A stretch of DNA of 64,000 nucleotides, taken from contig PEAD01000010.1 in assembly GCA_002753335.1 (NCBI GenBank), forward strand, positions 1 to 64,000, written 5' to 3'. The notes under the pieces are model-generated. The model saw nothing but the letters and a program-made list of their open reading frames with translations, was not told the DNA's origin and did no database searches. Made by a program: the position numbers and the translations under genes. Positions 1-64,000 of the stretch are shown piece after piece. The DNA is from Nitrospirae bacterium MYbin3 (lineage in GTDB: Bacteria > Nitrospirota > Thermodesulfovibrionia > Thermodesulfovibrionales > Dissulfurispiraceae). Numbering within the stretch: the first letter of the stretch is position 1; every line of letters starts with the position of its first letter.

Positions 1-113
1 GGATTAGCCCCTTGAAAATCGGTCTCGTTTGAGTGGGATTGGGTACCTTATAACCGGTACCGGTTAGGTGGGATTTACACCCTTAAAATCGGTATCGCTT
101 TGCTGGGACGTAA
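1..113. repeat. Degenerate repeat patch with a perfect 16-bp palindrome
   Basis: Two similar stretches of about 30 bases (about 9-40 and 77-109) share the core AAAATCGGT, and GTGGGATT recurs at 33-40 and 69-76. Between them lies the perfect palindrome TAACCGGTACCGGTTA (51-66). The patch ends where homology of the downstream gene to DUF4143 ATPases begins, so it may be a repeat element or a recombination scar. Its identity is not recognised. Confidence 0.5.
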
Positions 114-944
114 CAAGAAAGCCTCGCCGGAAGGTTTCGTCTGAACCTTGTACAGCCACTTTGCGGCAATGAGATGAGACAACTGCCCGAATATTCTTTT
201 GATGAGTTTCTGCGTTTCGGTGGTCTGCCGGGGCTGATTCATGAGCAGAGTGCTGGGGACAAAATGAAGCTGCTGAAGAATGTTCTCCAGACATACCTTC
301 TAAAAGACATAAAAGCACTTATAAAAGAGGAGAATATCAGAGCATTCAACAGTCTTCTTTACAGCATCGCCCAGAATCAGGGACAGGTTGTTTCCATTGC
401 CGCACTGGCTCGAGATGTGGGTCTCTCGGAGCCTGCTGTTAAACACCATCTTGAACTTATGGCCGCGACTTATGTCTGTTTTCCGATAGACAGTTACTTC
501 CGCAATCTTGCAAATGAGTTGAAGAAGGTGAAGAAATATTATCTATACGATACAGGCATCAGGAATTGTATTTTGAACGATTATTCTAAACTTTCCGGTC
601 GCCAGGACAAAGGTGCGATCATCGAATCGTTTGTAGCACTCTCTCTAATAAAACAGTTGAAAGTAAATATGGAGGTTAAGTTCTGGCGTACAAGGCAAGG
701 TGACGAGGTAGATTTTATCCTACTCAAAAATAGAATTCCGGTTCCGGTTGAAGTCAAATACCGCCTCTCCGAGCCGGTTGTGCCTGACGGAATAAAGAAG
801 TTTTTGCAGAAATATCATGATGCACCTTTTGCGCTTGTTTTTTCTAATAAAGCGATGGGCGAGATAGAGTGTTTTGAACGGTCGGTGAAATTTTTGCAAT
901 GGAACGAAGCAGAGAAGATAGAATATTTGGAAAGCGTGGAATAA
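114..944 (+). pseudogene. C-terminal remnant of an AAA_14/DUF4143 ATPase
   Basis: The protein matches the C-terminal half of the DUF4143 ATPase family: a central helical/winged-helix part followed by a PD-(D/E)XK-like segment (FWRTRQGDEVDFIL, then VEVKYR). The first ATG is at 174, but in-frame family-like sequence (SLAGR followed by a PL turn) continues upstream to codon 114, just after a TAA at 111-113. The N-terminal AAA+ domain with Walker A and B motifs is missing from the sequence here. It is therefore read as a truncated gene whose 5' part was replaced by the repeat patch at 1-113. A short protein starting at 174 (256 aa) could still be made, but it would lack ATPase activity. These proteins are often mobile, single-gene ATPases of unclear role. 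Confidence 0.75.
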
Positions 945-1040
945 GAAAGGCCAGCTCCATTTTTAGGTGTGCTTCATTCCGGCAGAAGCGGATATGCCGC
1001 GTGCTGCAGATTAAGCTCCATAGATCAGCTTTTCCGAATT

Positions 1041-3065
1041 TTACCTACGGCTCAGTTCAATAATGAACTTTACTCCTCCTTCGATATTGACAGCAGATAT
1101 TTTGCCGCCCATATTTTTTTCTATAATGACTTTTGACATGTAGAGCCCCATGCCTGAACCTTTGTCTTTTTCTTTTGTTGTGAAATGCGGGTCAAATATT
1201 TTTGATATATGCTCTTCGGATATGCCGCCGCCGTTGTCAGAAAGCTCGATGACAATCTTTTTGTCGCTGCTGTAAAAATCGATCGTAATCGCCCCCTCCT
1301 GAATCAAGTCCTTGCTTCTTCTGTCCAGTATGGCGTCTTTAGAGTTGGTGAGAAGGTTAAGTATCACCTGTTTGAATTCGTTTTGATAGGACATTGTTTC
1401 ACATTCACCGCATGACACTATCTCGGCAAAATTACGGAACGTTTTTTGATGTGTGTGGCAGGTCAAGGCGTATGAAATAGAAGAGTTCTTCATCTGGACC
1501 GATAAAAGTGACAATATTTCTCCGGCAGCCATCTTTAAATCAAAGATCTGTTTTTCTTTCGAGGGATTCATGAAGTTGCGAAAGTCATCTATCGTTTTTG
1601 ACATGAACCGGATTTGCTTCATTGTTTCATCCACAGTCTTATCAACCAGCTGCTTGTTGAGCTCCCCATGTTCATAGGCATCTTCCATAGACTGAACTAT
1701 AAGCCCCAGAACATTCAGCGGCTGCCTCCACTGATGGGCTATAGCCCCGATCATCTCGCCCATCGCGGCCATTTTGGACTGCTGCACCAGCAACTCTTCC
1801 TTCTCAAGACGATGACTGTATTCTTTTAATGCAGCTTCCTTCAACTCTTTGTTCATTTGTTCAAGCAGTTCATTTTTGCCTTTCAGTTCATCATCCATAA
1901 GCTTGCGCTTTGTAATATCCTGCACTGTGCCGATGCCGTATAACGGCTTGCCTTCCTTGTCGCGCTCAATAGTTGCCCGTTCCCTCACCCATATTATCTT
2001 TCCAGAAACCAAGGTTCGGTGCTCAATATCATAGGGCGCCCCATTCATTGCAGCATCCCATGCCGCAAGAACCTTCTCGCGGTCATCCGGATGGATAACA
2101 GCGACAAAGGTGTTCAAATCTATGGCCTCCTGCTTCGGAATGTCGAACATTCTATATGTCTCATCCGACCATTCGAGCAGATTTTCGGGGATGTTCAGAA
2201 ACCAGCTTCCAATCTGTGCAACCGCTTGGGCGCGGTTCAAATTTTCCTCACTGCGATGCAGCTTCTCTTCAATCTTTTTGCGGTCTGTTATATCTTTTGC
2301 GGAATGAATTGCTCCAGTCAAAGAGCCCAATTCGTCATATATCGGAGATACGGTCATAGCATAGCATCGGCCGTATAAATTCAGTTCTCCTGTTTGGGCC
2401 TGTCCGGTTGAAAGCAGTCGGCTATAAAAACAGTATTCAGGCGGTGAATCAGAATCATGAAGCACTTTAAAACAATTTTTGCCTATGGTTTCTGATGACG
2501 TTTTGTTCAGCATCTTAAGCATTGTCCTGTTTATCTTGGTTATTTTGTATTCATGATTAACTATCATAAGCAGATCGTCCATTGCGTTAAACGTGAGTTC
2601 CCATTTTTCTTTTTCCCTGCGCACCTCTTTTTCGGCGCACTTGCGTCTGACATCAGCTTCATGCCTGTAAAGCGCCACATCTATCGTGCTCCTGAGGCTA
2701 TCCTGACTGCAAGGTTTCGTAAGAAAACCGAAAGGTTCTGTAGTTTTGGCTTTTGCTATGTTGTTGACATCAACATTGGCCGTTACAAAGACAATCGGAA
2801 TGTCATGTGACTTCCGTATCTCATACGCAGCTTCCACCCCGGTTATGGGGCCATGAAGCTTAATGTCCATAAGAATCAGGTCGGGCCTCAATTCAGCCGC
2901 TTTCGCTATCGCTTCTTCTCCGCTTGCTGCAATCGCCAACACCTCGTATCCAATAGCAAGCAAGGAACTCTTTATGTCCTTTGCAGTTACATACTCATCC
3001 TCCACCACCAAAATCCTTTTGGCCTGTATGTTCTCTGATATGGGCGCTTCAGTTGTTTTTGTCAT
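1041..3065 (-). CDS. Hybrid signalling protein: REC-PAS-PAS-histidine kinase
   Basis: 674 aa cytosolic protein. An N-terminal response-regulator receiver domain spans about residues 16-135, with acidic residues near 22-24 and phospho-acceptor D67 (LILMD). PAS domains lie at about 150-260 and 275-390. A HisKA dimerisation domain carries H444 (AIAHQW), and the HATPase domain runs about 520-670 with N-box N574 and a DNGGG G1 box. There is no membrane segment. It begins 6 nt after the membrane kinase gene transcribed before it, so the likely scheme is phosphotransfer from that kinase to D67, which then controls this protein's own kinase activity; that is inference. No DNA-binding output domain exists in the pair, so the final target lies elsewhere. 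Confidence 0.9.
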   Translation of the reverse strand: MTKTTEAPISENIQAKRILVVEDEYVTAKDIKSSLLAIGYEVLAIAASGEEAIAKAAELRPDLILMDIKLHGPITGVEAAYEIRKSHDIPIVFVTANVDVNNIAKAKTTEPFGFLTKPCSQDSLRSTIDVALYRHEADVRRKCAEKEVRREKEKWELTFNAMDDLLMIVNHEYKITKINRTMLKMLNKTSSETIGKNCFKVLHDSDSPPEYCFYSRLLSTGQAQTGELNLYGRCYAMTVSPIYDELGSLTGAIHSAKDITDRKKIEEKLHRSEENLNRAQAVAQIGSWFLNIPENLLEWSDETYRMFDIPKQEAIDLNTFVAVIHPDDREKVLAAWDAAMNGAPYDIEHRTLVSGKIIWVRERATIERDKEGKPLYGIGTVQDITKRKLMDDELKGKNELLEQMNKELKEAALKEYSHRLEKEELLVQQSKMAAMGEMIGAIAHQWRQPLNVLGLIVQSMEDAYEHGELNKQLVDKTVDETMKQIRFMSKTIDDFRNFMNPSKEKQIFDLKMAAGEILSLLSVQMKNSSISYALTCHTHQKTFRNFAEIVSCGECETMSYQNEFKQVILNLLTNSKDAILDRRSKDLIQEGAITIDFYSSDKKIVIELSDNGGGISEEHISKIFDPHFTTKEKDKGSGMGLYMSKVIIEKNMGGKISAVNIEGGVKFIIELSRR

Positions 3066-3071
3066 TCCATG

Positions 3072-5798
3072 TCACTCCGTAATCGGGGGGGGGGAGAAAG
3101 TTATGCTGAATTTCGTACCGCCTTCCCGTGAAAGTTCAATTGTTCCATGCAATTGTGCTGTTAAACCATTTACCAGGTCAAGGCCGAGAGTTGCTGTATT
3201 GCGGAAGTCAATATCCGCAGGGAATCCTATGCCGTTGTCTTTAACAAACAAGACATATTTTCCTTCGCTGTTAATGTTAATACCGACACTGATTATTCCC
3301 TTTCTGCCTTCAGGAAAAGCGTATTTCAGGCTGTTGGAAACGAGTTCATTTGCGATCAGGCCGCAAGGGATGCCTGTATTCACATCAAGGGCAACAGGCT
3401 CCATATCCACTGACAGGTAAACTTCATGCCTTTTGTATGTAGATGCGATGCCATCAATCAGGCTCTTCAGATACTCTTTAAAATCAACATGGGCAAGGTC
3501 TGCCGCCCCATACAGCTTCTCATGGATCAGCGACATAGAAGCGATCCTATTCCTGCATTCCTCAAACTTGGCCCGTACTTCAGGCTCAGAAACACCCTTT
3601 GCCTGAAGATTCAAGAGGCTGTAAATCACCTGCATGTTGTTCTTTACACGGTGGTGAATCTCTCTGAGCAGCGTCTCCTTTTCTTTCAGAGAACGCTCTA
3701 TCTGTTCTTCGGCCTTTTTCTTGTCGGTAATGTCACGAGCTATTGCGAGCAAACCTATGATATTGTTGTCAGTCGACCGCAATGGAACCTTGATTGTATT
3801 GAAAGCGCGGAGTTCGTTGCCGACATTGGCTACCTCATTGATGTTCAAAGTTTCTCCGGAAAGTGTAGCCAGATCATCGTCCTGATAACCGCGTATTCCC
3901 TCCTCTGGGCGTCCGAGAACCAGATCGGCACTCCAACCATTCTCTATGTCTGTCTTGCCATATAGATCTTCCGGGGTCTTGCCGAGTGCATTAGCAAATG
4001 CTTTGTTGCAAAGGATGGTGCGCAAATCTCTATCTTTTACAAAAATATAGTCGTTGGAAGAATTAATAACATTTTCAAGAAGAGCAGTCTTCTCTCGCAA
4101 TTCTTGTGTGCGTTCATCAACCCTATGTTCCAATTCTATGTTCAGATCTTTAACTGTATTGAACTGTTTGGTAATCGCGTGGGACATTTTTTTATAGTTC
4201 TCAATAAGCGCTTTTGTCTCCTGAATATTGCTTTCCGGCCAAGTAATTACCTCACCGGAATAGATCTTTGTGGGAATGTCTGTGGATATAGCCCTAACAT
4301 CTTCTAAGGATTTCATGAACCTGCGACTCGTCAGTTCTGCTATCGCTATCGAAATAAGAAATATTGCAAAAATCCATGAAAACCACACAGCATATTGTTC
4401 GTATAGCTGCTTTTGAAACGGAGCCATTGGCTGTTCCACTATAAGTGACCATTCAGACATGCTGCCGATACTGCTTTCGGTTATGTAGAAAGCTTTCTTC
4501 CAGCGATCTGAAATAGAAACATTCTTCATGTTGTATGGAATCCAACTGAATATGCCATCACCATGGTTGATAGCTTCCCCTTCAGGTTGTTGATAATGCT
4601 GCAGTATCTTGAATTCCGGGCAGTTGCTTGCTATAACCCTTCTGTTCTTATCCAGCAGAATGAAATGAATATCAGGCAACGATTCGCTTTTTATATTTAA
4701 CTCTATCATCGATTGCACACTGTCAAGATTCAGAATGCCGGTTACATACCCAGCATAGTTGCCATTCTTTACCACCGGAGCCAGCGCTGTAACCATGGGC
4801 TTAGGGTTACCGATTCTCCCCATCACGACCTCAGACAGCATAGGTTTAAGCTTTTCTTTTAAAATGGGAATAAATGGTCTATCAGCAAAGTTCTTTCCAA
4901 TATTCGTCTGTCCAAGTTCATCAATAAGAGGGGAGTAGGCTGTTATTGTTGCTGATTTATCCAGCAATCCTATGCGCAAGAAATCGCTATCACTTATCCG
5001 CCTTTGATCCAACGCGCTCTGTATCATCGGCAACGACTGTTTTACAGACATCCAAGCCATATGTTCCACAATGTCGAGATGTGATTTAAGCCAGTTTTCG
5101 ACTGACGGCACAGTCTTCTGCACAGCAAGTTTCAGAGCTTTCCGAACAGATGTATCTGTCCGAGCAAGGTCAGAATGACTCTGGATAGAAAGTATTAACA
5201 GCGATGGAACAAGCACAAATAGAGCAAGAAGAGAAAAAATCAATTCGCGGAGAGGAAAAGCTACAGAGTCTTTATTCTTTAAACTAATCATGAAGATTAA
5301 CCTTGCCAATAGCGCGTTTGAGATGCCATTCAGAGCCTGCTTCATCATCGTCACAGAGGCGGTATAAAATGGCAGATGCATCACACCATAGTAGAAAATG
5401 ATAACTAGAGGGATACCAATAAAAACCCAGTAAATAGTATCGGCAAGTAAGATACTTATGTTACGCCGTTTTATGAGCATGCCAACAACGGCCACTTCTA
5501 ACGTCATAATCACGATTGCATAGGGGTGATTCCAGAGCAGATAAGTGCTGCTGCTAATGGCAAGGGCACTTAGCACACCCCATCGGTAACCGAAAAACTG
5601 AAGAGCCAATATCGAGAATATGCTGCCGAAAATAAACTGTATATTAAAAATTATCTCAAAGCGAAAATAGTTGCCGGCAAGTCCTGCAACTATAAGTGCA
5701 ATGAATAATAGTGCTGAGTGTTTTCGAGCAATAAAAGTCTGAGCACCAAAATTTGTCACTAATCCAGAGTCCGGATTAGATGTCTTTTCATAAGGCAT
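3072..5798 (-). CDS. Membrane sensor histidine kinase (7TM-like, dCache, PAS, HisKA_2)
   Basis: 908 aa from the ATG at 5798, chosen because GGAGG stands 5-6 nt upstream; an earlier in-frame start at 5834 has no such site. The N-terminal 200 residues hold several hydrophobic segments (MASE-like). A long periplasmic section of dCache type ends at another membrane segment near residue 470. A coiled stretch, a PAS domain (about 580-690), and a HisKA_2 domain with the HH pair near 715-716 (LREIHHRVKNN) follow, then HATPase with N-box NELVSNS and G1 box DNGIGF. It probably senses a small extracellular ligand and signals to the REC protein 6 nt downstream. Its last codons contain a run of ten C residues (see 3085-3094). 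Confidence 0.88.
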   Translation of the reverse strand: MPYEKTSNPDSGLVTNFGAQTFIARKHSALLFIALIVAGLAGNYFRFEIIFNIQFIFGSIFSILALQFFGYRWGVLSALAISSSTYLLWNHPYAIVIMTLEVAVVGMLIKRRNISILLADTIYWVFIGIPLVIIFYYGVMHLPFYTASVTMMKQALNGISNALLARLIFMISLKNKDSVAFPLRELIFSLLALFVLVPSLLILSIQSHSDLARTDTSVRKALKLAVQKTVPSVENWLKSHLDIVEHMAWMSVKQSLPMIQSALDQRRISDSDFLRIGLLDKSATITAYSPLIDELGQTNIGKNFADRPFIPILKEKLKPMLSEVVMGRIGNPKPMVTALAPVVKNGNYAGYVTGILNLDSVQSMIELNIKSESLPDIHFILLDKNRRVIASNCPEFKILQHYQQPEGEAINHGDGIFSWIPYNMKNVSISDRWKKAFYITESSIGSMSEWSLIVEQPMAPFQKQLYEQYAVWFSWIFAIFLISIAIAELTSRRFMKSLEDVRAISTDIPTKIYSGEVITWPESNIQETKALIENYKKMSHAITKQFNTVKDLNIELEHRVDERTQELREKTALLENVINSSNDYIFVKDRDLRTILCNKAFANALGKTPEDLYGKTDIENGWSADLVLGRPEEGIRGYQDDDLATLSGETLNINEVANVGNELRAFNTIKVPLRSTDNNIIGLLAIARDITDKKKAEEQIERSLKEKETLLREIHHRVKNNMQVIYSLLNLQAKGVSEPEVRAKFEECRNRIASMSLIHEKLYGAADLAHVDFKEYLKSLIDGIASTYKRHEVYLSVDMEPVALDVNTGIPCGLIANELVSNSLKYAFPEGRKGIISVGININSEGKYVLFVKDNGIGFPADIDFRNTATLGLDLVNGLTAQLHGTIELSREGGTKFSITFSPPPITE
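3085..3094. repeat. Ten-base homopolymer (G on +, C in coding strand)
   Basis: Uninterrupted run of ten G on the plus strand, coding for the prolines just before the stop of the membrane kinase gene. A slip here changes only the last few residues and shifts the stop relative to the next gene's start at 3065, so it could alter translational coupling. Confidence 0.9.
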
Positions 5799-6181
5799 TA
5801 TAACCTCCGTTAAACATAAACCATGAAAGCGCATCCCAATGATTCGATAACATTCGCAGTCATAAAACCAAGGCTAAGAATAAGCGGTCTGCCTGACGCC
5901 AGATTAGCTGAATTGCCTGCTATAAAGAGCGCCGCAAGTATCGCTGGCAAAAAAGAACGGCGGGTGAGCAGAAGCTAGGATACCGTCCGTTATTTTTATG
6001 TCTCTTATCATTTTATCACAGTCTGATTAGAAGCCATAAAAAGACATTCTAGACGAGGTTAAAACAGCAATGACAGTTGTATCGGTTTGTAGCGTGCAAG
6101 GCAGAAAATATGGTAAAGTGAGATAGTCGGGTCGATCCCAGCTTCACTTTATTTTTCAAACCATAAAAGGAGATAAATAAG
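5799..6181. other. Divergent intergenic region with inverted repeat
   Basis: No convincing gene is seen in these bases. An inverted repeat AAAGTGA...TCACTTT with an inner GGG/CCC pair occupies 6115-6150, 17 nt before the rsfS ribosome-binding site. It could be a hairpin in the rsfS leader or an operator. A 51-codon open frame at 5823-5978 lacks a ribosome-binding site and was not called. Confidence 0.45.
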
Positions 6182-6556
6182 ATTAAAAGCAAAGAATCCG
6201 CCATAGCGGCCGCAAAGGCATGCGGCGACAAGAAAGCAAAGGATATAGCCATATTAGAACTTAAAGACCTCACCGTAATAGCCGACTATTTCGTAATCTG
6301 TTCAGGTGAAAGCACAACCCAAGTTAAAGCTATAGCGCAGCACATCGAAAGAAAACTCAGAGACGAAGGCACACGTCCTCTGCGTACTGAAGGAGCTCAA
6401 AACGCGCTTTGGGTTCTGCTGGATTACGGCGATGTGATGGTGCATGTTTTTGAGGAACAGACACGGGCTTATTACGAACTCGAAAAATTCTGGCTTGATG
6501 CTCCAAGGATACAGGTTAATGATAAAGATACGCCTGCTCTGGGTAGGAAAGAATAA
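6182..6556 (+). CDS. rsfS: Ribosomal silencing factor RsfS, apparent ATT start
   Basis: 124 aa matching the RsfS/YbeB/Iojap family, which binds ribosomal protein L14 and blocks joining of ribosomal subunits during starvation. The signature ADYFVICSG and the C-terminal DYGDVMVHVF block are present. The frame opens at a TAA at 6164-6166 and contains no ATG, GTG or TTG before the conserved region. AAGGAG at 6167-6172 places the start at ATT 6182, which is also where family members begin. The gene overlaps rlmH by 38 nt in another frame, a common rsfS-rlmH arrangement. A sequencing error at the start codon is the alternative explanation. Confidence 0.85.
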   Translation: MKSKESAIAAAKACGDKKAKDIAILELKDLTVIADYFVICSGESTTQVKAIAQHIERKLRDEGTRPLRTEGAQNALWVLLDYGDVMVHVFEEQTRAYYELEKFWLDAPRIQVNDKDTPALGRKE

Positions 6557-6959
6557 GGAGTCCTATCTTAATGATGGGATATCACATTATCTAAAGCTTC
6601 TGAAACCTATGGCCCAGTTCTCTATTGTCGAGATAAAAGAAGAAAAGGTCAAAACAGGAGATGCTGCCCTCGCGCTTGAAGCCAAGCGCATCTTTGACAA
6701 AACACAATCGTACATACTGCTAGATGAAAAGGGAAAAGAACACACTTCTGTCGGCCTTGCAGAATTTATAAAAGATAAATCAGCCCTGGATTTTGTGATC
6801 GGCGGCCCGTTCGGCGTATCGGAAGAGGTGAATGCAAAAGCTTCGCTTGTTCTGGCCCTTTCCCGAATGACGCTCACTCATGAAATGGCCCGGCTTATAT
6901 TCCTTGAACAGATTTACCGCGCGCTGACGATAACAAAAGGCAGGGGGTATCACCACTAA
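6519..6959 (+). CDS. rlmH: 23S rRNA pseudouridine-1915 N3-methyltransferase RlmH
   Basis: 146 aa, SPOUT-fold methyltransferase that methylates pseudouridine 1915 of 23S rRNA in helix 69, using S-adenosylmethionine. The start at ATG 6519 gives the usual N terminus (MIKIRLLWVGK). The C-terminal knot region shows FVIGGPFG and the family ending with an RALTITKG segment and terminal YHH. It overlaps rsfS at its 5' end and shares one base with the next gene (last A of its TAA is the A of the ATG at 6959), so translation of the three genes is probably coupled. Typical family length is about 155 aa. Confidence 0.95.
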   Translation: MIKIRLLWVGKNKESYLNDGISHYLKLLKPMAQFSIVEIKEEKVKTGDAALALEAKRIFDKTQSYILLDEKGKEHTSVGLAEFIKDKSALDFVIGGPFGVSEEVNAKASLVLALSRMTLTHEMARLIFLEQIYRALTITKGRGYHH

Positions 6960-8275
6960 TGGGCAAAATTGCGATACTTGTATTTCTTATCTTCCTCGGC
7001 ATTCTCGGGTTCTTTGCGGTTGAAAACAAAGATATAGTTACCGTAAAAGTGCCCTTCGGTGATGTTTATGAAATTCCTAAAATAGCGCTGATACTGCTCT
7101 CCTCCACCCTTGGGGCCCTTGCAATACTTCTCGTTTTCTTCGTCAGGGACACAAAGCGCGTAATAGACAATATGCAGCAGAGCAAAAGGCAGCGACGCGA
7201 AGAGAAGGTCAGGGAATACTACTCAAAAGCGCTGAACGCCATTTTAGGTGATAAAGAGGAAGACGCAATCGAATCGCTGAACGACATTTTGAAAGAGGAT
7301 CCGGAACACTTGGATGCACTGCTGCGATTAGGTGATATAGCTATGAGCAACGGCGATTTCAGCATGGCTCAGGTGCATTACAAGAAGGCTTATTCGATCA
7401 ATACGAAAGGGCTGCAGGCATTGCTGTCGCTTGAATCACTGATGGAAAAAATGGACAGGCATGAGGATGCACTGAGATATATCGATGACATACTTGAAAT
7501 AGATTCCGAAAACCTTACGGCGCTCTATCGCAAGCGCAGACTGCTCGAAAAAAGAGAGAAATGGGATGCGCTGCTTTCGCTGCAAAAATCGATTTTAAAA
7601 CTTGAACACAACGAAAACGACAAGAACCGCGAGGAGAAGAAGCTGCGCGGATACACCTATGAATACGGCCGTGCAAGCCTCGAAAACGGTGAGATGGAAA
7701 AGGCCGAAAAAGCCTTTAGAAGCATCATTAAAATGGATGAGAGCTTTGTGCCTGCCTACTTAGGCATTGCTGAAGTGCTGCACAACAAAGGAGAGACAGA
7801 GGATGCCATCAACCTCCTGGAAAAAATATTCGAACAGCTGAATTCTGTGATAATCCTTGCACGCCTTGAGGATATGCTTATCAGCGTTGGCGAACCGGGC
7901 CGACTTATCCGTTTTTACAAAAGCGCTATTTCTAAAAAACCGAACGACGCCGGACTGAAATTTCTTTTGGGCAAACTTTTCTTCAGACTCGAGATGGTCG
8001 AGGATGCGCTGAATACGCTGAACGAAGTTGATACGAGCCTGCTTTCAACAACCGAATTCTACAATCTGCGCGGAGAGCTTTACCTGAAGAGAAACCAGAT
8101 TCCGAAAGCGATAGAAGATTTAAGAAAAGCCTGCGAGTTCAAAAAGACTCTTCTCATACCTTACTGCTGCTCAAATTGCGGGTTCCGGTCGATTGACTGG
8201 GCGGGCAGATGTCCTAAATGCCTTAACTGGAACACATATAAACTCGATATCTATAGCACCTGCAAGCTCAAATAA
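6959..8275 (+). CDS. LapA-LapB fusion: membrane-anchored TPR protein with rubredoxin-like end
   Basis: 438 aa. Residues 1-65 contain two membrane segments and match the LapA/DUF1049 family in layout. A charged linker (about 66-95) leads to tetratricopeptide repeats to about residue 395, and the end carries a rubredoxin-like metal site with two CxxC pairs (SNCGFRS, RCPKC). In E. coli, LapA and LapB are separate; LapB (YciM) recruits FtsH to control LpxC and thus lipopolysaccharide amount, and needs both TPRs and the metal site. Here both parts sit in one chain. The function in LPS regulation is inferred from this architecture. The metal knuckle lacks nothing obvious. Confidence 0.85.
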   Translation: MGKIAILVFLIFLGILGFFAVENKDIVTVKVPFGDVYEIPKIALILLSSTLGALAILLVFFVRDTKRVIDNMQQSKRQRREEKVREYYSKALNAILGDKEEDAIESLNDILKEDPEHLDALLRLGDIAMSNGDFSMAQVHYKKAYSINTKGLQALLSLESLMEKMDRHEDALRYIDDILEIDSENLTALYRKRRLLEKREKWDALLSLQKSILKLEHNENDKNREEKKLRGYTYEYGRASLENGEMEKAEKAFRSIIKMDESFVPAYLGIAEVLHNKGETEDAINLLEKIFEQLNSVIILARLEDMLISVGEPGRLIRFYKSAISKKPNDAGLKFLLGKLFFRLEMVEDALNTLNEVDTSLLSTTEFYNLRGELYLKRNQIPKAIEDLRKACEFKKTLLIPYCCSNCGFRSIDWAGRCPKCLNWNTYKLDIYSTCKLK

Positions 8276-8278
8276 AAA

Positions 8279-8893
8279 ATGACCGCAAACCTTTATCAGC
8301 TATCCGCCCCTAAAAAGGTGGTGCTCGATACGAGCCTGTTCGTCAATCCCGATGTACGAGAAAATCTCGGGAAAACACCCACCGAAGCGCTCGAGACCTT
8401 TCTTGCTCTCGCAGCAAAAATAAAAATACTCGAATTTTATATGCCTCCGTCAATACTTGAAGAACTCTTAAACTTTGTTGATAAAGAAAAGATTACCGGC
8501 GAAATGCTATTGATGATCAACCAAAAGCCGCCCAAAAAGCATGAGCTGAAATGTCCCGGAATAGTGCTCTACGAACTGATCGAGGATATGAGAGAAAGGG
8601 TAAACAAAGGCTTGCGGGCTGCTGAAAAGGCTGTGCGCAGTGCAGCAGGAAAAGAGCCTGACGAAATAATTCAGGACTTGAGAAAAAAATACAGAGAGGC
8701 GCTCCGCGAAGGAATAATAGACAGCAAGGAGGATGTTGACCTGCTCCTTCTCGCACTAGAACTCGATGCAATACTGATCAGCGCGGACCAGGGGCTGATT
8801 AAATGGGCAGAAAAAATGGGCATCCAGTGGGTTCTGCCCGAACGCTTCAGGGATTATTTGATGGCTGCTGAAAAAAGCTCTCCTGATAATTAG
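8279..8893 (+). CDS. RNA ligase partner protein, PIN domain (UPF0278-like)
   Basis: 204 aa, recognised as the PIN-domain family annotated as RNA ligase partner (MJ1548 type). The N-terminal strand VVLDTSLFVNP supplies the first acidic residue of the PIN active site, and the C-terminal parts SKEDVDLLLLALEL and ISADQGL supply the others. The family is found mostly in archaea and a few bacteria such as Aquificota and Nitrospirota, next to an archaeal-type RNA ligase. No such ligase is present here; instead the gene follows the LapAB fusion by 3 nt. A metal-dependent ribonuclease activity is expected from the fold, but the substrate is unknown. Confidence 0.85.
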   Translation: MTANLYQLSAPKKVVLDTSLFVNPDVRENLGKTPTEALETFLALAAKIKILEFYMPPSILEELLNFVDKEKITGEMLLMINQKPPKKHELKCPGIVLYELIEDMRERVNKGLRAAEKAVRSAAGKEPDEIIQDLRKKYREALREGIIDSKEDVDLLLLALELDAILISADQGLIKWAEKMGIQWVLPERFRDYLMAAEKSSPDN

Positions 8894-8927
8894 GGTTCTG
8901 ATTCGGGGCAGCGCCATATATTTTTTA

Positions 8928-8956
8928 TTGACAAAATATGTAACAAGTGTTACATT
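8928..8956 (+). promoter_or_regulatory. Promoter of the chromate operon with embedded palindrome
   Basis: TTGACA at 8928-8933, 17-bp spacer, TACATT at 8951-8956. The 18-bp perfect inverted repeat ATGTAACA-AG-TGTTACAT (8938-8955) fills the spacer and the -10 region, which is where a repressor would block RNA polymerase. ChrB, encoded 31 nt downstream, is a plausible ligand. Confidence 0.8.
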
Positions 8957-8986
8957 TGTATCAGGCATAACACTAAAGATAAAATT

Positions 8987-9994
8987 ATGATAAAACAGAT
9001 ATCAAAGACAACATCTCTAACCCGGCAGGGCTGGCTTTTATTTTTTTACAGCGTTCCGTCCAAGCCGGTCAGCGGCAGGATGAAGATCTGGAGAAAACTG
9101 GCCAAGACAGGCACTCTGCAATTCAAGGGAGCAGTTTACATGCTTCCGATGTCTGATGAGCACTACGAGTTTTTTAGCTGGTTAGTTGACGAAGTCGAGG
9201 CTATGGGCGGAGAAGCCGCGTTTACAAGGGTTGCGTGCATAGACTCTGTGGATGACCAACAGATAATCGAACTTTTTAGACAAAGAAAAGCTGAAGAATA
9301 CATTCCTGTCAGCAAAGCAATAGATAATCTTGAAACAAAGCTCAACAGCATAAAAAAAGGCTCTAGTCTGAAAAACCTTTCTCACCTTTCAGGAGAGGCG
9401 GCAAAAATATCCAAGGCCTTTGAAGAAGCGATAAAAACAGATTTCTTTTCGTCGACAACCGGAAAAACTTTGCAAAAAAAGCTCGCTGCTTTACTCTCAA
9501 CGCTTAAAGACTTTTCTGGTGATACGCATAAAGATAGGGTTTCACCTGTTCCTCAAAAAAGTATTTCGGATTATCAGCGCATGGTTTGGGTTACACGCAA
9601 AAAACCTTTTGTTGACCGCATGGCTTCTGCATGGCTTATCAAAAGGTTTATAGACAGGCAAGCCTCTTTCCGGTTTGCTGATGAAAAAGAGCTTGCTGCT
9701 GTCGGCAAAGGGCAAATAACCTTTGATATGAGCGGAGGAGAATTTACACATGCGGGAGAACTCTGCACCTTTGAGGTTCTTGTCAGAGCCTTCGGCATAA
9801 AAGATAAAGCTGTCAGAAAGATTGCAGAGCTGGTCCATGAGCTTGATATTAAAGACGACAAATACAGGAATGCCGAAACAAAGGGGCTGGAAGAGATTTT
9901 ATCTGGACTCAGAAAGTCGGCAGCTAATGATACTGAATTGCTAGAAAAAGGCATATCGATTTTTGAGATGCTGTACTTATCTAAAACCGCCTAA
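8987..9994 (+). CDS. chrB: Chromate resistance protein ChrB
   Basis: 335 aa. The N-terminal half is the ChrB N-terminal domain (RQGWLLFFYSVPSKPVSGRMKIWRKL style, with conserved MLP and Y..F/W positions), and the C-terminal half is the ChrB_C domain (WVTRKKPFVDRMASAWLI, then FDMSGGEFTHAGELCTFEVL with conserved acidic and His residues). In Ochrobactrum, ChrB is a chromate-sensing regulator of chrA; related proteins are suggested to reduce or sequester chromate. The gene heads an operon with chrA 15 nt downstream and is preceded by a palindromic operator-promoter. Autoregulation by ChrB is inferred, not shown. Confidence 0.9.
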   Translation: MIKQISKTTSLTRQGWLLFFYSVPSKPVSGRMKIWRKLAKTGTLQFKGAVYMLPMSDEHYEFFSWLVDEVEAMGGEAAFTRVACIDSVDDQQIIELFRQRKAEEYIPVSKAIDNLETKLNSIKKGSSLKNLSHLSGEAAKISKAFEEAIKTDFFSSTTGKTLQKKLAALLSTLKDFSGDTHKDRVSPVPQKSISDYQRMVWVTRKKPFVDRMASAWLIKRFIDRQASFRFADEKELAAVGKGQITFDMSGGEFTHAGELCTFEVLVRAFGIKDKAVRKIAELVHELDIKDDKYRNAETKGLEEILSGLRKSAANDTELLEKGISIFEMLYLSKTA

Positions 9995-10009
9995 TCGGGA
10001 GGAACTATT

Positions 10010-11302
10010 TTGACAACCAAACCAACATTTCCTGAAGCCTTCCGCTACTGGCTCAAACTGGGATTTATCAGTTTCGGCGGGCCTACGGGCCAGATTGCTA
10101 TGATGCACAAAGAGGTGGTGGAGAAGAAAAAGTGGATGGATGACGACCATTTTCTCCAAGCCCTAAATTTCTGCATGCTCCTGCCGGGGCCTGAGGCCCA
10201 GCAGCTTGCCACCTATATAGGATGGCTCATGCACAAAGCATGGGGAGGCATAGCAGCCGGCGTTCTTTTTATACTCCCATCAGCTTTTATTTTATGGGCG
10301 CTTTCGTGGCTATATGCCGCATACGGAAATGTTCCGTCAGTAGCAGCGTTTCTTTACGGCCTCAAGCCTGCTGTTGCAGCAATAGTTGCAGAAGCTGTAA
10401 TTCGAATAGGAAAGAAGTCGCTTAAAAACAGCGTGCTTATTGCTCTGGCAGCATTGTCCTTTGTCTCGATCTATTTTCTTAAGGCCCAGTTCCCATTAAT
10501 AGTCCTGTCGGCAGGCTGTATAGGCTACATCGGAGGCATATATGCACCGACTATTTTTTCAGCCGCAAAAAATGCTAAAGGCACGACACCAACTCTCATT
10601 TCTAATCTGTCGAGTGATTCTCAGGTTAAGGCCGGATGGACAAGGTCAGTTAAGGTCGTAACGTTATGCTTGTCAATATGGTTTCTGCCTTTGGTGCTGA
10701 TAGGCTTGTGGCGCGGCTGGGATGACATCTTTATGGATATCGGTGTCTTGTTCAGCAAAGCAGCTCTGGTCACTTTTGGCGGAGCCTATTCGGTTCTTGC
10801 ATACATAAGCCAGCAAGCGGTGGAACAGTTCGGATGGCTTCAGCCGGAGCAGATGATGGACGGCCTCGGACTTGCCGAAACAACCCCAGGTCCTTTGATA
10901 ATGGTCAATCAGTTTGTGGGCTATGTTGCAGCCTTTACACATGCAAAGGGGCTTACGCCTGCAGTTGCAGGCGCCATCGGAGGTCTTCTTACAACATGGG
11001 TGACCTTTGTGCCGTCATTTCTGATGATATTCTTATGTGCGCCTTATATCGAAAGTCTACGTGGGAATATCAAAATAGGTTCAGCCCTTTCGGCAGTCAC
11101 CGCGGCGGTGGTCGGTGTCGTCCTGAGTCTCGGGGTGACTTTTACTTATCATACGCTTCTTCCTGAACACGCCGGTTTTGACTGGTTTGCATTACTCGCC
11201 ATATTAATCACTTTTGCAGGGATGCAGTTTTATAAATGGGGAATGATACCGGTTATTGCTGGGGCAGCCCTTGCCGGTTTTTTGTGGAAAACGATTTTTT
11301 AA
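10010..11302 (+). CDS. chrA: Chromate efflux transporter ChrA
   Basis: 430 aa of the CHR family of ion transporters, which extrude chromate using the membrane potential. It is a full-length (long-chain) form with two homologous halves. The first half opens with FWLKLG-like and SFGGPTGQIAMMH; the second with FSKAALVTFGGAYSVLAYI, plus EQMMDGLGLAETTPGPLI and about ten membrane segments. Translation starts at TTG 10010, supported by GGGAGGA 6-7 nt upstream. It lies 15 nt after chrB and 17 nt before a small charged protein, so it is part of one operon. Other oxyanions are possible substrates. Confidence 0.95.
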   Translation: MTTKPTFPEAFRYWLKLGFISFGGPTGQIAMMHKEVVEKKKWMDDDHFLQALNFCMLLPGPEAQQLATYIGWLMHKAWGGIAAGVLFILPSAFILWALSWLYAAYGNVPSVAAFLYGLKPAVAAIVAEAVIRIGKKSLKNSVLIALAALSFVSIYFLKAQFPLIVLSAGCIGYIGGIYAPTIFSAAKNAKGTTPTLISNLSSDSQVKAGWTRSVKVVTLCLSIWFLPLVLIGLWRGWDDIFMDIGVLFSKAALVTFGGAYSVLAYISQQAVEQFGWLQPEQMMDGLGLAETTPGPLIMVNQFVGYVAAFTHAKGLTPAVAGAIGGLLTTWVTFVPSFLMIFLCAPYIESLRGNIKIGSALSAVTAAVVGVVLSLGVTFTYHTLLPEHAGFDWFALLAILITFAGMQFYKWGMIPVIAGAALAGFLWKTIF

Positions 11303-11319
11303 AAAAAGGAGGAAAACTT

Positions 11320-11604
11320 ATGCCGCCCGTAGCAAAACATTTCAAGACAAGCAGTGAGAGGACAGGTAAAGAGTATCGCGAGGTTCATGAATGGCTCGAC
11401 AACGACCCTGAGAAAAAGGCCGAACGCCATGACCTGACAAAGATTTATGAGTACGGAAAAATGATTGAGGAAAAGTACGGCGAGGAGGCGCGGAACGAGT
11501 ATATTCGGCACCTTCATGATGATGTAAAAACCAAATTCGAACACCTTCAGCACGACCTCGAAAAGACAATAGCAGATACTCTCGCTTATTTCGGCGTGAA
11601 ATAG
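11320..11604 (+). CDS. Small charged helical protein in the chromate operon
   Basis: 94 aa, not firmly recognised. It is rich in Lys, Glu, His and Asp, has no membrane segment or signal, and shows regularly spaced histidines (VHEWL, ERHDL, IRHLHDD, EHLQHD). The pattern R-G...H-x-WLD...RH...G...FG-like...RHL.DD resembles DUF6915-type proteins, but this is a weak visual match. AAAGGAGG at 11306-11313 marks the ATG at 11320. The gene sits between chrA and an HD-domain gene with gaps of 17 and 8 nt. A cytosolic metal- or oxyanion-related helper is one guess; there is no direct evidence. Confidence 0.8.
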   Translation: MPPVAKHFKTSSERTGKEYREVHEWLDNDPEKKAERHDLTKIYEYGKMIEEKYGEEARNEYIRHLHDDVKTKFEHLQHDLEKTIADTLAYFGVK

Positions 11605-11612
11605 GAGGCACT

Positions 11613-12161
11613 ATGGGCTACAAAATTCAGGATTCGGATATAGGGATTCTCAGAAGTTCTGGCGTTTCGGAAGAGGACATTGCCCACTGTAAAAAAGTTG
11701 CAGAAAAGGCGCTCGAAATTGCCGAACGCACAGGTGCAAATATTGATTTTGAGCTTGTAGGCAGGGGAGCGCTCTTTCATGACCTTGGCAAGTCCAAAAC
11801 TCACGAAATGGAACACGGCAAGATTGGCGCAGAGCTCGGCAGGCAGATTGGGCTGCCGCAAGCGATTACGGACATAATGGAAAAGCATATCCGTGGCGGA
11901 CTGACAGAACCTGAGGCTATCGAGCTCGGACTGCCGGTCAAGGACTATACGCTAAAAAGGCTTGAAGAGCGGATTGTGATTTATGCCGACAGGTTAGTTG
12001 ACATAATAACCGATGGCATCGTAACGATAAACGATGAACTTGAGGCAGAAACCAGGTTTGAAACTATACTTCAAACAATACCAAAGTACGGCAAGAACGA
12101 GATAACGCTACAACGCTATCTCGGCTATCACCGCGAGATTCAGGGGCTTATGAACAAATGA
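11613..12161 (+). CDS. HD-domain phosphohydrolase (TIGR00295-like)
   Basis: 182 aa HD-superfamily protein. The metal motif is visible as ALFHDLGK (His-Asp) with a preceding conserved helix containing HCKKVAEKALEIA and a later IMEKHI and YADRLVDI, which complete the HD signature. Proteins of this small single-domain group are predicted metal-dependent phosphohydrolases, often called HDIG proteins, with unknown natural substrate. It overlaps the next gene by 4 nt (ATGA), so the two are coupled. Its link with chromate resistance is by operon position only. Confidence 0.85.
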   Translation: MGYKIQDSDIGILRSSGVSEEDIAHCKKVAEKALEIAERTGANIDFELVGRGALFHDLGKSKTHEMEHGKIGAELGRQIGLPQAITDIMEKHIRGGLTEPEAIELGLPVKDYTLKRLEERIVIYADRLVDIITDGIVTINDELEAETRFETILQTIPKYGKNEITLQRYLGYHREIQGLMNK

Positions 12162-13333
12162 TTCTAAGCCCATTCAGACTGCTCTGCGCCACCGGGCTTT
12201 TTGCTATCTTCAGCTCTACGATATCAAAAAGCCCGGTGCTGCCTTTGTTTGCCTCTCACTTAGGGGCAGGCCCATCTGAGGTTGGATTTGTGGCGGCCAT
12301 CTCTGCATTTACAGGCGTTGTGTTCAGTTTTCCTGCCGGCATCTTTGCGGACAGGATAGGCAAAAGAAAGATGCTGCTTTTTTCATCAATAATATTTTCG
12401 ACCGCACCGGTGCTCTATCTTTTTGTTACACAAATATGGCAGTTAGCCTTGGTAAGGTTCTACCACGGCTTTTCGACAGCCATATTCCTTCCTGTTGCGA
12501 TGGCCTTTGTCTCGGAATTATTCCATAAAGAGAGAGGCGAAAAAATGGGCTGGTTTTCGACCTCAACTCTCATAGGCAGGTTTATGGCACCTCTTGCAGG
12601 AGGAACCATTATCGGGGCGATGGCCTTAAATCAGAGTGAAGCCTTTGTTGGCGTATATGTTGTATGCGGCATCGCCGGAGCGGCAACTTTTCTTATTGCC
12701 CTGTTCCTTCCTAATTCAGCAGAAGCCCATCCGCAAAAACAGACCTGGACAGAAACACTAAGTGCGTTCAAGCAAGTTGCGGCCGACCGGGCGATAGTCC
12801 TTACCTGTGCTGTTGAAGCCGCAATACTCTTTGCATACGGCACCTTTGAAACATTTCTGCCGCTTTATGCTGTGAGCGCAGGCATAAGCCCCTACAAGGT
12901 GGGGGTATTTTTATCGGCGCAGGTTATTACGCTTGCGTTGTCAAAGCCGGTTATGGGCAGATTCTCTGACAGGCACGGCAGAAAGCCGCAGATATTTTTC
13001 GGCGCCATGGTGGGCGCATTATGCATAGCCTGTTTCTCGTTTTTCAGTTCTTTTATTCCTCTTCTGTTTGTCAGCATCGCTTTCGGCATGAGCCTTTCGA
13101 TAGTAACCTCGGCCACATCGGCATACATCGCAGACCTGAGCAACAAACAGGCAAGAGGTTCTGCTATGGGACTTCTCGGTTCTATAATGGATATCGGACA
13201 TACAACAGGGCCCCTTCTTTCCGGGATTATTGCGGCGCATTTCGGGTTTGCACAAGCCTTTATCTGCGCATCTTTTGTGCTTGTTGCGGCAGCGGTTATA
13301 TTCAGAGCGGCTTTAAAAATTCAGCAGAATTAA
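12158..13333 (+). CDS. Major facilitator superfamily transporter
   Basis: 391 aa with twelve predicted membrane segments in two halves. The MFS loop 2-3 signature appears as GIFADRIGKRKML and the related loop 8-9 as GRFSDRHGRKPQIF. It resembles drug-efflux MFS proteins, but substrate cannot be read from sequence. Translation is coupled to the HD-domain gene through the ATGA overlap, and the gene closes the rightward chromate operon. Its stop overlaps the stop of the convergent CobW gene inside a TTAA. Confidence 0.92.
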   Translation: MILSPFRLLCATGLFAIFSSTISKSPVLPLFASHLGAGPSEVGFVAAISAFTGVVFSFPAGIFADRIGKRKMLLFSSIIFSTAPVLYLFVTQIWQLALVRFYHGFSTAIFLPVAMAFVSELFHKERGEKMGWFSTSTLIGRFMAPLAGGTIIGAMALNQSEAFVGVYVVCGIAGAATFLIALFLPNSAEAHPQKQTWTETLSAFKQVAADRAIVLTCAVEAAILFAYGTFETFLPLYAVSAGISPYKVGVFLSAQVITLALSKPVMGRFSDRHGRKPQIFFGAMVGALCIACFSFFSSFIPLLFVSIAFGMSLSIVTSATSAYIADLSNKQARGSAMGLLGSIMDIGHTTGPLLSGIIAAHFGFAQAFICASFVLVAAAVIFRAALKIQQN

Positions 13334-14214
13334 AGCAGGACAGGCATTCCGAGCGACTTGATTAAAGATGTTCTGTTTATCATATCCCCTATTAAGACAA
13401 GACGTCCGTTAGTACAATTGCCTTCAAACGGAACAGCATCAGTTTTGCCGTATGAAAAATCAAACCTGTATACGCCCCTGTCTGTATGTATCAAAGCCTT
13501 TGCCCTCACTATATTGCCGTGTATTCCCTTTGCAATGTCGCCAAATAGATTTTCGATTTCCCCAAAAGATAAGCTATGTTTTAAAGGCAGTGATGCTGTA
13601 TCAAAATCAAAATGGAATGATGATTCCGGCTTGTAAACACCTTTCGATTTGGCTTCGGGCAAAGAATCGTCTATCATCGCCCTAACCGTTTTATAAACTA
13701 TCGCAGAGGGATTCATCTTGGCAATAATCTCTGCTGTCCTTGCAATGTCCGCGCTGTTTGAGAAATCGATTTTATTAACAATCAGGATTCCGGAATTTAC
13801 TATCTGGTCTTCAAAAAAACTGCCGTACATTCCGGATTCGTAAAATTCCAGAAACTCTGAAGCATCGATTATGCCTACTACTGTAATGTTGTCGAACTTC
13901 AGAATTTCTAGGGCTTCAAGAATGCCTGATACAGAGGCTACCCCGCTCGGCTCTATAACAAGATGCTCCGGTTTTAATTCTTTAAGGATTTTTTCTATTG
14001 TTGTTATAAGGTCAAACTTTAGAGTGCAGCAAACACAGCCGCTCGGCAGTTCTATCGTCTCTATTCCGCCTGTGGAGATAATCTCACCATCTATCCCTGC
14101 ACTGCCGAAATCATTGACAAGCACAACGGTTTTAAGTTTGTTGTTTTTGAGATAGCCCTGAATAAAAGTGGTTTTGCCCGAACCCAAAAGTCCGCATACA
14201 ACGGTAATCTTCAT
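13330..14214 (-). CDS. CobW/P47K-type G3E GTPase
   Basis: 294 aa. The P-loop GLLGSGKTTF is at residues 8-17, followed by the metal-binding CxCC motif in SGCVCC near residue 58-62, IEPSG and the base-specificity motif NKID. These are features of the CobW/COG0523 branch of G3E GTPases, which act as metallochaperones or insertases for Zn, Co, Ni or other cofactors. The C-terminal CobW_C-like part is short. It lies 36 nt after fliW in the same direction, an unusual partner, so its client is unknown. There is no histidine-rich tail. Confidence 0.88.
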   Translation of the reverse strand: MKITVVCGLLGSGKTTFIQGYLKNNKLKTVVLVNDFGSAGIDGEIISTGGIETIELPSGCVCCTLKFDLITTIEKILKELKPEHLVIEPSGVASVSGILEALEILKFDNITVVGIIDASEFLEFYESGMYGSFFEDQIVNSGILIVNKIDFSNSADIARTAEIIAKMNPSAIVYKTVRAMIDDSLPEAKSKGVYKPESSFHFDFDTASLPLKHSLSFGEIENLFGDIAKGIHGNIVRAKALIHTDRGVYRFDFSYGKTDAVPFEGNCTNGRLVLIGDMINRTSLIKSLGMPVLL

Positions 14215-14250
14215 TGTTTTATTTTTCAGAAATAGATTGCTTGGACAATA

Positions 14251-14748
14251 TTACGGCGTGGTCGGAGGACGATGGATAACCTTGACAAATACATCCTTAA
14301 AGCCGTTAGCCATTCTAAAATTATCTTGGGAGCTTAAGGGCAATGGCACCGCCGTTGTATATGGTTTATTAGCAACTTCTATTTTAGTCCCTTTTTTACC
14401 GTTAGCGTTTATTATTACCGGCTCTTTCAGATTTGCTTCAACAATATTTGTATTTTTGTTGAACGAAAGAAATGTGAGCACGCAGATATCCTTGACGTTC
14501 TCGATTTTCAAAAGGGCTTCGGCCGCATCCGTAAGCGAAAAAGAATAATCAGGAAAGAAAATAAAGGGATCTGTGGCCATGAATGCCAGGTTAGGATCAT
14601 CAATGGAATGCAGCCACAGTATCCGGTTCTCAAAACCGATCAGAAAAAACCGCTTAAGAGAACTTAAGCCTTCGATTCCTTTGGGAAAGCTGATTATCCT
14701 GTCGTCTTCTATGTTCAGTGTGCCAAATCGTGCAGTATTTACCCTCAC
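14251..14748 (-). CDS. fliW: Flagellar assembly factor FliW
   Basis: 165 aa matching FliW, with the family blocks FGTLNIEDDRIISFPKGI and LAFMATDPFIFFPDYSF, and a late VKDICVLTFL segment. FliW binds flagellin and antagonises the translational regulator CsrA, linking flagellin supply to its synthesis. csrA, usually the adjacent gene, is absent here, and the neighbours are a FlaG-like protein (38 nt upstream) and a CobW GTPase (36 nt downstream). That implies flagellar motility in the organism, with the remaining flagellar genes outside the window. Confidence 0.93.
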   Translation of the reverse strand: MRVNTARFGTLNIEDDRIISFPKGIEGLSSLKRFFLIGFENRILWLHSIDDPNLAFMATDPFIFFPDYSFSLTDAAEALLKIENVKDICVLTFLSFNKNTNIVEANLKEPVIINANGKKGTKIEVANKPYTTAVPLPLSSQDNFRMANGFKDVFVKVIHRPPTTP

Positions 14749-14786
14749 TAGCTTCTCCGGTTTATATTATATTTTGGCAGTTTTGC

Positions 14787-15107
14787 CTACCTGACTGTTA
14801 TGGACAGTTTTTTCTCTTTGTCTTCGGCCAAACTCCTAAGTATCAGGTATTCGTCCGACGGTATCTGCATAACAACTCTTCCATTGCTGTCCTGAAACTT
14901 CAAGACCGCTGTGCCTTCTTTGTAAATTACAGAAACAGCCTCTGACTTACCGACCGAGGCAGCCTCCTGGCTTGCAGTCTTTGCCTGTTCCTGCACTATG
15001 CCGGATGTCTGTTTTGCCTGGGCTGCGGCTGTGTCAGCAGCGGCCTGTTGCTGCATAAACGCTGATACGGCACCAGAATTAATGCTTGTGTTAACTGTAT
15101 AAGCCAT
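14787..15107 (-). CDS. FlaG-like small protein
   Basis: 106 aa. The N-terminal 60 residues are Ala/Gln/Ser-rich and low in complexity; the C-terminal part has the layout of FlaG proteins (VLKFQDSNGRVVMQIPSDEYL), that is, two strands with a hydrophobic pair and an IP turn. FlaG affects flagellar filament length and lies near fliD/fliS/fliC in many bacteria. Position next to fliW supports the call, but the similarity is modest. No signal peptide or membrane segment is seen. A ribosome-binding GAGGTG precedes the ATG. Confidence 0.65.
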   Translation of the reverse strand: MAYTVNTSINSGAVSAFMQQQAAADTAAAQAKQTSGIVQEQAKTASQEAASVGKSEAVSVIYKEGTAVLKFQDSNGRVVMQIPSDEYLILRSLAEDKEKKLSITVR

Positions 15108-15191
15108 TTTTTGTCACCTCCTCATATCAATGCATTTGTAGGTATCTTTTTTATCGGTTATAATGCATAAAACTTTACCGTAAAGATTTTG

Positions 15192-16016
15192 TTAAGAAGG
15201 CCTTCTTTGACGCAAAACCTCATAAAGACAGATTCCGGCAGACATGCTTACATTCAAGCTTTCTGTTTTATCATTCATAGGGATGGTTACAAGAAAATCC
15301 GCTTTGTCCTTGAAAGCACTCCCTGCTCCGGACGCTTCCGAGCCTAAGATTAAGGCTACAGGCCCTGTAAAATCTCTTTTATAAACAGCATTATTGCCAT
15401 GAGCTTCCGCAAGATACAGCGGTATGTTTTTGGATTTCAGGAAATTTATTACATCTGTCGATTGTGCGCATACCACCGGCAGATTAAAGATGCTTCCTGC
15501 GGTTGCCCTGATACACTTGGCCGAAACCGGATTGCATGAGCCTTCCACAACAAACACAGCATCCGCTCCGGCAGCATCGCTGACCCTGATTATAGAGCCC
15601 ATGTTTCCGGGGTCCTGGATTCGGTCACATACGACAACCAGCGGCTTGGACTTGAAATTTATATTTTTGAGCTCAGGTTTTCTGTATTCAACTTCAAGAA
15701 TTATTCCCTGCGGGGTTTCTGTATCAGAAAGCTTTTTCATAACTGATGGAGAAACCTCTATGCAGGAATTACCAGGATCGGCCAAAAGAGATTTTATTTC
15801 TGCCATAAGCCGTCCACCCTCAGCACTTTTAAGCAATGTTTCTGTATAAAAACATTTTAGAAAAGAAACATTTGCAGAAATAGCGCTTTTTATAATACGC
15901 AGGCCCTCTATCAGAAGCCGGTCATTTGGTTTGCCCGGCTTCTCTTTAATACGCAGGCAATCATTGATAATCCTGTTATGAACACTCGTTATCTTCATCG
16001 GGTCATAGTTTATCAA
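15192..16016 (-). CDS. TrmH-family rRNA/tRNA 2'-O-methyltransferase
   Basis: 274 aa from a TTG at 16016, or 268 aa from ATG 15998; the true start is uncertain because neither has an ideally placed ribosome-binding site. An N-terminal SpoU substrate-binding domain (DRLLIEGLRIIKSAI) precedes the SPOUT catalytic domain with motif 1 (DRIQDPGNMGSIIRVSDAAG), motif 2 (VALILGSEASG) and motif 3 (IPMNDKTESLNVSMSAGI). This family methylates ribose 2'-OH in rRNA or tRNA using S-adenosylmethionine; the exact site cannot be told from sequence. It is divergent from the yhcC gene. Confidence 0.9.
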   Translation of the reverse strand: MINYDPMKITSVHNRIINDCLRIKEKPGKPNDRLLIEGLRIIKSAISANVSFLKCFYTETLLKSAEGGRLMAEIKSLLADPGNSCIEVSPSVMKKLSDTETPQGIILEVEYRKPELKNINFKSKPLVVVCDRIQDPGNMGSIIRVSDAAGADAVFVVEGSCNPVSAKCIRATAGSIFNLPVVCAQSTDVINFLKSKNIPLYLAEAHGNNAVYKRDFTGPVALILGSEASGAGSAFKDKADFLVTIPMNDKTESLNVSMSAGICLYEVLRQRRPS

Positions 16017-16052
16017 AACCTTTGTAATTATTGCACAAAATCTTTTATTTCC

Positions 16053-16082
16053 TTGACACTACAGAGTTAAAACAGAAATAAT
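16053..16082 (+). promoter_or_regulatory. Putative promoter for yhcC-comM, leaderless type
   Basis: TTGACA at 16053-16058 and AATAAT at 16077-16082 with 18-bp spacing. The ATG at 16088 is only about 6 nt after the -10 box and has no ribosome-binding site, so the transcript may start at or next to the start codon. Confidence 0.45.
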
Positions 16083-16087
16083 GACAA

Positions 16088-17011
16088 ATGAGTCAGCAAT
16101 TCAGAGCTTTCGGTCCGTATCTTAGGGAAAAATTCGGGGCGATTGTCTATAAGGTGAATGTTGATGCTGGTTTTACATGCCCAAACAGAGACGGGACTCT
16201 CGGCGTTACAGGCTGCATCTACTGCAACAACGACAGCTTCAGGCCGGCAAAATGCACCCCAGAAACTCCTCTTAATACACAGATACGAAATGGCATCAGC
16301 TATTTATCGCTAAGGTATAGGGCTAAAAAATTTCTGGTCTATTTTCAGCCTTTCACCAATACTTATGCATCTGTCGATGAACTAGAAAGGCTTTATCGCG
16401 AGGCGCTTTCTGAACCCTCTGTTATAGGGCTTGCGATCGGCACAAGACCTGACTGCGTTGACCAGCAAAAGATTGAACTGCTTGAATCGCTTGCAAAAGA
16501 GTATTTTATACTTGTTGAGTATGGAGTGCAGTCGGTTTATGACAAGTCGCTCGAATACATGATGCGCGGACACGACTACAGGGCTTTCACCGATGCGGTT
16601 GAAATGACCGCAAACAGAGGCATACATATCGGCGCGCATACGATTGTCGGCTTTCCGACAGAAACGACGGAAGAAATGCTCTCGATGGCCGAAATTATTT
16701 CTGATCTTCCTGTGAATTTTTTAAAGATACATCAGTTGCAGGTGATAAAAAATACGGTTATGGCAGAACAGTTTGCACAGGAACCTTTTCACACCTTTGC
16801 CTATGATGAGTATCTCGATTTCCTTGTTGATTTTGTAGAACGGCTCTCACCCGACATGATACTACAGAGGCTTTTTGCCACCGCTCCTGACGATATTTTA
16901 GTCGCCCCTCTTTGGGGAAAGACAAGGCAGCAGATAATAAAAGATATAGATGAGAGGTTTAAAGCGAGAAATGCTTTCCAAGGCTCTAAGCGCTTATGTG
17001 TACGGAATTAA
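16088..17011 (+). CDS. yhcC: Radical SAM protein, TIGR01212/YhcC family
   Basis: 307 aa. The N-terminal block GPYLREKFG...VDAGFTCPNRDG is diagnostic of the YhcC family, and the cluster motif is the wider-spaced CPNRDG...GCIYC arrangement typical for it. Later blocks include GTRPDC, VEYGVQS and GAHTIVGFP. YhcC proteins bind a 4Fe-4S cluster and S-adenosylmethionine; they are related to the Elp3/TIGR01212 group, but the reaction is not established. The 3' end overlaps comM by 41 nt in another frame. Confidence 0.9.
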   Translation: MSQQFRAFGPYLREKFGAIVYKVNVDAGFTCPNRDGTLGVTGCIYCNNDSFRPAKCTPETPLNTQIRNGISYLSLRYRAKKFLVYFQPFTNTYASVDELERLYREALSEPSVIGLAIGTRPDCVDQQKIELLESLAKEYFILVEYGVQSVYDKSLEYMMRGHDYRAFTDAVEMTANRGIHIGAHTIVGFPTETTEEMLSMAEIISDLPVNFLKIHQLQVIKNTVMAEQFAQEPFHTFAYDEYLDFLVDFVERLSPDMILQRLFATAPDDILVAPLWGKTRQQIIKDIDERFKARNAFQGSKRLCVRN

Positions 17012-18503
17012 CGCGAACCTTGTAGAGGTTGAGGTTGATATCTCATCCAAGGGGCTGCCTCATTTTTCTATGGTGGGACTGCCTGACGCGGCAGTAAAAG
17101 AGAGCAGAGACCGCATCAAGGCAGCTCTGAAAAACATAGGCTTTCAGTTTCCGCTCAAACAAATTACCGTAAACCTGGCTCCGGCAGATATGAGAAAAGA
17201 GGGGTCTGCTTTTGATCTCCCGATAGCCGTAGGCATTGTGGCGGCAGAAGAAATAATACCCAAACACAACCTTGCGAATTACATGATAGCTGGAGAACTT
17301 TCGCTCGACGGCAAAGTTAAGTCTGTACGGGGTGCGCTGTCTATAGCGATAGAGGCTAAAAGGCTAGGGCTTAAAGGTGTAATTTTACCTGCCGAAAACG
17401 CTGCTGAAGCTGCGGTTGTGAGCGGCATTGACACATTCGGTGTAGAAAGTCTGCCTGATGTAATAGAGTTCATCGGCGGATTAAAAGAAAAAGCCCCGCA
17501 TACCGTAGATGTTGGTGTTGCAATGGCGGCAAGCCAGTTTTACGAGGATGATTTTGCTGATGTAAAAGGACAGGAGCATGCAAAGAGAGCGCTTGAAGTG
17601 GCTGCCTCTGGAAGCCACAATATTACACTCATAGGCCCCCCGGGTAGCGGCAAAACTATGCTCGCTAAAAGACTACAATCAATCCTGCCCCCTATGACAT
17701 TTGACGAAGCCCTAGAATCAACTAAAATACACAGCGTCGCAGGTTTGCTGGATGAGGGACAGGCATTGCTTGCCAACAGGCCTTACAGATCGCCCCATCA
17801 CACCACATCAGATGTAGCGCTTATAGGCGGGGGGCAGTACCCCCGGCCGGGCGAGGTTTCTCTTGCGCACAACGGAATTCTCTTTCTAGATGAACTGCCG
17901 GAGTTCAAAAGAAATGTGCTTGAAGTTTTAAGACAGCCGCTCGAAAGCGGAACAGTGACAGTATCCCGCGCTGCTGCTACAGTATCGTATCCGGCGCAGT
18001 TTGTCCTCGTTGCTGCGATGAATCCATGCCCCTGCGGCTATAGCGGGGATGCCCGGCACGAATGCTCCTGCACACCTAGAATGATCAGCCGCTACCGGTC
18101 AAAAGTTTCGGGGCCGTTAATGGATAGGATAGACATCCACATCGACGTTCCTTCAGTCCCCTATAAAAAGCTTTCTGAAGGCCGCTCAGGCGAAAATTCC
18201 GAAAACATAAGGCAGCGTGTCGCAGAGGCACGAGAGCGCCAGCTCAAAAGATTCAAAGGTGATAAAATATTTGCAAACAGCCATATGAAAACTCGCCACA
18301 TAAAAAAACATTGCGGGCTTGCAAGTGAATCGCAGGCTATAGTTGATGCTGCTATGCAAAAACTCGGATTGAGCGCTAGGGCGTATTCAAGGATTTTGAA
18401 AGTATCGAGGACCATCGCCGACCTTGACGGTTCGGACGATATAAAAAGCCACCATGTCTCTGAGGCCATCCAGTACAGGACTCTTGACAGGGCTAATATT
18501 TAG
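16971..18503 (+). CDS. comM: YifB/ComM-type Mg-chelatase-like AAA+ ATPase
   Basis: 510 aa from ATG 16971 (MLSKALSAYVYGINA, the family N terminus). The N-terminal Lon-like/ChlI domain runs to about residue 190, the AAA+ core has Walker A GPPGSGKTML, a Walker B FLDELPEF, the ComM signature MNPCPCGY and a C-terminal helical domain. In competent bacteria ComM is a hexameric helicase that promotes branch migration during transformation; YifB is the same protein in others. It overlaps the end of yhcC. Its stop codon TAG is the start of the ten-G run that precedes the next gene. Confidence 0.94.
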   Translation: MLSKALSAYVYGINANLVEVEVDISSKGLPHFSMVGLPDAAVKESRDRIKAALKNIGFQFPLKQITVNLAPADMRKEGSAFDLPIAVGIVAAEEIIPKHNLANYMIAGELSLDGKVKSVRGALSIAIEAKRLGLKGVILPAENAAEAAVVSGIDTFGVESLPDVIEFIGGLKEKAPHTVDVGVAMAASQFYEDDFADVKGQEHAKRALEVAASGSHNITLIGPPGSGKTMLAKRLQSILPPMTFDEALESTKIHSVAGLLDEGQALLANRPYRSPHHTTSDVALIGGGQYPRPGEVSLAHNGILFLDELPEFKRNVLEVLRQPLESGTVTVSRAAATVSYPAQFVLVAAMNPCPCGYSGDARHECSCTPRMISRYRSKVSGPLMDRIDIHIDVPSVPYKKLSEGRSGENSENIRQRVAEARERQLKRFKGDKIFANSHMKTRHIKKHCGLASESQAIVDAAMQKLGLSARAYSRILKVSRTIADLDGSDDIKSHHVSEAIQYRTLDRANI

Positions 18504-18512
18504 GGGGGGGGG
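18503..18512. repeat. Ten-G tract in the ribosome-binding region of the GalT-like gene
   Basis: Ten consecutive G begin in the comM stop codon and end 5 nt before the ATG at 18518. The tract is the only Shine-Dalgarno-like sequence for this gene. Change in its length would alter pairing register or spacing and so translation. Confidence 0.9.
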
Positions 18513-18517
18513 ACAAA

Positions 18518-19543
18518 ATGCCTGAGATGAGACTTAATACAGTTACACGCGAGTGGGTCGTAATAGAAAAAAATCCGGGGATCGGACCGACCGACTTTGT
18601 CGGGATCAAGAAAGATAAAGAGGTTCCTGAAGTCGGCGGCATCTGCCATTTTTGTCCGGGCAACGAATATATGATACCGGAAGAGATCGACCGCATCGAC
18701 GGCCGCGACGGCTGGAAAATAAGGGTTGTCCAAAATAAATTTTCACGCCTTTCAGAAGCGGGCGACCAGCTGCGATGGGGCAACAAGATTCATAGGGGTA
18801 TGAATGCTGTAGGCTTCCACGAGCTTATTGTGGAAACACCAGAACATGATTTACAGACCGCAACCATGCCTAACAGCCAGTTAAAAGCACTCATCGAAAT
18901 GTACAAGTTCAGGTTTATCGAATTCTACAAGGATCCAAGGGTTGAGCATGTTGTTGTCTTTAAAAACAAGGGACTGAATTCCGGCACCACCTGCGACCAC
19001 GCCCTCTCTCAAATAGTCGGCATCCCTATTGTGCCGCTCGAAATAAGGGACAGGACAGAGTCATACATGCGTTTTTACGACAATACCGGTGAATGTCTGA
19101 TGTGCAAAATGCTGTATGAAGAGATACAGAGCGGAGAGCGTATAATCTGCAACACCGACCATTTTGTCTCTTTCATTCCATATGCGGCAATGTCGCCATT
19201 TCATGTCTGGATATTTCCCAAAAGGCATTCTGGATCCTTTGCAGAAATAACCAACGAGGAGACGATGGACCTTGCGATAAATCTAAAGACCACAATGTAT
19301 AAAATAGCCGTGGGCCTCGACAATCCTGACTACAACTATGCGATCCGTTCAGGCAAACCCTCAAATGCAGAATCAAAATTTGAGCACTGGTATCTCACAA
19401 TAGTTCCACGGGTCGGCTACCTTTCAGGATTTGAGATAGCATGCGGCATTCATGTAAATCCTATTCAGCCGGAATTGAGCGCAAAGTTTTTAAGAGAGGT
19501 GCCTCTTCCCAACCCTCAAGAGCATAAGGAGTTAGAAACATAG
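18518..19543 (+). CDS. GalT-like protein lacking the catalytic histidine
   Basis: 341 aa with the complete fold plan of galactose-1-phosphate uridylyltransferase: zinc pair CHFC near residues 43-46, VVQNKFSRL, ELIVETPEH, VVVFKNKGLNSG and the second HIT-like half with FHVWIFPKRHSG. In relatives the active site reads HSHSQ or HPHGQ; here it reads HALSQ, so the first His (zinc ligand) stays but the nucleophilic second His is Leu. The metal-site HWH of relatives is HWY. A normal Leloir GalT reaction is therefore unlikely. No galK, galE or galM lies near. A different nucleotide-sugar role, or a non-catalytic role, remains possible. Confidence 0.8.
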   Translation: MPEMRLNTVTREWVVIEKNPGIGPTDFVGIKKDKEVPEVGGICHFCPGNEYMIPEEIDRIDGRDGWKIRVVQNKFSRLSEAGDQLRWGNKIHRGMNAVGFHELIVETPEHDLQTATMPNSQLKALIEMYKFRFIEFYKDPRVEHVVVFKNKGLNSGTTCDHALSQIVGIPIVPLEIRDRTESYMRFYDNTGECLMCKMLYEEIQSGERIICNTDHFVSFIPYAAMSPFHVWIFPKRHSGSFAEITNEETMDLAINLKTTMYKIAVGLDNPDYNYAIRSGKPSNAESKFEHWYLTIVPRVGYLSGFEIACGIHVNPIQPELSAKFLREVPLPNPQEHKELET

Positions 19544-19553
19544 CAGGCAATTC

Positions 19554-20621
19554 ATGGCGCTGAAACAGGTTCTTGAAAAAATAAGGTCAGGGAGCAGGCT
19601 TTCAAAAGATGAGGCGCTGAAGCTTTTTAATGACGATGACCTGTTCGGAATTGGACGCCTTGCAGCGGCTGCTTGCAATAATAAGAACGGCAGCAACGCT
19701 TATTTCATAAGCAACCGCCACATAAACCCAACTAACATATGCATAAACCGATGCAAATTCTGCGCCTTCAGCCGTTCAAAAGGCGAAGCAGGCGCTTATG
19801 AGCTTACAATAGACGAGATTATCTCAAAATTAAAAGCTGGTCAAAGTTTTTCTGAAGTTCATATTGTCGGAGGCCTTCATCCTGATTGGCCTTTTGAGCA
19901 TTATCTCAATATGCTTGCAGCCATAAAAAAAGAATTTCCTTCTATTGCGATCAAAGCATTCACCGCAGTAGAAATAGATTACATGTCAAAAATCAGTGGA
20001 ATGAGCGTCGAGAACACCCTCAAATCTTTGAAAGCAAGCGGCCTAGACCTTATGCCGGGCGGCGGCGCAGAAATCTTTGCGGAAGGTGTGCGCACCAAAC
20101 TCTGCCCTGAAAAGATTAGCGGTGCAGGATGGCTCAAAATTATGGAGTTTGCCCACGGTATTGGGATAAAAACAAACGCCACCATGCTTTACGGACACCT
20201 CGAAACCTTCGAAGACAGGGTTGATCATCTCTTGAGCCTTCGTGCTTTGCAGGACAAAACAGGCGGATTTCAAGCCTTCATCCCGCTTGCATACCATCCC
20301 AAGAACACCGAAATCGGCGGCTTTTACTCGTCCGGCATTGATGATTTAAAGACCATCGCGATAAGCAGGCTCGTGCTCGACAACTTTGACCATATAAAAG
20401 CCTACTGGATAATGCTCGGAGAAAAAGTTTCTCAAATCGCGCTTTTGTTCGGCGCAGACGACCTCGACGGAACCATAATCGAAGAAAAGATAACCCACTC
20501 GGCCGGAGCCATGACCGGCGAGGTCATGACAAGAAACGATATGATCCATCTGATAAGCAGAGCGGGGAAAAGACCGGTTGAGAGGGATGCATTTTATAAT
20601 CCGGTTTTCAATAATACATAA
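19554..20621 (+). CDS. mqnE: Aminofutalosine synthase MqnE
   Basis: 355 aa radical SAM enzyme with cluster motif CINRCKFC near residue 60-67 and the MqnE/MqnC family block LMPGGGAEIFAEGVR. The features YGHLETFEDRVDH and AFIPLAYHPKNTE fit MqnE rather than MqnC. MqnE joins 3-[(1-carboxyvinyl)oxy]benzoate to the 5'-deoxyadenosyl radical, making aminofutalosine in the alternative menaquinone pathway. The ATG is 10 nt after the GalT-like gene. The partner mqnC is at 23820, separated by a SEC-C protein and two toxin-antitoxin modules. Confidence 0.93.
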   Translation: MALKQVLEKIRSGSRLSKDEALKLFNDDDLFGIGRLAAAACNNKNGSNAYFISNRHINPTNICINRCKFCAFSRSKGEAGAYELTIDEIISKLKAGQSFSEVHIVGGLHPDWPFEHYLNMLAAIKKEFPSIAIKAFTAVEIDYMSKISGMSVENTLKSLKASGLDLMPGGGAEIFAEGVRTKLCPEKISGAGWLKIMEFAHGIGIKTNATMLYGHLETFEDRVDHLLSLRALQDKTGGFQAFIPLAYHPKNTEIGGFYSSGIDDLKTIAISRLVLDNFDHIKAYWIMLGEKVSQIALLFGADDLDGTIIEEKITHSAGAMTGEVMTRNDMIHLISRAGKRPVERDAFYNPVFNNT

Positions 20622-20678
20622 CTGTTTGTTGAAATACATATATCCGGCGAGCAAGTATCTATATAGAGGATAAAGAAC

Positions 20679-22442
20679 GTGAAAGAAATCATATCAGATA
20701 ATCAGTGGAAGGCTTTGTATCAGGCGGCAGCAGAATTCAGGGAGATAGAGCCATGGAAATTCATTACCGAGACGGATGTTTTCGGAGTGAAAAACCCTGA
20801 TACAGGCGAGCATGGCTATTGCTGCATAATGGGTGAACTGGGAGAAGTCCTTGCCCTTGCCGTATATCTTGGTTCAGATGGATTAAAAGGATACCGGACG
20901 ATTCTGGAAGGACAGCTATCACCTGAAGACAGCGATATGATGTATGAGCAGAATTGCCTTATGGCATCTTTTGAAAACAAAAGCGATCTTGATAAAAAAG
21001 ACAAAGACCTCATCAAAAAACTCGGCATTCAGGCTAAGGGCAAAAAAGCATGGCCGATGTTCAGAAGGCATGAGCCAAGTTATTTACCGTCATCTCTGCA
21101 AAAAGATGATCTTGTCTTTCTGACTGCCGTGCTTCAACAGGCAAAGCATGTATGCCTTCGCTTCAAAAATGACAAGACATTGCTGTCGCCATCTTCCAAA
21201 GACCTCTACTTTTTCAGGTCACACGATAAAGCCAACGAGAGATGGCAGGATGAATGGTTGAAGCCTGAAATCACAGAGTCCAGTCCAGTTGTCCCGGCTG
21301 TGATAAACGATATTGTTATTCAACGAATAAAAAGCAAAGCAAAATCTACTCCTGCTGTGTGGGAGATAGACTTTTTCTATGCCCCAACCCCTATAAAGTC
21401 AAAAAACAAGCCATTCTTCCCTTATGGAATTATGATAATAGACAGCAAAAGCGGCTTTGTCTATGAGATGTTTCTTTCTGAAAAAAACAAATACCCTTCG
21501 CAATTTCCCGAACGCCTGCTTTCATGCCTTGAGCAGAACTCTTTTTTGCCCAAAGAGATTCTGGTAAAGAAAGAAGAAGCTCTGAATCTCCTCCAGCCAA
21601 TTGCAGATAAACTCGGCATTAAACTTAATAAGGTAGTCGAACTTGCTGCGCTTGAAACTGCAAAGAGGTCTATGGACATTCATTTCATGGGGAAAAAGAA
21701 TATAGAACCGCTGCAATATGATGACTACTGTGGCGATGAAGTTATGGATGAACAACTCGAAAAGTCCGGTGCGGAGCTCTCTGTCTTCGGTCTTTATGGA
21801 CTATTTTGCGGTTGCCTTGCTGCTCCTAATCCGGTTATGCCATCGGTGCTGCTGCCGATAATCTTCGGAAAAAAAGGCCCACAGTTTAAGACAAATAAAG
21901 AGGCGGAAGAAATAATGTCCAATATAATGTCGCTCTTTAATATGCTTGCAAAGTGGGATTCTGAAGAAGAACTGTTACCGGTTCCTGATTTTGAATATGA
22001 TGAAAACAAGGATGGAGTTCTAACTCGCATATCCGACGGGCTTGAACTTGCAACCTTATTTTTGCATGGGCTTGAACTTGGAGGTATGGGCCCCGGAAAA
22101 ATTCCTAAGAAATTGGAGCAATCGGTCGGGGCCATTATAGACGTAATAGACCTGTTGGGTCACCAAATGAAGATATGTATGGAAAAGACAAAGTTCAATA
22201 AATCTGAAATGACCGATGCCATGGAGGCTCTTGACGCTGTTGAATTGATTATCGACGACAACATTGAAGAAATTCACATAGGGCTTAAGCATATAAGAAT
22301 TAAGGCGGCAAAAAACATACAGTCACAGTTTGGCCCCGACTATAGTCAGTCGACAACCTCCTCTTCAAAAATTCAAAGAAACGAGCCCTGCCCTTGCGGA
22401 AGCGGAAAGAAATACAAAAAGTGCTGCGGCTTGACGCATTAA
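20679..22442 (+). CDS. Large hypothetical protein with C-terminal SEC-C zinc motif
   Basis: 587 aa from GTG 20679 with AGAGGA 8 nt upstream. The last 25 residues are a SEC-C motif (NEPCPCGSGKKYKKCC), a zinc-binding tail best known from SecA that also marks many unrelated proteins. The rest resembles DUF7309/DUF6930-type proteins: an N-terminal alpha/beta part with GYCCIMGELGEVLALAVYLG, a middle domain around WEIDFFYAPTPIK, and a helical third part. No membrane segment or signal is seen. Function is unknown. It stands between mqnE and the first toxin-antitoxin pair and seems to belong to neither. Confidence 0.85.
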   Translation: MKEIISDNQWKALYQAAAEFREIEPWKFITETDVFGVKNPDTGEHGYCCIMGELGEVLALAVYLGSDGLKGYRTILEGQLSPEDSDMMYEQNCLMASFENKSDLDKKDKDLIKKLGIQAKGKKAWPMFRRHEPSYLPSSLQKDDLVFLTAVLQQAKHVCLRFKNDKTLLSPSSKDLYFFRSHDKANERWQDEWLKPEITESSPVVPAVINDIVIQRIKSKAKSTPAVWEIDFFYAPTPIKSKNKPFFPYGIMIIDSKSGFVYEMFLSEKNKYPSQFPERLLSCLEQNSFLPKEILVKKEEALNLLQPIADKLGIKLNKVVELAALETAKRSMDIHFMGKKNIEPLQYDDYCGDEVMDEQLEKSGAELSVFGLYGLFCGCLAAPNPVMPSVLLPIIFGKKGPQFKTNKEAEEIMSNIMSLFNMLAKWDSEEELLPVPDFEYDENKDGVLTRISDGLELATLFLHGLELGGMGPGKIPKKLEQSVGAIIDVIDLLGHQMKICMEKTKFNKSEMTDAMEALDAVELIIDDNIEEIHIGLKHIRIKAAKNIQSQFGPDYSQSTTSSSKIQRNEPCPCGSGKKYKKCCGLTH

Positions 22443-22450
22443 AATTAACC

Positions 22451-22489
22451 AAGAAATGCCCGAATATTTAATAGAACAATTGCCGAAGA
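22451..22489 (+). repeat. Left copy of a direct repeat framing two toxin-antitoxin modules
   Basis: About 39 bp beginning AAGAAATGCCCGAAT, repeated imperfectly at 23720-23758. Translated, both copies start MPE-x-LIEQL-x-K, which looks like the first residues of a once longer protein. The copies lie just before and just after the two modules, 1,269 bp apart. Confidence 0.75.
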
Positions 22490-22523
22490 TTGTTGCGGAC
22501 TTTGTGCAATGTTACATCAATTG

Positions 22524-22532
22524 TGATAGAAT
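22524..22532 (+). promoter_or_regulatory. Extended -10 promoter of first toxin-antitoxin module
   Basis: TGATAGAAT (TG at 22524-22525, TAGAAT at 22527-22532) is a good extended -10 element, 30 nt upstream of the antitoxin ATG at 22562. No strong -35 box is needed for this type. AGGAG at 22550-22554 is the ribosome-binding site. Confidence 0.55.
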
Positions 22533-22561
22533 GTATTCAAAACGACTACAGGAGAATACAA

Positions 22562-22792
22562 ATGAGTGTTTTGACATTAAGGCTGCCCTCTGAAGTTGAG
22601 AAAAAGATCAGGATTAAAGCTGATATAGAACACAGGTCGCTTTCTGAGCAGATCAAGAAATATGTTATGGACGGCATGCTTTCCGAGCAGTTTCCGGACT
22701 TGCCTCTATCTTTTGTAAAAGAAACCATTCAGGCAAAGAAAGAGATAGAATCAGGGCTGGGAAAGAACTACGAATTCGGAATAATCCGTTGA
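22562..22792 (+). CDS. RHH-type antitoxin (RelB/ParD-like)
   Basis: 76 aa. The N-terminal SVLTLRLPSEVEKKIRIKAD followed by RSLSEQIKKYVMDGM fits a ribbon-helix-helix DNA-binding domain, and the C-terminal charged tail (about residues 48-76) would wrap the toxin. ATG 22562 is chosen over an upstream in-frame ATG at 22490 because AGGAG lies 7 nt before it and the family N terminus begins here. The gene ends in TTGA, where the toxin starts. It should repress its own promoter together with the toxin. Confidence 0.82.
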   Translation: MSVLTLRLPSEVEKKIRIKADIEHRSLSEQIKKYVMDGMLSEQFPDLPLSFVKETIQAKKEIESGLGKNYEFGIIR

Positions 22793-23061
22793 AAATTATT
22801 GCATCAAATCACTTCCTCAAGTTTAAAAAAAAGTCTCCTGCAAGGCTTCAGGTCGAGATTGACAAGAAGGTGAAAGAAATCCTGCAGAATCCTGAAATCG
22901 GGGAACTCAAAAGGGGTGACCTCAAGGGAATAAGGGTCTATAAATTTAAGCATGAAACACAATTGTTATTGATGTCTTACGAATACTCCGAAAATGCGCT
23001 CTATCTATATACCATAGGAAGTCATGAAAATTTTTATAAAAAGCTGAAGGAATATTTGTAA
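22789..23061 (+). CDS. RelE/ParE-superfamily toxin
   Basis: 90 aa beginning at TTG 22789, overlapping the antitoxin stop by 4 nt. The fold pattern fits RelE/ParE: two N-terminal helices (HFLKFKKKSPARLQVEIDKKVKEIL), then strands GDLKGIRVYKFKHETQLLLMSYEY and a final LYLYTIGSHENFYKKLKEYL. The last block, with a His and a Tyr near the C terminus, is typical for mRNA-cleaving RelE-like proteins. Ribosome-dependent mRNA cleavage is the expected activity; a gyrase-directed ParE role cannot be excluded. Confidence 0.85.
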   Translation: MKIIASNHFLKFKKKSPARLQVEIDKKVKEILQNPEIGELKRGDLKGIRVYKFKHETQLLLMSYEYSENALYLYTIGSHENFYKKLKEYL

Positions 23062-23085
23062 ATTGTCTGCTGTTACAGAGACTTG

Positions 23086-23125
23086 TTGATTTTAGCGTAC
23101 TAATTAGTCATACTTTAGTATGACT
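23086..23125 (+). promoter_or_regulatory. Promoter and operator of second toxin-antitoxin module
   Basis: TTGATT (23086-23091), 17 bp, CATACT (23109-23114). A perfect inverted repeat AGTCATAC-TTTA-GTATGACT (23106-23125) overlaps the -10 box, with a further ATCATACC half-site behind it. This is the expected binding site for the ribbon-helix-helix antitoxin encoded at 23148. Confidence 0.75.
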
Positions 23126-23147
23126 TTAATCATACCGGAGGCTCTAT

Positions 23148-23405
23148 ATGGCACATGCAGTCAAGCTTGCTATAAGTATAAGTGATGAAGATTTCTCAGC
23201 GATAGAAGGCATCAGAAAAAAATGGGGGCTTACCCGCAGCGGCGTTGTAACCGAAGCTATTCGTCTTTTGCGCGCAAAAGACGAAAAAGAGCGTCTTGTT
23301 CGTATGTACGAAGAAGGATACCGCAAACATCCTGAGAACATCAGCGAAATAAAGGCAAAGGAAAAAGCGGTCCTCGATGTTTTGTCAAAAGAGGACTGGT
23401 CATGA
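23148..23405 (+). CDS. RHH antitoxin of a MazF-type module
   Basis: 85 aa. Residues 5-45 (VKLAISISDEDFSAIEGIRKK, then LTRSGVVTEAIRLL) form a CopG/MetJ-like ribbon-helix-helix domain. The rest is highly charged and ends in DWS, the toxin-binding tail. CGGAGG at 23135-23140 marks the ATG. It overlaps the toxin by 4 nt (ATGA). The palindrome over its promoter supports self-repression. Confidence 0.88.
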   Translation: MAHAVKLAISISDEDFSAIEGIRKKWGLTRSGVVTEAIRLLRAKDEKERLVRMYEEGYRKHPENISEIKAKEKAVLDVLSKEDWS

Positions 23406-23716
23406 AACGCGGAGAGGTCTGGTGGGCAAATCTGCCTGCCCCCATAGGCAAACGTCCGGTGGTGCTGCTTTCGAGGGATGAGGCTTATGCTGTCAGGAAC
23501 GCCGTAACTGTTGCTGAAGTTACAAAAACTATCAGGGGAATTCCGGTTGAAGTGCCGCTCGGTGTTGAAGATGGTCTTCCCAAAAAATGCGTGGCCAATC
23601 TCGACACAATTATGACCATACGCAAAGAGTTGCTGATAGAAAGGATTGCGTTGCTCAAGAGCAAAAAAATAGCGGAGATACAAAAGGCTGTTAAATTCGC
23701 ATTAGATTTGGAGTAG
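23402..23716 (+). CDS. MazF/PemK-type endoribonuclease toxin
   Basis: 104 aa with the MazF/PemK signature from the start: KRGEVWWANLPAPIGKRPVVLLSRDEAY, followed by VAEVTKTIRGIPVEVPLG and a Cys-containing VANLDTIMTI. MazF toxins cut single-stranded mRNA at short motifs. The RGEVWWA block and the conserved R and T/S after it match the active site. It follows its antitoxin with a 4-nt overlap. The right copy of the direct repeat begins 4 nt after its stop. Confidence 0.92.
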   Translation: MKRGEVWWANLPAPIGKRPVVLLSRDEAYAVRNAVTVAEVTKTIRGIPVEVPLGVEDGLPKKCVANLDTIMTIRKELLIERIALLKSKKIAEIQKAVKFALDLE

Positions 23717-23719
23717 GTT

Positions 23720-23758
23720 AAGAAATGCCCGAATCACTGATAGAACAACTCCTGAAGA
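23720..23758 (+). repeat. Right copy of the direct repeat framing the toxin-antitoxin modules
   Basis: Imperfect copy of 22451-22489: AAGAAATGCCCGAAT, then ATAGAACAA and GAAGA in the same spacing. The reading frame MPESLIEQLLKRRV stops after 14 codons, so it is a fragment and not a gene. Confidence 0.75.
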
Positions 23759-23819
23759 GACGGGTATAAGGGCGCATCGGTGAAAGATATAAACTCAAAA
23801 ACACCTTATTTTAATAGCG

Positions 23820-24851
23820 ATGAACAGAATCGAAAAGCATAGAGCCTTAGAACTTCTTAACTCCGCCAATCTCCTCGACCTCGGAGAGCAGGCGGACGCT
23901 ATCAGGAAAGAACTGCATCCCGAAAATGCGGTGACTTTTATCGTTGACCGCAACATCAACTATACGAATGTCTGCATCAACAAATGCACCTTCTGCGCTT
24001 TCTACAGGGAAGAGGACAGCGCTGACGCCTATCTTTTAAGCGATGATGAAATATTCATAAAAATTGATGAAACCGTCGCATTACAAGGCACACAGATACT
24101 TTTGCAGGGCGGCATTCATCCGAAACTGGACATAGATTATTACACAACTCTTCTGCGGTCAATCAAGAAAAGATACTCTATAAATGTCCATGGTTTTTCA
24201 CCACCAGAGATCTGTTATCTTGCGGATAAGCACGGCTTAAGCCTTCACGATACACTACTGACGCTTAAGCAGGCGGGCCTCGATTCGATTCCCGGCGGCG
24301 GCGCAGAGATACTATCAGACAGGGTGCGAGAGATACTGAGTCCAAAGAAAATAAAGTCCGGCCAATGGCTGAGAGTTATGGAAGAGGCGCATAACATCGG
24401 TATGAGGACAACTGCAACGATGATGTTCGGAAGTGTTGAAGGGCCTAAAGACATAATAGAGCATCTTGAAGCTATAAGGTCTTTGCAAGACAGGACAAGC
24501 GGGTTCACCGCCTTCATCCCGTGGTCGTTTCAGCCGGGAAATACTGAGCTCAGCCGGGTAAAAACAGCAACGGCAGCAGATTATCTCACGGTTTTGGCGC
24601 TGTCGAGAATTTATCTCGACAACATAAAGAATATTCAGGCATCGTGGGTCACTCAGGGATTGAAGCTGGCACAGGTTGCGCTAAGGTTTGGCGCAAACGA
24701 TTTTGGTTCGACTATGATAGAAGAAAATGTTGTTAAAGCCGCAGGCGTAAGCTATTGCGTTACCAAAGACGATATAGTCAACGCGATAAAAAGCGCCGGT
24801 TTTAGTGCAGCACAAAGAGACACCTACTATAAGATAATAAAAAAGTTCTAG
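23820..24851 (+). CDS. mqnC: Cyclic dehypoxanthinylfutalosine synthase MqnC
   Basis: 343 aa radical SAM enzyme with cluster motif CINKCTFC near residues 52-59 and SIPGGGAEILSDRVR. The blocks MFGSVEGPKDIIEH and AFIPWSFQPGNTEL are the MqnC type. MqnC cyclises dehypoxanthine futalosine in menaquinone biosynthesis, downstream of MqnE. mqnA, mqnB and mqnD are not in the window. The ATG follows TAGCG without a good ribosome-binding site. A thioredoxin reductase-like gene follows 8 nt later. Confidence 0.94.
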   Translation: MNRIEKHRALELLNSANLLDLGEQADAIRKELHPENAVTFIVDRNINYTNVCINKCTFCAFYREEDSADAYLLSDDEIFIKIDETVALQGTQILLQGGIHPKLDIDYYTTLLRSIKKRYSINVHGFSPPEICYLADKHGLSLHDTLLTLKQAGLDSIPGGGAEILSDRVREILSPKKIKSGQWLRVMEEAHNIGMRTTATMMFGSVEGPKDIIEHLEAIRSLQDRTSGFTAFIPWSFQPGNTELSRVKTATAADYLTVLALSRIYLDNIKNIQASWVTQGLKLAQVALRFGANDFGSTMIEENVVKAAGVSYCVTKDDIVNAIKSAGFSAAQRDTYYKIIKKF

Positions 24852-24859
24852 GAGGTTTT

Positions 24860-25804
24860 ATGTCCGATGCAATTTATGATGTTGTAATAATAGGCGGCGG
24901 TCCTGCAGGGTTCAGCGCAGCACAGTACACGGCGCGGGCCAAGATGAAGACGGTTGTTATAGATAAGTCGCAAACTGCCGGAGCGCTTGCCTTTGCGAGC
25001 CTTATAGAAAACTATCCGGGGCTTGAAAAGCCGGTTTCGGGCAAAGAACTGCTAGACATCTTCCGCAGGCAGGCTATAAGATTCGGCGCCGAAGTTGTCG
25101 AGGCTCAGGTGATCGGTGTTTCATTGGATGCAGAAACCAAACAGGTCTTCACTATGGACCAGACCTATCAGGGCAAGTCGGTTATAATCGCGACCGGCTC
25201 TATGGGCAGAAAAGCTACGATAAAAGGCGAGGCCGAATTTTTGGGCAGGGGCTTAAGCTACTGCGCTATATGTGACGCAGCATTTTTCAAAGGCAAAACG
25301 GTCTGCGTGCTGGGCGATTCTGAAGAGGCGGTAAAAGAAGCGGGCCTGCTCACCCGCTTTGCAGAAACGGTTTATCTCATATCACCGTCGCAGAAACTTA
25401 AGGTATCCGATGACCATCCTGCGCTGGCTGCCGCTAATTTGAAGGTTCTTACAGGCCTTATGACAACCGCGGTAGAGGGCGGCGAAACTGTAGAGAAGAT
25501 TAAACTTAAAGATACGCAAGGCAATGAGAGTGAACTGCAGCTTTCTGGTGTGTTCGTTTATATGCACGGCAGCAAGCCGGTAACCGACTATCTGCAAGGA
25601 AGCGTCGAAGTTGCTGAAGAAGAATGTGTTGTTACAAACAAAATGTGCGAAGCTTCTATTGCAGGAGTATTCGCGGCCGGAGACGTGACATGCACCGAAG
25701 TGAGACAGGTTGTTGTTGCAGCCTCGCAGGGCTGTCTTGCAGCGCTTTCGGCAGAGAAGTTCGTATTTAACAAGAAAAAAACAAAGCGCGACTGGCATGG
25801 ATGA
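24860..25804 (+). CDS. Thioredoxin reductase-like FAD flavoprotein
   Basis: 314 aa with the N-terminal FAD dinucleotide fold (VVIIGGGPAGFSAAQYTARAKM), the redox-active disulfide CAICDAAF near residues 135-138, an NAD(P) domain, and a C-terminal FAD block VFAAGDVTC. The length and CxxC position match TrxB. The second nucleotide motif VCVLGDSEEAVKEA departs from the usual GGGxSA/GGGNSA of NADPH-using TrxB; the second Gly pair is weak, so the electron donor may differ (ferredoxin- or F420-linked relatives are known). It follows mqnC by 8 nt and overlaps the HEAT gene by 8 nt. Confidence 0.88.
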   Translation: MSDAIYDVVIIGGGPAGFSAAQYTARAKMKTVVIDKSQTAGALAFASLIENYPGLEKPVSGKELLDIFRRQAIRFGAEVVEAQVIGVSLDAETKQVFTMDQTYQGKSVIIATGSMGRKATIKGEAEFLGRGLSYCAICDAAFFKGKTVCVLGDSEEAVKEAGLLTRFAETVYLISPSQKLKVSDDHPALAAANLKVLTGLMTTAVEGGETVEKIKLKDTQGNESELQLSGVFVYMHGSKPVTDYLQGSVEVAEEECVVTNKMCEASIAGVFAAGDVTCTEVRQVVVAASQGCLAALSAEKFVFNKKKTKRDWHG

Positions 25805-26183
25805 TGAACTGAGAAAAATGATCTGCGACCACATGGAAAAGGGTTTTCTCGAAAATATCATCGATATGCTTAAGCATGACAAAACCCTCTACCCCGCAAT
25901 CATCGACATGGTCAAAGACGAAAGGCTGCGCGTCCGCATAGGAGCGACCGCGCTGGTTGAAGAGCTTGTAAAAGAGCGCAGAGACGAACTTGTTGAATTC
26001 ATCCCCGAAATCTCGAAACTGCTGGAAGACCCTAACCCCACAATAAGAGGGGATGGAGCTAACCTGCTCGCCATCATCAAGCACAACGATGGCCTCTCTT
26101 TTCTCAATGCAAAATATGACGACCCTGATGCTGCGGCAAGAACTCTCATCCGTGAAGCTATTGAGGACATACGCCAAAACTAA
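25797..26183 (+). CDS. HEAT-repeat protein
   Basis: 128 aa from ATG 25797, inside the end of the flavoprotein gene. Repeating helical pairs are visible (LYPAIIDMVKDERLRVRIGATALVEEL, then LLEDPNPTIRGDGANLLAII, then AKYDDPDAAARTLIREAIEDI), which is the HEAT pattern. Such proteins are scaffolds for protein or nucleic-acid binding. Nothing in the sequence suggests enzymatic activity. Coupling to the flavoprotein suggests it could bind or regulate that enzyme, which is speculative. Confidence 0.85.
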   Translation: MDDELRKMICDHMEKGFLENIIDMLKHDKTLYPAIIDMVKDERLRVRIGATALVEELVKERRDELVEFIPEISKLLEDPNPTIRGDGANLLAIIKHNDGLSFLNAKYDDPDAAARTLIREAIEDIRQN

Positions 26184-26195
26184 AGCCTTTCTCTA

Positions 26196-26813
26196 ATGTT
26201 AATCAAAACAAATCCTGAAAACATCGAAGAAGCATTGCATACTGCCGTTGAGGTTTTAAATAATGGCGGCATTGTTGCGTTTGCAACAGAAACTTTCTAT
26301 GGGCTCGGCGCAAAATGCAGCTATGAATCAGCATTAAAGCGGCTTTACGAATTAAAGAAAAGGCCGCATGAAAAAGCGATGCCGTTGATTATAGGCTCTA
26401 CAGAACAACTTTCGATGCTTTCGCATAAAGTTACCGAAACAGCCAAAAATCTCATAGAAAAATTCTGGCCGGGAGCTCTCACGCTTATTCTGTCCGCAAA
26501 TGAAGGGCTTTCAGAATACATCGTGGCGGATGGCAAGGTTGCTATAAGGGTCCCGGCTGAATCTTTTGCCCTAAAACTTGCAAGGCTTGCGGGCTTTCCT
26601 ATAACCGCAACCAGCGCAAATATATCCGGGATGCCTCCTGCCGACAGCGCAGAAATGGTGATAAGTTATTTTGGCGATGCGCTCGATTTGGTGATTGATT
26701 CAGGAAGAACAAGGGGCGGCCTGCCTTCGACAATTATAGATGCCTGCGAGAACAAGGTAAAAGTCTTGAGAGCAGGCGCAGTAGAGATCAAGTGCAACCC
26801 TATTTCCGGTTAA
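26196..26813 (+). CDS. tsaC: Threonylcarbamoyl-AMP synthase (Sua5/YrdC/TsaC)
   Basis: 205 aa of the YrdC fold. Visible blocks are GGIVAFATETFYGLGAKC, LYELKKRPHEKAMPLII, FWPGALTLIL, VAIRVPAESF and ITATSANISG, which hold the ATP, threonine and bicarbonate-binding residues. The enzyme makes threonylcarbamoyl-AMP for the t6A37 modification of ANN-decoding tRNAs. It lacks the extra C-terminal Sua5 domain, so it is the short TsaC type. It starts 12 nt after the HEAT gene. Confidence 0.93.
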   Translation: MLIKTNPENIEEALHTAVEVLNNGGIVAFATETFYGLGAKCSYESALKRLYELKKRPHEKAMPLIIGSTEQLSMLSHKVTETAKNLIEKFWPGALTLILSANEGLSEYIVADGKVAIRVPAESFALKLARLAGFPITATSANISGMPPADSAEMVISYFGDALDLVIDSGRTRGGLPSTIIDACENKVKVLRAGAVEIKCNPISG

Positions 26814-26882
26814 AACGTTGCATTATTCGTTGTAAATATAGTATTATTTTTACTCTTTAGAATTTAATCAGGAGGTGTTTAG

Positions 26883-27119
26883 TTGGTAAAGATTAGACTT
26901 ACAAGGTTGGGCGCACACAAGAAACCCTTTTACAGGATAATAGTGGCTGATTCCCGTGCTAGGCGCGACGGCCCTTTCATAGAAATTGTCGGCACTTATG
27001 ACCCTAAAAAAGAGCCATCCGAAATCAAAGTTGATTCCGAAAGGGTTAAATATTGGATTTCAAACGGGGCTCAGCCGACCGATAGGGTAAAAAGACTTTT
27101 GCAAAAAGCAGCCGCATAA
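26883..27119 (+). CDS. rpsP: 30S ribosomal protein S16
   Basis: 78 aa, full-length S16 with the family N terminus [29 protein letters not shown]. Translation starts at TTG 26883, 4 nt after AGGAGG at 26871-26876. It opens the conserved rpsP-khpA-rimM-trmD-rplS-rnhB block. ffh, which often precedes rpsP, is absent. Confidence 0.98.
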
Positions 27120-27161
27120 CATACCCCGTATCCTGAAGTTCGAAAATCTCATGGAGGTGGA

Positions 27162-27395
27162 ATGATGAAAGCTCTTATCGAATCTATGGCAAAAGCTCTT
27201 GTTGACAAGTCTGACGAGGTAAAGGTTACTGAGATTGAAGGGGAAAAAACTACGGTGTTTGAACTTAGGGTTGCGCAAAGCGACCTCGGAAAAGTGATAG
27301 GCAAACAGGGCAAAACAGCGCGTGCTATGAGAACTATCTTGGGCGCTACAGGCACAAAGATAGGAAAACGCTGCGTGCTCGAAATACTCGAATAG
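27162..27395 (+). CDS. khpA: KhpA, KH-domain RNA-binding protein
   Basis: 77 aa single KH domain with the RNA-binding loop in [19 protein letters not shown]. KhpA (YlqC) is a small RNA-binding protein, paired with KhpB in Gram-positives, linked to cell length and RNA regulation. GGAGGTGG precedes two adjacent ATG codons at 27162 and 27165. Its place between rpsP and rimM is conserved in many bacteria. Confidence 0.95.
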
Positions 27396-27422
27396 TTTTA
27401 AAAGCAAATCCTGAATAACTGA

Positions 27423-27444
27423 AAGGGGCGGTTAAACGCCCCTT
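27423..27444. terminator. Hairpin after khpA
   Basis: AAGGGGCG-GTTAAA-CGCCCCTT, an 8-bp perfect stem with 6-nt loop. No T run follows, so alone it may protect the 3' end or attenuate; a second hairpin follows at 27456. Confidence 0.6.
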
Positions 27445-27455
27445 ATTATTGAAAT

Positions 27456-27488
27456 AAACCACAGGAGAGCAGCCCTGTGGTTTTGTGA
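27456..27488 (+). terminator. Second hairpin before rimM, terminator-like
   Basis: AAACCACAGG...CCTGTGGTTT, a 10-bp perfect stem around an 8-nt loop, followed by TTTGTGATTTTA. It would end or reduce transcription between khpA and rimM, separating rpsP-khpA from rimM-trmD expression. Confidence 0.6.
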
Positions 27489-27513
27489 TTTTATTGCGGA
27501 GCTTATTCGAATA

Positions 27514-28029
27514 ATGAAAGAGAACGATCTTATTGCGATAGGGAAAATAACCCGCGAGTGGGGAATCAGGGGCGAAGTGCTGATAGCACCGATGACTTCG
27601 GATATCGAACGCTTCAAATCTTTAAAAAAAGTTGCTGTAGAGCCATTAGCAGGCGGTTTGCACTGGATGGATATAAAGTCTTTAAAGTCTCATAAGGGCA
27701 TGCCCCTAGTTGCTTTTAAAAACATAGCCAATCCTGAAGATGCTAAAAAATTAAGAGGCGCGCTTGTGAAAGTCGAACAAAAAGATTCTCCGCCCCTGCC
27801 TGATGGATTTTACTACCAGCACCAGATACTAGGCCTTGAAGCTGTTAACCTTTCGGGCGATGTTTTGGGAAGGATAGAATCGATTATTCAGACAGGCAGC
27901 AATGATGTATATGTTATCAAGGCCAAAGGCAAAGAGCTTCTTGTTCCCGCGATAAAAGAAGTAGTGAAAAAAATAGACCTTGCTTCAGGAAAAATTATTA
28001 TAGAGCCCATGGAAGTTATTGAGGAATGA
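27514..28029 (+). CDS. rimM: Ribosome maturation factor RimM
   Basis: 171 aa. N-terminal RimM domain (IGKITREWGIRGEVLI, then LVAFKNIANPEDAKKLRGALV) and C-terminal PRC-barrel (FYYQHQILGLEAVNLSGDVLG...IKEVVKKIDL). RimM binds S19 and helps 30S 3'-domain maturation. It lies 3 nt before trmD and after two hairpins that separate it from khpA. Confidence 0.95.
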   Translation: MKENDLIAIGKITREWGIRGEVLIAPMTSDIERFKSLKKVAVEPLAGGLHWMDIKSLKSHKGMPLVAFKNIANPEDAKKLRGALVKVEQKDSPPLPDGFYYQHQILGLEAVNLSGDVLGRIESIIQTGSNDVYVIKAKGKELLVPAIKEVVKKIDLASGKIIIEPMEVIEE

Positions 28030-28032
28030 CCT

Positions 28033-28737
28033 GTGTTCGGATTTGACGTAATAACCATATTCCCCGGAATATTAGATGCGTATTTAGGGGAAAGCATAAT
28101 GAAACGGGCTATAGAGAAAAATCTGATAGATGTAAAAGTTTACAATCTTCGCGACTATACGACCGATAAGCACAAGACTGTTGACGACTATCCATACGGC
28201 GGCGGATCAGGTATGGTGATGAAGGTTGAACCTCTTTATAAAGCGGTCACGGCGATAAAATCTGACGGCGTACAAAGGCTGACCGTTATGCTGAGTCCTC
28301 AAGGCAGGACCTACAATCAAGGCGTTGCAGAGGAGATGGCAAAGGAAACGCGCCGCATTCTTTTGATATGCGGAAGGTATGAAGGTATTGACGAAAGAAC
28401 TAGGGAGCTTCTGGTTGACACCGAGATTTCGACAGGTGATTATGTTTTGACTGGAGGAGAACTGCCCGCTTTAGTTATAATAGACTCTATTTCCCGTTTG
28501 CTCCCCGGAGTGCTGGGGGATGAGGAGTCTAACAAGGAAGAATCTTTTTCGTGGGGTATGCTCGACTATCCCCATTATACAAGACCTTCGGAGTTCATGG
28601 GAAAAAAGGTGCCTGAAGTTCTGCTTTCGGGGAATCACAAATTGATTATGGAGTGGCGAAAGCAGGAAGCGCTTAAAAGAACTCTGGCAAGAAGGCCTGA
28701 TCTTCTTGAAGGCGTTGAACATAGAAGTAACAGTTGA
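28033..28737 (+). CDS. trmD: tRNA (guanine-37-N1)-methyltransferase TrmD
   Basis: 234 aa SPOUT-fold methyltransferase that makes m1G37 in tRNAs reading CNN. GTG start at 28033. The core [15 protein letters not shown], knot loops [21 protein letters not shown] and [19 protein letters not shown] are all present, and the active-site Asp in the DYPHYTRP block is intact. Translation is coupled with rimM. Confidence 0.97.
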
Positions 28738-28796
28738 ATATACAAGCGGGCTTTGTCTGCATTTAATTTGGATGTTGTGATTTTCAGGAGGACAAA

Positions 28797-29177
28797 ATGA
28801 GTTTGGTAAAGGCTGTTGAAGAAGGCTTCAAAAAAGAGATACCGGCTTTCAATATCGGTGATACCGTAAGGATTCACGTAAAGGTTATTGAAGGCGACAA
28901 GGAAAGGCTTCAGCCTTTTGAAGGCACCGTCATAGCGCGGAAGGGCAGCGGTGTGCGCGAGACATTCATGCTCAGAAAAGTATCTTTCGGCGTAGGCGTA
29001 GAGAGAATATTCCCTGTTCATTCACCTTCAGTATCAAAAATCGAGGTGATTAAACACGGTGATGTAAGAAGGGCTAAGCTCTATCACCTCCGCAGCAAAA
29101 AAGGCAAACACGCAAAGGTAAAGGAAAAATCGAGGGAGGCTGTCAAGGCTGCCGCACAAAAAGCTTCAGCCGAATAA
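28797..29177 (+). CDS. rplS: 50S ribosomal protein L19
   Basis: 126 aa L19 with the block [25 protein letters not shown] and the C-terminal [10 protein letters not shown]. It has a Lys/Ala-rich tail slightly longer than in E. coli. GGAGG at 28788-28792 precedes the ATG. trmD lies 59 nt upstream. Confidence 0.98.
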
Positions 29178-29188
29178 CGATCAGTCGG

Positions 29189-29809
29189 ATGCCTCTGTAC
29201 GAGCATGACGAAGCGTTCAGAAGAGGACTTAAACCCGGCTCTTTAATTGCGGGCATAGACGAGGCAGGCAGAGGGCCTCTGGCCGGACCTGTTGTGGCGG
29301 CGGCGGTTATTCTGCCTGAGGGCTTGAGAATTGAGGGTGTTCGCGATTCAAAAAAAGTTCCTAAAGCTGAACGGGAAGCCTTATTTTTAGAAATCAAGGA
29401 ATCGGCTTCGGCCATCGGCATCGGCATTGTGGATGCCGACGATATAGACAGAATCAATATACTCAACGCCACAAGGCTTGCGATGTGCAAAGCGGTTTCT
29501 TCAATGCGATTTAAACCTGACGTCCTTTTAATTGATGCAGTAATACTTCCTGCACTCGATATCAGACAGGTTCCTATCATAAAGGGTGATGCCAAGAGCG
29601 CAGCAATAGCAGCAGCTTCGATTATCGCAAAGGTAACACGCGACCAAATGATGTTGGAGTATCATGACAAATATCCCGAATACTTTTTTAACAAGCACAA
29701 AGGCTACGGCACCAAGACTCACATAGACATGATTAAACAGCACGGCCCCTGTCCTATCCACAGGAAAAGTTTTCAAAAAGTAATGCCTTTGCCGCTCTTC
29801 GCAGGATAG
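29189..29809 (+). CDS. rnhB: Ribonuclease HII
   Basis: 206 aa RNase HII, which cuts RNA at RNA-DNA junctions and removes misincorporated ribonucleotides. The catalytic acidic residues appear in AGIDEAGRGPLAGP and later in LLIDAV, and the KGDAKSAAIAAASIIAKVTRD block is intact. It ends the ribosomal block, 11 nt after rplS, and converges on the Fic gene 3 nt beyond its stop. Confidence 0.96.
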   Translation: MPLYEHDEAFRRGLKPGSLIAGIDEAGRGPLAGPVVAAAVILPEGLRIEGVRDSKKVPKAEREALFLEIKESASAIGIGIVDADDIDRINILNATRLAMCKAVSSMRFKPDVLLIDAVILPALDIRQVPIIKGDAKSAAIAAASIIAKVTRDQMMLEYHDKYPEYFFNKHKGYGTKTHIDMIKQHGPCPIHRKSFQKVMPLPLFAG

Positions 29810-29812
29810 GCT

Positions 29813-30577
29813 TTACCTGCCCAGAGTTTCGACAACCTTCTTAAAAGATTTCATCTCTTCATAGATAACGCTCAGGATTAAGGCGGTGAGAGGATCTCTA
29901 TTTCCTTTGTTTGTTTCCTGCAATCCAGTTATATATTCAACCCGCCTTATCGGCGGAATAACCACAGGACAGTAGCCGTTCTTCAGGCTCAAAACAGTTA
30001 ATAAAAGCCTTCCAATTCTCCCATTGCCGTCTGTAAAAGGATGAATTGACTCAAACTCAGCATGCATATTAATCGCCCATTCAAGAATGTGTTTGCCGCT
30101 GACAGGGTTGTTTATGTTCTCAATATGTTTTTTCATAAGTTCTGCAACTTTCTGATAATCCGGGGGCAGGTAATCGGTTCCTGTAATAATCACATTCATT
30201 TGTCTGTATCTGCCTGCATTTTCAAAATCAATTTGCTGAAAAAAAAGCTTATGCAGAGATAAAACATTTTCTTCAGCTATAGATTTACCGAATAAAGAAT
30301 ACATGTGATCATAAGCCTTTGCATGTCCCAAGGCTTCATAATGCTCTCTCATAGATTTGCCGCCTATGGTTATACCGTCCTCAATGACCACCTTTGTCTC
30401 TGACTCGGTAAGCGTGTTGCCCTCAATAGCATTGGATGCGTAAGTCAAACCGATACGGTAATAATCTTTAAGCTGTTTGACGAGATTCACAGAAAAAGGG
30501 CGATAGTGGTCGAGATCGGATTTGAGGGAGTCTATCTTTTCTAGGAGTTTTTTAATCTCGGACGTATTTGATTGCAT
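29813..30577 (-). CDS. Fic-domain protein, likely AMP-transferase, autoinhibited type
   Basis: 254 aa. The catalytic Fic motif HPFTDGNGRIGRLL near residues 178-191 is intact, including the His and the Asn. An upstream helix carries SNAIEGN, which fits the inhibitory (S/T)xxxE(G/N) motif that blocks ATP in class II Fic proteins, with the motif N-terminal to the core. Such proteins usually transfer AMP to a target protein. No separate antitoxin is adjacent, which fits the built-in inhibitory helix. It is convergent with rnhB. The target is unknown. Confidence 0.92.
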   Translation of the reverse strand: MQSNTSEIKKLLEKIDSLKSDLDHYRPFSVNLVKQLKDYYRIGLTYASNAIEGNTLTESETKVVIEDGITIGGKSMREHYEALGHAKAYDHMYSLFGKSIAEENVLSLHKLFFQQIDFENAGRYRQMNVIITGTDYLPPDYQKVAELMKKHIENINNPVSGKHILEWAINMHAEFESIHPFTDGNGRIGRLLLTVLSLKNGYCPVVIPPIRRVEYITGLQETNKGNRDPLTALILSVIYEEMKSFKKVVETLGR

Positions 30578-30684
30578 GTATTTATTATAACTTTGTCAGG
30601 CAAATAACTTAAACACAATAGAACCCACTATTTAATTTGCAGTATAATCTCATGTGATTAAATATTGTCCGCAACATAAGAATA

Positions 30685-32988
30685 ATGTGCCGTATTAGCC
30701 TGAAAATTTCGGGCACAGTTCAGGGCGTCGGTTTCAGGCCCTTTGTTTACAATCTCGCAAATAAACTTGGCCTCAACGGATATGTAAACAACACCGCTCA
30801 AGGCGTTACCATTGAATTAGAAGGAACCGACACCGAAGCCTTTTTAAACACAATCAAAAACGATCCCCCCCCCCTTGCCCGCATTGACTCTGTTGAAGCC
30901 ACAGAACTTCCGTATCTCGGCTATAAAGATTTCAGAATAATTGAAAGTGTTGACAGCGAAAGCTCTACCCATGTATCCCCTGATGTTTCTGTCTGCGAAG
31001 ACTGCCTAAATGATATGATGAGCGCTGAAAACAGTCGCTATCTCTATCCATTCATCAACTGCACCAACTGCGGTCCGCGCTACTCGATAACAGAAAAAGT
31101 TCCTTACGATAGGCCTAACACAACAATGTCGACATTCAGAATGTGCGCTAAATGCGAAGCAGAATACAACAATCCTACTGACAGAAGATTCCATGCACAA
31201 CCCAATGCCTGTGCAGCTTGCGGGCCCCGGGTAAGTTTAACCGGCAGCCGGCAGCCAGCAATCGAAAGCAAAGATGCAATAATAGAGGCGATTGCATTGC
31301 TGAAAGAGGGGAAAATCCTCGCGATAAAAGGGCTTGGCGGTTTTCATCTTGCCTGTGACGCTTTGAATAAACATGCGGTTCTAAGACTCAGAGAGAAAAA
31401 ACGTAAGAGCAATAAACCCTTCGCGCTTATGTCCGCAAACGTAGAGACGATAAGGAACTTCTGCATCATCTCAGAGGAAGAGGAGCGTTTGCTTGCTGAT
31501 AGGCGCAGACCTATCGTGCTATTAAAAAAACTGACGGCAGAAAGAAAACTTTCTGATGAAATTGCGCCGAACAATAAATATATAGGATTTATGCTTCCTT
31601 ACACGCCGCTGCATTATCTTTTATTTCATTATCCCATTGCTGACTCAAAAGTCATGTCTAATCTTGATGCTCTTGTTATGACAAGCGGCAATTTATCCGA
31701 AGAACCGATTGTGGTTGACAACAACGAAGCGCTCGAAAAACTTTCGGATATTGCGGATGCATTCCTGTTGCACAATAGAGATATCTTCATGCGAGTGGAT
31801 GATTCGGTGCTCAAAATGCAAAATAACAAATCATCTTTTGTCAGGCGTTCGCGCGGCTTTGTGCCGGAACCCATATATTTAGACAACAATGGGCCGGAGG
31901 TGCTTGCATGCGGCGCTGACCTGAAAAACACCTTCACGCTGACAAAAAACAATTCCGCAATCGTAAGCCAGCATATTGGTGATATGGAAAATCTCGATAC
32001 ATTAAACTTTTTTGAGGAAAGTCTCAAAAATCTCAACCAGGTTTACCGTGCAAACCCAACAGCCATAGCGCATGACCTGCATCCGAGCTATCTTTCAACA
32101 AAATGGGCAATTGACTACGGCCACAAATCACAAATCCCCACCCATGGCATTCAGCATCACTATGCCCATATCGCATCGGTGATGGCCGAACAAGGCATAA
32201 CCGAAAAAGTGATAGGCGTTGCGCTCGACGGGACAGGATACGGCACAGACGGCAGCCTGTGGGGAGGAGAGTTTCTCATATCTGGGATTGAAAGCTTTGA
32301 GAGGTCGGCGCATTTCAAGTATATACCGATTCCCGGAGGCGAAAGCGCTATCAAAGAATGCTGGCGGACAGCAATAAGCTATCTTCAGCATTCATCTCCA
32401 CACAATGCACGACAAAAGCTTGAAGAGTTAGGCTTTGTCCAAAAATACGGTAAAAATAACATAGATAATATTTTAAAGCTGTCAGCAAATAGACAGTTCT
32501 CTCCCCTTTCATCAGGCGCAGGAAGGCTGTTTGACGCTGTTGCAGCGCTTTCGGGTGTATGCGATAAAAATACCTTTGAGGGCGAGGCTGCAATAGCGCT
32601 CGAAAATCTTGTCAGCGATACGATCGAAGACTCCTACGATTATGATATAGCTGCCGGAGTTCCTGCTATGGTGGATTTTTCGAAAACCATAATCAGCGTG
32701 GTGCGCGATGTTATCAGCAATATACCAAGAGAGGTTATCTCCACAAAATTTCACAATGCAGTTGCAACGGCGGTAAAACAAACTGTAGAGAAAATATCGG
32801 CAGAATCAGGAATCAAAGTGGTTGTGCTGAGCGGAGGCGTTTTCCAGAACGAATATCTGCTGAAAAAAATTACGTCGCTTCTGGAAAAATCAGGCTTTGT
32901 CATTTACACCAATGAGAAAGTGCCCTGCAACGATGCAGGGATATCGCTCGGACAAGCTTATATTATAAGAGAACGGCTGAAGCGTTAA
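30685..32988 (+). CDS. hypF: Carbamoyltransferase HypF
   Basis: 767 aa. Domains in order: acylphosphatase-like (residues 1-90, GTVQGVGFRPFVY), two zinc fingers (CEDC...CTNC and CAKC...CAAC), YrdC-like (about 200-385) and Kae1-like carbamoyltransferase (from about 405; HHYAHIASVMAEQG, GVALDGTGYGTDG). HypF uses carbamoyl phosphate and ATP to carbamoylate HypE during synthesis of the CN ligands of [NiFe] hydrogenases. No other hyp gene or hydrogenase lies in the window. A run of ten C (30865-30874) lies in the codons near residue 61-64, where a slip would abolish the protein. Confidence 0.96.
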   Translation: MCRISLKISGTVQGVGFRPFVYNLANKLGLNGYVNNTAQGVTIELEGTDTEAFLNTIKNDPPPLARIDSVEATELPYLGYKDFRIIESVDSESSTHVSPDVSVCEDCLNDMMSAENSRYLYPFINCTNCGPRYSITEKVPYDRPNTTMSTFRMCAKCEAEYNNPTDRRFHAQPNACAACGPRVSLTGSRQPAIESKDAIIEAIALLKEGKILAIKGLGGFHLACDALNKHAVLRLREKKRKSNKPFALMSANVETIRNFCIISEEEERLLADRRRPIVLLKKLTAERKLSDEIAPNNKYIGFMLPYTPLHYLLFHYPIADSKVMSNLDALVMTSGNLSEEPIVVDNNEALEKLSDIADAFLLHNRDIFMRVDDSVLKMQNNKSSFVRRSRGFVPEPIYLDNNGPEVLACGADLKNTFTLTKNNSAIVSQHIGDMENLDTLNFFEESLKNLNQVYRANPTAIAHDLHPSYLSTKWAIDYGHKSQIPTHGIQHHYAHIASVMAEQGITEKVIGVALDGTGYGTDGSLWGGEFLISGIESFERSAHFKYIPIPGGESAIKECWRTAISYLQHSSPHNARQKLEELGFVQKYGKNNIDNILKLSANRQFSPLSSGAGRLFDAVAALSGVCDKNTFEGEAAIALENLVSDTIEDSYDYDIAAGVPAMVDFSKTIISVVRDVISNIPREVISTKFHNAVATAVKQTVEKISAESGIKVVVLSGGVFQNEYLLKKITSLLEKSGFVIYTNEKVPCNDAGISLGQAYIIRERLKR
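30865..30874. repeat. Ten-C tract inside hypF
   Basis: Ten uninterrupted C residues coding for three prolines and the first base of a Leu codon. The present length keeps hypF in frame. Insertion or loss of one base would stop translation soon after. Confidence 0.92.
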
Positions 32989-34256
32989 TCGGTATAAAAC
33001 CGCACCTTGTCTATCCATATTGTCCCCTTGACCGGAGGATTATTTTCAGAATACGCTCCGATACTGAACGCCTCTACTCTGCTCAAGTCAATTATCTGCT
33101 TGCCTGCTTTTGCGCCGAATTTTGTTGCGCCGCCCTTTACCCATCCACGGCCTATAAAGATGTCTTCAAACGAAACTCTCACAAGCTTCCAGTCTGTTTC
33201 TGTTTCGAATAAAGCCACCCAAGCATCAATAGTATTGGGATCATCCCTATCTGAAATAAGAATTCTTAAATGTCCTATAACCTGAGGCTCTGCCTTAACA
33301 TAAAACTCTATTCCCGAAAACATCGAGAGGTCACGTTTCTTCATGTTTTCGATGCGGGCAAGCATGTCTTTAGGCGAACCTGTAAAGTCAAAATCCATGC
33401 GCATAGATTGCTTTGAATTATCCGCACCCTTGGCCTTATCTGTTTTAATTACAAATACCCCTTTGGCTTTATATCCTATGCTCCAAGCAGGGGTAAGCGT
33501 ACTCCCCTCAAAATCTTCGTTCAGGCTGGTTGCATCGCGAAGCTCGTTCGGTTTAAACAAAGGGGTCTTCATCGTTACCGCTGCTACAGCCTCGCCTGTT
33601 CTCACATTCACAAGCCTCAGGTTAATGTCCCATACTCCGCTGATCTCGGCAAGCGTTCCGGTAAGGATTAGATCGGCCGTTATCAGATTGCCAATAATTT
33701 TTTCGGGCGTTTCTTTCGTCAGACCGCTCAGGCTCAGCTGAAGCTCGTTAATCACCGACTTCAGCTTGGACCTTTCCACTATTGTGAACTGGCCCGAATC
33801 TATCAGCAAGGAGGTCAAGCCTTCCAGCGTAACCCTGCCTGCCGCTTTTTCGCGTCCCCTTATCACCTCAAAATCAACCACAGCAAGCGTTTTCTTGGGT
33901 ATCTTCAGTTTGACAGAAGAATTTGCTGCAAACACTGCAGGAGCAGCAAGTGTTATCACGACATTAGAGCCGCGCACCTCTTTGACCGTGCCGGCAATAT
34001 TATTGACCTCGGTTTTTATGCCTTCGATAAAAACAGATCTATTAACAACCTGCTGCGCCAACTCGCTTACAGGGTTATCTGTGGACTTCTGAATATCCGG
34101 CATTTTTATAGAAACAGTCACATCATTTCCGGACACGGTCTGAACAATACCGTCTATGAAAAGAAGCTTTACCGGCTCGGGCGCTCTGTCCGGTTCCTTT
34201 GGTGTTATGCAGGAGCACAACAAAAAAGTGATGATTATTGCTGACAAATTTTTCAT
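32985..34256 (-). CDS. CsgG/FlgO-like lipoprotein with C-terminal carbohydrate-binding-like domain
   Basis: 423 aa. The N terminus has a hydrophobic segment ending in the lipobox LLCSC (Cys16), so it is a lipoprotein. Residues about 20-125 form a beta-rich section. About 125-235 shows the CsgG-like pattern (KTLAVVDFEVIRG, GLTSLLIDSGQFTIVERSKL, ADLILTGTLAEISGVWDINLRLVNVRTGEAV). The last 170 residues form a beta-sandwich-like region like CBM11/CIA30 domains (DLSMFSGIEFYVKAE...IWIDKVRFY). The likely site is the periplasmic face of the outer membrane. lolA lies upstream by 35 nt. No curli genes are near. Confidence 0.8.
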   Translation of the reverse strand: MKNLSAIIITFLLCSCITPKEPDRAPEPVKLLFIDGIVQTVSGNDVTVSIKMPDIQKSTDNPVSELAQQVVNRSVFIEGIKTEVNNIAGTVKEVRGSNVVITLAAPAVFAANSSVKLKIPKKTLAVVDFEVIRGREKAAGRVTLEGLTSLLIDSGQFTIVERSKLKSVINELQLSLSGLTKETPEKIIGNLITADLILTGTLAEISGVWDINLRLVNVRTGEAVAAVTMKTPLFKPNELRDATSLNEDFEGSTLTPAWSIGYKAKGVFVIKTDKAKGADNSKQSMRMDFDFTGSPKDMLARIENMKKRDLSMFSGIEFYVKAEPQVIGHLRILISDRDDPNTIDAWVALFETETDWKLVRVSFEDIFIGRGWVKGGATKFGAKAGKQIIDLSRVEAFSIGAYSENNPPVKGTIWIDKVRFYTD

Positions 34257-34291
34257 CTTGCCCCTCTATAATATTATTTCAGCACCGTCAA

Positions 34292-34915
34292 CTATCGGGT
34301 TATTATGTTTACGTCTTCCGTCGGAGAAAAATCAAAAACCCGGTCTTTGATGCCGGAGTTAATTGTTACATCGTCAAGCTTTATATCGGTTTTGTTTGAG
34401 CGTGTATCGGTGATAACCAACCCTTCTATCGGGAACTCACCATCTCCTGTCAAAAGTTCTATAGACAAAATAGCGCCCATCTGCTTCTTCGGTTTAAGCA
34501 GAAACCTGCGCTCTCCTGTTTGAGAAACTTCAAACTCTTTTCTTATATCTCCCAACCCTGCCAATAAAGCTATCGGTGCCTGTCCGTAGGTGGTCTTGTC
34601 AAACCTGCCTTTTAAGGCCTGCTTCTCGTTCTTCAGGTAGATGATAATGTCATCGCCGTTTATAAAAACGGTCTGGGGATTCTTGCCCCTGTAATCCCAT
34701 TTCATCTTTTTAGCCTTCAGATAGAAAAAGCCTTTGTATGAATCGGTCCTCTTAAAATCTTTTATAAAGCTCTTCTGCACAAAGCCGCCTTTGATATCAG
34801 CAATTCCCGAATAGGCCTTTTGTATTTTTTCTATGGCATCATCAGTCTCAGCGGCAAAAGAAAAAACTGACATGAAGCAAACGGACAGAAAAGCGCTGAG
34901 AAAACATTTTTTCAT
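34292..34915 (-). CDS. lolA: Outer-membrane lipoprotein carrier LolA
   Basis: 207 aa with an N-terminal signal peptide (about 21 residues, cut near SFAAE). The LolA half-barrel is shown by DIKGGFVQKSF, GFFYLKAKKMKWDYRGKNPQ and a late LELxITDTRSNKT-like stretch (LVITDTRSNKTDIKLDDV). LolA carries lipoproteins across the periplasm to LolB. The gene precedes the CsgG-like lipoprotein gene in the same direction with a 35-nt gap. This is one of the signs of a diderm cell. Confidence 0.88.
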   Translation of the reverse strand: MKKCFLSAFLSVCFMSVFSFAAETDDAIEKIQKAYSGIADIKGGFVQKSFIKDFKRTDSYKGFFYLKAKKMKWDYRGKNPQTVFINGDDIIIYLKNEKQALKGRFDKTTYGQAPIALLAGLGDIRKEFEVSQTGERRFLLKPKKQMGAILSIELLTGDGEFPIEGLVITDTRSNKTDIKLDDVTINSGIKDRVFDFSPTEDVNIITR

Positions 34916-34964
34916 TACTTATTATACGCTTTTCAATACGTTGCCACCAATAGGTTTTGCAATT

Positions 34965-35399
34965 TTATCTGAAAGTCTTGTGGCATGAAACACAGGCCGC
35001 AAGGAGTTTCTGTGTCAGCGTAGTCATACGTTTTGTGTCGTTTTCTTCGGCAGCATGCGCCAGCAATTCAAGATTATGATGGAACTGTTTGTCCATCTTC
35101 ACAAACTCCTTTACGCGGTGGGCGTTCTTAGGTATTTTTACTGTGCCATGATGCACTCCCTCATGGGTCTTTTCCATTGTGCCGTGCATAGAGTGAAGCG
35201 CCTTGTGCACCCGCTCCCCATTCCCGACAGCAACGGCAGAAACAACCTCCCTGAAAACTCCGTCCAGTATCATCATCTCTTCGATAAGCGGATTCGCCCC
35301 TGAAACGATCGACTTATGCGCATGATTCTCAGCAACAGCTATTGCCGCTATCAGCATGATAATAGCCGTAAACATACTTACAACTTTCTTCCTGTCCAT
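34965..35399 (-). CDS. Cytochrome c'-like haem protein
   Basis: 144 aa with a signal peptide (about 23 residues ending ...AVAEN). The mature part is helical and His-rich and ends with one haem site ACVSCHKTFR. The C-terminal CxxCH and helical-bundle pattern resemble cytochrome c'/c-556 proteins. AGGAGG lies just before the ATG. It lies downstream of the CopD/cytochrome b5-like membrane protein in the same direction (50-nt gap), so both could act in one electron-transfer or gas-binding path. Confidence 0.8.
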   Translation of the reverse strand: MDRKKVVSMFTAIIMLIAAIAVAENHAHKSIVSGANPLIEEMMILDGVFREVVSAVAVGNGERVHKALHSMHGTMEKTHEGVHHGTVKIPKNAHRVKEFVKMDKQFHHNLELLAHAAEENDTKRMTTLTQKLLAACVSCHKTFR

Positions 35400-35448
35400 A
35401 ACTCTCCTCCTATTTTTAAATTAAATACAAAATACGCACCATTGAATT

Positions 35449-36354
35449 CTACCACCATCTCCAAAGAGATATAACAAACACTATAAGGAACACAAAAATC
35501 AGGTTCATGTATGCAAAGAAATAAAATAACTTCATCGGCACAGGCCTTTCGCTCTTGTCTGTCTGGAGGAGTTTGCCGATTACAGGCATTTTCAGAACTC
35601 TGTCCTCACCATGAGGCGCCTGCTTTAAAATATCTGTGAGGTCATGACCGGCAGCATGCTTTGCCATATGCGAGCCGCTCTTCCAAAGCTTGCTGCCCGC
35701 AACATCATAAATAATCCCGTTGTACGCGATATAGGCAGGACGGCCATCCTTGCCGTCGCAATGGGAAAGTTGTTCATGGTTAAGGTCCTGCTTGCAGTTC
35801 TTGATATCGCATTGCATTTTTCTTCTAAGCCTGGGGCCTATAACGAAAGTTACGAAGATAGCGGTCGAAACCATTACCATAAAGAGTGCTATCTTTATGG
35901 TCAGCAAAATCCCAAATCTTGTGTGAAAAAGCATGTCCCAGCTTGGAACTCTCGCGAGTGATAAAAGTGTTCCGGTTATTGTCATTATAAAAATTGAAAG
36001 CCAGCCCAGCATGAGTTCTCCCTTCGGAAGCCCGCCTGCAGCATATGCTGGCTTAAGGAGAATATGAACGTAAAGAATTGTGCCGAACCACATTATCGCG
36101 GTTATTGTGTGAATGTAGCCGATGATAAACCTTACTATTTTCTGAGTCTGCGTAAGCGGCCTGAAATGTCCTTTTATGCGTAGATCGTCTCTGAAAGCCT
36201 CTCCTGCAGCTGTCAGCTTGCCTCCGCCGACAGCCTCTACATGACATTCGCCGCAGTTCTTTCCGGTCTGCCCCGCATACTCCTGTGTGCAAAAACCTTC
36301 GGATAAAAAGACAAGCGGCAGAAAAAAAATGACTATAGCTAAAGCTGTTTTCAT
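35449..36354 (-). CDS. Membrane haem protein: c-haem motif, CopD-like core, cytochrome b5-like domain
   Basis: 301 aa from ATG 36354, which has GGGAGG 4 nt upstream; the longer frame to 36405 lacks such a site. A signal or anchor (1-22) is followed by a c-type haem site CGECH (34-38), three or four membrane helices with histidines (YIHTITAIMWFGTILYVHILL) like CopD/DUF4405 proteins, then a soluble domain with the cytochrome b5-like pattern (YIAYNGIIYDVAGSKLW, HMAKHAAGHDLT), and a final membrane helix. This could link a c-type haem on one side of the membrane to a b-type haem on the other. Confidence 0.78.
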   Translation of the reverse strand: MKTALAIVIFFLPLVFLSEGFCTQEYAGQTGKNCGECHVEAVGGGKLTAAGEAFRDDLRIKGHFRPLTQTQKIVRFIIGYIHTITAIMWFGTILYVHILLKPAYAAGGLPKGELMLGWLSIFIMTITGTLLSLARVPSWDMLFHTRFGILLTIKIALFMVMVSTAIFVTFVIGPRLRRKMQCDIKNCKQDLNHEQLSHCDGKDGRPAYIAYNGIIYDVAGSKLWKSGSHMAKHAAGHDLTDILKQAPHGEDRVLKMPVIGKLLQTDKSERPVPMKLFYFFAYMNLIFVFLIVFVISLWRWW

Positions 36355-36656
36355 AAACCTCCCTGAACACCGTCTATCCATTTTAGTCCCTGCCGTCGCT
36401 CTCAAATGATCTGGGATTAAACATCAGTTCTCCCTAATTTCTGGATTTCATTTTTGGCCCTGTTAGCAGCAAAAAAGCTGAAGACCAAAGTCAGAGAGAT
36501 TTCGAATCCTAATCTTATTTTAGAAGAACCGGGCACTAAACAACATGATAAGAATCATATTACAACTGCAGCATTATCCCAGACGTTTCCTGAACCTCAA
36601 AGAGCTGACGGTTATAACCGATAGTCCCAGCGTGGACACCGGCCTCGGTTTCTTTA

Positions 36657-36686
36657 TTGACCCCCATATTTTTTTAGTGGTAATCT
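36657..36686 (+). promoter_or_regulatory. Putative promoter of the TAXI-corA pair
   Basis: TTGACC (36657-36662), 18 bp, TAATCT (36681-36686). The ATG at 36693 lies 6 nt after the -10 box and has no ribosome-binding site. The rest of the 36355-36692 region holds a CGGTTATAACCG palindrome (36609-36620) and no convincing gene. Confidence 0.45.
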
Positions 36687-36692
36687 AGTCAA

Positions 36693-38060
36693 ATGTTCCT
36701 GGCTTCAATAAAAAAAGTGCTTGCTCCAAGTCTGGGACGAATAAAGATAATAGTCGCAGAAACCTTCGGACTTGGTCCCGCAATGGCGCTCAGTGCAATG
36801 ATTTTCATCTTGCTAGTAGTAATTGGTGCAACTTTCTTGTTTATTTATTCGGCTCCGCCCGATACTATCATAATCACCAGCGGGGACGATGACACCCGCT
36901 TTCTTAAAAATGCAGAGAAGTATCAGAAGATACTTGCTCGAAACAAAGTAAAGCTTACAATCCTTAAATCCGAGGGCTCACTGGAAAATCTTAAACGCTT
37001 GGCAGATCCTTCATTTCGCGTTGATGTCGGTTTTGTTCAAACAGGAGTGGCAAAAAAACAAAATATTGACAAGCTGCTCTCGCTCGGAAGCATTTCCTAT
37101 GAACCACTTTACATATTCTATCGAAGCACCAAACCTCTGGAACGGCTTTCCCAATTTAACGGCAAGCGGGTTGCAATTGGCGAAGATGGCACCGGAACAC
37201 ATGTGCTGGCATTGGAACTCCTTGCAAAAAACGGCATCAACCCTGGTGACAAGACCGAACTGCTCGAAATGGATGATGAAGATGCAGAAAAATCACTTCT
37301 GGAAGGCAAGATTGACGCCGTATTTATGATGAGCGATTCCGCATCTTCACAGACCATACGAGAGCTGCTGCGCACGCCAGGAATAAGGCTTTTCGATTTC
37401 TCCCAAGCTGATGCCTATTCCCGCCGTATCGGCTATTTGAACAAAATAGTGCTTCCGATGGGCTCCATTGATTTCGGTAAAAATATTCCGGAACATGATG
37501 TCAACCTGATCAGTCCCACAGTTGAACTGATTGCACGCGCTGACCTCCATCCGGCGCTCTCAGATCTTCTGCTGGAGGCGGCAACCGAAGTACACTCCCG
37601 CCAGGGATTAACCCATAAACGCGGTGAGTTTCCGGCAATGCTTGAACATGAATACAGAATCAGCCCCGATGCAGCCCGCTTCTATAAATCGGGCAAAAGT
37701 TTTTTATACAAATATCTTCCCTTTTGGATGGCAAGCCTTATAAATCGAATTCTTGTCATATTTGTACCTATGCTTTTGATATTGATTCCTGGACTTAAAA
37801 GCATTCCGGTGCTCTACAGATGGAGAATGAGATTGCGTCTGCTCCGCTGGTACCGCGCGCTATTAATCCTCGAAGAAGATTTAGCCGCTCCAGTACCAAT
37901 TGAGACGCACAATGAATTGCTGGAACGCCTCAACCGCATAGAGGAAACCGTCAACAAATTAAAGGTACCCGCATCGTTTGCTGACCAATTCTTTACACTG
38001 CGCAGTTATATGGGCATGGTACGAGAGCGTCTTATGCGCAAGACAGGCCTGCAAAATTAA
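36693..38060 (+). CDS. Membrane-anchored TAXI-type solute-binding protein
   Basis: 455 aa. A membrane helix at about 30-52 anchors the chain. Residues 55-330 match the TAXI family of TRAP-type binding proteins (IIITSGDDDTRFLKNA, FVQTGVAKKQNIDKLLSLGSI, GKRVAIGEDGTGTH, AVFMMSDSAS). A second membrane helix lies near 350-375, followed by a charged helical tail likely to coil. No DctQ/DctM permease gene is adjacent; corA follows 8 nt later. The double anchoring and lack of a permease suggest a sensory or regulatory use of the binding fold. Confidence 0.85.
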   Translation: MFLASIKKVLAPSLGRIKIIVAETFGLGPAMALSAMIFILLVVIGATFLFIYSAPPDTIIITSGDDDTRFLKNAEKYQKILARNKVKLTILKSEGSLENLKRLADPSFRVDVGFVQTGVAKKQNIDKLLSLGSISYEPLYIFYRSTKPLERLSQFNGKRVAIGEDGTGTHVLALELLAKNGINPGDKTELLEMDDEDAEKSLLEGKIDAVFMMSDSASSQTIRELLRTPGIRLFDFSQADAYSRRIGYLNKIVLPMGSIDFGKNIPEHDVNLISPTVELIARADLHPALSDLLLEAATEVHSRQGLTHKRGEFPAMLEHEYRISPDAARFYKSGKSFLYKYLPFWMASLINRILVIFVPMLLILIPGLKSIPVLYRWRMRLRLLRWYRALLILEEDLAAPVPIETHNELLERLNRIEETVNKLKVPASFADQFFTLRSYMGMVRERLMRKTGLQN

Positions 38061-38068
38061 AATCTTTT

Positions 38069-39136
38069 ATGAAACGACTTGCATATAAGCGATCTAAAAA
38101 ATCAGGTCTTCCACCTGGTTCAACTGTTCATATAGGCGAGAAAAAATCCGATGTCGTCAAAATTGCGGTGATAGATTATGACGAAAATGGTGTTCAGGAA
38201 AAAGCGGTTCAGAGAATCGAAGAATGTTTTGCATTTAGAGATCGACAATCCATCACATGGATCAACATTGAAGGGGTACACGATACCGATATTATTACAA
38301 AGCTTGGGGAGTATTACGGTTTTCATCCCCTTATGCTCGAAGACATCGCAAACACTCAGCAGCGGCCTAAGATGGATGATTATGCTGAGTACCTTTATAT
38401 AGTTTTAAAAATGATATTCAAGAGCAGCTTAAATGATATTGTAAAGACCGAGCAAGTGAGTTTTATTACCGGCTTAAACTTTGTCATCTCTTTTCAAGAA
38501 GGGGTTGAGGGCGATGTGTTTGAGCCTCTGAGGGAGGCAATACGTAACAACAAGAACCGTTTTCGAGTGATGGGGGCTGACTATCTTCTTTACTCGCTCA
38601 TTGATGCAATTGTTGATAGTTATTTCGGAGTTCTCGAAAATATGGGAGAGGAGATAGAAACTGTCGAGGATGTGCTAATTCTGAATCCTGAGTCTCAAAC
38701 ACTGGAGACCATTCACAGACTGAAACGCGAACTGATTACTCTGAGAAAAGCTGTTTGGCCTCTCCGAGAACTGATAAACAAACTACAGAGAAATGAAACG
38801 TCCATAATAAAGGATCATACAAAAGTATATCTTCGTGATGTTTATGATCACACCATCCAGATAATCGACACTGTGGAGACCTACCGAGATATGGTGTCGG
38901 GAATGATAGATATTTATCTGTCAAGCGCCAGCAATCGTATGAATGCGATAATGAAGGTGCTGAAAATCATAGCGACAATTTTTATGCCGCTGACCTTTCT
39001 TGCAGGAGTGTACGGCATGAATTTTAAGCACATGCCGGAATACGAATGGCAATACGGATATCCTCTTTTATGGCTTTTCATGATCGCGATAAGCGGCGCA
39101 ATGCTGTATTTTTTCAGAAGAAAGAAATGGATTTAA
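38069..39136 (+). CDS. corA: CorA-type magnesium/cobalt transporter
   Basis: 355 aa. A large N-terminal cytosolic alpha/beta part (WINIEGVHDTDIITKLGEYYGFHPLMLEDI) is followed by a long stalk helix and two C-terminal membrane helices with the diagnostic YGMNF motif and a Met/Pro-containing periplasmic loop (HMPEYEW). It forms a pentamer and moves Mg2+ (also Co2+ and Ni2+). It is likely cotranscribed with the TAXI protein 8 nt upstream. Confidence 0.95.
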   Translation: MKRLAYKRSKKSGLPPGSTVHIGEKKSDVVKIAVIDYDENGVQEKAVQRIEECFAFRDRQSITWINIEGVHDTDIITKLGEYYGFHPLMLEDIANTQQRPKMDDYAEYLYIVLKMIFKSSLNDIVKTEQVSFITGLNFVISFQEGVEGDVFEPLREAIRNNKNRFRVMGADYLLYSLIDAIVDSYFGVLENMGEEIETVEDVLILNPESQTLETIHRLKRELITLRKAVWPLRELINKLQRNETSIIKDHTKVYLRDVYDHTIQIIDTVETYRDMVSGMIDIYLSSASNRMNAIMKVLKIIATIFMPLTFLAGVYGMNFKHMPEYEWQYGYPLLWLFMIAISGAMLYFFRRKKWI

Positions 39137-39221
39137 AAAGACAATAATCTTAAACAGCGGGAACAGACGCACCTGAAAAAAGAACAATGGATAAGGGAAA
39201 CGAGAAAACGAGAATTTTATT

Positions 39222-39250
39222 TTGACAGAATTTTTACATAGTGGTAGTAT
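39222..39250 (+). promoter_or_regulatory. Promoter of small lipoprotein gene
   Basis: TTGACA (39222-39227), exactly 17 bp, TAGTAT (39245-39250). The ATG at 39293 follows 42 nt later with GGAGG at 39281-39285. Confidence 0.75.
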
Positions 39251-39292
39251 TTAGCACCGTATCAGTATTAACAAAAATGGAGGTTATGTTTT

Positions 39293-39649
39293 ATGAAAAA
39301 TTTGCGCATTATTGTTCCTTGTATTGCTGTGTTACTGTTTGGCTGTTCTACTCCAAATCAAATGAGGGAGAAAACTCCGGATATGGAAGTCACGAGCAGC
39401 AAGCCTGCTCAGAAAGTTGCTGCTTGTATTGCTAACCGTTGGGAGAATTTGGGCGTTATGGGGTCCACGATCCCCGTCAATATGAAGCCGACAGAAGATG
39501 GTTATTCTGTGTCATGGTATAACACCACTTGGGAAAAAACCAATATTATTGCCGATGTCAAAGAAAACAAAAGCGGATCAGTAACTCGCTTTTATAGGGC
39601 CATTAGTATGACTGAGCGTTTCGAGAAGGCAATTAAGGAGTGCCAGTAA
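39293..39649 (+). CDS. Small lipoprotein, unknown function
   Basis: 118 aa with signal peptide and lipobox LLFGC (Cys18). The mature part has one predicted compact domain with a pair of Cys (AACIANRW and the final KECQ) and several aromatic residues (YSVSWYNTTWEKTN). It stands alone behind a good sigma-70-type promoter. Family not recognised. It could be a periplasmic stress or envelope protein, but nothing in the sequence settles this. Confidence 0.82.
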   Translation: MKNLRIIVPCIAVLLFGCSTPNQMREKTPDMEVTSSKPAQKVAACIANRWENLGVMGSTIPVNMKPTEDGYSVSWYNTTWEKTNIIADVKENKSGSVTRFYRAISMTERFEKAIKECQ

Positions 39650-39718
39650 ATAAAGTACTTTTTAACGTGATCGCGTAAAACGCTCCCCATGAATTCCAGC
39701 GTTCGGTAAAACCTAAAT

Positions 39719-40774
39719 ATGAAATTGCATGATCTGGGTTTTGAAAAATGGTTTGAAACGCACGCCTCCGAGTTGCGCCGGGAGGTAAGTGATATAGCTC
39801 GCGTATCGGCTGTCGATCGTGGCGCATACCTTATAAGAAACGAATCAGGAGAGGTCCCTGCTGAACTAACAGGCAAACTTTCTTACATGATTGAAAGTCC
39901 CGTCGACCTGCCGTGTGTCGGAGATTGGGTGGCGATACAATACTACGACAACGCCATGGCAGCTGTCATCCATGGGGTGTTTCCACGAAAGACGTTATTG
40001 CGGCGCAAAACCGCAGGTGCAAACGTCGAATTCCAAATGATTGCAGCCAACATTGATGCCGCTTTTATTGTTCAGTCATGCCATTTCGATTTTAACCCCA
40101 ATCGTCTGGATCGATATTTGGTCATGGCGGCAGGTGGCGGCGTTGAACCGATAGTAATGCTCACGAAGACGGACTTAATCTCCCAAGACGAGCTGCAGCA
40201 GAAAATTGCGGTCATCAACTCGGCCCATAAAACCAGAATCCTTACAGTCAGCAACCTTACGGGCAGCGGGCTTGACGAGTTGCAGCAAACACTCTGCCCG
40301 GGAAAGACATATTGCCTGCTTGGTTCATCGGGTGTCGGGAAAACAACCATCATCAACCGACTTATTGGTCGGGAAGCATTCGACATAAAGCCGGTCAGCG
40401 GTACGGGAGAAGGCACCCACACGACTTCGCGCCGGCAGCTTATCGTTCTCAGCCAAGGGGCTATGCTGATCGATACGCCCGGCATGCGTGAGCTTGCCCT
40501 TGTCGGCACTGGCGACGGGCTGAATGCTGGCTTCGAAGATCTTGTCAGGCTATCGGTAAAATGCCGTTATGCTAATTGTAGCCACGAGCACGAGCCAGGC
40601 TGTGCTGTCCGAGCTGCAGTGGAAAGTGGTGAATTGAGTAAAGATCGATATTCCAGTTATATGAAGCTCAGGAAAGAGTCGGAGTATTACGAAATGTCAT
40701 ACCTAGACAAACGGAAGAAGGACAAAGCGTTCGGCCGATTCATTAAATCGTACAAAAAGCAAATGAAAGACTGA
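39719..40774 (+). CDS. rsgA: Ribosome small-subunit GTPase RsgA
   Basis: 351 aa circularly permuted GTPase. An OB-fold (about 30-105) precedes the G domain with order G4 (LTKTD), G1 (LGSSGVGKTTIINRL), G3 (DTPGM), then a C-terminal zinc site with Cys and His (CRYANCSHEHEPGCAV). RsgA acts in late 30S maturation. The surrounding codon use looks slightly more GC-rich than neighbours. It is followed by a strong inverted repeat at 40789-40828. Confidence 0.95.
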   Translation: MKLHDLGFEKWFETHASELRREVSDIARVSAVDRGAYLIRNESGEVPAELTGKLSYMIESPVDLPCVGDWVAIQYYDNAMAAVIHGVFPRKTLLRRKTAGANVEFQMIAANIDAAFIVQSCHFDFNPNRLDRYLVMAAGGGVEPIVMLTKTDLISQDELQQKIAVINSAHKTRILTVSNLTGSGLDELQQTLCPGKTYCLLGSSGVGKTTIINRLIGREAFDIKPVSGTGEGTHTTSRRQLIVLSQGAMLIDTPGMRELALVGTGDGLNAGFEDLVRLSVKCRYANCSHEHEPGCAVRAAVESGELSKDRYSSYMKLRKESEYYEMSYLDKRKKDKAFGRFIKSYKKQMKD

Positions 40775-40788
40775 GATGCAAGTACCGC

Positions 40789-40828
40789 ACGTGCTAATAC
40801 AGCCGACGGCCGCGTCTGATTAGCACGT
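40789..40828 (+). terminator. Inverted repeat after rsgA
   Basis: ACGTGCTAAT...ATTAGCACGT, 10-bp perfect arms around a 20-nt GC-rich centre, starting 15 nt after the rsgA stop. No T run directly follows, so termination could be factor-assisted, or the structure may be a different kind of repeat. Confidence 0.55.
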
Positions 40829-40960
40829 TATCTCACTTTCCTGTAGAAGTTATCTTCAACAATAAAAGCCCTCAACTCAAAAACTTTCTTGGTGTGCTTG
40901 TCAATATTAAAAAGCGAAAGATATAATAAAAGCCTTTAAATTGTAAGCGGAGGTTTTTTT

Positions 40961-42223
40961 ATGATGACTATCACCGAAAAGATACTTGCAGCCCATGCTG
41001 GCAAAGATGAAGTAGTTGCTGGAGAGCTTATAAATGCGAAGGTTGATCTGGTTCTGGCCAATGACATAACCGCCCCGATCTCTATTACTGAATTCGGCAA
41101 GTCCGGCGCAGCAAAAGTATTCGACAAGGACCGCATCGCTCTTATTCCTGACCACTTTACACCACAGAAAGATATTAAGGCTGCGGAACAATGCAAAATG
41201 CTGAGAGAATTCTCAAAAAAGCACCAACTTAGCCTTTATTTTGAGGTTGGTAGAATGGGCATAGAACATGCGCTTTTACCTGAGCAGGGAATTGTTGTGC
41301 CCGGTGACCTTGTGATAGGAGCAGACAGCCATACCTGCACTTACGGTGCACTCGGGGCTTTTGCTACTGGAGTTGGTTCGACAGATGTGGCCGCTGCAAT
41401 GGCTTCAGGGGAATGCTGGTTCAAAGTGCCTGAGTCGATGAAATTCATTTATTACGGAAAACTGAACAAGTGGGCCAGCGGCAAAGACCTGATACTGCAC
41501 ACAATCGGAGATATAGGTGTTGACGGAGCCCTTTACAGGGCGATGGAGTTTGAGGGCGAGGCCATAAGCGGTCTTCCGATGTACGGCAGGCTGACAATGT
41601 GCAATATGGCTATTGAGGCAGGCGGGAAAAACGGACTAATTGTTCCTGATACAATTACCGAAGAATATGTTAAAGGAAGAGCCAAGAGGCCTTATAAATT
41701 CTACTACTCAGACCCAAAAGCATCTTACGTAGAGGTCAAAGAATATGACTGTTCAAAAATTCCCCTGACCGTTTCATGCCCCCATCTGCCTTCAAACACA
41801 AAACCGGCGCAGGAACTTTCCGGCGTAACAGTGGATCAGGTGGTCGTAGGCTCATGCACCAACGGCAGGCTTGAAGATCTGCGCGAGGCGGCTCAGATAC
41901 TTAAAGGCAGAAAGGTAAATCCTAACGTGAGGATGATAATATTCCCTGCAACCCAGTTGATTTACAAACAGGCGATGCATGAAGGGTTGATGGACATATT
42001 CATTGATGCAGAAGCTGTGGTTTCTACACCAACCTGCGGCCCATGCCTCGGCGGACATATGGGCATACTAGCAAAGGGCGAACGCGCTATAGCAACCACA
42101 AACAGAAACTTCGTCGGAAGGATGGGCCATCCCGAAAGCGAGGTATTCCTTTCTAATCCTGCGGTTGCGGCCGCGTCTGCGGTTTTAGGCAGAATAGGCA
42201 CACCTGAAGAGCTGGGGCTTTAG
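40961..42223 (+). CDS. leuC: 3-isopropylmalate dehydratase large subunit (LeuC/HacA type)
   Basis: 420 aa aconitase-superfamily large subunit. Cluster cysteines lie in VVGSCTNGR and in [10 protein letters not shown], and the substrate/cluster block [21 protein letters not shown] is present. This 420-aa form is the bacterial-archaeal LeuC2/HacA type, which isomerises 2-isopropylmalate in leucine synthesis or homocitrate in related pathways. The small subunit LeuD is not adjacent; ridA follows 1 nt later. GCGGAGG precedes the ATG. Confidence 0.93.
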
Positions 42224-42224
42224 C

Positions 42225-42686
42225 ATGACTCCCGAACAAAAACTGTTTGATTTAGGCATCACACTTCCGGAGCTGCCGAAACCGCTCGGCGCTTATGTGC
42301 CATGTGTGCAGTCAGGAAATCTGCTTTTCATAAGCGGCATGCTTCCATTAAGAGATGGAAAGCTTATGTTTACGGGCAAAGCGGGTGAGGAGGTTTCAGT
42401 TGAGGATGCTCAGGCAGGTGCAAAACAGTCCGCCATCAATGCCCTTGCGGTTGTAAAAGCTCACTGTGGCAGCCTCTCAAAAATCAGAAAATGCATTAAG
42501 CTTACCGGGTTTATCGCCTCTACAACAGATTTCATTGATCAACCTAAGGTCTTAAACGGTGCATCCGAATTTTTATTTAAGGTTCTGGGAGAAAAAGGGC
42601 TTCATGCGCGCGCTGCAATAGGAGCGGCTGTGCTTCCTCTAAACGCAACCGTAGAAATAGATTTTATTTTTGAGATTGAAGATTAA
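42225..42686 (+). CDS. RidA-family protein
   Basis: 153 aa YjgF/YER057c/UK114-fold protein, of the COG0251 branch with a longer N terminus (FDLGITLPELPKPLGAYVPCVQSGNLLFISGMLP). RidA proteins hydrolyse reactive enamine/imine intermediates; family members of this longer type often lack the key Arg of true RidA, and no clear Arg at the usual R105 site is seen other than LHARAAIGAA. It follows leuC with a 1-nt gap and may protect branched-chain amino acid enzymes. Confidence 0.9.
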   Translation: MTPEQKLFDLGITLPELPKPLGAYVPCVQSGNLLFISGMLPLRDGKLMFTGKAGEEVSVEDAQAGAKQSAINALAVVKAHCGSLSKIRKCIKLTGFIASTTDFIDQPKVLNGASEFLFKVLGEKGLHARAAIGAAVLPLNATVEIDFIFEIED

Positions 42687-42709
42687 AAAATTGGAAGATA
42701 AGCTTTTAG

Positions 42710-42740
42710 AAAGGGGGCGCCGCAAGCGGCGCCCCCTTTT
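42710..42740. terminator. Bidirectional terminator between ridA and csp
   Basis: AAAGGGGGCGCCGC-AA-GCGGCGCCCCCTTT, 14-bp complementary arms (13 practical) flanked by A on the left and T on the right. It lies between convergent genes and would stop transcription from both sides. Confidence 0.9.
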
Positions 42741-42744
42741 TGGT

Positions 42745-42945
42745 TTACGCTTTTTGTACGTTTTCTGCCTTAGGACCTTTGGGGCCGTCAGCTATGTCAA
42801 ACGTTACTGCCTGACCTTCGCTGAGCGACTTGAATCCGCTGCCCTGAACGGCTGAATAGTGTACGAAGACGTCTCCGCCTTCATCGTTGGTGATGAACCC
42901 AAAACCTTTGGACTCATTGAACCACTTCACTTTTCCTTTCGCCAT
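42745..42945 (-). CDS. Cold-shock protein (CspA family)
   Basis: 66 aa single cold-shock domain with RNP1 (KGFGFI) and RNP2 (VFVHYSA), binding single-stranded RNA/DNA. AGGAGG precedes the ATG. The upstream leader holds an intrinsic-terminator-like hairpin (43010-43041) which could regulate read-through. It converges on ridA with the shared terminator between. Confidence 0.97.
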
Positions 42946-43009
42946 GTTGCTACACCTCCTTACTGTGCTAATGTGCTAAACTGATTTAAAGCTTACGGAG
43001 TCATGCCGC

Positions 43010-43041
43010 AAAAAAAACCGCAAAGTTAATGTCTTTGCGGT
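43010..43041 (-). terminator. Terminator-like hairpin in csp leader
   Basis: Read on the minus strand: ACCGCAAAG, a 7-nt loop, CTTTGCGGT (9-bp perfect stem), then eight T. It sits 65 nt upstream of the csp start codon and downstream of a possible promoter (TTGATT, 17 bp, AATACT around 43093-43121 on the minus strand). It may attenuate csp or stop antisense transcription from the helicase gene. Confidence 0.8.
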
Positions 43042-43177
43042 CATTTACAACAAAAACATCCGAACTTCATTTGGTAGTATTGCAGATAACTTAAAAAAAA
43101 TCAAGACCGGAAACACACTTTTTACGCAATAATAACAACCGTTGCCTGCACCCCTCTCCTTAAGTTATTATTAGTCT

Positions 43178-43585
43178 ATGATTAAATGGACCGACGACCT
43201 TTTGATAGGAATAGACGCTATAGACGATCAGCACAAAGAGCTCTTCGAAAGGATTGGCCAATTTTACGACTCGATAGACAAGGGATTGACCGCGCCCCAA
43301 GTTAACGAGATAATGGACTATCTTGCTGATTACGCCAACACCCATTTCGCAACGGAAGAGGGGTACATGTCGCAATATGATTATCCGGAATACAGACAGC
43401 ACAAAGAGCTGCACCAAGTGTTTATTTCGGACCTCTATACCATACAAAAAAGACTTAGTCAGGACGGCTTTTCAAGCCTGCTCGGGGCTGAATTAGAAGG
43501 CTCACTCTATCATTGGCTTGTTGAACACGTATCACAAGTTGATAAAAAACTCGCCGACTATCTGAAAGACAAAATCAAAAGCTGA
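43178..43585 (+). CDS. Bacteriohemerythrin
   Basis: 135 aa four-helix protein with all di-iron ligands of the family: H19, H56, E60 (HxxxE), H75, H79 (HxxxH), H117 and D122. Bacteriohemerythrins bind O2 reversibly and serve for sensing, delivery or protection in microaerophiles and anaerobes. It is a stand-alone domain without signal peptide, so cytosolic. Its stop lies 1 nt from the stop of the convergent helicase gene. Confidence 0.95.
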   Translation: MIKWTDDLLIGIDAIDDQHKELFERIGQFYDSIDKGLTAPQVNEIMDYLADYANTHFATEEGYMSQYDYPEYRQHKELHQVFISDLYTIQKRLSQDGFSSLLGAELEGSLYHWLVEHVSQVDKKLADYLKDKIKS

Positions 43586-43586
43586 T

Positions 43587-45884
43587 TCAGGCAAATAACG
43601 CATTCAAAAAAAACAGTGCGCCTTTTTTGTCGAGCGGAGTATTGGCCGAACCGCACTGTGAATCTTGAACGCACGAAGGGCAGCCCTCTTCACAGTCGCA
43701 ATTATTTGCAATCTCAATTGCAGAATTTATCCAGTCTTCAGGCAGGTCCAAAACTCGCCTTGCCAGTCCTATGCCGCCTTCGCATCCGTCGTAAATAAAT
43801 ATCGCTGGAGTCTTGAATTCAGGATAGAGCGGATAACTCAAGCCTCCGATATCTCCCTTATCGCAAAGAGAGAACAGCGGCAACGCCGAGATGAGCAGAT
43901 GTTCCGCCGCATGGATTGTGCCCGAAAAATCAAAGCCTTTGTCCCTTAGGCTATTTTCGAGCTTTTTGCTTATTATCATCGCAATACCTTCTGTCTCGAA
44001 AATATATTCAGGCATCTCGACGCTATATCTTGAAAGCCTCGAACCATTATACAGGTTCTTCCTGTCATAACCGACAACCCGATAAGTTATCCTCAGCCTG
44101 CCATGATAAAGCCCGATGTCGCGGCTGAGCTGCCTTTCAGAAGCTTGCGGCGCACCTATTATCTCTATATGCTCATTTGAAAGCGCCTGTGTGTAATAAT
44201 CAACATCCACCTCCCTGCAGTAAGCAGTCTTTTCTGCAGGGTTTGAAGCTCGCACTTCATACTGCCTGCCCCTGTGAAGATAAATGGCGCCGGGAAACCC
44301 ATCCCTGTAGATCCTTTTGCCATCGAGGTCTCCTATGTATTTACCTGCCTCATCCCTTAGTTTCATAGGCCTGCCGATTGACCGGATGCCAACTTCTGAA
44401 TGATAAAGTCTCTTGGGTGTAAACCAGCTTCTGCCTGCCTTGCCGCGTCGCAGCGCACCTTCCCTTTCAAGTTCCTGCACCGCAAATGAAAAGGCATCAG
44501 CATCATATGACTTCTCATCATCCTTTAATCCCAATTCTGCAGCCGCACATATGAGATGTTTTTTCATAATCGCAGTATTTTCGGGATGGCAGATTGCAGC
44601 CTCGTGCGGCTTCTCAAAAAATGTCTCTGGATGAGAAACAATATAATGGTCAAGAGCATCCTTCAACGCAAGCATAACTATCAAAGAGTCCTGACCCTCC
44701 CTGCCTACCCTTCCGGCCCTCTGCCATGTGCTCGAGACCGAACCCGGATATCCGCAAAGTATGCAGACATCAAGTCCGCCAATATCTACGCCGAGTTCAA
44801 GCGCGCTGGTGGAGATGACACCAACAAGCTCGCCGTTGAAAAGCCTCCGCTCGATATCTCTCCGTTCCTGCGGCAAAAAGCCGGCCCTGTAAGGACTTAT
44901 TTTATCCCTAAGCAGTGGCGCTCGTTCTATGCTCCAGCGATAGATAAGTTCGGTTATCTTTCTTGCCTTTGTGAACAAAATAGTACGCAATCCCGCATTG
45001 ATGCATTTTACAAAAACCTTTGTAGCCTCAGAATATGTACTGTCTATCGGGCTTATGAATACGAAATTGCGCCCCGACTGGGGAGCTCCTGTATTGTTCA
45101 CCAATTCAAAATTGTGTCCGGTCAAAGACTCCGAAAGCTCTTTGGGATTGGCTATTGTGGCGGAGCAGGAGATAATCTGAGGATTGCTTCCCCAATGGCT
45201 GCATATTCTTTTGAGCCTTCGCAGAACATGGCTGACATGCGAGCCAAACACGCCCCTGTACGCATGGATCTCATCAACCACGATAAATCTTAGGTTCCTG
45301 AAAAACACCTCCCATTTTCGGTGAAACTGGTTGAGCGCAAGATGCAGCATGTCAGGATTTGTAAATACAATGTTAGGAGGGTTGTCGCGTATTTTCTTTC
45401 TTATGTAAGGTGTGGTGTCTCCGTCATAAACCTCCGCAAAATCTAGGCCGCTTTTATTTTTAATCTGCTGCGGCAAACAGTCGGCAAGCAAATCGTTGAT
45501 CTTTTTTATCTGATCCTGCTCAAGCCCCTTGAGGGGGAATATATAGAGCGCCTTTGCATCAGAATCATAGAGCATCGATTCTATAACCGGGATATTGTAA
45601 ATCAAGCTCTTGCCGCTTGCAGTCGGTGTCATGACCACAAGATTATGGCCCTGCCTTATCCTCTCTATGCCTTCGGCCTGATGCGTATAAAACTTTGTGA
45701 TGCCCCTCTTAGTTAAGGCATCCCTGAGAACAGGCATTATCTGTATGTTGGCAAAAGAAGGCTCTGTGGCAGATACAAAACGATTCTCCGTAACTCCAGG
45801 GCCTATCGTCCGATCCGTTTTCAAAAAGTCGATGATGGATGCTATTTTGTCTTCTTGTTCCATTGGAAGGAAAATGTCTGACAA
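43587..45884 (-). CDS. MrfA-like DEAD/DEAH helicase with DUF1998 domain
   Basis: 765 aa superfamily 2 helicase. Walker A is TPTASGKSLIY, motif II is DEIH (VVDEIHAYRG), motif III SCSATIANP, motif VI QRAGRVGR. The C-terminal DUF1998 region carries the four-Cys zinc site (CDCEEGCPSC). MrfA in Bacillus is a 3'-5' DNA helicase for UvrABC-independent repair of mitomycin damage; relatives occur in many phyla. No MrfB exonuclease is adjacent. It is convergent with the hemerythrin gene. Confidence 0.94.
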   Translation of the reverse strand: MSDIFLPMEQEDKIASIIDFLKTDRTIGPGVTENRFVSATEPSFANIQIMPVLRDALTKRGITKFYTHQAEGIERIRQGHNLVVMTPTASGKSLIYNIPVIESMLYDSDAKALYIFPLKGLEQDQIKKINDLLADCLPQQIKNKSGLDFAEVYDGDTTPYIRKKIRDNPPNIVFTNPDMLHLALNQFHRKWEVFFRNLRFIVVDEIHAYRGVFGSHVSHVLRRLKRICSHWGSNPQIISCSATIANPKELSESLTGHNFELVNNTGAPQSGRNFVFISPIDSTYSEATKVFVKCINAGLRTILFTKARKITELIYRWSIERAPLLRDKISPYRAGFLPQERRDIERRLFNGELVGVISTSALELGVDIGGLDVCILCGYPGSVSSTWQRAGRVGREGQDSLIVMLALKDALDHYIVSHPETFFEKPHEAAICHPENTAIMKKHLICAAAELGLKDDEKSYDADAFSFAVQELEREGALRRGKAGRSWFTPKRLYHSEVGIRSIGRPMKLRDEAGKYIGDLDGKRIYRDGFPGAIYLHRGRQYEVRASNPAEKTAYCREVDVDYYTQALSNEHIEIIGAPQASERQLSRDIGLYHGRLRITYRVVGYDRKNLYNGSRLSRYSVEMPEYIFETEGIAMIISKKLENSLRDKGFDFSGTIHAAEHLLISALPLFSLCDKGDIGGLSYPLYPEFKTPAIFIYDGCEGGIGLARRVLDLPEDWINSAIEIANNCDCEEGCPSCVQDSQCGSANTPLDKKGALFFLNALFA

Positions 45885-46036
45885 AAACCATAACAGCTTT
45901 TAAATGTATAGTCAATAACAAAAATAAAATGTCACAATTTGCCTGTTTGAATACTTCATTAATTTCGATTTTTGTGTTATATTTTGTTGCATATTTTAGT
46001 TCTCTTTTCCTTTAAAATTATTGCTAGACAAACCTT

Positions 46037-47752
46037 ATGATTGCAAAAAAGAATAATTTTATACATAAAAAACTAGAAAAAATTTTAGTTGCAACAGCCA
46101 CATATAACGAGGCTGCAAACATAAAAGAATTTGTCCAGCGTGTCCGCAATGTTTTGGGCAATTCACAAGAGATCCTTGTAGTCGATGACAATTCCACGGA
46201 TGGAACAGGCAATATTGTCCGCGGCCTTATGGTTTCGGACAAACATCTGCATATAGTTACTCGCCGCTGTAAAATGGGTATCGGATCCGCCCACAAAATG
46301 ATGATGCTATACGCTATCTCTAACGAATATGACTATTTGGTCACAATGGATGGGGATCTTTCTCACCAACCGGAAGAAATCCCATCATTACTTAAACATG
46401 CAGGCAAGAATGTTTTTGTGATCGGTTCGCGCTATATGCCAGGCGGCAACTCAGATTACACCGGCACAAGGATGGCTCTGTCAAGAATTGGAAATTTCAT
46501 GGCAAGAATTATGCTGGGAATCCCTTTGAGAGAATTTACAACATCCTTCCGGGTATTTGACGTCAATCTATTGAAAAGCACACCTATAGAAGATATAAAA
46601 AGCAACGGGTACTCATTCTTTGTAGAAATGGTAAGCCTTATGAAAATGGTCGGCGCCAGACTAATCGAAGCCCCTATCCATTTCAAAGACAGAAAAAATG
46701 ACGTCTCGAAAATACCGCAATTTCAGGTATTGGCAAGCCTTTATAATCTGATAGTTCTTATGTTTAAGCAGCATTTGATTTTTAGGCCCATTGATTACAT
46801 CAAATCATACGACAAGAGTTGTCGGTCATGTGGAGAAAAGGCCTTGCTGCCATTGTGGAGAGACAAGCAAAATCGAAAAGCAGAAAAGCTTACACATAAA
46901 AACTATAACTGCTCCAGCATACAGACAGAAGCAGCCCCCCCAGTACTGTTCGAGTGCTTCTGCTGCGGGTTAATTCAGATACCCTCATCAAACTGTGGTT
47001 CGGTAGACCGCGAAATATATGCCCAAGTCGAAGATGAAACATACTTATCCAACTTTTCTGTTAAGCTTATGACGTTTAGAAACGCTTTTAGAAAAATAGC
47101 TGCCTATCTTCCTAAAAAGGAGCTGAATATTCTTGACATCGGATCATATTATGGAGCGTTCCTTGAGGTGGTTAAGGAAGCAGGACATCATGGCTACGGT
47201 ATTGAACCGTCACACATAGCATCAGCCCACTCTCGAGACATTCTGAAGCACAAGGTGGCAACCGGTTATTTCCCAGGCAAATTACCATTTCAAAATGTCA
47301 GCTTTGATCTTATAACCACGTGGGATGTGCTCGAACACGTAGATGAGCCGGATAATTTCATTGCAGCTATCAGTGAATTATTGCCAAATGACGGATTGCT
47401 GGCAGTCTCATCGATCATCTCAGATTCCTTTATAGCCAAAATACTGCGAAAACATTGGCATTGGATCCTACCCATGCACCTGACATACTTTAGAAAGCAC
47501 CAGATATTAGACATGCTTGACCGGCATGGATTCGATGTTCTTGGTTATCTTCATCACACACACTACGCATCGGTATCATATGCCATGCGTGGAGCGTCCA
47601 GGAACATGCATCCTTCGGTGCGAATGCTTGTAAAGCATATCTCAAAAGTTATTCCAGCTTCACTTGTTATCCCATTTTCTCTAGGAGATGTCCGCATGTT
47701 TATATGCAAAAAAAGACCTGTTTCAGTAGTGACTGATTTATTGCCCGCATGA
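46037..47752 (+). CDS. Fusion of GT2 glycosyltransferase and SAM-dependent methyltransferase
   Basis: 571 aa. Residues 1-240 are a GT2 of the dolichol-phosphate-mannose synthase type (VATATYNEAANI, VVDDNSTDGT, MDGDLSHQPEE). A zinc-ribbon-like section (CRSCGEKALLPLW...CFCCGL) at about 250-330 precedes a methyltransferase (LDIGSYYGAFLEVVKE, TTWDVLEHVDEP) of the Methyltransf_11/13 kind to the end. The order GT-Zn-MT suggests it transfers a sugar to a lipid carrier and methylates it, inference only. It overlaps the next gene by 4 nt. It starts the accessory region. Confidence 0.9.
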   Translation: MIAKKNNFIHKKLEKILVATATYNEAANIKEFVQRVRNVLGNSQEILVVDDNSTDGTGNIVRGLMVSDKHLHIVTRRCKMGIGSAHKMMMLYAISNEYDYLVTMDGDLSHQPEEIPSLLKHAGKNVFVIGSRYMPGGNSDYTGTRMALSRIGNFMARIMLGIPLREFTTSFRVFDVNLLKSTPIEDIKSNGYSFFVEMVSLMKMVGARLIEAPIHFKDRKNDVSKIPQFQVLASLYNLIVLMFKQHLIFRPIDYIKSYDKSCRSCGEKALLPLWRDKQNRKAEKLTHKNYNCSSIQTEAAPPVLFECFCCGLIQIPSSNCGSVDREIYAQVEDETYLSNFSVKLMTFRNAFRKIAAYLPKKELNILDIGSYYGAFLEVVKEAGHHGYGIEPSHIASAHSRDILKHKVATGYFPGKLPFQNVSFDLITTWDVLEHVDEPDNFIAAISELLPNDGLLAVSSIISDSFIAKILRKHWHWILPMHLTYFRKHQILDMLDRHGFDVLGYLHHTHYASVSYAMRGASRNMHPSVRMLVKHISKVIPASLVIPFSLGDVRMFICKKRPVSVVTDLLPA

Positions 47753-49170
47753 ACATATTACTGATAAACCCTCCAGTTCACCATGAAATTAGAGGCCCGC
47801 ATCCTTTTAAAGCGAAGGACATGGGCATATTTCCGCATCTGGGTTTGATGTATATAGCCACAGTGCTTAAACAAAACGATGAGTTTCAGGTAAAGCTTGT
47901 AGATATGGCTTTGGAGCAGACTGAGTTGCCACAAATTATAGAAACCTTCAAATCTTTCGCACCAAAGGTAGTTGGAATATCATCTTATACAGACTGCCTT
48001 TATGATTTGTATGAGCTTGTGAAAATGCTCAGACAAACCTCCAGAGATGTTGTGATTTGTATAGGAGGACCACATGTTGAGGTTTACGCTAATGAAACAT
48101 TGGAAAGCTTCCCTGTGGATTGCATTATACGCGGCGATGGAGAATATGCCTTTCGGGAACTTTGCCGCCGAGTGCGTGATTCAAAAAGCTGGACTGATGT
48201 ACTGGGGATTGGATATAGAAAAGATAATATCAATCACCTAAATACCCCGTGGCAGGTGGAGAATCTGGATAATCTCCTGTTTCCCGAAAGGTCAATGTCA
48301 ACCTTGTCGAGCGTAAAATCTGCAGTGTCAAGGGGGGCTGCAATTACAAGTATTTGTTCCAGCCGCGGATGTCCATATCAGTGCACGTTCTGCAACAGTC
48401 CTTACAAAATCCATCGTATGCGTTCTGCACATAATGTTGTTGCAGAAATCGACTACTGTTACCAGACATATGGAATACATGAGTTTTTCTTTTTTGATGA
48501 CCTCTTTAATTTTAATACAGGCCGCCTTTCAGAAATTTGTGATGCAATAAATAACTTGTCCTATAAAATAACATGGAGCTTCAGGGGCAGGGTCAACCAT
48601 CTTGATGAAGAGATACTGCTGACATGCAAAAACGCCGGCTGCATAAGAATTCACTTCGGAGTGGAAGCCGGAACTGAACGGATGCTGAAAATTTACAAAA
48701 AAAGAATAAATCTGGAAGAAATAAAAAATATCTTCGCTATCTGCCGGAAGATAGGAATAGAGACTGTCGGAAATTTTATTATCGGTGGACCTACGGAAAC
48801 CAAGCAAGAAATCGAAACAACAATCAAATTCAGTATCGCCCTGAATCCAACCTACGTTGAATACCATGTGCTAGTGCCATATCCTTATACAGAAATTTAC
48901 AAGGATATGCTGGCAAAAAAATTGTTGCAAAATGACATTTGGAAACAGTATGCACTGCATCCACAACGTAACTTTGATCCTCCTCTTTGTGAGGATACAA
49001 TGACCAGAGATGAATTATACAAATTGCTGAATACAGCATATAAAAGATTCTATTTCAGAGGAACTTATATACTCAAACAGATGTTGATGCTGTCAAGCCT
49101 CAAAGACCTCTTAATTAAAATTAACGGTGCCTTCAAATTAGCATTGATTGTGCTAAAAAAGAGAACATAA
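47749..49170 (+). CDS. B12-binding-domain radical SAM protein
   Basis: 473 aa with N-terminal B12-binding-like Rossmann part (ILLINPPVHHE, VVGISSYTDCLYDLYELVK, CIGGPHVEVY) and radical SAM core with cluster motif CSSRGCPYQCTFC, followed by GGPTET and HVLVPYPYTEIYK. This BchE/P-methylase-type architecture occurs in many methyl- or ring-modifying enzymes; the reaction cannot be told. Overlap of 4 nt with the GT2-methyltransferase gene suggests joint action on a glycan or lipid precursor. Confidence 0.9.
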   Translation: MNILLINPPVHHEIRGPHPFKAKDMGIFPHLGLMYIATVLKQNDEFQVKLVDMALEQTELPQIIETFKSFAPKVVGISSYTDCLYDLYELVKMLRQTSRDVVICIGGPHVEVYANETLESFPVDCIIRGDGEYAFRELCRRVRDSKSWTDVLGIGYRKDNINHLNTPWQVENLDNLLFPERSMSTLSSVKSAVSRGAAITSICSSRGCPYQCTFCNSPYKIHRMRSAHNVVAEIDYCYQTYGIHEFFFFDDLFNFNTGRLSEICDAINNLSYKITWSFRGRVNHLDEEILLTCKNAGCIRIHFGVEAGTERMLKIYKKRINLEEIKNIFAICRKIGIETVGNFIIGGPTETKQEIETTIKFSIALNPTYVEYHVLVPYPYTEIYKDMLAKKLLQNDIWKQYALHPQRNFDPPLCEDTMTRDELYKLLNTAYKRFYFRGTYILKQMLMLSSLKDLLIKINGAFKLALIVLKKRT

Positions 49171-49185
49171 AAATGAAAAATCTTC

Positions 49186-50202
49186 TCAATCTAGCAACTT
49201 CATGTCATGCTCAACCATAATTCGGACTATGTCCCGAAACGAAGTGCGAGGACTCCAGCCCAGCTTTTCCCTTGCCTTTGAATAGTCGCCCCTCACAACA
49301 TCCACCTCGGTAGGCCTGAAGAAATCAGGATTAACCTTAACCACCACCTTTCCGGAAGCCTTGTCAATACCTTTTTCTTGAATGCCTCTCCCCTCCCAGC
49401 CAATCTCTATGCCGACAATACTGAATGCTGTTTCCACAAACTCCTTTATGCTATGCGTCTCGCCGGTGGCCACCACATAGTCATCAGGCTCGGACTGCTG
49501 CATCATAAGCCACATCGCCTCCGCATATTCAGGGGCGTATCCCCAGTCGCGTCTTGCCTCAAGATTACCGAGGTCGATATGGTCCTGCAATCCATGTTTA
49601 ATGCGGGCCACCGAATACGTAATCTTTCTCGTCACGAAATCGAGCTCCCTGAGCGGAGATTCATGGTTGAACAGGAGGCCTGAACATATGAACATCTTGT
49701 ATGCCTCTCTGAAATTTACGGCCATCCAGTAACCGAACAGCTTGGATGCTGCATAGGGACTCCTTGGATAAAACGGTGTCAGCTCTGTCTGCGGAGTTTC
49801 CCTTACCTTGCCGAACATTTCGCTCGTAGAGGCCTGATAAAATTTGACCGGCTTATCAAGAACCCTTATAGCTTCAATAACCCGCAAAGAGCCCATGCCG
49901 GTAACATCAGCCGTAAATAAAGGCTGCTCAAATGAAAGCGCTACAGAGCTCTGGGCTCCAAGGTTATAGATTTCGTCAGGCATAGATTTTTTTATGACGT
50001 AGAGAATATTTGTAAATTCGAGAAGCTCAACAGGCACAAACTTGATACTGTCAGCTATTCCGAGAGTTGCAAGGTTATGAGGGCTGCTGTCTAGCCTCTT
50101 TCTCAGAGCTCCGTAAACCTCGTAGCCCTTTTCGAGAAGAAGTCTGCTCAAATAAGCACCGTCCTGTCCGGTTATTCCTATAATAAGAGCCTTTTTTGCC
50201 AT
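49186..50202 (-). CDS. gmd: GDP-mannose 4,6-dehydratase
   Basis: 338 aa from ATG 50202 with GGGGAGGAT upstream; a longer frame to 50220 has no site. The NAD(P) fold shows ITGQDGAYLSRLLLEKGYEVYG; the catalytic SDR set STSEMFG and YPRSPYAASKLFGYW is present. The enzyme makes GDP-4-keto-6-deoxymannose from GDP-mannose, the first step to GDP-fucose, GDP-rhamnose or GDP-perosamine. It is transcribed leftward, opposite to its flanking genes, and supports a glycan role for this region. Confidence 0.95.
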   Translation of the reverse strand: MAKKALIIGITGQDGAYLSRLLLEKGYEVYGALRKRLDSSPHNLATLGIADSIKFVPVELLEFTNILYVIKKSMPDEIYNLGAQSSVALSFEQPLFTADVTGMGSLRVIEAIRVLDKPVKFYQASTSEMFGKVRETPQTELTPFYPRSPYAASKLFGYWMAVNFREAYKMFICSGLLFNHESPLRELDFVTRKITYSVARIKHGLQDHIDLGNLEARRDWGYAPEYAEAMWLMMQQSEPDDYVVATGETHSIKEFVETAFSIVGIEIGWEGRGIQEKGIDKASGKVVVKVNPDFFRPTEVDVVRGDYSKAREKLGWSPRTSFRDIVRIMVEHDMKLLD

Positions 50203-50284
50203 GATATCCTCCCCATACAATTAGATAACAAGAAATTATAGCTGACAATAATGAAGAAATGAAAAAAATATTTAATGTGATAAA

Positions 50285-52327
50285 ATGATTGGAACCAAAA
50301 TGAGATTTGAAAAGATAAATTTTATCTGCACCGTATTTCTCAGCGCTTTTTTGCTATTTCAGGTACAGCCTGTTATTGCAAAGGCGATACTACCGCTATT
50401 CGGTGGCGCTGCTGCAGTTTGGATCACATGTATGATCTTTTTCCAAACCCTTCTCCTTTTAGGTTATCTATACGCCCACTGGTCGGTCAGCAGGCTTACA
50501 CCAAAACATCAGGCGATAACGCATTCATCGCTCATAGCTCTGAGCCTTTTATCCCTTCCTCTCAGCACCGGAACTGCCGAAATTTTTCCGATAGCAGAAA
50601 GCCCGTTATTACAGATACTATTAATACTTCTTATTTCTGTAGGACTGCCTTATTTTTTGCTTTCATCAACGAGCCCACTCATGCAGGCATGGCATGCGCG
50701 CACACATCCCGGAGCAGGAACTTACCGGCTCTTTGCCCTCTCGAACATGGCTTCGCTTTTCGGGCTGCTGGCATATCCTTTTATTATAGAACCCTACTTC
50801 TCTCTGAAAAATCAGTTGCTGTGGTGGTCAGCAGCATATATACTGTTTTCTGTTGCATCTGTATTTATTAATTTCGGAGAATTTAGAAGAACCTTACAGA
50901 ATGCTCCCAACAAAAATATTTTGGAAACAGAAAGAGGAGCAGCCCCTTCGTTCCACAATAAAGCCCTCTGGTTGTTGCTTGCCGGATGCGCGTCTGCCCT
51001 GTTTCTTTCGGTTACAAGCTATCTTACCCAAAATGTGGCGCCAGCCCCCTTTCTATGGATACTGCCGCTTTCGATATACCTTTTAAGCTTTGTCCTATGC
51101 TTTGACAGAGACGGCTGGTACCGCAGAGGCATTTATGTATGGCTTACAGCCTTTGCTTTAACTGCTATGTCCTACGCCTTGGTGGAATGGGGCCATACAA
51201 CAGATATAAAGTTTGTAATCTCTTTTTTTTGCTGCGGCCTTTTTATCTGCTGCATGTTTTGTCATGGAGAACTGGCAGCCCGCAGACCTGCTCCAAAATA
51301 TCTCACAGTTTTTTATCTGATGATTTCGGCAGGCGGCGCTCTCGGCGGAATTTTTGTAGGGCTGCTTGCGCCTAAGCTTTTCTCTTATTACTTCGAGTTC
51401 CCCATAATGCTGACCGTATGCGGAGCGCTACTTTTTTCAGTTAATTACCGCAGATGGCGGATTGCGGATATTGTATGTTTTGCGGTAATAATTCGCTTAG
51501 TCGCCGCAACAGCCATATACATGTATTCTTATTCTGACAACACAATCCTGATGCTGCGTAATTTTTACGGCACGCACCGAATAACAGAATACAATAAAGG
51601 CACAGCCGATGAGTATCGCATCCTGGTGCACGGCGCCATAACTCATGGTGTGCAATTTACGGCGCCGGACAGGCGTAGTGAAAAGAATGGCTATTATGCA
51701 GAATCATCAGGCATAGGAACCGTTTTAAGACTCTTGCCTGAAAGCGCAAGACGAATAGGAATTATAGGCCTCGGTTCAGGCATACTCGCTGCCTACGGGC
51801 AAAGCGGGGACATTTATCGTTTCTATGAGATTGACAGGCAGGTCATAACCCTTGCCGCCACCGAGTTCAGCTTCCTGTCCGACTCCCATGCACAAATCGA
51901 TATCATTGAGGGTGACGGACGGCTTTCGCTCAGTCGGGAACCTAAGCAGAAATATGACCTGTTGATTGCTGATGCCTTTTCCGGAGATTCTGTGCCGGTC
52001 CATTTGCTTACACTCGATGCTGTAAAGCTTTACTTCAGCCATCTGAAACCAGATGGAATTTTAGCATTACATATAACCAATAGAAATCTCGATTTTTCAT
52101 TTATGATAGAACGCATAAGCACAGCATTAGGCAAGCATGCCGTTATTGTAAGCAGCGCCGAAGAACCTGACCGTAAAATTTATGAGACTGATTGGGTACT
52201 TATGTTTTCAGACAGCAGCATGTTTGAAACTCACGAAATAAAAAGAATCGGCAAAAAAATTACGGCAAAACCGGGAGTACGGCTCTGGACAGACGATTAC
52301 AGCAGTTTATTTCAGGTATTAAAATAG
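50285..52327 (+). CDS. Membrane-fused spermidine synthase-like protein
   Basis: 680 aa. About ten to twelve membrane segments over residues 1-425 with the family start FQVQPVIAKAILPLFGGAAAVWITCMIFFQ, followed by a spermidine-synthase-like methyltransferase-fold domain (GIIGLGSGILAAYGQSG, YEIDRQVITLA, IEGDGRLSL, LLIADAFSGDSVPVHLL). Many bacteria have such fused proteins. They probably do not make free polyamines, and the substrate is unknown. An in-frame ATG at 50300 is a second possible start. Confidence 0.9.
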   Translation: MIGTKMRFEKINFICTVFLSAFLLFQVQPVIAKAILPLFGGAAAVWITCMIFFQTLLLLGYLYAHWSVSRLTPKHQAITHSSLIALSLLSLPLSTGTAEIFPIAESPLLQILLILLISVGLPYFLLSSTSPLMQAWHARTHPGAGTYRLFALSNMASLFGLLAYPFIIEPYFSLKNQLLWWSAAYILFSVASVFINFGEFRRTLQNAPNKNILETERGAAPSFHNKALWLLLAGCASALFLSVTSYLTQNVAPAPFLWILPLSIYLLSFVLCFDRDGWYRRGIYVWLTAFALTAMSYALVEWGHTTDIKFVISFFCCGLFICCMFCHGELAARRPAPKYLTVFYLMISAGGALGGIFVGLLAPKLFSYYFEFPIMLTVCGALLFSVNYRRWRIADIVCFAVIIRLVAATAIYMYSYSDNTILMLRNFYGTHRITEYNKGTADEYRILVHGAITHGVQFTAPDRRSEKNGYYAESSGIGTVLRLLPESARRIGIIGLGSGILAAYGQSGDIYRFYEIDRQVITLAATEFSFLSDSHAQIDIIEGDGRLSLSREPKQKYDLLIADAFSGDSVPVHLLTLDAVKLYFSHLKPDGILALHITNRNLDFSFMIERISTALGKHAVIVSSAEEPDRKIYETDWVLMFSDSSMFETHEIKRIGKKITAKPGVRLWTDDYSSLFQVLK

Positions 52328-52373
52328 CTCAATTTACAGAATTCGCTAATTCCGATACAGTTCCCAGAACAAA

Positions 52374-53405
52374 TCAAACCTTGCTAAATCTGGAACTCAA
52401 AAAAAACAGTTTATATGCCGGAAGAAGAATGGTTCTTGGGGTTAATAATATGGGCACAATAAAATACCAAAAGAGAGGAAATGTCTTATAGTGACGGTAT
52501 AAAAGCCTAAAAATCCGGATATAAAACCCAGCGCTAAATTCATGCTTTATTTTGCTTCCAAGCAAAAGCACATAAACGCTTTTCCTAAGCATTACGGCTT
52601 TAAAATGGCTGACAATTCCATTCTCTCCAAAAACATCTCTCACCATGCCTGGGAAATACTCGACATCAATGCAAAACCTGTGATACCTGCCATCTTCATC
52701 CTGCCACGCAGGAGACGATGCCCCTACCCTTAAGGCGATCAGCTGCACCCCCAAGTAACCTGCTATCTTTGAGCGTTTTAATATCGACAACAGAACCGCA
52801 GTATGCATACTCTCGGACTGTTTATACCGTTCAAAAATACTTCCCGAAAAAGAAGCGTTCCATAAGTCTTTTTTGAATACGGCGGTCGCAACATGTGTGA
52901 AAAAGGCATTAGGGTGCTGTGCTGATTTAAGATAGTCTTCATAATTATTGTATTTGCCCTTAGGCTCTTTAAGAAGAAAATTCTGGTCTTTCATCATATA
53001 TTTTGGTGTATCATTTTCGTCTATATAAAAAAAGTGGTTGATTAATGTTATATCGGCATCACTTTCTTTAAGCTGGCGGATCAGTTGAACCAAACTGCCT
53101 GTTATGTATTCATCGTCGCCCAACACCCAACAATACCTTCCTTCGGCATACTCCATACATCTTAACAACCCGCGTATGAAACAGATGTTTTCGCTTTCCC
53201 TCAATATCCGAAGGGGCAGCCTTTTCTCAAACAGCATTAATTGTTCATATGTGTCGTCTGTGGAGCCGTTATCAAGAACGATGACTTCAACCTTCTCGTC
53301 TCCTTTGCAGTCAGTCAAAGCATCTTCGATGCTCTTCAGGCACTGTTTTAAATAAGAGGACCGGTTCCATGTAGTAATACCAATGGACAGAAATATATCA
53401 CTCAT
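52374..53405 (-). CDS. GT2 glycosyltransferase (operon end)
   Basis: 343 aa from ATG 53405, which has GGAGG about 10 nt upstream. GT-A fold with IGITTWNRSSYLKQCLKSI, VLDNGSTDDT and the metal motif region VLGDDEY. There is no membrane segment except a hydrophobic C-terminal stretch. It overlaps the FkbM gene by 8 nt and is the last gene of the leftward operon. Unlike most upstream genes of the operon it lacks the appended Rossmann-like domain. Confidence 0.92.
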   Translation of the reverse strand: MSDIFLSIGITTWNRSSYLKQCLKSIEDALTDCKGDEKVEVIVLDNGSTDDTYEQLMLFEKRLPLRILRESENICFIRGLLRCMEYAEGRYCWVLGDDEYITGSLVQLIRQLKESDADITLINHFFYIDENDTPKYMMKDQNFLLKEPKGKYNNYEDYLKSAQHPNAFFTHVATAVFKKDLWNASFSGSIFERYKQSESMHTAVLLSILKRSKIAGYLGVQLIALRVGASSPAWQDEDGRYHRFCIDVEYFPGMVRDVFGENGIVSHFKAVMLRKSVYVLLLGSKIKHEFSAGFYIRIFRLLYRHYKTFPLFWYFIVPILLTPRTILLPAYKLFFLSSRFSKV

Positions 53406-54564
53406 GAGCAGCCCCTCCTGCAACAGCATAAAGAACGGTTTCGCTGACAAAGCTTGTATAGTTCCTCAAATAGAATTTATAGCCAAGCCCAAGATTATGA
53501 ATATAAAGGGGTATCTCCCAGAGATGATTAGGTGCATGGTAAACGCAAATTGCCAAATCCGGAAGACTTGCCTTGATTGTATTTTCGGCTCCTCTCAGCG
53601 CTTCAAGTTCGGCCCCTTCTATGTCCATGCATATAAAAGACGGATCAAACCCGTAAAGGATATTATCTATCGAAACAGCTTGCACCCATGGACCGTCCGA
53701 TGCAATAATCCTTGAGCCGAAACCAGTATCAGAGCATCTGAAAGCCAGTTTTGCTTCGCGGCTGTAAACAGCGCATGGCAGTACCGTTATGCGCCGGGCT
53801 ATGCTGTCTTTGTTTGCAGACAGATACTCTGCAGCCTGTTTGAATTGATCAGGATGGGGCTCTATACAAACGAGTTCATCAACCTTCCCGACCCGACCCA
53901 GTACACTTCTAAGTTCCCCGACGCTTGTTCCGCAATATATGAAACGTGAATAACCGCGCCCAAACCGGATTCCTTCGGGAGCATACTGTTCATGCCTGTC
54001 GCGCATCGGTATCTCAACCGGTTTTCTCTGCATATGAGTCTGCATGCAACGCATATAAACCTCTTTGCTCTCTTCGTCGCACACCAGATCCAGGCCTGCC
54101 TCTATCTTATCCCTTTGTGCGGCGTAATAACGGAACCCAGTCTCATAGAGCTCCTCCGGTAAACAAAATGTATTGTGTATTTCATAAATGTCTCTCAGGG
54201 AAATAATCCGGCGGAATCCCATCCTGCTGAAAGTCTGAAAAACTTCCTCAAAGATAAACTGTTTGCCAAGGCAAACAACAACAATGCTGTTCTGTTTTTC
54301 GTCCTCGGATGGTTTGTACTCTATTGGTGAACAGGCCGGTATTCCCTCGAAAGTATCACCGGCCTTGAACTTTCTGTCCAACACAACAGATGGAATGTAT
54401 CCGTACTGCCTCATCACAACCTCTTTGAAATAATGAAAGGACTCCCCGGCGCCATATACTATAAGCTTCCGACCCCTGAATTCCCTGTCCATATAAAAGG
54501 CGTCTTCAGAAAATGCATCCGGTTCAAATAGCTTAGAAATCATACTCTGATACTTATCCATCAA
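53398..54564 (-). CDS. FkbM-family methyltransferase with N-terminal Rossmann-like domain
   Basis: 388 aa. Residues about 28-130 hold the operon's shared domain (KLIVYGAGESFHYFKEVV, VVLDRKFKAGDTFEGIPACSP, VVVCLG). The C-terminal half is an FkbM-type methyltransferase (FIYCGTSVGELRSVLGRVG, CIEPHPDQF, SFICMDIEGAELEALRGAE). FkbM proteins O-methylate sugars or polyketides. The GIP-x-CSP turn after the strand matches the same turn in other proteins of the operon. It starts 29 nt after the radical SAM gene upstream in transcription. Confidence 0.88.
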   Translation of the reverse strand: MMDKYQSMISKLFEPDAFSEDAFYMDREFRGRKLIVYGAGESFHYFKEVVMRQYGYIPSVVLDRKFKAGDTFEGIPACSPIEYKPSEDEKQNSIVVVCLGKQFIFEEVFQTFSRMGFRRIISLRDIYEIHNTFCLPEELYETGFRYYAAQRDKIEAGLDLVCDEESKEVYMRCMQTHMQRKPVEIPMRDRHEQYAPEGIRFGRGYSRFIYCGTSVGELRSVLGRVGKVDELVCIEPHPDQFKQAAEYLSANKDSIARRITVLPCAVYSREAKLAFRCSDTGFGSRIIASDGPWVQAVSIDNILYGFDPSFICMDIEGAELEALRGAENTIKASLPDLAICVYHAPNHLWEIPLYIHNLGLGYKFYLRNYTSFVSETVLYAVAGGAAHE

Positions 54565-54593
54565 TGCGCCCCTTGTCTCTCGTCAACGGCCGT

Positions 54594-56462
54594 TCAAAGT
54601 ATAACAATTTCATTGTTTATGCCCAAGCGGCGAATATTCAGTTCCACCTGCTCCGGACAGGAGGCGTGAAGAACTACTATTTTCCCTCCAAAATCTCCGA
54701 ACTCCTCCGGAGAATGGATAATCCTTCCACAAAACAGCTGCCCCTTTTTTGAAGGGTCTCCATCTATGATCATCTTTATATTGGCTTTGCCCATGCATGT
54801 GCCTGAAAGCAACTGAAGAGCTCTAAGTCCGGCGCACCAAATGACAATCGGATCCTGCGAATCGACCAGCTTTTGAGCCACAGCCTCTTCATCCTCCATC
54901 AAAAAGGCCTCTCTCACCATATAATAAGCGCCTTCTCCATCAGGAAGAACCGGTGAAAGATAGCGGACAGTCTTTAATTCATTGGCCGACTGGCCATATG
55001 ATACTACTTCAAAAAGCATATGATCATATCGCGCACCGCAATTTTCAGCAGCTACGGTGAGTTCGAGAGTTGCCGCCGCTTCTTCGAGCGGACCGAACAA
55101 GATGTCCAAATTGCCGTCTCCGCGATCACGGCACCAGACTGCACGATAAACGATTTCCCCTGAAACAAACGGCAGCCTGATTTCGATACCGGTTCCTGCA
55201 CTGATGAAAATGCCCTTCACTTCTTCGTCAAAGGAAAGCCAGAACTTCCTCAAATAAGCGCTTTTGTCTTTTTGAGAAAGTTTATGGAACAGTTGATAAA
55301 TCAGTTCATCTGTTTGTGGTACGAATCTATCGTAAGAAATTGCATCCGCTTTTTGCATTATGCTTTTATAAAGAAATTTGTACTCCCATACACCGGAGAG
55401 CGGATTCTCTGCCTTCATGCGGCGCGGCAGGTCATAAAATACTTCCCTGACATGAAGGGTCTGTGAAACAGGCATGTCGGATATCTTCTTGACGCAGCCT
55501 TTTTTGGAAGAGATTGAGCCGGGCATAACAAAAAGTGCGCTCAAATGAACAAACATATTGTTGGCAGCTGCGAACCTGAACAACCCCTCCAGCTTATCCA
55601 CAACCATATCGGTCACCGTAACATTAAAGGCAAGTTTAGGATCCTTCCCCGGGTCGCCGGAGAACCTTTCCCTCAACCGACGAATATTGTCGAGCAATAT
55701 TGGAAGCCTTCCCCCTTTTCGCAGCCACGAATAGGTTTGCTCGTCAAGTGTATCGCAACTTACATGCACCAGATCGAACCGCGACAACATGTCCAGTTCT
55801 GAATCTTTGAATTCCCTGCCAAAGTTTGAGATGAGCCTGAGCCTCAATTGCGGGTGCCTCTGCATAATAATGCCGCACACCCTCTGCCACTCCGGATAAG
55901 CGGTCAATTCTCCAATGCCGCAAAAATTAAATATCTTAAGCCCCCGGCTGCAAAGAAAATCTATAAACTCTAAGAAATGGTCACGATCCATTTCGGCTCG
56001 ATAATAACCTGCATGTCCACCTTCTCCTGAATGTGCGCAATAAACACATGAGAAGTTGCATCTGTTTGTGATATTCCCACCGCCTTCACTAAATGCATAC
56101 ACTGTTGCAAGCTCGGCTCCCACAGCATTAATGCCTTGGCTTTCGAGATGATCGATAACCTTCTTCTGTAGCTCTTCAGTAGTTATGTCCTCTTCATAGA
56201 CAGATCGGCAGGATATGCAGGGGGCCGGCAATTCTCCGGTCAACAAGCCGTTGCGCAGCCTCCGGTAGTCTTCATTCAGGAAAAGTCCTATGAAGCCCCC
56301 CTTCTGCACAGCATCAAAGTAATCGGTATTAATATTTCCGAAATTGCCTTTCATCGTCCCGCTGCAGCAAGGAGAGATATTTCCTGTAGCATCGAACTGA
56401 ACAGTCCTCCATGGTTCGATGCAGTTTCTTGTTTTCTTTAGATGTCCGTTCATTCCGTCCAT
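54594..56462 (-). CDS. Radical SAM protein with N-terminal SPASM-like cluster and C-terminal Rossmann-like domain
   Basis: 622 aa from ATG 56462; a longer frame to 56540 would run into the upstream gene. The N terminus has SPASM-like cysteines (C14 with PW; C32-C33 in SPCC; C82 and C85 in PCISC) before the radical SAM core with C135, C139, C142 (CNFSCVYC). SPASM domains normally follow the core. A long middle part (residues 340-525) of unknown fold follows, and the last ~95 residues are the shared domain (IVIWCAGLRA, MIIDGDPSKKGQLFCGRII). In this copy the first Gly of GAG is Cys. Confidence 0.86.
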   Translation of the reverse strand: MDGMNGHLKKTRNCIEPWRTVQFDATGNISPCCSGTMKGNFGNINTDYFDAVQKGGFIGLFLNEDYRRLRNGLLTGELPAPCISCRSVYEEDITTEELQKKVIDHLESQGINAVGAELATVYAFSEGGGNITNRCNFSCVYCAHSGEGGHAGYYRAEMDRDHFLEFIDFLCSRGLKIFNFCGIGELTAYPEWQRVCGIIMQRHPQLRLRLISNFGREFKDSELDMLSRFDLVHVSCDTLDEQTYSWLRKGGRLPILLDNIRRLRERFSGDPGKDPKLAFNVTVTDMVVDKLEGLFRFAAANNMFVHLSALFVMPGSISSKKGCVKKISDMPVSQTLHVREVFYDLPRRMKAENPLSGVWEYKFLYKSIMQKADAISYDRFVPQTDELIYQLFHKLSQKDKSAYLRKFWLSFDEEVKGIFISAGTGIEIRLPFVSGEIVYRAVWCRDRGDGNLDILFGPLEEAAATLELTVAAENCGARYDHMLFEVVSYGQSANELKTVRYLSPVLPDGEGAYYMVREAFLMEDEEAVAQKLVDSQDPIVIWCAGLRALQLLSGTCMGKANIKMIIDGDPSKKGQLFCGRIIHSPEEFGDFGGKIVVLHASCPEQVELNIRRLGINNEIVIL

Positions 56463-56476
56463 ATTTCCTGACAAAC

Positions 56477-57721
56477 TCACCTTGGCAGCTGTATAGCCGG
56501 AGGCACCAATGTGCCGCCCTCGGGATCGCAATAATCGCATGCGCTTATCGCTTGCTCCCTTGTCAGAAAGGCACGGATGTCAGATGTGAGGCCGCTTTCG
56601 GACCTGCCAGATCCATGCAGCCGAACAAAATCGGCCGTGTTTAGGGGCACCAATCCCTGACGGCCGCCGTGCGCCGATAATGGACATCTATGCAGTTCGC
56701 CATCCATTATCTGACAACATATCTTGCCCGATACGCACTTTTTGTAAAGTTCTTTATTGATTGCCGCAGGACGGGCATGCTTATTATATGGCGATGATTG
56801 AATCCACATTTCGGTCGGCAGGCAGAACATAACGTCGGAATAGATATTGTGCCTGCCAAAAGCCTCAAACAGTGCGTCCTGCTTTCGTGAAAGGGGCCCG
56901 TAACCACCGCTTTGGTGTACATCCGCACCGCATGAGGATAACACACGCAATGTATCTTCAGAGGGCATAATCGTACCGTTCGTAACAAAACTGATAAAAA
57001 TAATGTTAGGGATCGCTGCAGCCTGTAAGCAGATATCCTTGAGGTAAGGATGAAGAAACGGCTCTCCGCCGTGAAAACTTATTTCCGGAACAACATCAAA
57101 CGCCTCGGCATATCGGGTGAGATCATCGATAACGGACTCCGCCGAAAAATGAACTGGATTCTCATAATACGGTATCAATTGGGCGCAATCACGGCATCGC
57201 AATGAGCATTTTTGTGTAATAACGCTTGTTACGAAAGGGGAGACAAAATAGTTTTTCTTTGTATAGCCATAGTGTGTCGCACCTTCTTCGTAATTTTCGA
57301 AAAGGATCTGAATGCTCCGCGCCAGTTTCTCTTCGTCGCATATCCGGCCCGCGACCTCAACTAAAAATACGAAAAAAAAGGCGGCAGTGTCATAATGTAT
57401 TTTCCTGAAGTTAAGCAGTTGAAAATGTTTTTTAATCGAACGGGCGGTATCAGGCACAAATAGACCAAGGAATACCCTGCCCCCTGGGAATCTCCGGGCA
57501 ATCTCCTCTGGTGACAATACCTGGCAATTATAATATGTTTTCTGTTTAGCCGGATCGTTATCTGAAAATGCTGTGACAGACACTTTGTGATATTCCAACA
57601 CCTTCATGATGTGCCATCCCGCACGCCCGGCACCGAATATAACGACCGGCTCGCCGGAAACCTTAATCTCCTCGATATATGAAGATACCCTTTGCTTATA
57701 TTGTTCCGCTATATCAGGCAT
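56477..57721 (-). CDS. Radical SAM/SPASM protein with N-terminal Rossmann-like domain
   Basis: 414 aa. Residues 25-115 carry the shared domain with G30-A31-G32 (VVIFGAGRAGWHIMKVLEYH, FSDNDPAKQKTYYNC). The radical SAM core has C172, C176, C179 (CSLRCRDC) and SFHGGEP. A normal C-terminal SPASM region has C329, C335, C336, C346, C395 and C398. SPASM enzymes use extra 4Fe-4S clusters for modification of peptides, sugars or other substrates. It ends 14 nt before the next gene's start and begins 5 nt after the stop of the gene before. Confidence 0.88.
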   Translation of the reverse strand: MPDIAEQYKQRVSSYIEEIKVSGEPVVIFGAGRAGWHIMKVLEYHKVSVTAFSDNDPAKQKTYYNCQVLSPEEIARRFPGGRVFLGLFVPDTARSIKKHFQLLNFRKIHYDTAAFFFVFLVEVAGRICDEEKLARSIQILFENYEEGATHYGYTKKNYFVSPFVTSVITQKCSLRCRDCAQLIPYYENPVHFSAESVIDDLTRYAEAFDVVPEISFHGGEPFLHPYLKDICLQAAAIPNIIFISFVTNGTIMPSEDTLRVLSSCGADVHQSGGYGPLSRKQDALFEAFGRHNIYSDVMFCLPTEMWIQSSPYNKHARPAAINKELYKKCVSGKICCQIMDGELHRCPLSAHGGRQGLVPLNTADFVRLHGSGRSESGLTSDIRAFLTREQAISACDYCDPEGGTLVPPAIQLPR

Positions 57722-57726
57722 TAGGT

Positions 57727-59178
57727 TCAGTCAACCATCTCCGCTATCTGGACACTATCCGGAGAATTTTTATAAACAACGTCCAGAATATCCCGCCTGT
57801 GTTTTTCTGGCGAGGCTACAAGAATAGCATCTATATCCAACGATCCAATCGTTTCGTAACCATAAATAGTCCTGCCCTCGATAGTTTTTCCGTGCTGAAT
57901 CGGGTTGCGATCTACAAACCCTATCCATGCGGCATTCTGAATCTCAGGGTCGGACAAGAGGTTTTGCGTGAGCGCGCAAGCCGGAGCCAACAGGATGCGC
58001 TTTCCGGCAAGCGACCACCTTTCTGATTGTCCGCCTTTGTGGGTTATTTTGAAAGGGCGAACAGAAAATTTGTCCGTATCAAACCCTGCCGAAATATTAT
58101 TATTTCTAAAATCCACGAAAAACAGATCCGGAATATCAAGCGGGATATCACAGCCAAGCCGTTCAATGGCCTTCATGATTTGGTCCATAATGTCCTTGCC
58201 CTCTTTGCTTACAGAGGCTATGGCCTCCTTGTAGTAGTGAAAGGCCTCGATACCATGTTTTTTCAGAAGCAGATACAGTTTTGCATAAGCTTCGATTTGG
58301 CCCGAATAGTCATGCCCTGAACGACCCGAAGAGAGCGGCGTGAAATCAAAAGTCAACCACACCTGCTGGGGTCGAAGCGCCAGCATGGCATAAGCGAAGC
58401 CCGTAATATCATCATCACCGCAATTAGAGTCACAGAAAATATACTTTACCGCAAGCATGCCTTTGCCTTTGCTTCCGGCAGCAGCATATCGGCTCAGATT
58501 CTCGATTACCCTGAGATATTTGTCCTGTCCTCTTAAGGCTTTAAATGTGGATGGAGTGCCGGCATCCACAGAGGTGATAACCCAGTAAATAGAACCGTCT
58601 GAAATCCCGTCATAAATCGCCTGATGGAATTTGACCGCATTGGTATGCATAAGCACCCGTATTCTACGTGTGCGAAAAAAATCCAAATAGGCCTCAAGGT
58701 TTTCCAAAAGTGTAGGTTCGCCACCCGCAAAATCCACATGAGAGTTCCATTGCACATCATCTTGAGAAAACTGTTTCAGAACCGACAGGGCGTCATACTG
58801 CTCAGAAAGGTGTAAATCCTCACGCGTGTATGTGCAATAGGTGCAGCGCAGATTGCAGATGCTGTAATGCTGCAGATCTATATGTCCTAACCCCGAGAAT
58901 AAGATATCGCCATAGCGTTTCTGCTCAACCATGAGACAGCGTTTGCAATCCATATCGCTGGCGTCATCGTTAAGCATCCGTATGTATTCTTTCCTCTTAC
59001 CGACAATAAAGTCCCTGGTTATCATGCCCCGGGAGAGTTCTTCGACATTGCAGAACAGTGGCGGCATCAAAGCGCCCCTCGTGCAAGCTCGCAGGCCGTC
59101 TACAGCCAAATTCAATCCGCTCTCCAGTTTACAGCAGGTCTTTACGGTATCATCAGGTAGAAATTCTTTAAGGGGCAT
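57727..59178 (-). CDS. Radical SAM protein with N-terminal Cys cluster and C-terminal Rossmann-like domain
   Basis: 483 aa. N-terminal cysteines C15, C16, C32, C43, C78 and C81 precede the radical SAM cluster C108, C112, C115 (CNLRCTYC) and FAGGEP. The pairs fit a SPASM-like auxiliary site in front of the core, as in the gene at 54594. The last ~90 residues form the shared domain in a divergent copy (ILLAPACALTQNLL, GFVDRNPIQHGKTIEGRTI, DAILVASPE). No usable ribosome-binding site close to the ATG is seen; it lies 8 nt after the SDR gene stop. Confidence 0.85.
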   Translation of the reverse strand: MPLKEFLPDDTVKTCCKLESGLNLAVDGLRACTRGALMPPLFCNVEELSRGMITRDFIVGKRKEYIRMLNDDASDMDCKRCLMVEQKRYGDILFSGLGHIDLQHYSICNLRCTYCTYTREDLHLSEQYDALSVLKQFSQDDVQWNSHVDFAGGEPTLLENLEAYLDFFRTRRIRVLMHTNAVKFHQAIYDGISDGSIYWVITSVDAGTPSTFKALRGQDKYLRVIENLSRYAAAGSKGKGMLAVKYIFCDSNCGDDDITGFAYAMLALRPQQVWLTFDFTPLSSGRSGHDYSGQIEAYAKLYLLLKKHGIEAFHYYKEAIASVSKEGKDIMDQIMKAIERLGCDIPLDIPDLFFVDFRNNNISAGFDTDKFSVRPFKITHKGGQSERWSLAGKRILLAPACALTQNLLSDPEIQNAAWIGFVDRNPIQHGKTIEGRTIYGYETIGSLDIDAILVASPEKHRRDILDVVYKNSPDSVQIAEMVD

Positions 59179-59186
59179 GCTTGATC

Positions 59187-60305
59187 TTATCCCTGACTAT
59201 AATAAATTTTTGCTTTCAGCACGGCATCCTCGATGCTCAAGCCGGCATAATCCTGCACACTGAACCAACGGCCGTTTATATCTCCGTCAAGAAGCGCCCC
59301 CAACAAAACACCCGGAATAACGCTTTCCACCGGATGCGCCGCGATATCACCGCCCATATCGGTTCTTAACCAACCCGGATCGGCCAGGGTAATCATAACT
59401 CCGGTGCCCTCAAGGGATGGGGCAAGGTCGAAAACGAATTTATCCAGAGCAGCCTTGCTGCAGGCGTAAGCCATTTCCCCCGGTCTTTTTTGAATACTGC
59501 TGGTGATGTTGATCACGCGGCCGAATCCGCGTTGTATCATCTGCGGAATAATTTCACGGCAGATAAGGACAGGGGCGATCGTATTGACGGCGTAACTCGT
59601 AACGAAATCCCCAGAAGGCATAGACCAAAAGCCCGAAGGACAGGGTGGTGAAACAGCAGCATTGTTAAACACTATATCTATCTGTGGCGCTAAACACGAC
59701 AGCTCCGAAAGCATCGCCTCCACTTCAGAAGGATTACCGAGTTCGGCAGCAACAGGCACAACCTTAACGCCAAAGTCGGAGCAAACGTCCACAAGTCCGG
59801 CAACATGAGAGGCAGAGCGGCTGTGCGCGATTATGTTTGATCCAAGTTTCGCCATTTCTACAGCAATCTGCCTGCCCACTCCACGCGCTGCCCCGGTAAT
59901 AAGCGTCCATTTGCCTTTTACCGTATTATTAAAAATCGACGCCCCTAACCCTAGGCTATTATCTTGTATCCTTTTGAACGCGCTGAGACTGTTGTATCGT
60001 CTGTCATAACAGGAAACAAATACATCTTTAAGCCCCATGTCCCGGAGTTGCTTATGAATATCTTCATATTTTCTGGCTGTGATTATTACCGTAACTTCCT
60101 CGCGCATTTTTCGCAGTTCTTCAGGAGAAACGCACTTTATTCCATGAAACACCTTTCCCCACTTCTTTTGCGCATTATCGCATAAAAAATCGGGCTCCCT
60201 GCCTAAAAACAGCACAAACTGGCCGAAACAGTCGTCAAAAAGCGCGCCTGTTCCGAACAGGCATACCTTCTTTGTGCCTATATCATCCTTTAACCGGGAC
60301 AACAT
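59187..60305 (-). CDS. SDR oxidoreductase with N-terminal Rossmann-like domain
   Basis: 372 aa. Residues 10-115 are the shared domain (KVCLFGTGALFDDCFGQFVLF, FLCDNAQKKWGKVFHGIKCVSPEEL, VTVIITARK). Residues 130-372 are a classical SDR: cofactor loop ITGAARGVGRQIA, NNAA, Ser in INITSS, and Tyr-Lys in YACSKAALDK. It resembles ketoacyl-ACP reductase-type enzymes that reduce keto groups. AAGGAG lies 9 nt before the ATG. It overlaps the GT2 gene by 16 nt. Confidence 0.9.
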   Translation of the reverse strand: MLSRLKDDIGTKKVCLFGTGALFDDCFGQFVLFLGREPDFLCDNAQKKWGKVFHGIKCVSPEELRKMREEVTVIITARKYEDIHKQLRDMGLKDVFVSCYDRRYNSLSAFKRIQDNSLGLGASIFNNTVKGKWTLITGAARGVGRQIAVEMAKLGSNIIAHSRSASHVAGLVDVCSDFGVKVVPVAAELGNPSEVEAMLSELSCLAPQIDIVFNNAAVSPPCPSGFWSMPSGDFVTSYAVNTIAPVLICREIIPQMIQRGFGRVINITSSIQKRPGEMAYACSKAALDKFVFDLAPSLEGTGVMITLADPGWLRTDMGGDIAAHPVESVIPGVLLGALLDGDINGRWFSVQDYAGLSIEDAVLKAKIYYSQG

Positions 60306-61699
60306 TGATGCATGCTCCTTTCGGCAAGGTCTTTCCAGGAAATTACAGGCAAATCCTGGTTTTGTTTAAGATGCTTTTTCAGTATCATCTTTAATGCATC
60401 TTCCTGATCATGTTCGCTGCTCAGTATAATTGCATCAAGGTTCTTTGATCTTTCAAACAAATCTTCAATTGGATAAACCGGAATATCCAATACCTGCTTG
60501 CCAATTCTTGCCGGACTTGAATCAAAACATCCTAGCACATCTATTCCTGACTGCTGTGCACTCTCTATAATGAGATAAGCATTCAGCATACTGCCCAAGA
60601 CTGCTATTTTCTTCAAACTATTCTGGGAGTCAAATAAATTCCGTCCGTTTTGTAGTGCAGACAACCAGTTTCTAAACCCACGCCTGCCACCACCTTTTGC
60701 TGACGTCAATTTTAATTGAGAAAAGGCACCAACAGGCACCGAAGGCTTAAGCCCAAATAGATATAGACATATTTCGAATGGCAATATTGTATCTAATGCC
60801 CTATTCTCCGGCATAACATTCTTTTCCCAATTTTTTTTCAGGCTTGACAGTTTGCTTAATATTTGATTTTTTGTATTGGTTTTAAAAAAAGAATCCTGAG
60901 TTCTGAAACGCGTCAGAAAAGCATGAATAGCAGCCAAATGTGGTTGTAACCTCTTCTTTCGGTAATTATTTTTTAAAAATAATTGAATGGCCTCAATCAT
61001 CGGATAGCCCTGATCAACATTTCTGGATTCCTGTCCTTTATGTTGACGATACCGCAGCAGAGGATCGGCAAGCAATCCGATAGATCCCTGAAGATTCAGT
61101 GTAAACAGTATCCAGATATCACCACTTGCAAGATAAGCTGTATCCTTTGTGCCGAGCCATCTTGAAACAGCTTTAACATAGTCTTGCCGTTTAAAAAGCA
61201 GTGTCGGAGCAGGAAGCCAGAACTTTTCATCAAAATATTTCTTTATGTACTCGGATGTTCTAAAAACTATATCACCATCGAGTTCATACAAACTGGGCTG
61301 AATCAAAACACCGGAATCATCAATGAGTGAAACATTGTTGGATACAACCAGAAGCTCAGGATTATTTTCGATGAAGGCAATCTGCCGTTCAATCATAGTC
61401 GGCTCCATTATATCATCGTCATGGGCCATGATAATATATTCACCACGACCCATGATTGACGAACGTATGTAACTAGTACTCGCATTACCTCCGGAAGGCT
61501 GACGAATATATGTCAAACGTGGGTCTTCATAACCCATCACAAATTCCGCTGTATTATCTGTACTATGATTATCAACAACCAACAGTTCAAAATCGGTATA
61601 AGTCTGCGCCAGAATAGCCTCAAGAGACTCTTTAAGAAAGCCACTTTCGCATCGGTTATGGGTAAGAAGCGCAATCGTAATTTTATAACTGTGATTCAT
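60290..61699 (-). CDS. GT2 glycosyltransferase with C-terminal Rossmann-like domain
   Basis: 469 aa. Residues 1-230 are a GT2 GT-A domain (ALLTHNRCESGFLKESLEAIL, VVDNHSTDNT, metal region MAHDDDIMEPT). A helical linker (230-360) leads to the shared domain at 370-465 (KIAVLGSMLNAYLIIESAQQSG, CFDSSPARIGKQVLDIPVYPI, DAIILSSEHDQEDALK). The Gly pattern is relaxed (GSM in place of GAG). Its end overlaps the SDR gene by 16 nt, so the two enzymes should be produced together. Confidence 0.9.
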   Translation of the reverse strand: MNHSYKITIALLTHNRCESGFLKESLEAILAQTYTDFELLVVDNHSTDNTAEFVMGYEDPRLTYIRQPSGGNASTSYIRSSIMGRGEYIIMAHDDDIMEPTMIERQIAFIENNPELLVVSNNVSLIDDSGVLIQPSLYELDGDIVFRTSEYIKKYFDEKFWLPAPTLLFKRQDYVKAVSRWLGTKDTAYLASGDIWILFTLNLQGSIGLLADPLLRYRQHKGQESRNVDQGYPMIEAIQLFLKNNYRKKRLQPHLAAIHAFLTRFRTQDSFFKTNTKNQILSKLSSLKKNWEKNVMPENRALDTILPFEICLYLFGLKPSVPVGAFSQLKLTSAKGGGRRGFRNWLSALQNGRNLFDSQNSLKKIAVLGSMLNAYLIIESAQQSGIDVLGCFDSSPARIGKQVLDIPVYPIEDLFERSKNLDAIILSSEHDQEDALKMILKKHLKQNQDLPVISWKDLAERSMHQCCPG

Positions 61700-61733
61700 C
61701 CTGTCTTTCTGTTAATTTTTTATGGCAAATTAT

Positions 61734-62690
61734 TCATACGTTCTTGGATTTTAAAATACAATTTGATTCCTGTATTATTGTATCCTTAGAGCTGAATTTA
61801 GGCGAATAACCAATTTTCTCAGCAGACCTGTAATTTGAATAGTAAACGCTTTTAAATCCGGTTGCACTATCTTCTCCCAAAGCCTGTTCAATCTTGTATC
61901 TCAAGCCGTATTGCGAAAAAAAATATTCGATAATCTCTTTTTTCTTAACAGGCCTGGCGCTTACGACATCAAAGGCTGCATTAATGCCCCCTGCATTAAT
62001 GCATTTTACTATCATAGAGAAAAGGTCATCCGGGTGAAGATAATCCCGAACCATATCAGCCCCGTCGGTAATTAGAATTTTATTATTCATGATACAGTCA
62101 ATAATGTCCGTGATGAAATAGCCGTCAGCCAGATCCGCAAACCTGCTGAAATACGAAAATATCCTGAGATCAACTATCTTCAGCCCTTTGAACGCCCTGT
62201 GCTTTGCTTCCGCATTAAGCCTGACAACAGCATAATAATCTTCCGGAGCGATATTATTAACCCTGATACAATTCAGAGAATCTTCTTCTGCAGGAACAGA
62301 ACATTCCCTGCCGTAAACCGCGCCGCTGCTCAAGCTGATATAAAGGGCTCCAGGGCAATTATTATTCAGATACCTTAGAACCATATTGTCATACTCTTCG
62401 GTAACCGTAAAATATTTCGTATAATCACCCTGCAGCTTCCTTGCGGTTCCAACCCCAACGCAGTTGATTACCGCATCGTAAGAAGAATCGGCAAAATTAT
62501 CGTAGCCTTCGTGAATCTCGCAACCGGTTTCGGATATGCCTATAGAGCGAAGAAAATCACAAACATTACGCTGTGTCCTTGAAAATAAATACAATTTAAA
62601 ATCTTTGCTGCTGAGGAAATTATTTATCAGTCCTTTTGCTATATGTGAGGAAGCCCCCAATATTGCTATTTTTATTTTTCCTATCATCAA
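61734..62690 (-). CDS. NAD(P)-dependent epimerase/dehydratase (extended SDR)
   Basis: 318 aa extended SDR. Cofactor motif IKIAILGASSHIAKGL, a Ser in ISLSSGAVYG, and a Tyr-x-x-x-(Lys-position changed) in YYAVVRLNAEAKHR: the usual Lys four residues after Tyr is replaced, with Y150-Y-A-V-V-R; a conserved Arg sits there. It resembles UDP-sugar epimerase-like proteins that act on nucleotide sugars. The first two codons are ATG, and the second may be the start. It begins 26 nt after the radical SAM gene that runs off the window. Confidence 0.82.
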   Translation of the reverse strand: MMIGKIKIAILGASSHIAKGLINNFLSSKDFKLYLFSRTQRNVCDFLRSIGISETGCEIHEGYDNFADSSYDAVINCVGVGTARKLQGDYTKYFTVTEEYDNMVLRYLNNNCPGALYISLSSGAVYGRECSVPAEEDSLNCIRVNNIAPEDYYAVVRLNAEAKHRAFKGLKIVDLRIFSYFSRFADLADGYFITDIIDCIMNNKILITDGADMVRDYLHPDDLFSMIVKCINAGGINAAFDVVSARPVKKKEIIEYFFSQYGLRYKIEQALGEDSATGFKSVYYSNYRSAEKIGYSPKFSSKDTIIQESNCILKSKNV

Positions 62691-62716
62691 TATTTAAGCC
62701 AATCCCATATAAATGG

Positions 62717-64000
62717 TTAGCACACTAACGTATTGACATAGTCCGAATAATACATAGGATTAAAATATCTATGCAGTGAATATTTCTGACATTTTACACA
62801 TAAAGAATGTGTGTGTCGCAAATTAATAATATCGTCAAGCGAAATTTCTAAATAATTATCAGCCAATTTATGATAGGAATAATTGCAACATGGCATAACA
62901 GACATATCCCAGTTGATAACCGGAAGCACACGATTTAGCAAACACTGCTTATGACGCTCCTTTATTCCATTTTGAATCAACTTCTCTAAGCCTATTAACA
63001 TTAAATCTCCAGCCTTTTTTGCTTCATCGCTTAACCCCTTGCCTTCACAATAATCAAAGGCATGATCAGCTAATAACATCGCTAAGACAGGATGAAAACG
63101 AAATCCATTTTCTTCACATAATTCTCGCATTTGCTTAGATTCATTTAGGTTATTCTTATAAACATGATAATAAACTTCCACTATTGTATTCGTCTGATAC
63201 TTATTTATATATTCGGCTAACAATAAAAGATTCTGGTAGAAAATCTCCCAACGTCCTCCCTTGTGTGTAATTTCATAATTTTTCTCACCATAACCTGAAA
63301 CAGAAACCCTGATTTGAGCAGGTGAGGCCTTAATGACATCCTCAAGATATTTACCGGCATTTAAATTTGATGAAATACCACTTGCTATCCCCAGATTAGT
63401 GTTGATCTTTATTATTTCTGACAATTCAGGATTAAGTAATGGCTCCCCCCAAATATATAAATCAACTAAATATAAAAAGGGAATTTCCTTTATAAGCTTA
63501 TCTATAACTCTGGAATAATAATCAGCGGTCATGAAACCACCTTTTTGTGGTAGGTGTGCAGAATCACCTCTGGGACAACTTAAACATCTCAAATTACATA
63601 CCCCGGAAATTTCTACGGTAGGATAAAAAGGGGATAATTCCTGAATATTTATAAAATCCTTGTTTTTTGTTAATCCGGCACTTTCGCATAATGCAAACAT
63701 TTCTTTATTTTTCTTGTCTACACTTGCAACAAGGATAAAAGAAGATTTGCAGGTTTTGGGATTATTTAAAACAATCTTCGGATCAAGAATTGGAACTCCT
63801 CCATACTCCGTCCCAATAAGCAAAGGAGAACTATCTAGAAATGCTTTTACCGGAAACCCATTCCGATTTAAAGCAAGCTTAAAGCCCCTACCCTTTTGTC
63901 CTGCACCCCATATATATAAATCGCGTCCCTTAAATAAATCAGATGCATCTTTTGCGGTATAGACACGATAGTTACCCCGACAAAATGTATTATTGTTTTT
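62717..64000 (-). CDS. Radical SAM/SPASM protein with N-terminal Rossmann-like domain (partial, open at window edge)
   Basis: The frame is open from the stop at 62717 to base 64000, giving 427 visible residues without a start; a TTG at 63823 is not the start because conserved sequence continues upstream of it. The N-terminal part is the shared domain (LYIWGAGQKGRGFKLAL, AFLDSSPLLIGTEYGGVPI). The radical SAM motif is CNLRCLSC (about visible residues 135, 139, 142), and SPASM cysteines lie in SVMPCCNYS and LCVKC. It is first in the visible part of the operon. Base composition is lower in G+C than in the left half of the window. Confidence 0.88.
   Translation of the reverse strand, partial: KNNNTFCRGNYRVYTAKDASDLFKGRDLYIWGAGQKGRGFKLALNRNGFPVKAFLDSSPLLIGTEYGGVPILDPKIVLNNPKTCKSSFILVASVDKKNKEMFALCESAGLTKNKDFINIQELSPFYPTVEISGVCNLRCLSCPRGDSAHLPQKGGFMTADYYSRVIDKLIKEIPFLYLVDLYIWGEPLLNPELSEIIKINTNLGIASGISSNLNAGKYLEDVIKASPAQIRVSVSGYGEKNYEITHKGGRWEIFYQNLLLLAEYINKYQTNTIVEVYYHVYKNNLNESKQMRELCEENGFRFHPVLAMLLADHAFDYCEGKGLSDEAKKAGDLMLIGLEKLIQNGIKERHKQCLLNRVLPVINWDMSVMPCCNYSYHKLADNYLEISLDDIINLRHTHSLCVKCQKYSLHRYFNPMYYSDYVNTLVC

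Follow-up and report, generated by a model that had tools for sequence, protein, structure and literature searches.

The window analysed here is a stretch of 64,000 nt from Nitrospirae bacterium MYbin3 (contig PEAD01000010.1 of assembly GCA_002753335.1, forward-strand positions 1 to 64,000). From position 52,374 onwards it holds part of a bacterial surface-sugar operon, which extends beyond the window edge. Its genes, and the copies of a domain of about 95 residues that many of them carry, are as follows.

52374..53414, minus strand: gt2a, family 2 glycosyltransferase belonging to this operon (PF00535, 5.2e-19); no domain match
53398..54564, minus strand: fkbm, FkbM-family methyltransferase with N-terminal domain (PF05050, 2.8e-9; TIGR01444, 57.2 bits, cut-off 37.7)
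54163..54492, minus strand: Rossmann copy in fkbm, N-terminal, aa 25-134 (independent profile E 2.8e-11; alignment)
54594..56540, minus strand: rs3, radical SAM protein with a SPASM-like segment at its N-terminus (PF04055, 6e-11; PF13186; CNFSCVYC at aa 161)
54597..54890, minus strand: Rossmann copy in rs3, C-terminal, aa 551-648 (independent profile E 8.3e-11)
56477..57721, minus strand: rs4, radical SAM protein (PF04055, 2.4e-11; CSLRCRDC)
57374..57688, minus strand: Rossmann copy in rs4, N-terminal, aa 12-116 (independent profile E 1e-13)
57727..59178, minus strand: rs5, radical SAM protein (PF04055, 4.1e-12; CNLRCTYC)
57730..58023, minus strand: Rossmann copy in rs5, C-terminal, aa 386-483 (independent profile E 4.8e-5, the weakest of ten)
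59187..60305, minus strand: sdr, classical short-chain dehydrogenase carrying the domain at its N-terminus (PF00106, 1.6e-34, aa 132-322; TGAARGVG and YACSK motifs)
59985..60305, minus strand: Rossmann copy in sdr, N-terminal, aa 1-107 (independent profile E 1.1e-14)
60290..61699, minus strand: gt7, family 2 glycosyltransferase (PF00535, 6.4e-21)
60314..60631, minus strand: Rossmann copy in gt7, C-terminal, aa 357-462 (independent profile E 5.6e-9)
61734..62690, minus strand: epi, NAD-dependent epimerase/dehydratase-like protein (PF01370, 2.4e-12); no domain match
62717..64000, minus strand: rs9, radical SAM protein (PF04055, 2.8e-9; CNLRCLSC)
63626..63961, minus strand: Rossmann copy in rs9, N-terminal, aa 15-126 (independent profile E 1.3e-21)
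66141-66464 of G000:C34, upstream and outside the window: copy in rs11
67257-67574 of G000:C34, upstream and outside the window: copy in fkbm2
71280-71606 of G000:C34, upstream and outside the window: copy in rs16

The start codon of rs9 lies 3 nt outside the window (complete gene 62717-64003, equal to L002:2718-4004), and the real start codon of rs3 is probably downstream of the listed ATG. The initial annotation had described one domain in seven of nine consecutive genes, and we confirmed all seven segments, N-terminal in fkbm, rs4, sdr and rs9 and C-terminal in rs3, rs5 and gt7, with gt2a and epi lacking it. The count itself had to be raised: with the three copies just upstream of the window genes, the operon holds ten within 17.4 kb, fused to six radical SAM proteins, two FkbM proteins, one SDR and one GT2.

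Pairwise identity among the ten copies is mostly only about 15-23% across partner types. A profile of 24 sequences, all from other genomes, was tested on 23 proteins (Z=1000) and recovered ten of ten operon copies (E 1.3e-21 to 4.8e-5); it found no domain in the other proteins of the 23, where the next-best score was 1.5 bits. Leave-family-out HMMs, from which the held-out copy and its close paralogue were both removed, agreed with this result, as every held-out copy outscored the controls (73 decoy ORFs, 1000 shuffled proteins). Held-out scores were weak for fkbm and fkbm2 (11.0 and 9.8 bits against best decoys of 8.6 and 5.2, in two runs) and for rs5 (8.0 bits against 5.1). The copies are thus homologous. 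None of the operon's own copies passed a Pfam gathering cut-off: PF17836 (PglD_N) had no match in any of the seven window proteins, PF13727 (CoA_binding_3) had none among the window copies, and PF08484 reported rs4 (18.8 against a gathering score of 23.5) and no other window copy.

We then modelled two copies separately from window sequences only, gt7 folded alone (pLDDT 72.4, pTM 0.69) and rs9 with the window alignment (pLDDT 89.6, pTM 0.82). The C-terminal copy of gt7 and the N-terminal copy of rs9 adopted the same Rossmann fold. WbaP (8t53), 3nkl, Rex and VioB (7txp) were Foldseek PDB neighbours common to both models. The WbaP DUF was the top match of the gt7 model and was also matched by the rs9 model, whose own top match was Rex; the nucleotide-sugar-binding domain of VioB matched rs9 at E 6.8e-4 (prob 1.00, TMq 0.60) and gt7 at E 0.011 (prob 1.00). 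Against the PDB, the profile matched Rex best (5e-10), followed by the QuiNAc dehydrogenase 3nkl (6e-10), VioB (2e-5) and the FkbM protein 2py6 (0.011). By homology and fold, the unit is a Rossmann module and falls into one superfamily with the PglD N-terminal, PF13727, PF08484 and Rex C-terminal domains, and the likeness to PglD and to sugar C-methyltransferases noted initially, on unrelated catalysts, agrees with both the profile and the fold searches.

The PglD_N domain of the sugar N-acyltransferases PglD, Pcryo_0637, VioB and PerB shares the Rossmann fold, the GxGxxG-like loop, the Asp ending strand 2 and the small residue ending strand 4, but its partner is a left-handed beta-helix acyltransferase. 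The C-terminal Methyltransf_14 domain of sugar C-methyltransferases covers the same fold region but is joined to a class I methyltransferase, whereas the operon partners are mostly radical SAM proteins; the methyltransferase domains of L024 and L050 pass PF08484, and the rs3 copy is nearest to such C-termini (best matches L055, L050 and L070_33367). CoA_binding_3, which the domains of L031 and L032 pass, occurs in WbaP-type PGTs and PglF/CapD dehydratases and was a top or high Foldseek match of both models, but there it is flanked by a membrane bundle on one side and the catalytic domain on the other. Sensing of uridine nucleotides and dimerisation have been proposed as its role (PMC10942596). 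The NAD(H)-binding domain of Rex has the DxDPxKxG...G pattern in common with the copies, but its winged-helix DNA-binding partner is absent from the window proteins, whose partners are catalytic domains. In 2py6 an FkbM catalytic domain (1.4e-15) follows the N-terminal segment that matches the profile; it is a single enzyme, unlike the multi-enzyme set described here, and we know of no ligand or function for it.

The domain had been taken to be known from single proteins, and this did not hold: as well as 2py6, copies in other genomes are fused to FkbM, class I methyltransferase, GT2, GT2+GT9, WecA-type, PGT, CapD-type, wHTH and radical SAM partners, nearly all of them glycan enzymes. Eight to ten copies, several of them on radical SAM proteins, make up a second multi-copy locus, found on a plasmid of Deltaproteobacterium Smac51; the other loci that we examined in the class hold one to three copies apiece. 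A search of genome contigs with the FkbM pair returned one Chloroflexi contig only, because the search patterns lay in the variable domain. Viral contigs scanned with rs9/rs11, fkbm, gt7 and rs4/rs16 gave no relatives, and a phage search with rs9 gave no match. Our literature search, whose coverage largely left out subscription papers, found no account of the domain recurring on several enzymes within a single locus. What is unusual is the copy number at one place, with six copies on radical SAM proteins; the domain itself is old and widely shared.

In a tree with few columns and many unresolved forks, the copies clustered by fused partner (20 changes of partner type against a shuffled mean of 54), while changes between own and other operons were near the shuffled mean (9 against 9.5). 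A single clade of own-operon copies was rejected (p-AU 6e-71). Identities of domain and enzyme in the paralogue pairs were 46/48, 39/41 and 25/29%. Domain and enzyme have thus diverged to the same extent. The fusions predate the paralogue pairs and are older than the operon, which was probably put together from genes fused beforehand. GC3 is a mosaic (0.27-0.51). Local domain shuffling within this operon was rejected on the partner grouping, the tree tests and the paralogue identities. The same findings do not support the initial reading of an assembly line built in this operon, in which the domain is a docking surface that lines up the enzymes. Docking would suit the many copies on different catalysts here and on one plasmid, and relatives such as WbaP dimerise through the domain. 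We nevertheless regard it as very unlikely, because own copies resemble same-partner copies of other genomes no less than they resemble one another, the other loci examined in the class have few copies, and the conserved positions match those of the ligand crevice of PglD-type domains. The other half of that reading, a common ligand class, is plausible.

We compared 79 copies at these positions. The Asp ending strand 2 was present in 78 (10/10 own copies), and the GxGxxG glycines in 96%, 77% and 73%, in order of position. Among own copies 6/10 lack the third glycine and 3/10 lack an intact GxG, and the loop is degenerate in gt7 and rs5 (APACAL in rs5). Such decay, together with the equal divergence of domain and enzyme, could point to a largely vestigial structural cap retained because the fusions are old; this is highly improbable, as a vestige has no need of an Asp kept across more than ten partner types. 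The glycine loop and the Asp coincide with UDP-holding residues of PglD-type enzymes: the equivalent Asp40 of Pcryo_0637 and Asp35 of PglD touch the ribose, the next Asp touches the uracil, and the phosphate is held by the backbone amides of Cys13 and Ala75 in Pcryo_0637 (PMC8040287).

An Asp combined with GxGxxG is likewise the classical signature of NAD binding, and the Rex matches could be read in the same way, as an NAD(H) binder for redox sensing or supply of a bound cofactor. We consider this quite unlikely, given the incompletely kept glycine loops; moreover, neither FkbM nor GT2 requires NAD, the SDR has an NAD site of its own, and partners elsewhere serve mostly glycan synthesis rather than redox control. 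In uridine-type enzymes the conserved Asp is followed by a second one (14/17 CapD/PGT/GT4 copies), whereas this uracil-contacting Asp is absent from all ten own copies, which have R, R, N, S, S, I, N, G, R and S there. This difference weighs against a regulatory role, in which the domain would sense nucleotides, mediate dimerisation and match tailoring to nucleotide levels, as does the use of the domain by PglD-like enzymes to hold the substrate itself. Such a sensor would account for the copy on a GT2 and for the WbaP matches, since the WbaP DUF forms most dimer contacts and is stabilised by UMP, UDP and UTP, and UMP acts as an inhibitor of WbaP (PMC10942596). On balance we regard the sensor as improbable.

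We think it moderately probable that the module is a nucleotide or nucleotide-sugar binder, a handle for NDP-sugar substrates in an operon of genes already fused. By analogy with PglD-type acetyltransferases, the nucleotide part would be bound in most copies in a putative crevice to which the GxG loop, the Asp and the small residue ending strand 4 all contribute, and the sugar would be presented to the fused catalytic domain. The operon encodes an RfbG-type CDP-glucose 4,6-dehydratase and RfbH (both over cut-off), which makes CDP-sugars the likeliest substrates, and a cytidylyltransferase is encoded in the same genome. The radical SAM, FkbM and SDR partners may tailor the sugar while it is still nucleotide-linked, and the already-fused genes may have been gathered from several sources. 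Several points count against the handle. The varying post-Asp residue makes one common base not evident, the close Rex match is compatible with NAD(H), and the glycine loop is lost in gt7 and rs5, so that these copies may now be structural or regulatory. In a GT2 the donor already has its place in the GT-A domain, and the handle leaves a further NDP site on gt7 unexplained.

A more specific form of the handle, to which we give a low probability, is that the nucleotide serves as a carrier tag: one surface sugar would stay CDP-linked while six radical SAM proteins, two FkbM proteins and the SDR modify it in turn, each gripping the CDP end with its own copy of the module. This is weakly supported by the absence of the uracil-contacting Asp from all ten copies and by a post-Asp N, S or R, a possible hydrogen-bond donor, in 8/10 of them, in an operon with CDP-sugar genes. 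To take that residue as proof of cytosine binding is too strong, since VioB, a TDP enzyme, carries Asn there. If true, the carrier tag would be a soluble counterpart of the assembly lines that run on carrier proteins, and the radical SAM proteins encoded in surface-glycan loci would be NDP-sugar enzymes.

We know of no substrate for many radical SAM proteins of surface-polysaccharide loci, and the module on six of them here and on several of the Smac51 plasmid points to NDP-sugars. The results also indicate that PglD_N, PF13727 and PF08484 all belong to a single module, reused widely on many glycan enzymes, which current family models neither unite nor detect in this operon.

On the minus strand, translation of 52374-64003 yielded nine ORFs in a row, seven of which carried the described Rossmann-like segment at the positions assigned in the initial annotation. 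Its placement was also as described there: N-terminal in an FkbM protein, an SDR and two radical SAM proteins, and C-terminal in a GT2 and two radical SAM proteins. The GT2 gene at 52374-53414 and the epimerase-like gene at 61734-62690 lacked the domain. The window is G000:C34:1-64000, on a contig of 87,045 bases, and the operon extended upstream past it, where three extra copies were found. Two of them are in rs11 and fkbm2, paralogues of the radical SAM protein rs9 and of fkbm, respectively, and the third is in rs16, which is related to rs4. Together with the seven window copies, this therefore gives ten copies in 17.4 kb, fused to radical SAM proteins (six), FkbM proteins (two), an SDR and a GT2. 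Eight radical SAM proteins with CxxxCxxC were observed in this surface-sugar operon, six of them with the domain (L002 is a stretch of C34 running past the window):

Window 54594-59178, minus strand, radical SAM proteins
Window 62717-64000, minus strand, radical SAM protein
L002:5227-6498, radical SAM protein
L002:7686-8705, radical SAM protein
L002:9253-10374, radical SAM protein
L002:10387-11607, radical SAM protein

The listed ATG of rs3 (window 54594-56540) lies 64 nt inside rs4, and the true start is probably downstream, near MDGMNGHLKK. Just outside the operon, inspection by eye of the translation of window 47749-49170 showed a plus-strand radical SAM protein whose N-terminus resembles a B12-binding domain.

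Pairwise identity between the ten MYbin3 copies across partner types was low, mostly about 15-23%. The copies aligned in register, and for many pairs phmmer with a single domain as query located the other copy at the matching position. In a leave-out test, HMMs were built from the copies remaining after removal of the held-out copy and its close paralogue, the decoys being 73 other ORFs of the window plus 1000 shuffled proteins. Each held-out copy outscored all decoys, the lowest being rs5 (8.0 bits), fkbm2 (9.8) and fkbm (11.0). Since all 24 copies in profile A7 came from other genomes, this profile removed the circularity of the first one; among 23 proteins tested it recovered ten of ten MYbin3 copies (E 1.3e-21 to 4.8e-5), and none of the rest scored above 1.5 bits. 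None of the seven window proteins reached the Pfam gathering score for the domain region, indicating that existing family models miss the domain. These results confirmed that one domain is shared by different enzymes of the operon and extended it from seven to ten copies.

We folded the C-terminal copy of gt7, the GT2 carrier, alone (pLDDT 72.4, pTM 0.69) and the N-terminal copy of rs9 using an alignment of the seven window copies (pLDDT 89.6, pTM 0.82). Strand and helix order matched between the models, and Foldseek against the PDB returned the WbaP DUF (8t53), 3nkl, Rex and VioB (7txp) for both. A PDB sequence profile search agreed with these neighbours, giving Rex 5e-10, 3nkl 6e-10, VioB 1.9e-5 and FkbM 2py6 0.011; hits to D-mycarose 3-C-methyltransferase, PerB and PglD did not reach significance. 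Profile and fold searches bore out that the domain is homologous to PglD_N and to the C-terminal domains of C-methyltransferases, as proposed. By analogy with these neighbours, the domain might bind NAD(H), as in Rex, or act as a sensor, as in the WbaP DUF (PMC10942596); 3nkl is a UDP-D-quinovosamine 4-dehydrogenase entry, and VioB was solved with a TDP-sugar.

Across 79 copies, conservation was highest in the GxG loop (G 96%, G/S, G 73%), at the Asp ending strand 2 (kept in 78 copies), and at two glycines in the loop after it, a proline and a small residue ending strand 4. In Pcryo_0637 and PglD, ribose is contacted by Asp40 and Asp35 and uracil by the next residue, Asp41 and Asp36, while phosphate is contacted by backbone amides, Cys13 and Ala75 in Pcryo_0637 (PMC8040287). 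By alignment, the conserved positions of the domain would correspond to these nucleotide-contact residues. A second Asp directly followed the first in 14 of 17 CapD/PGT/GT4 copies and in few others (Fisher p 3e-10, kinship of copies ignored), and the ten MYbin3 copies have R, R, N, S, S, I, N, G, R and S there. This fits a predicted nucleotide crevice with a base preference varying by partner. The glycine loop was lost in the gt7 and rs5 copies, which may not bind a ligand. By analogy with PglD-type enzymes, the domain would be a handle for the substrate nucleotide-sugar. Upstream genes included CDP-glucose 4,6-dehydratase and RfbH, both above NCBIfam cut-offs:

L002:12713-19578 (C34:72712-79577), CDP-glucose 4,6-dehydratase, RfbH, NeuB-like synthase with C-terminal extension, acetolactate-synthase-like TPP enzyme, gluconokinase

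This gene set points to a CDP-linked dideoxy sugar of unusual structure, for instance a branched one. Because CDP-glucose pathway genes lie upstream and a glucose-1-phosphate cytidylyltransferase is present on another contig of the genome, CDP-sugars are the first candidate ligands.

At 1e-5, 164 of 231 genomes of the class had at least one A7 match. Partners elsewhere were FkbM (domain N-terminal), class I methyltransferases (C-terminal, passing the PF08484 cut-off in two cases), GT2 (C-terminal), GT2+GT9, WecA-type and WbaP-type transferases, Methyltransf_24, a winged-helix protein and radical SAM, with CapD-type partners inferred from size and domain position. With so many partner types, the idea that such domains are known from single proteins was not supported. 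Phylum loci read out usually had between one and three copies in 15-19 kb, and wherever the partners were identified, a copy pair consisted of an FkbM adjoining a class I methyltransferase; among the matches listed, ten copies at one locus is exceptional in the class. The MYbin3 genome also encodes a winged-helix protein, possibly a regulator, whose domain copy lacks the Asp (L015:1189-1770, G000:C50). The domain was also seen in very long open frames of 1842-1864 aa (G025:C16, G037:C1, G103:C60, G104:C6); in the stretch seen of G104:C6, GT9 and GT2 domains precede it.

A second dense locus was found in Deltaproteobacteria bacterium Smac51, on plasmid CP026658.1 (65 kb), where the MYbin3 profile, independent of Smac51 sequences, detected ten copies. 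Seven sit at the N-terminus of radical SAM proteins, and the other three are C-terminal, one in a class I methyltransferase and two weak ones in B12-binding radical SAM proteins. A7 recovered the first eight, with scores that are partly circular because it includes several Smac51 sequences. Most of the plasmid resembles a glycan locus that lacks annotation, and its domain-bearing proteins are annotated hypothetical. Weak copies occurred on Brachyspira plasmid pBHWA1 (one radical SAM, one 711-aa HAD-type protein), and relatives in Nonomuraea and Paenibacillus.

GC3 was low (0.27-0.33) in rs9, feadh, rs11 and fkbm2, and higher (0.46-0.51) in fkbm, rs3, rs4, rs5 and sdr. The low-GC3 block, L002:2718-7650, adjoins the normal-GC3 genes of window 53398-60305 within one operon, and the paralogues fkbm and fkbm2 fall in different blocks. 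Domain comparison showed that the MYbin3 copies resemble same-partner copies of other genomes, as in fkbm2 to L022 (123 bits) and rs16 to L066 (89 bits). The rs9 copy matched a Smac51 radical SAM copy at 65 bits, the rs3 copy was nearest to methyltransferase C-termini (38 bits), and different partner types inside the operon reached best scores of about 15-21 bits. On a tree of 76 copies, of which only broad results were used because of few columns and weak inner forks, partner type changed 20 times, against 54 on average (at least 47) after shuffling, and MYbin3-versus-other origin 9 times versus 9.5. A single clade for the ten MYbin3 copies was rejected (p-AU 5.6e-71). Identity of domain and catalytic part was almost equal in the three paralogue pairs, at 46/48%, 39/41% and 25/29%.

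An operon-specific docking line, as the initial annotation suggested, was not supported, since the copies group by partner and a single MYbin3 clade was rejected. The partner grouping, paralogue identities and GC3 range indicate that the operon probably gathered genes fused beforehand, from different sources. We rate the domain as a known, probably nucleotide-binding module, unusual in the density of its fusions, mostly with radical SAM enzymes.
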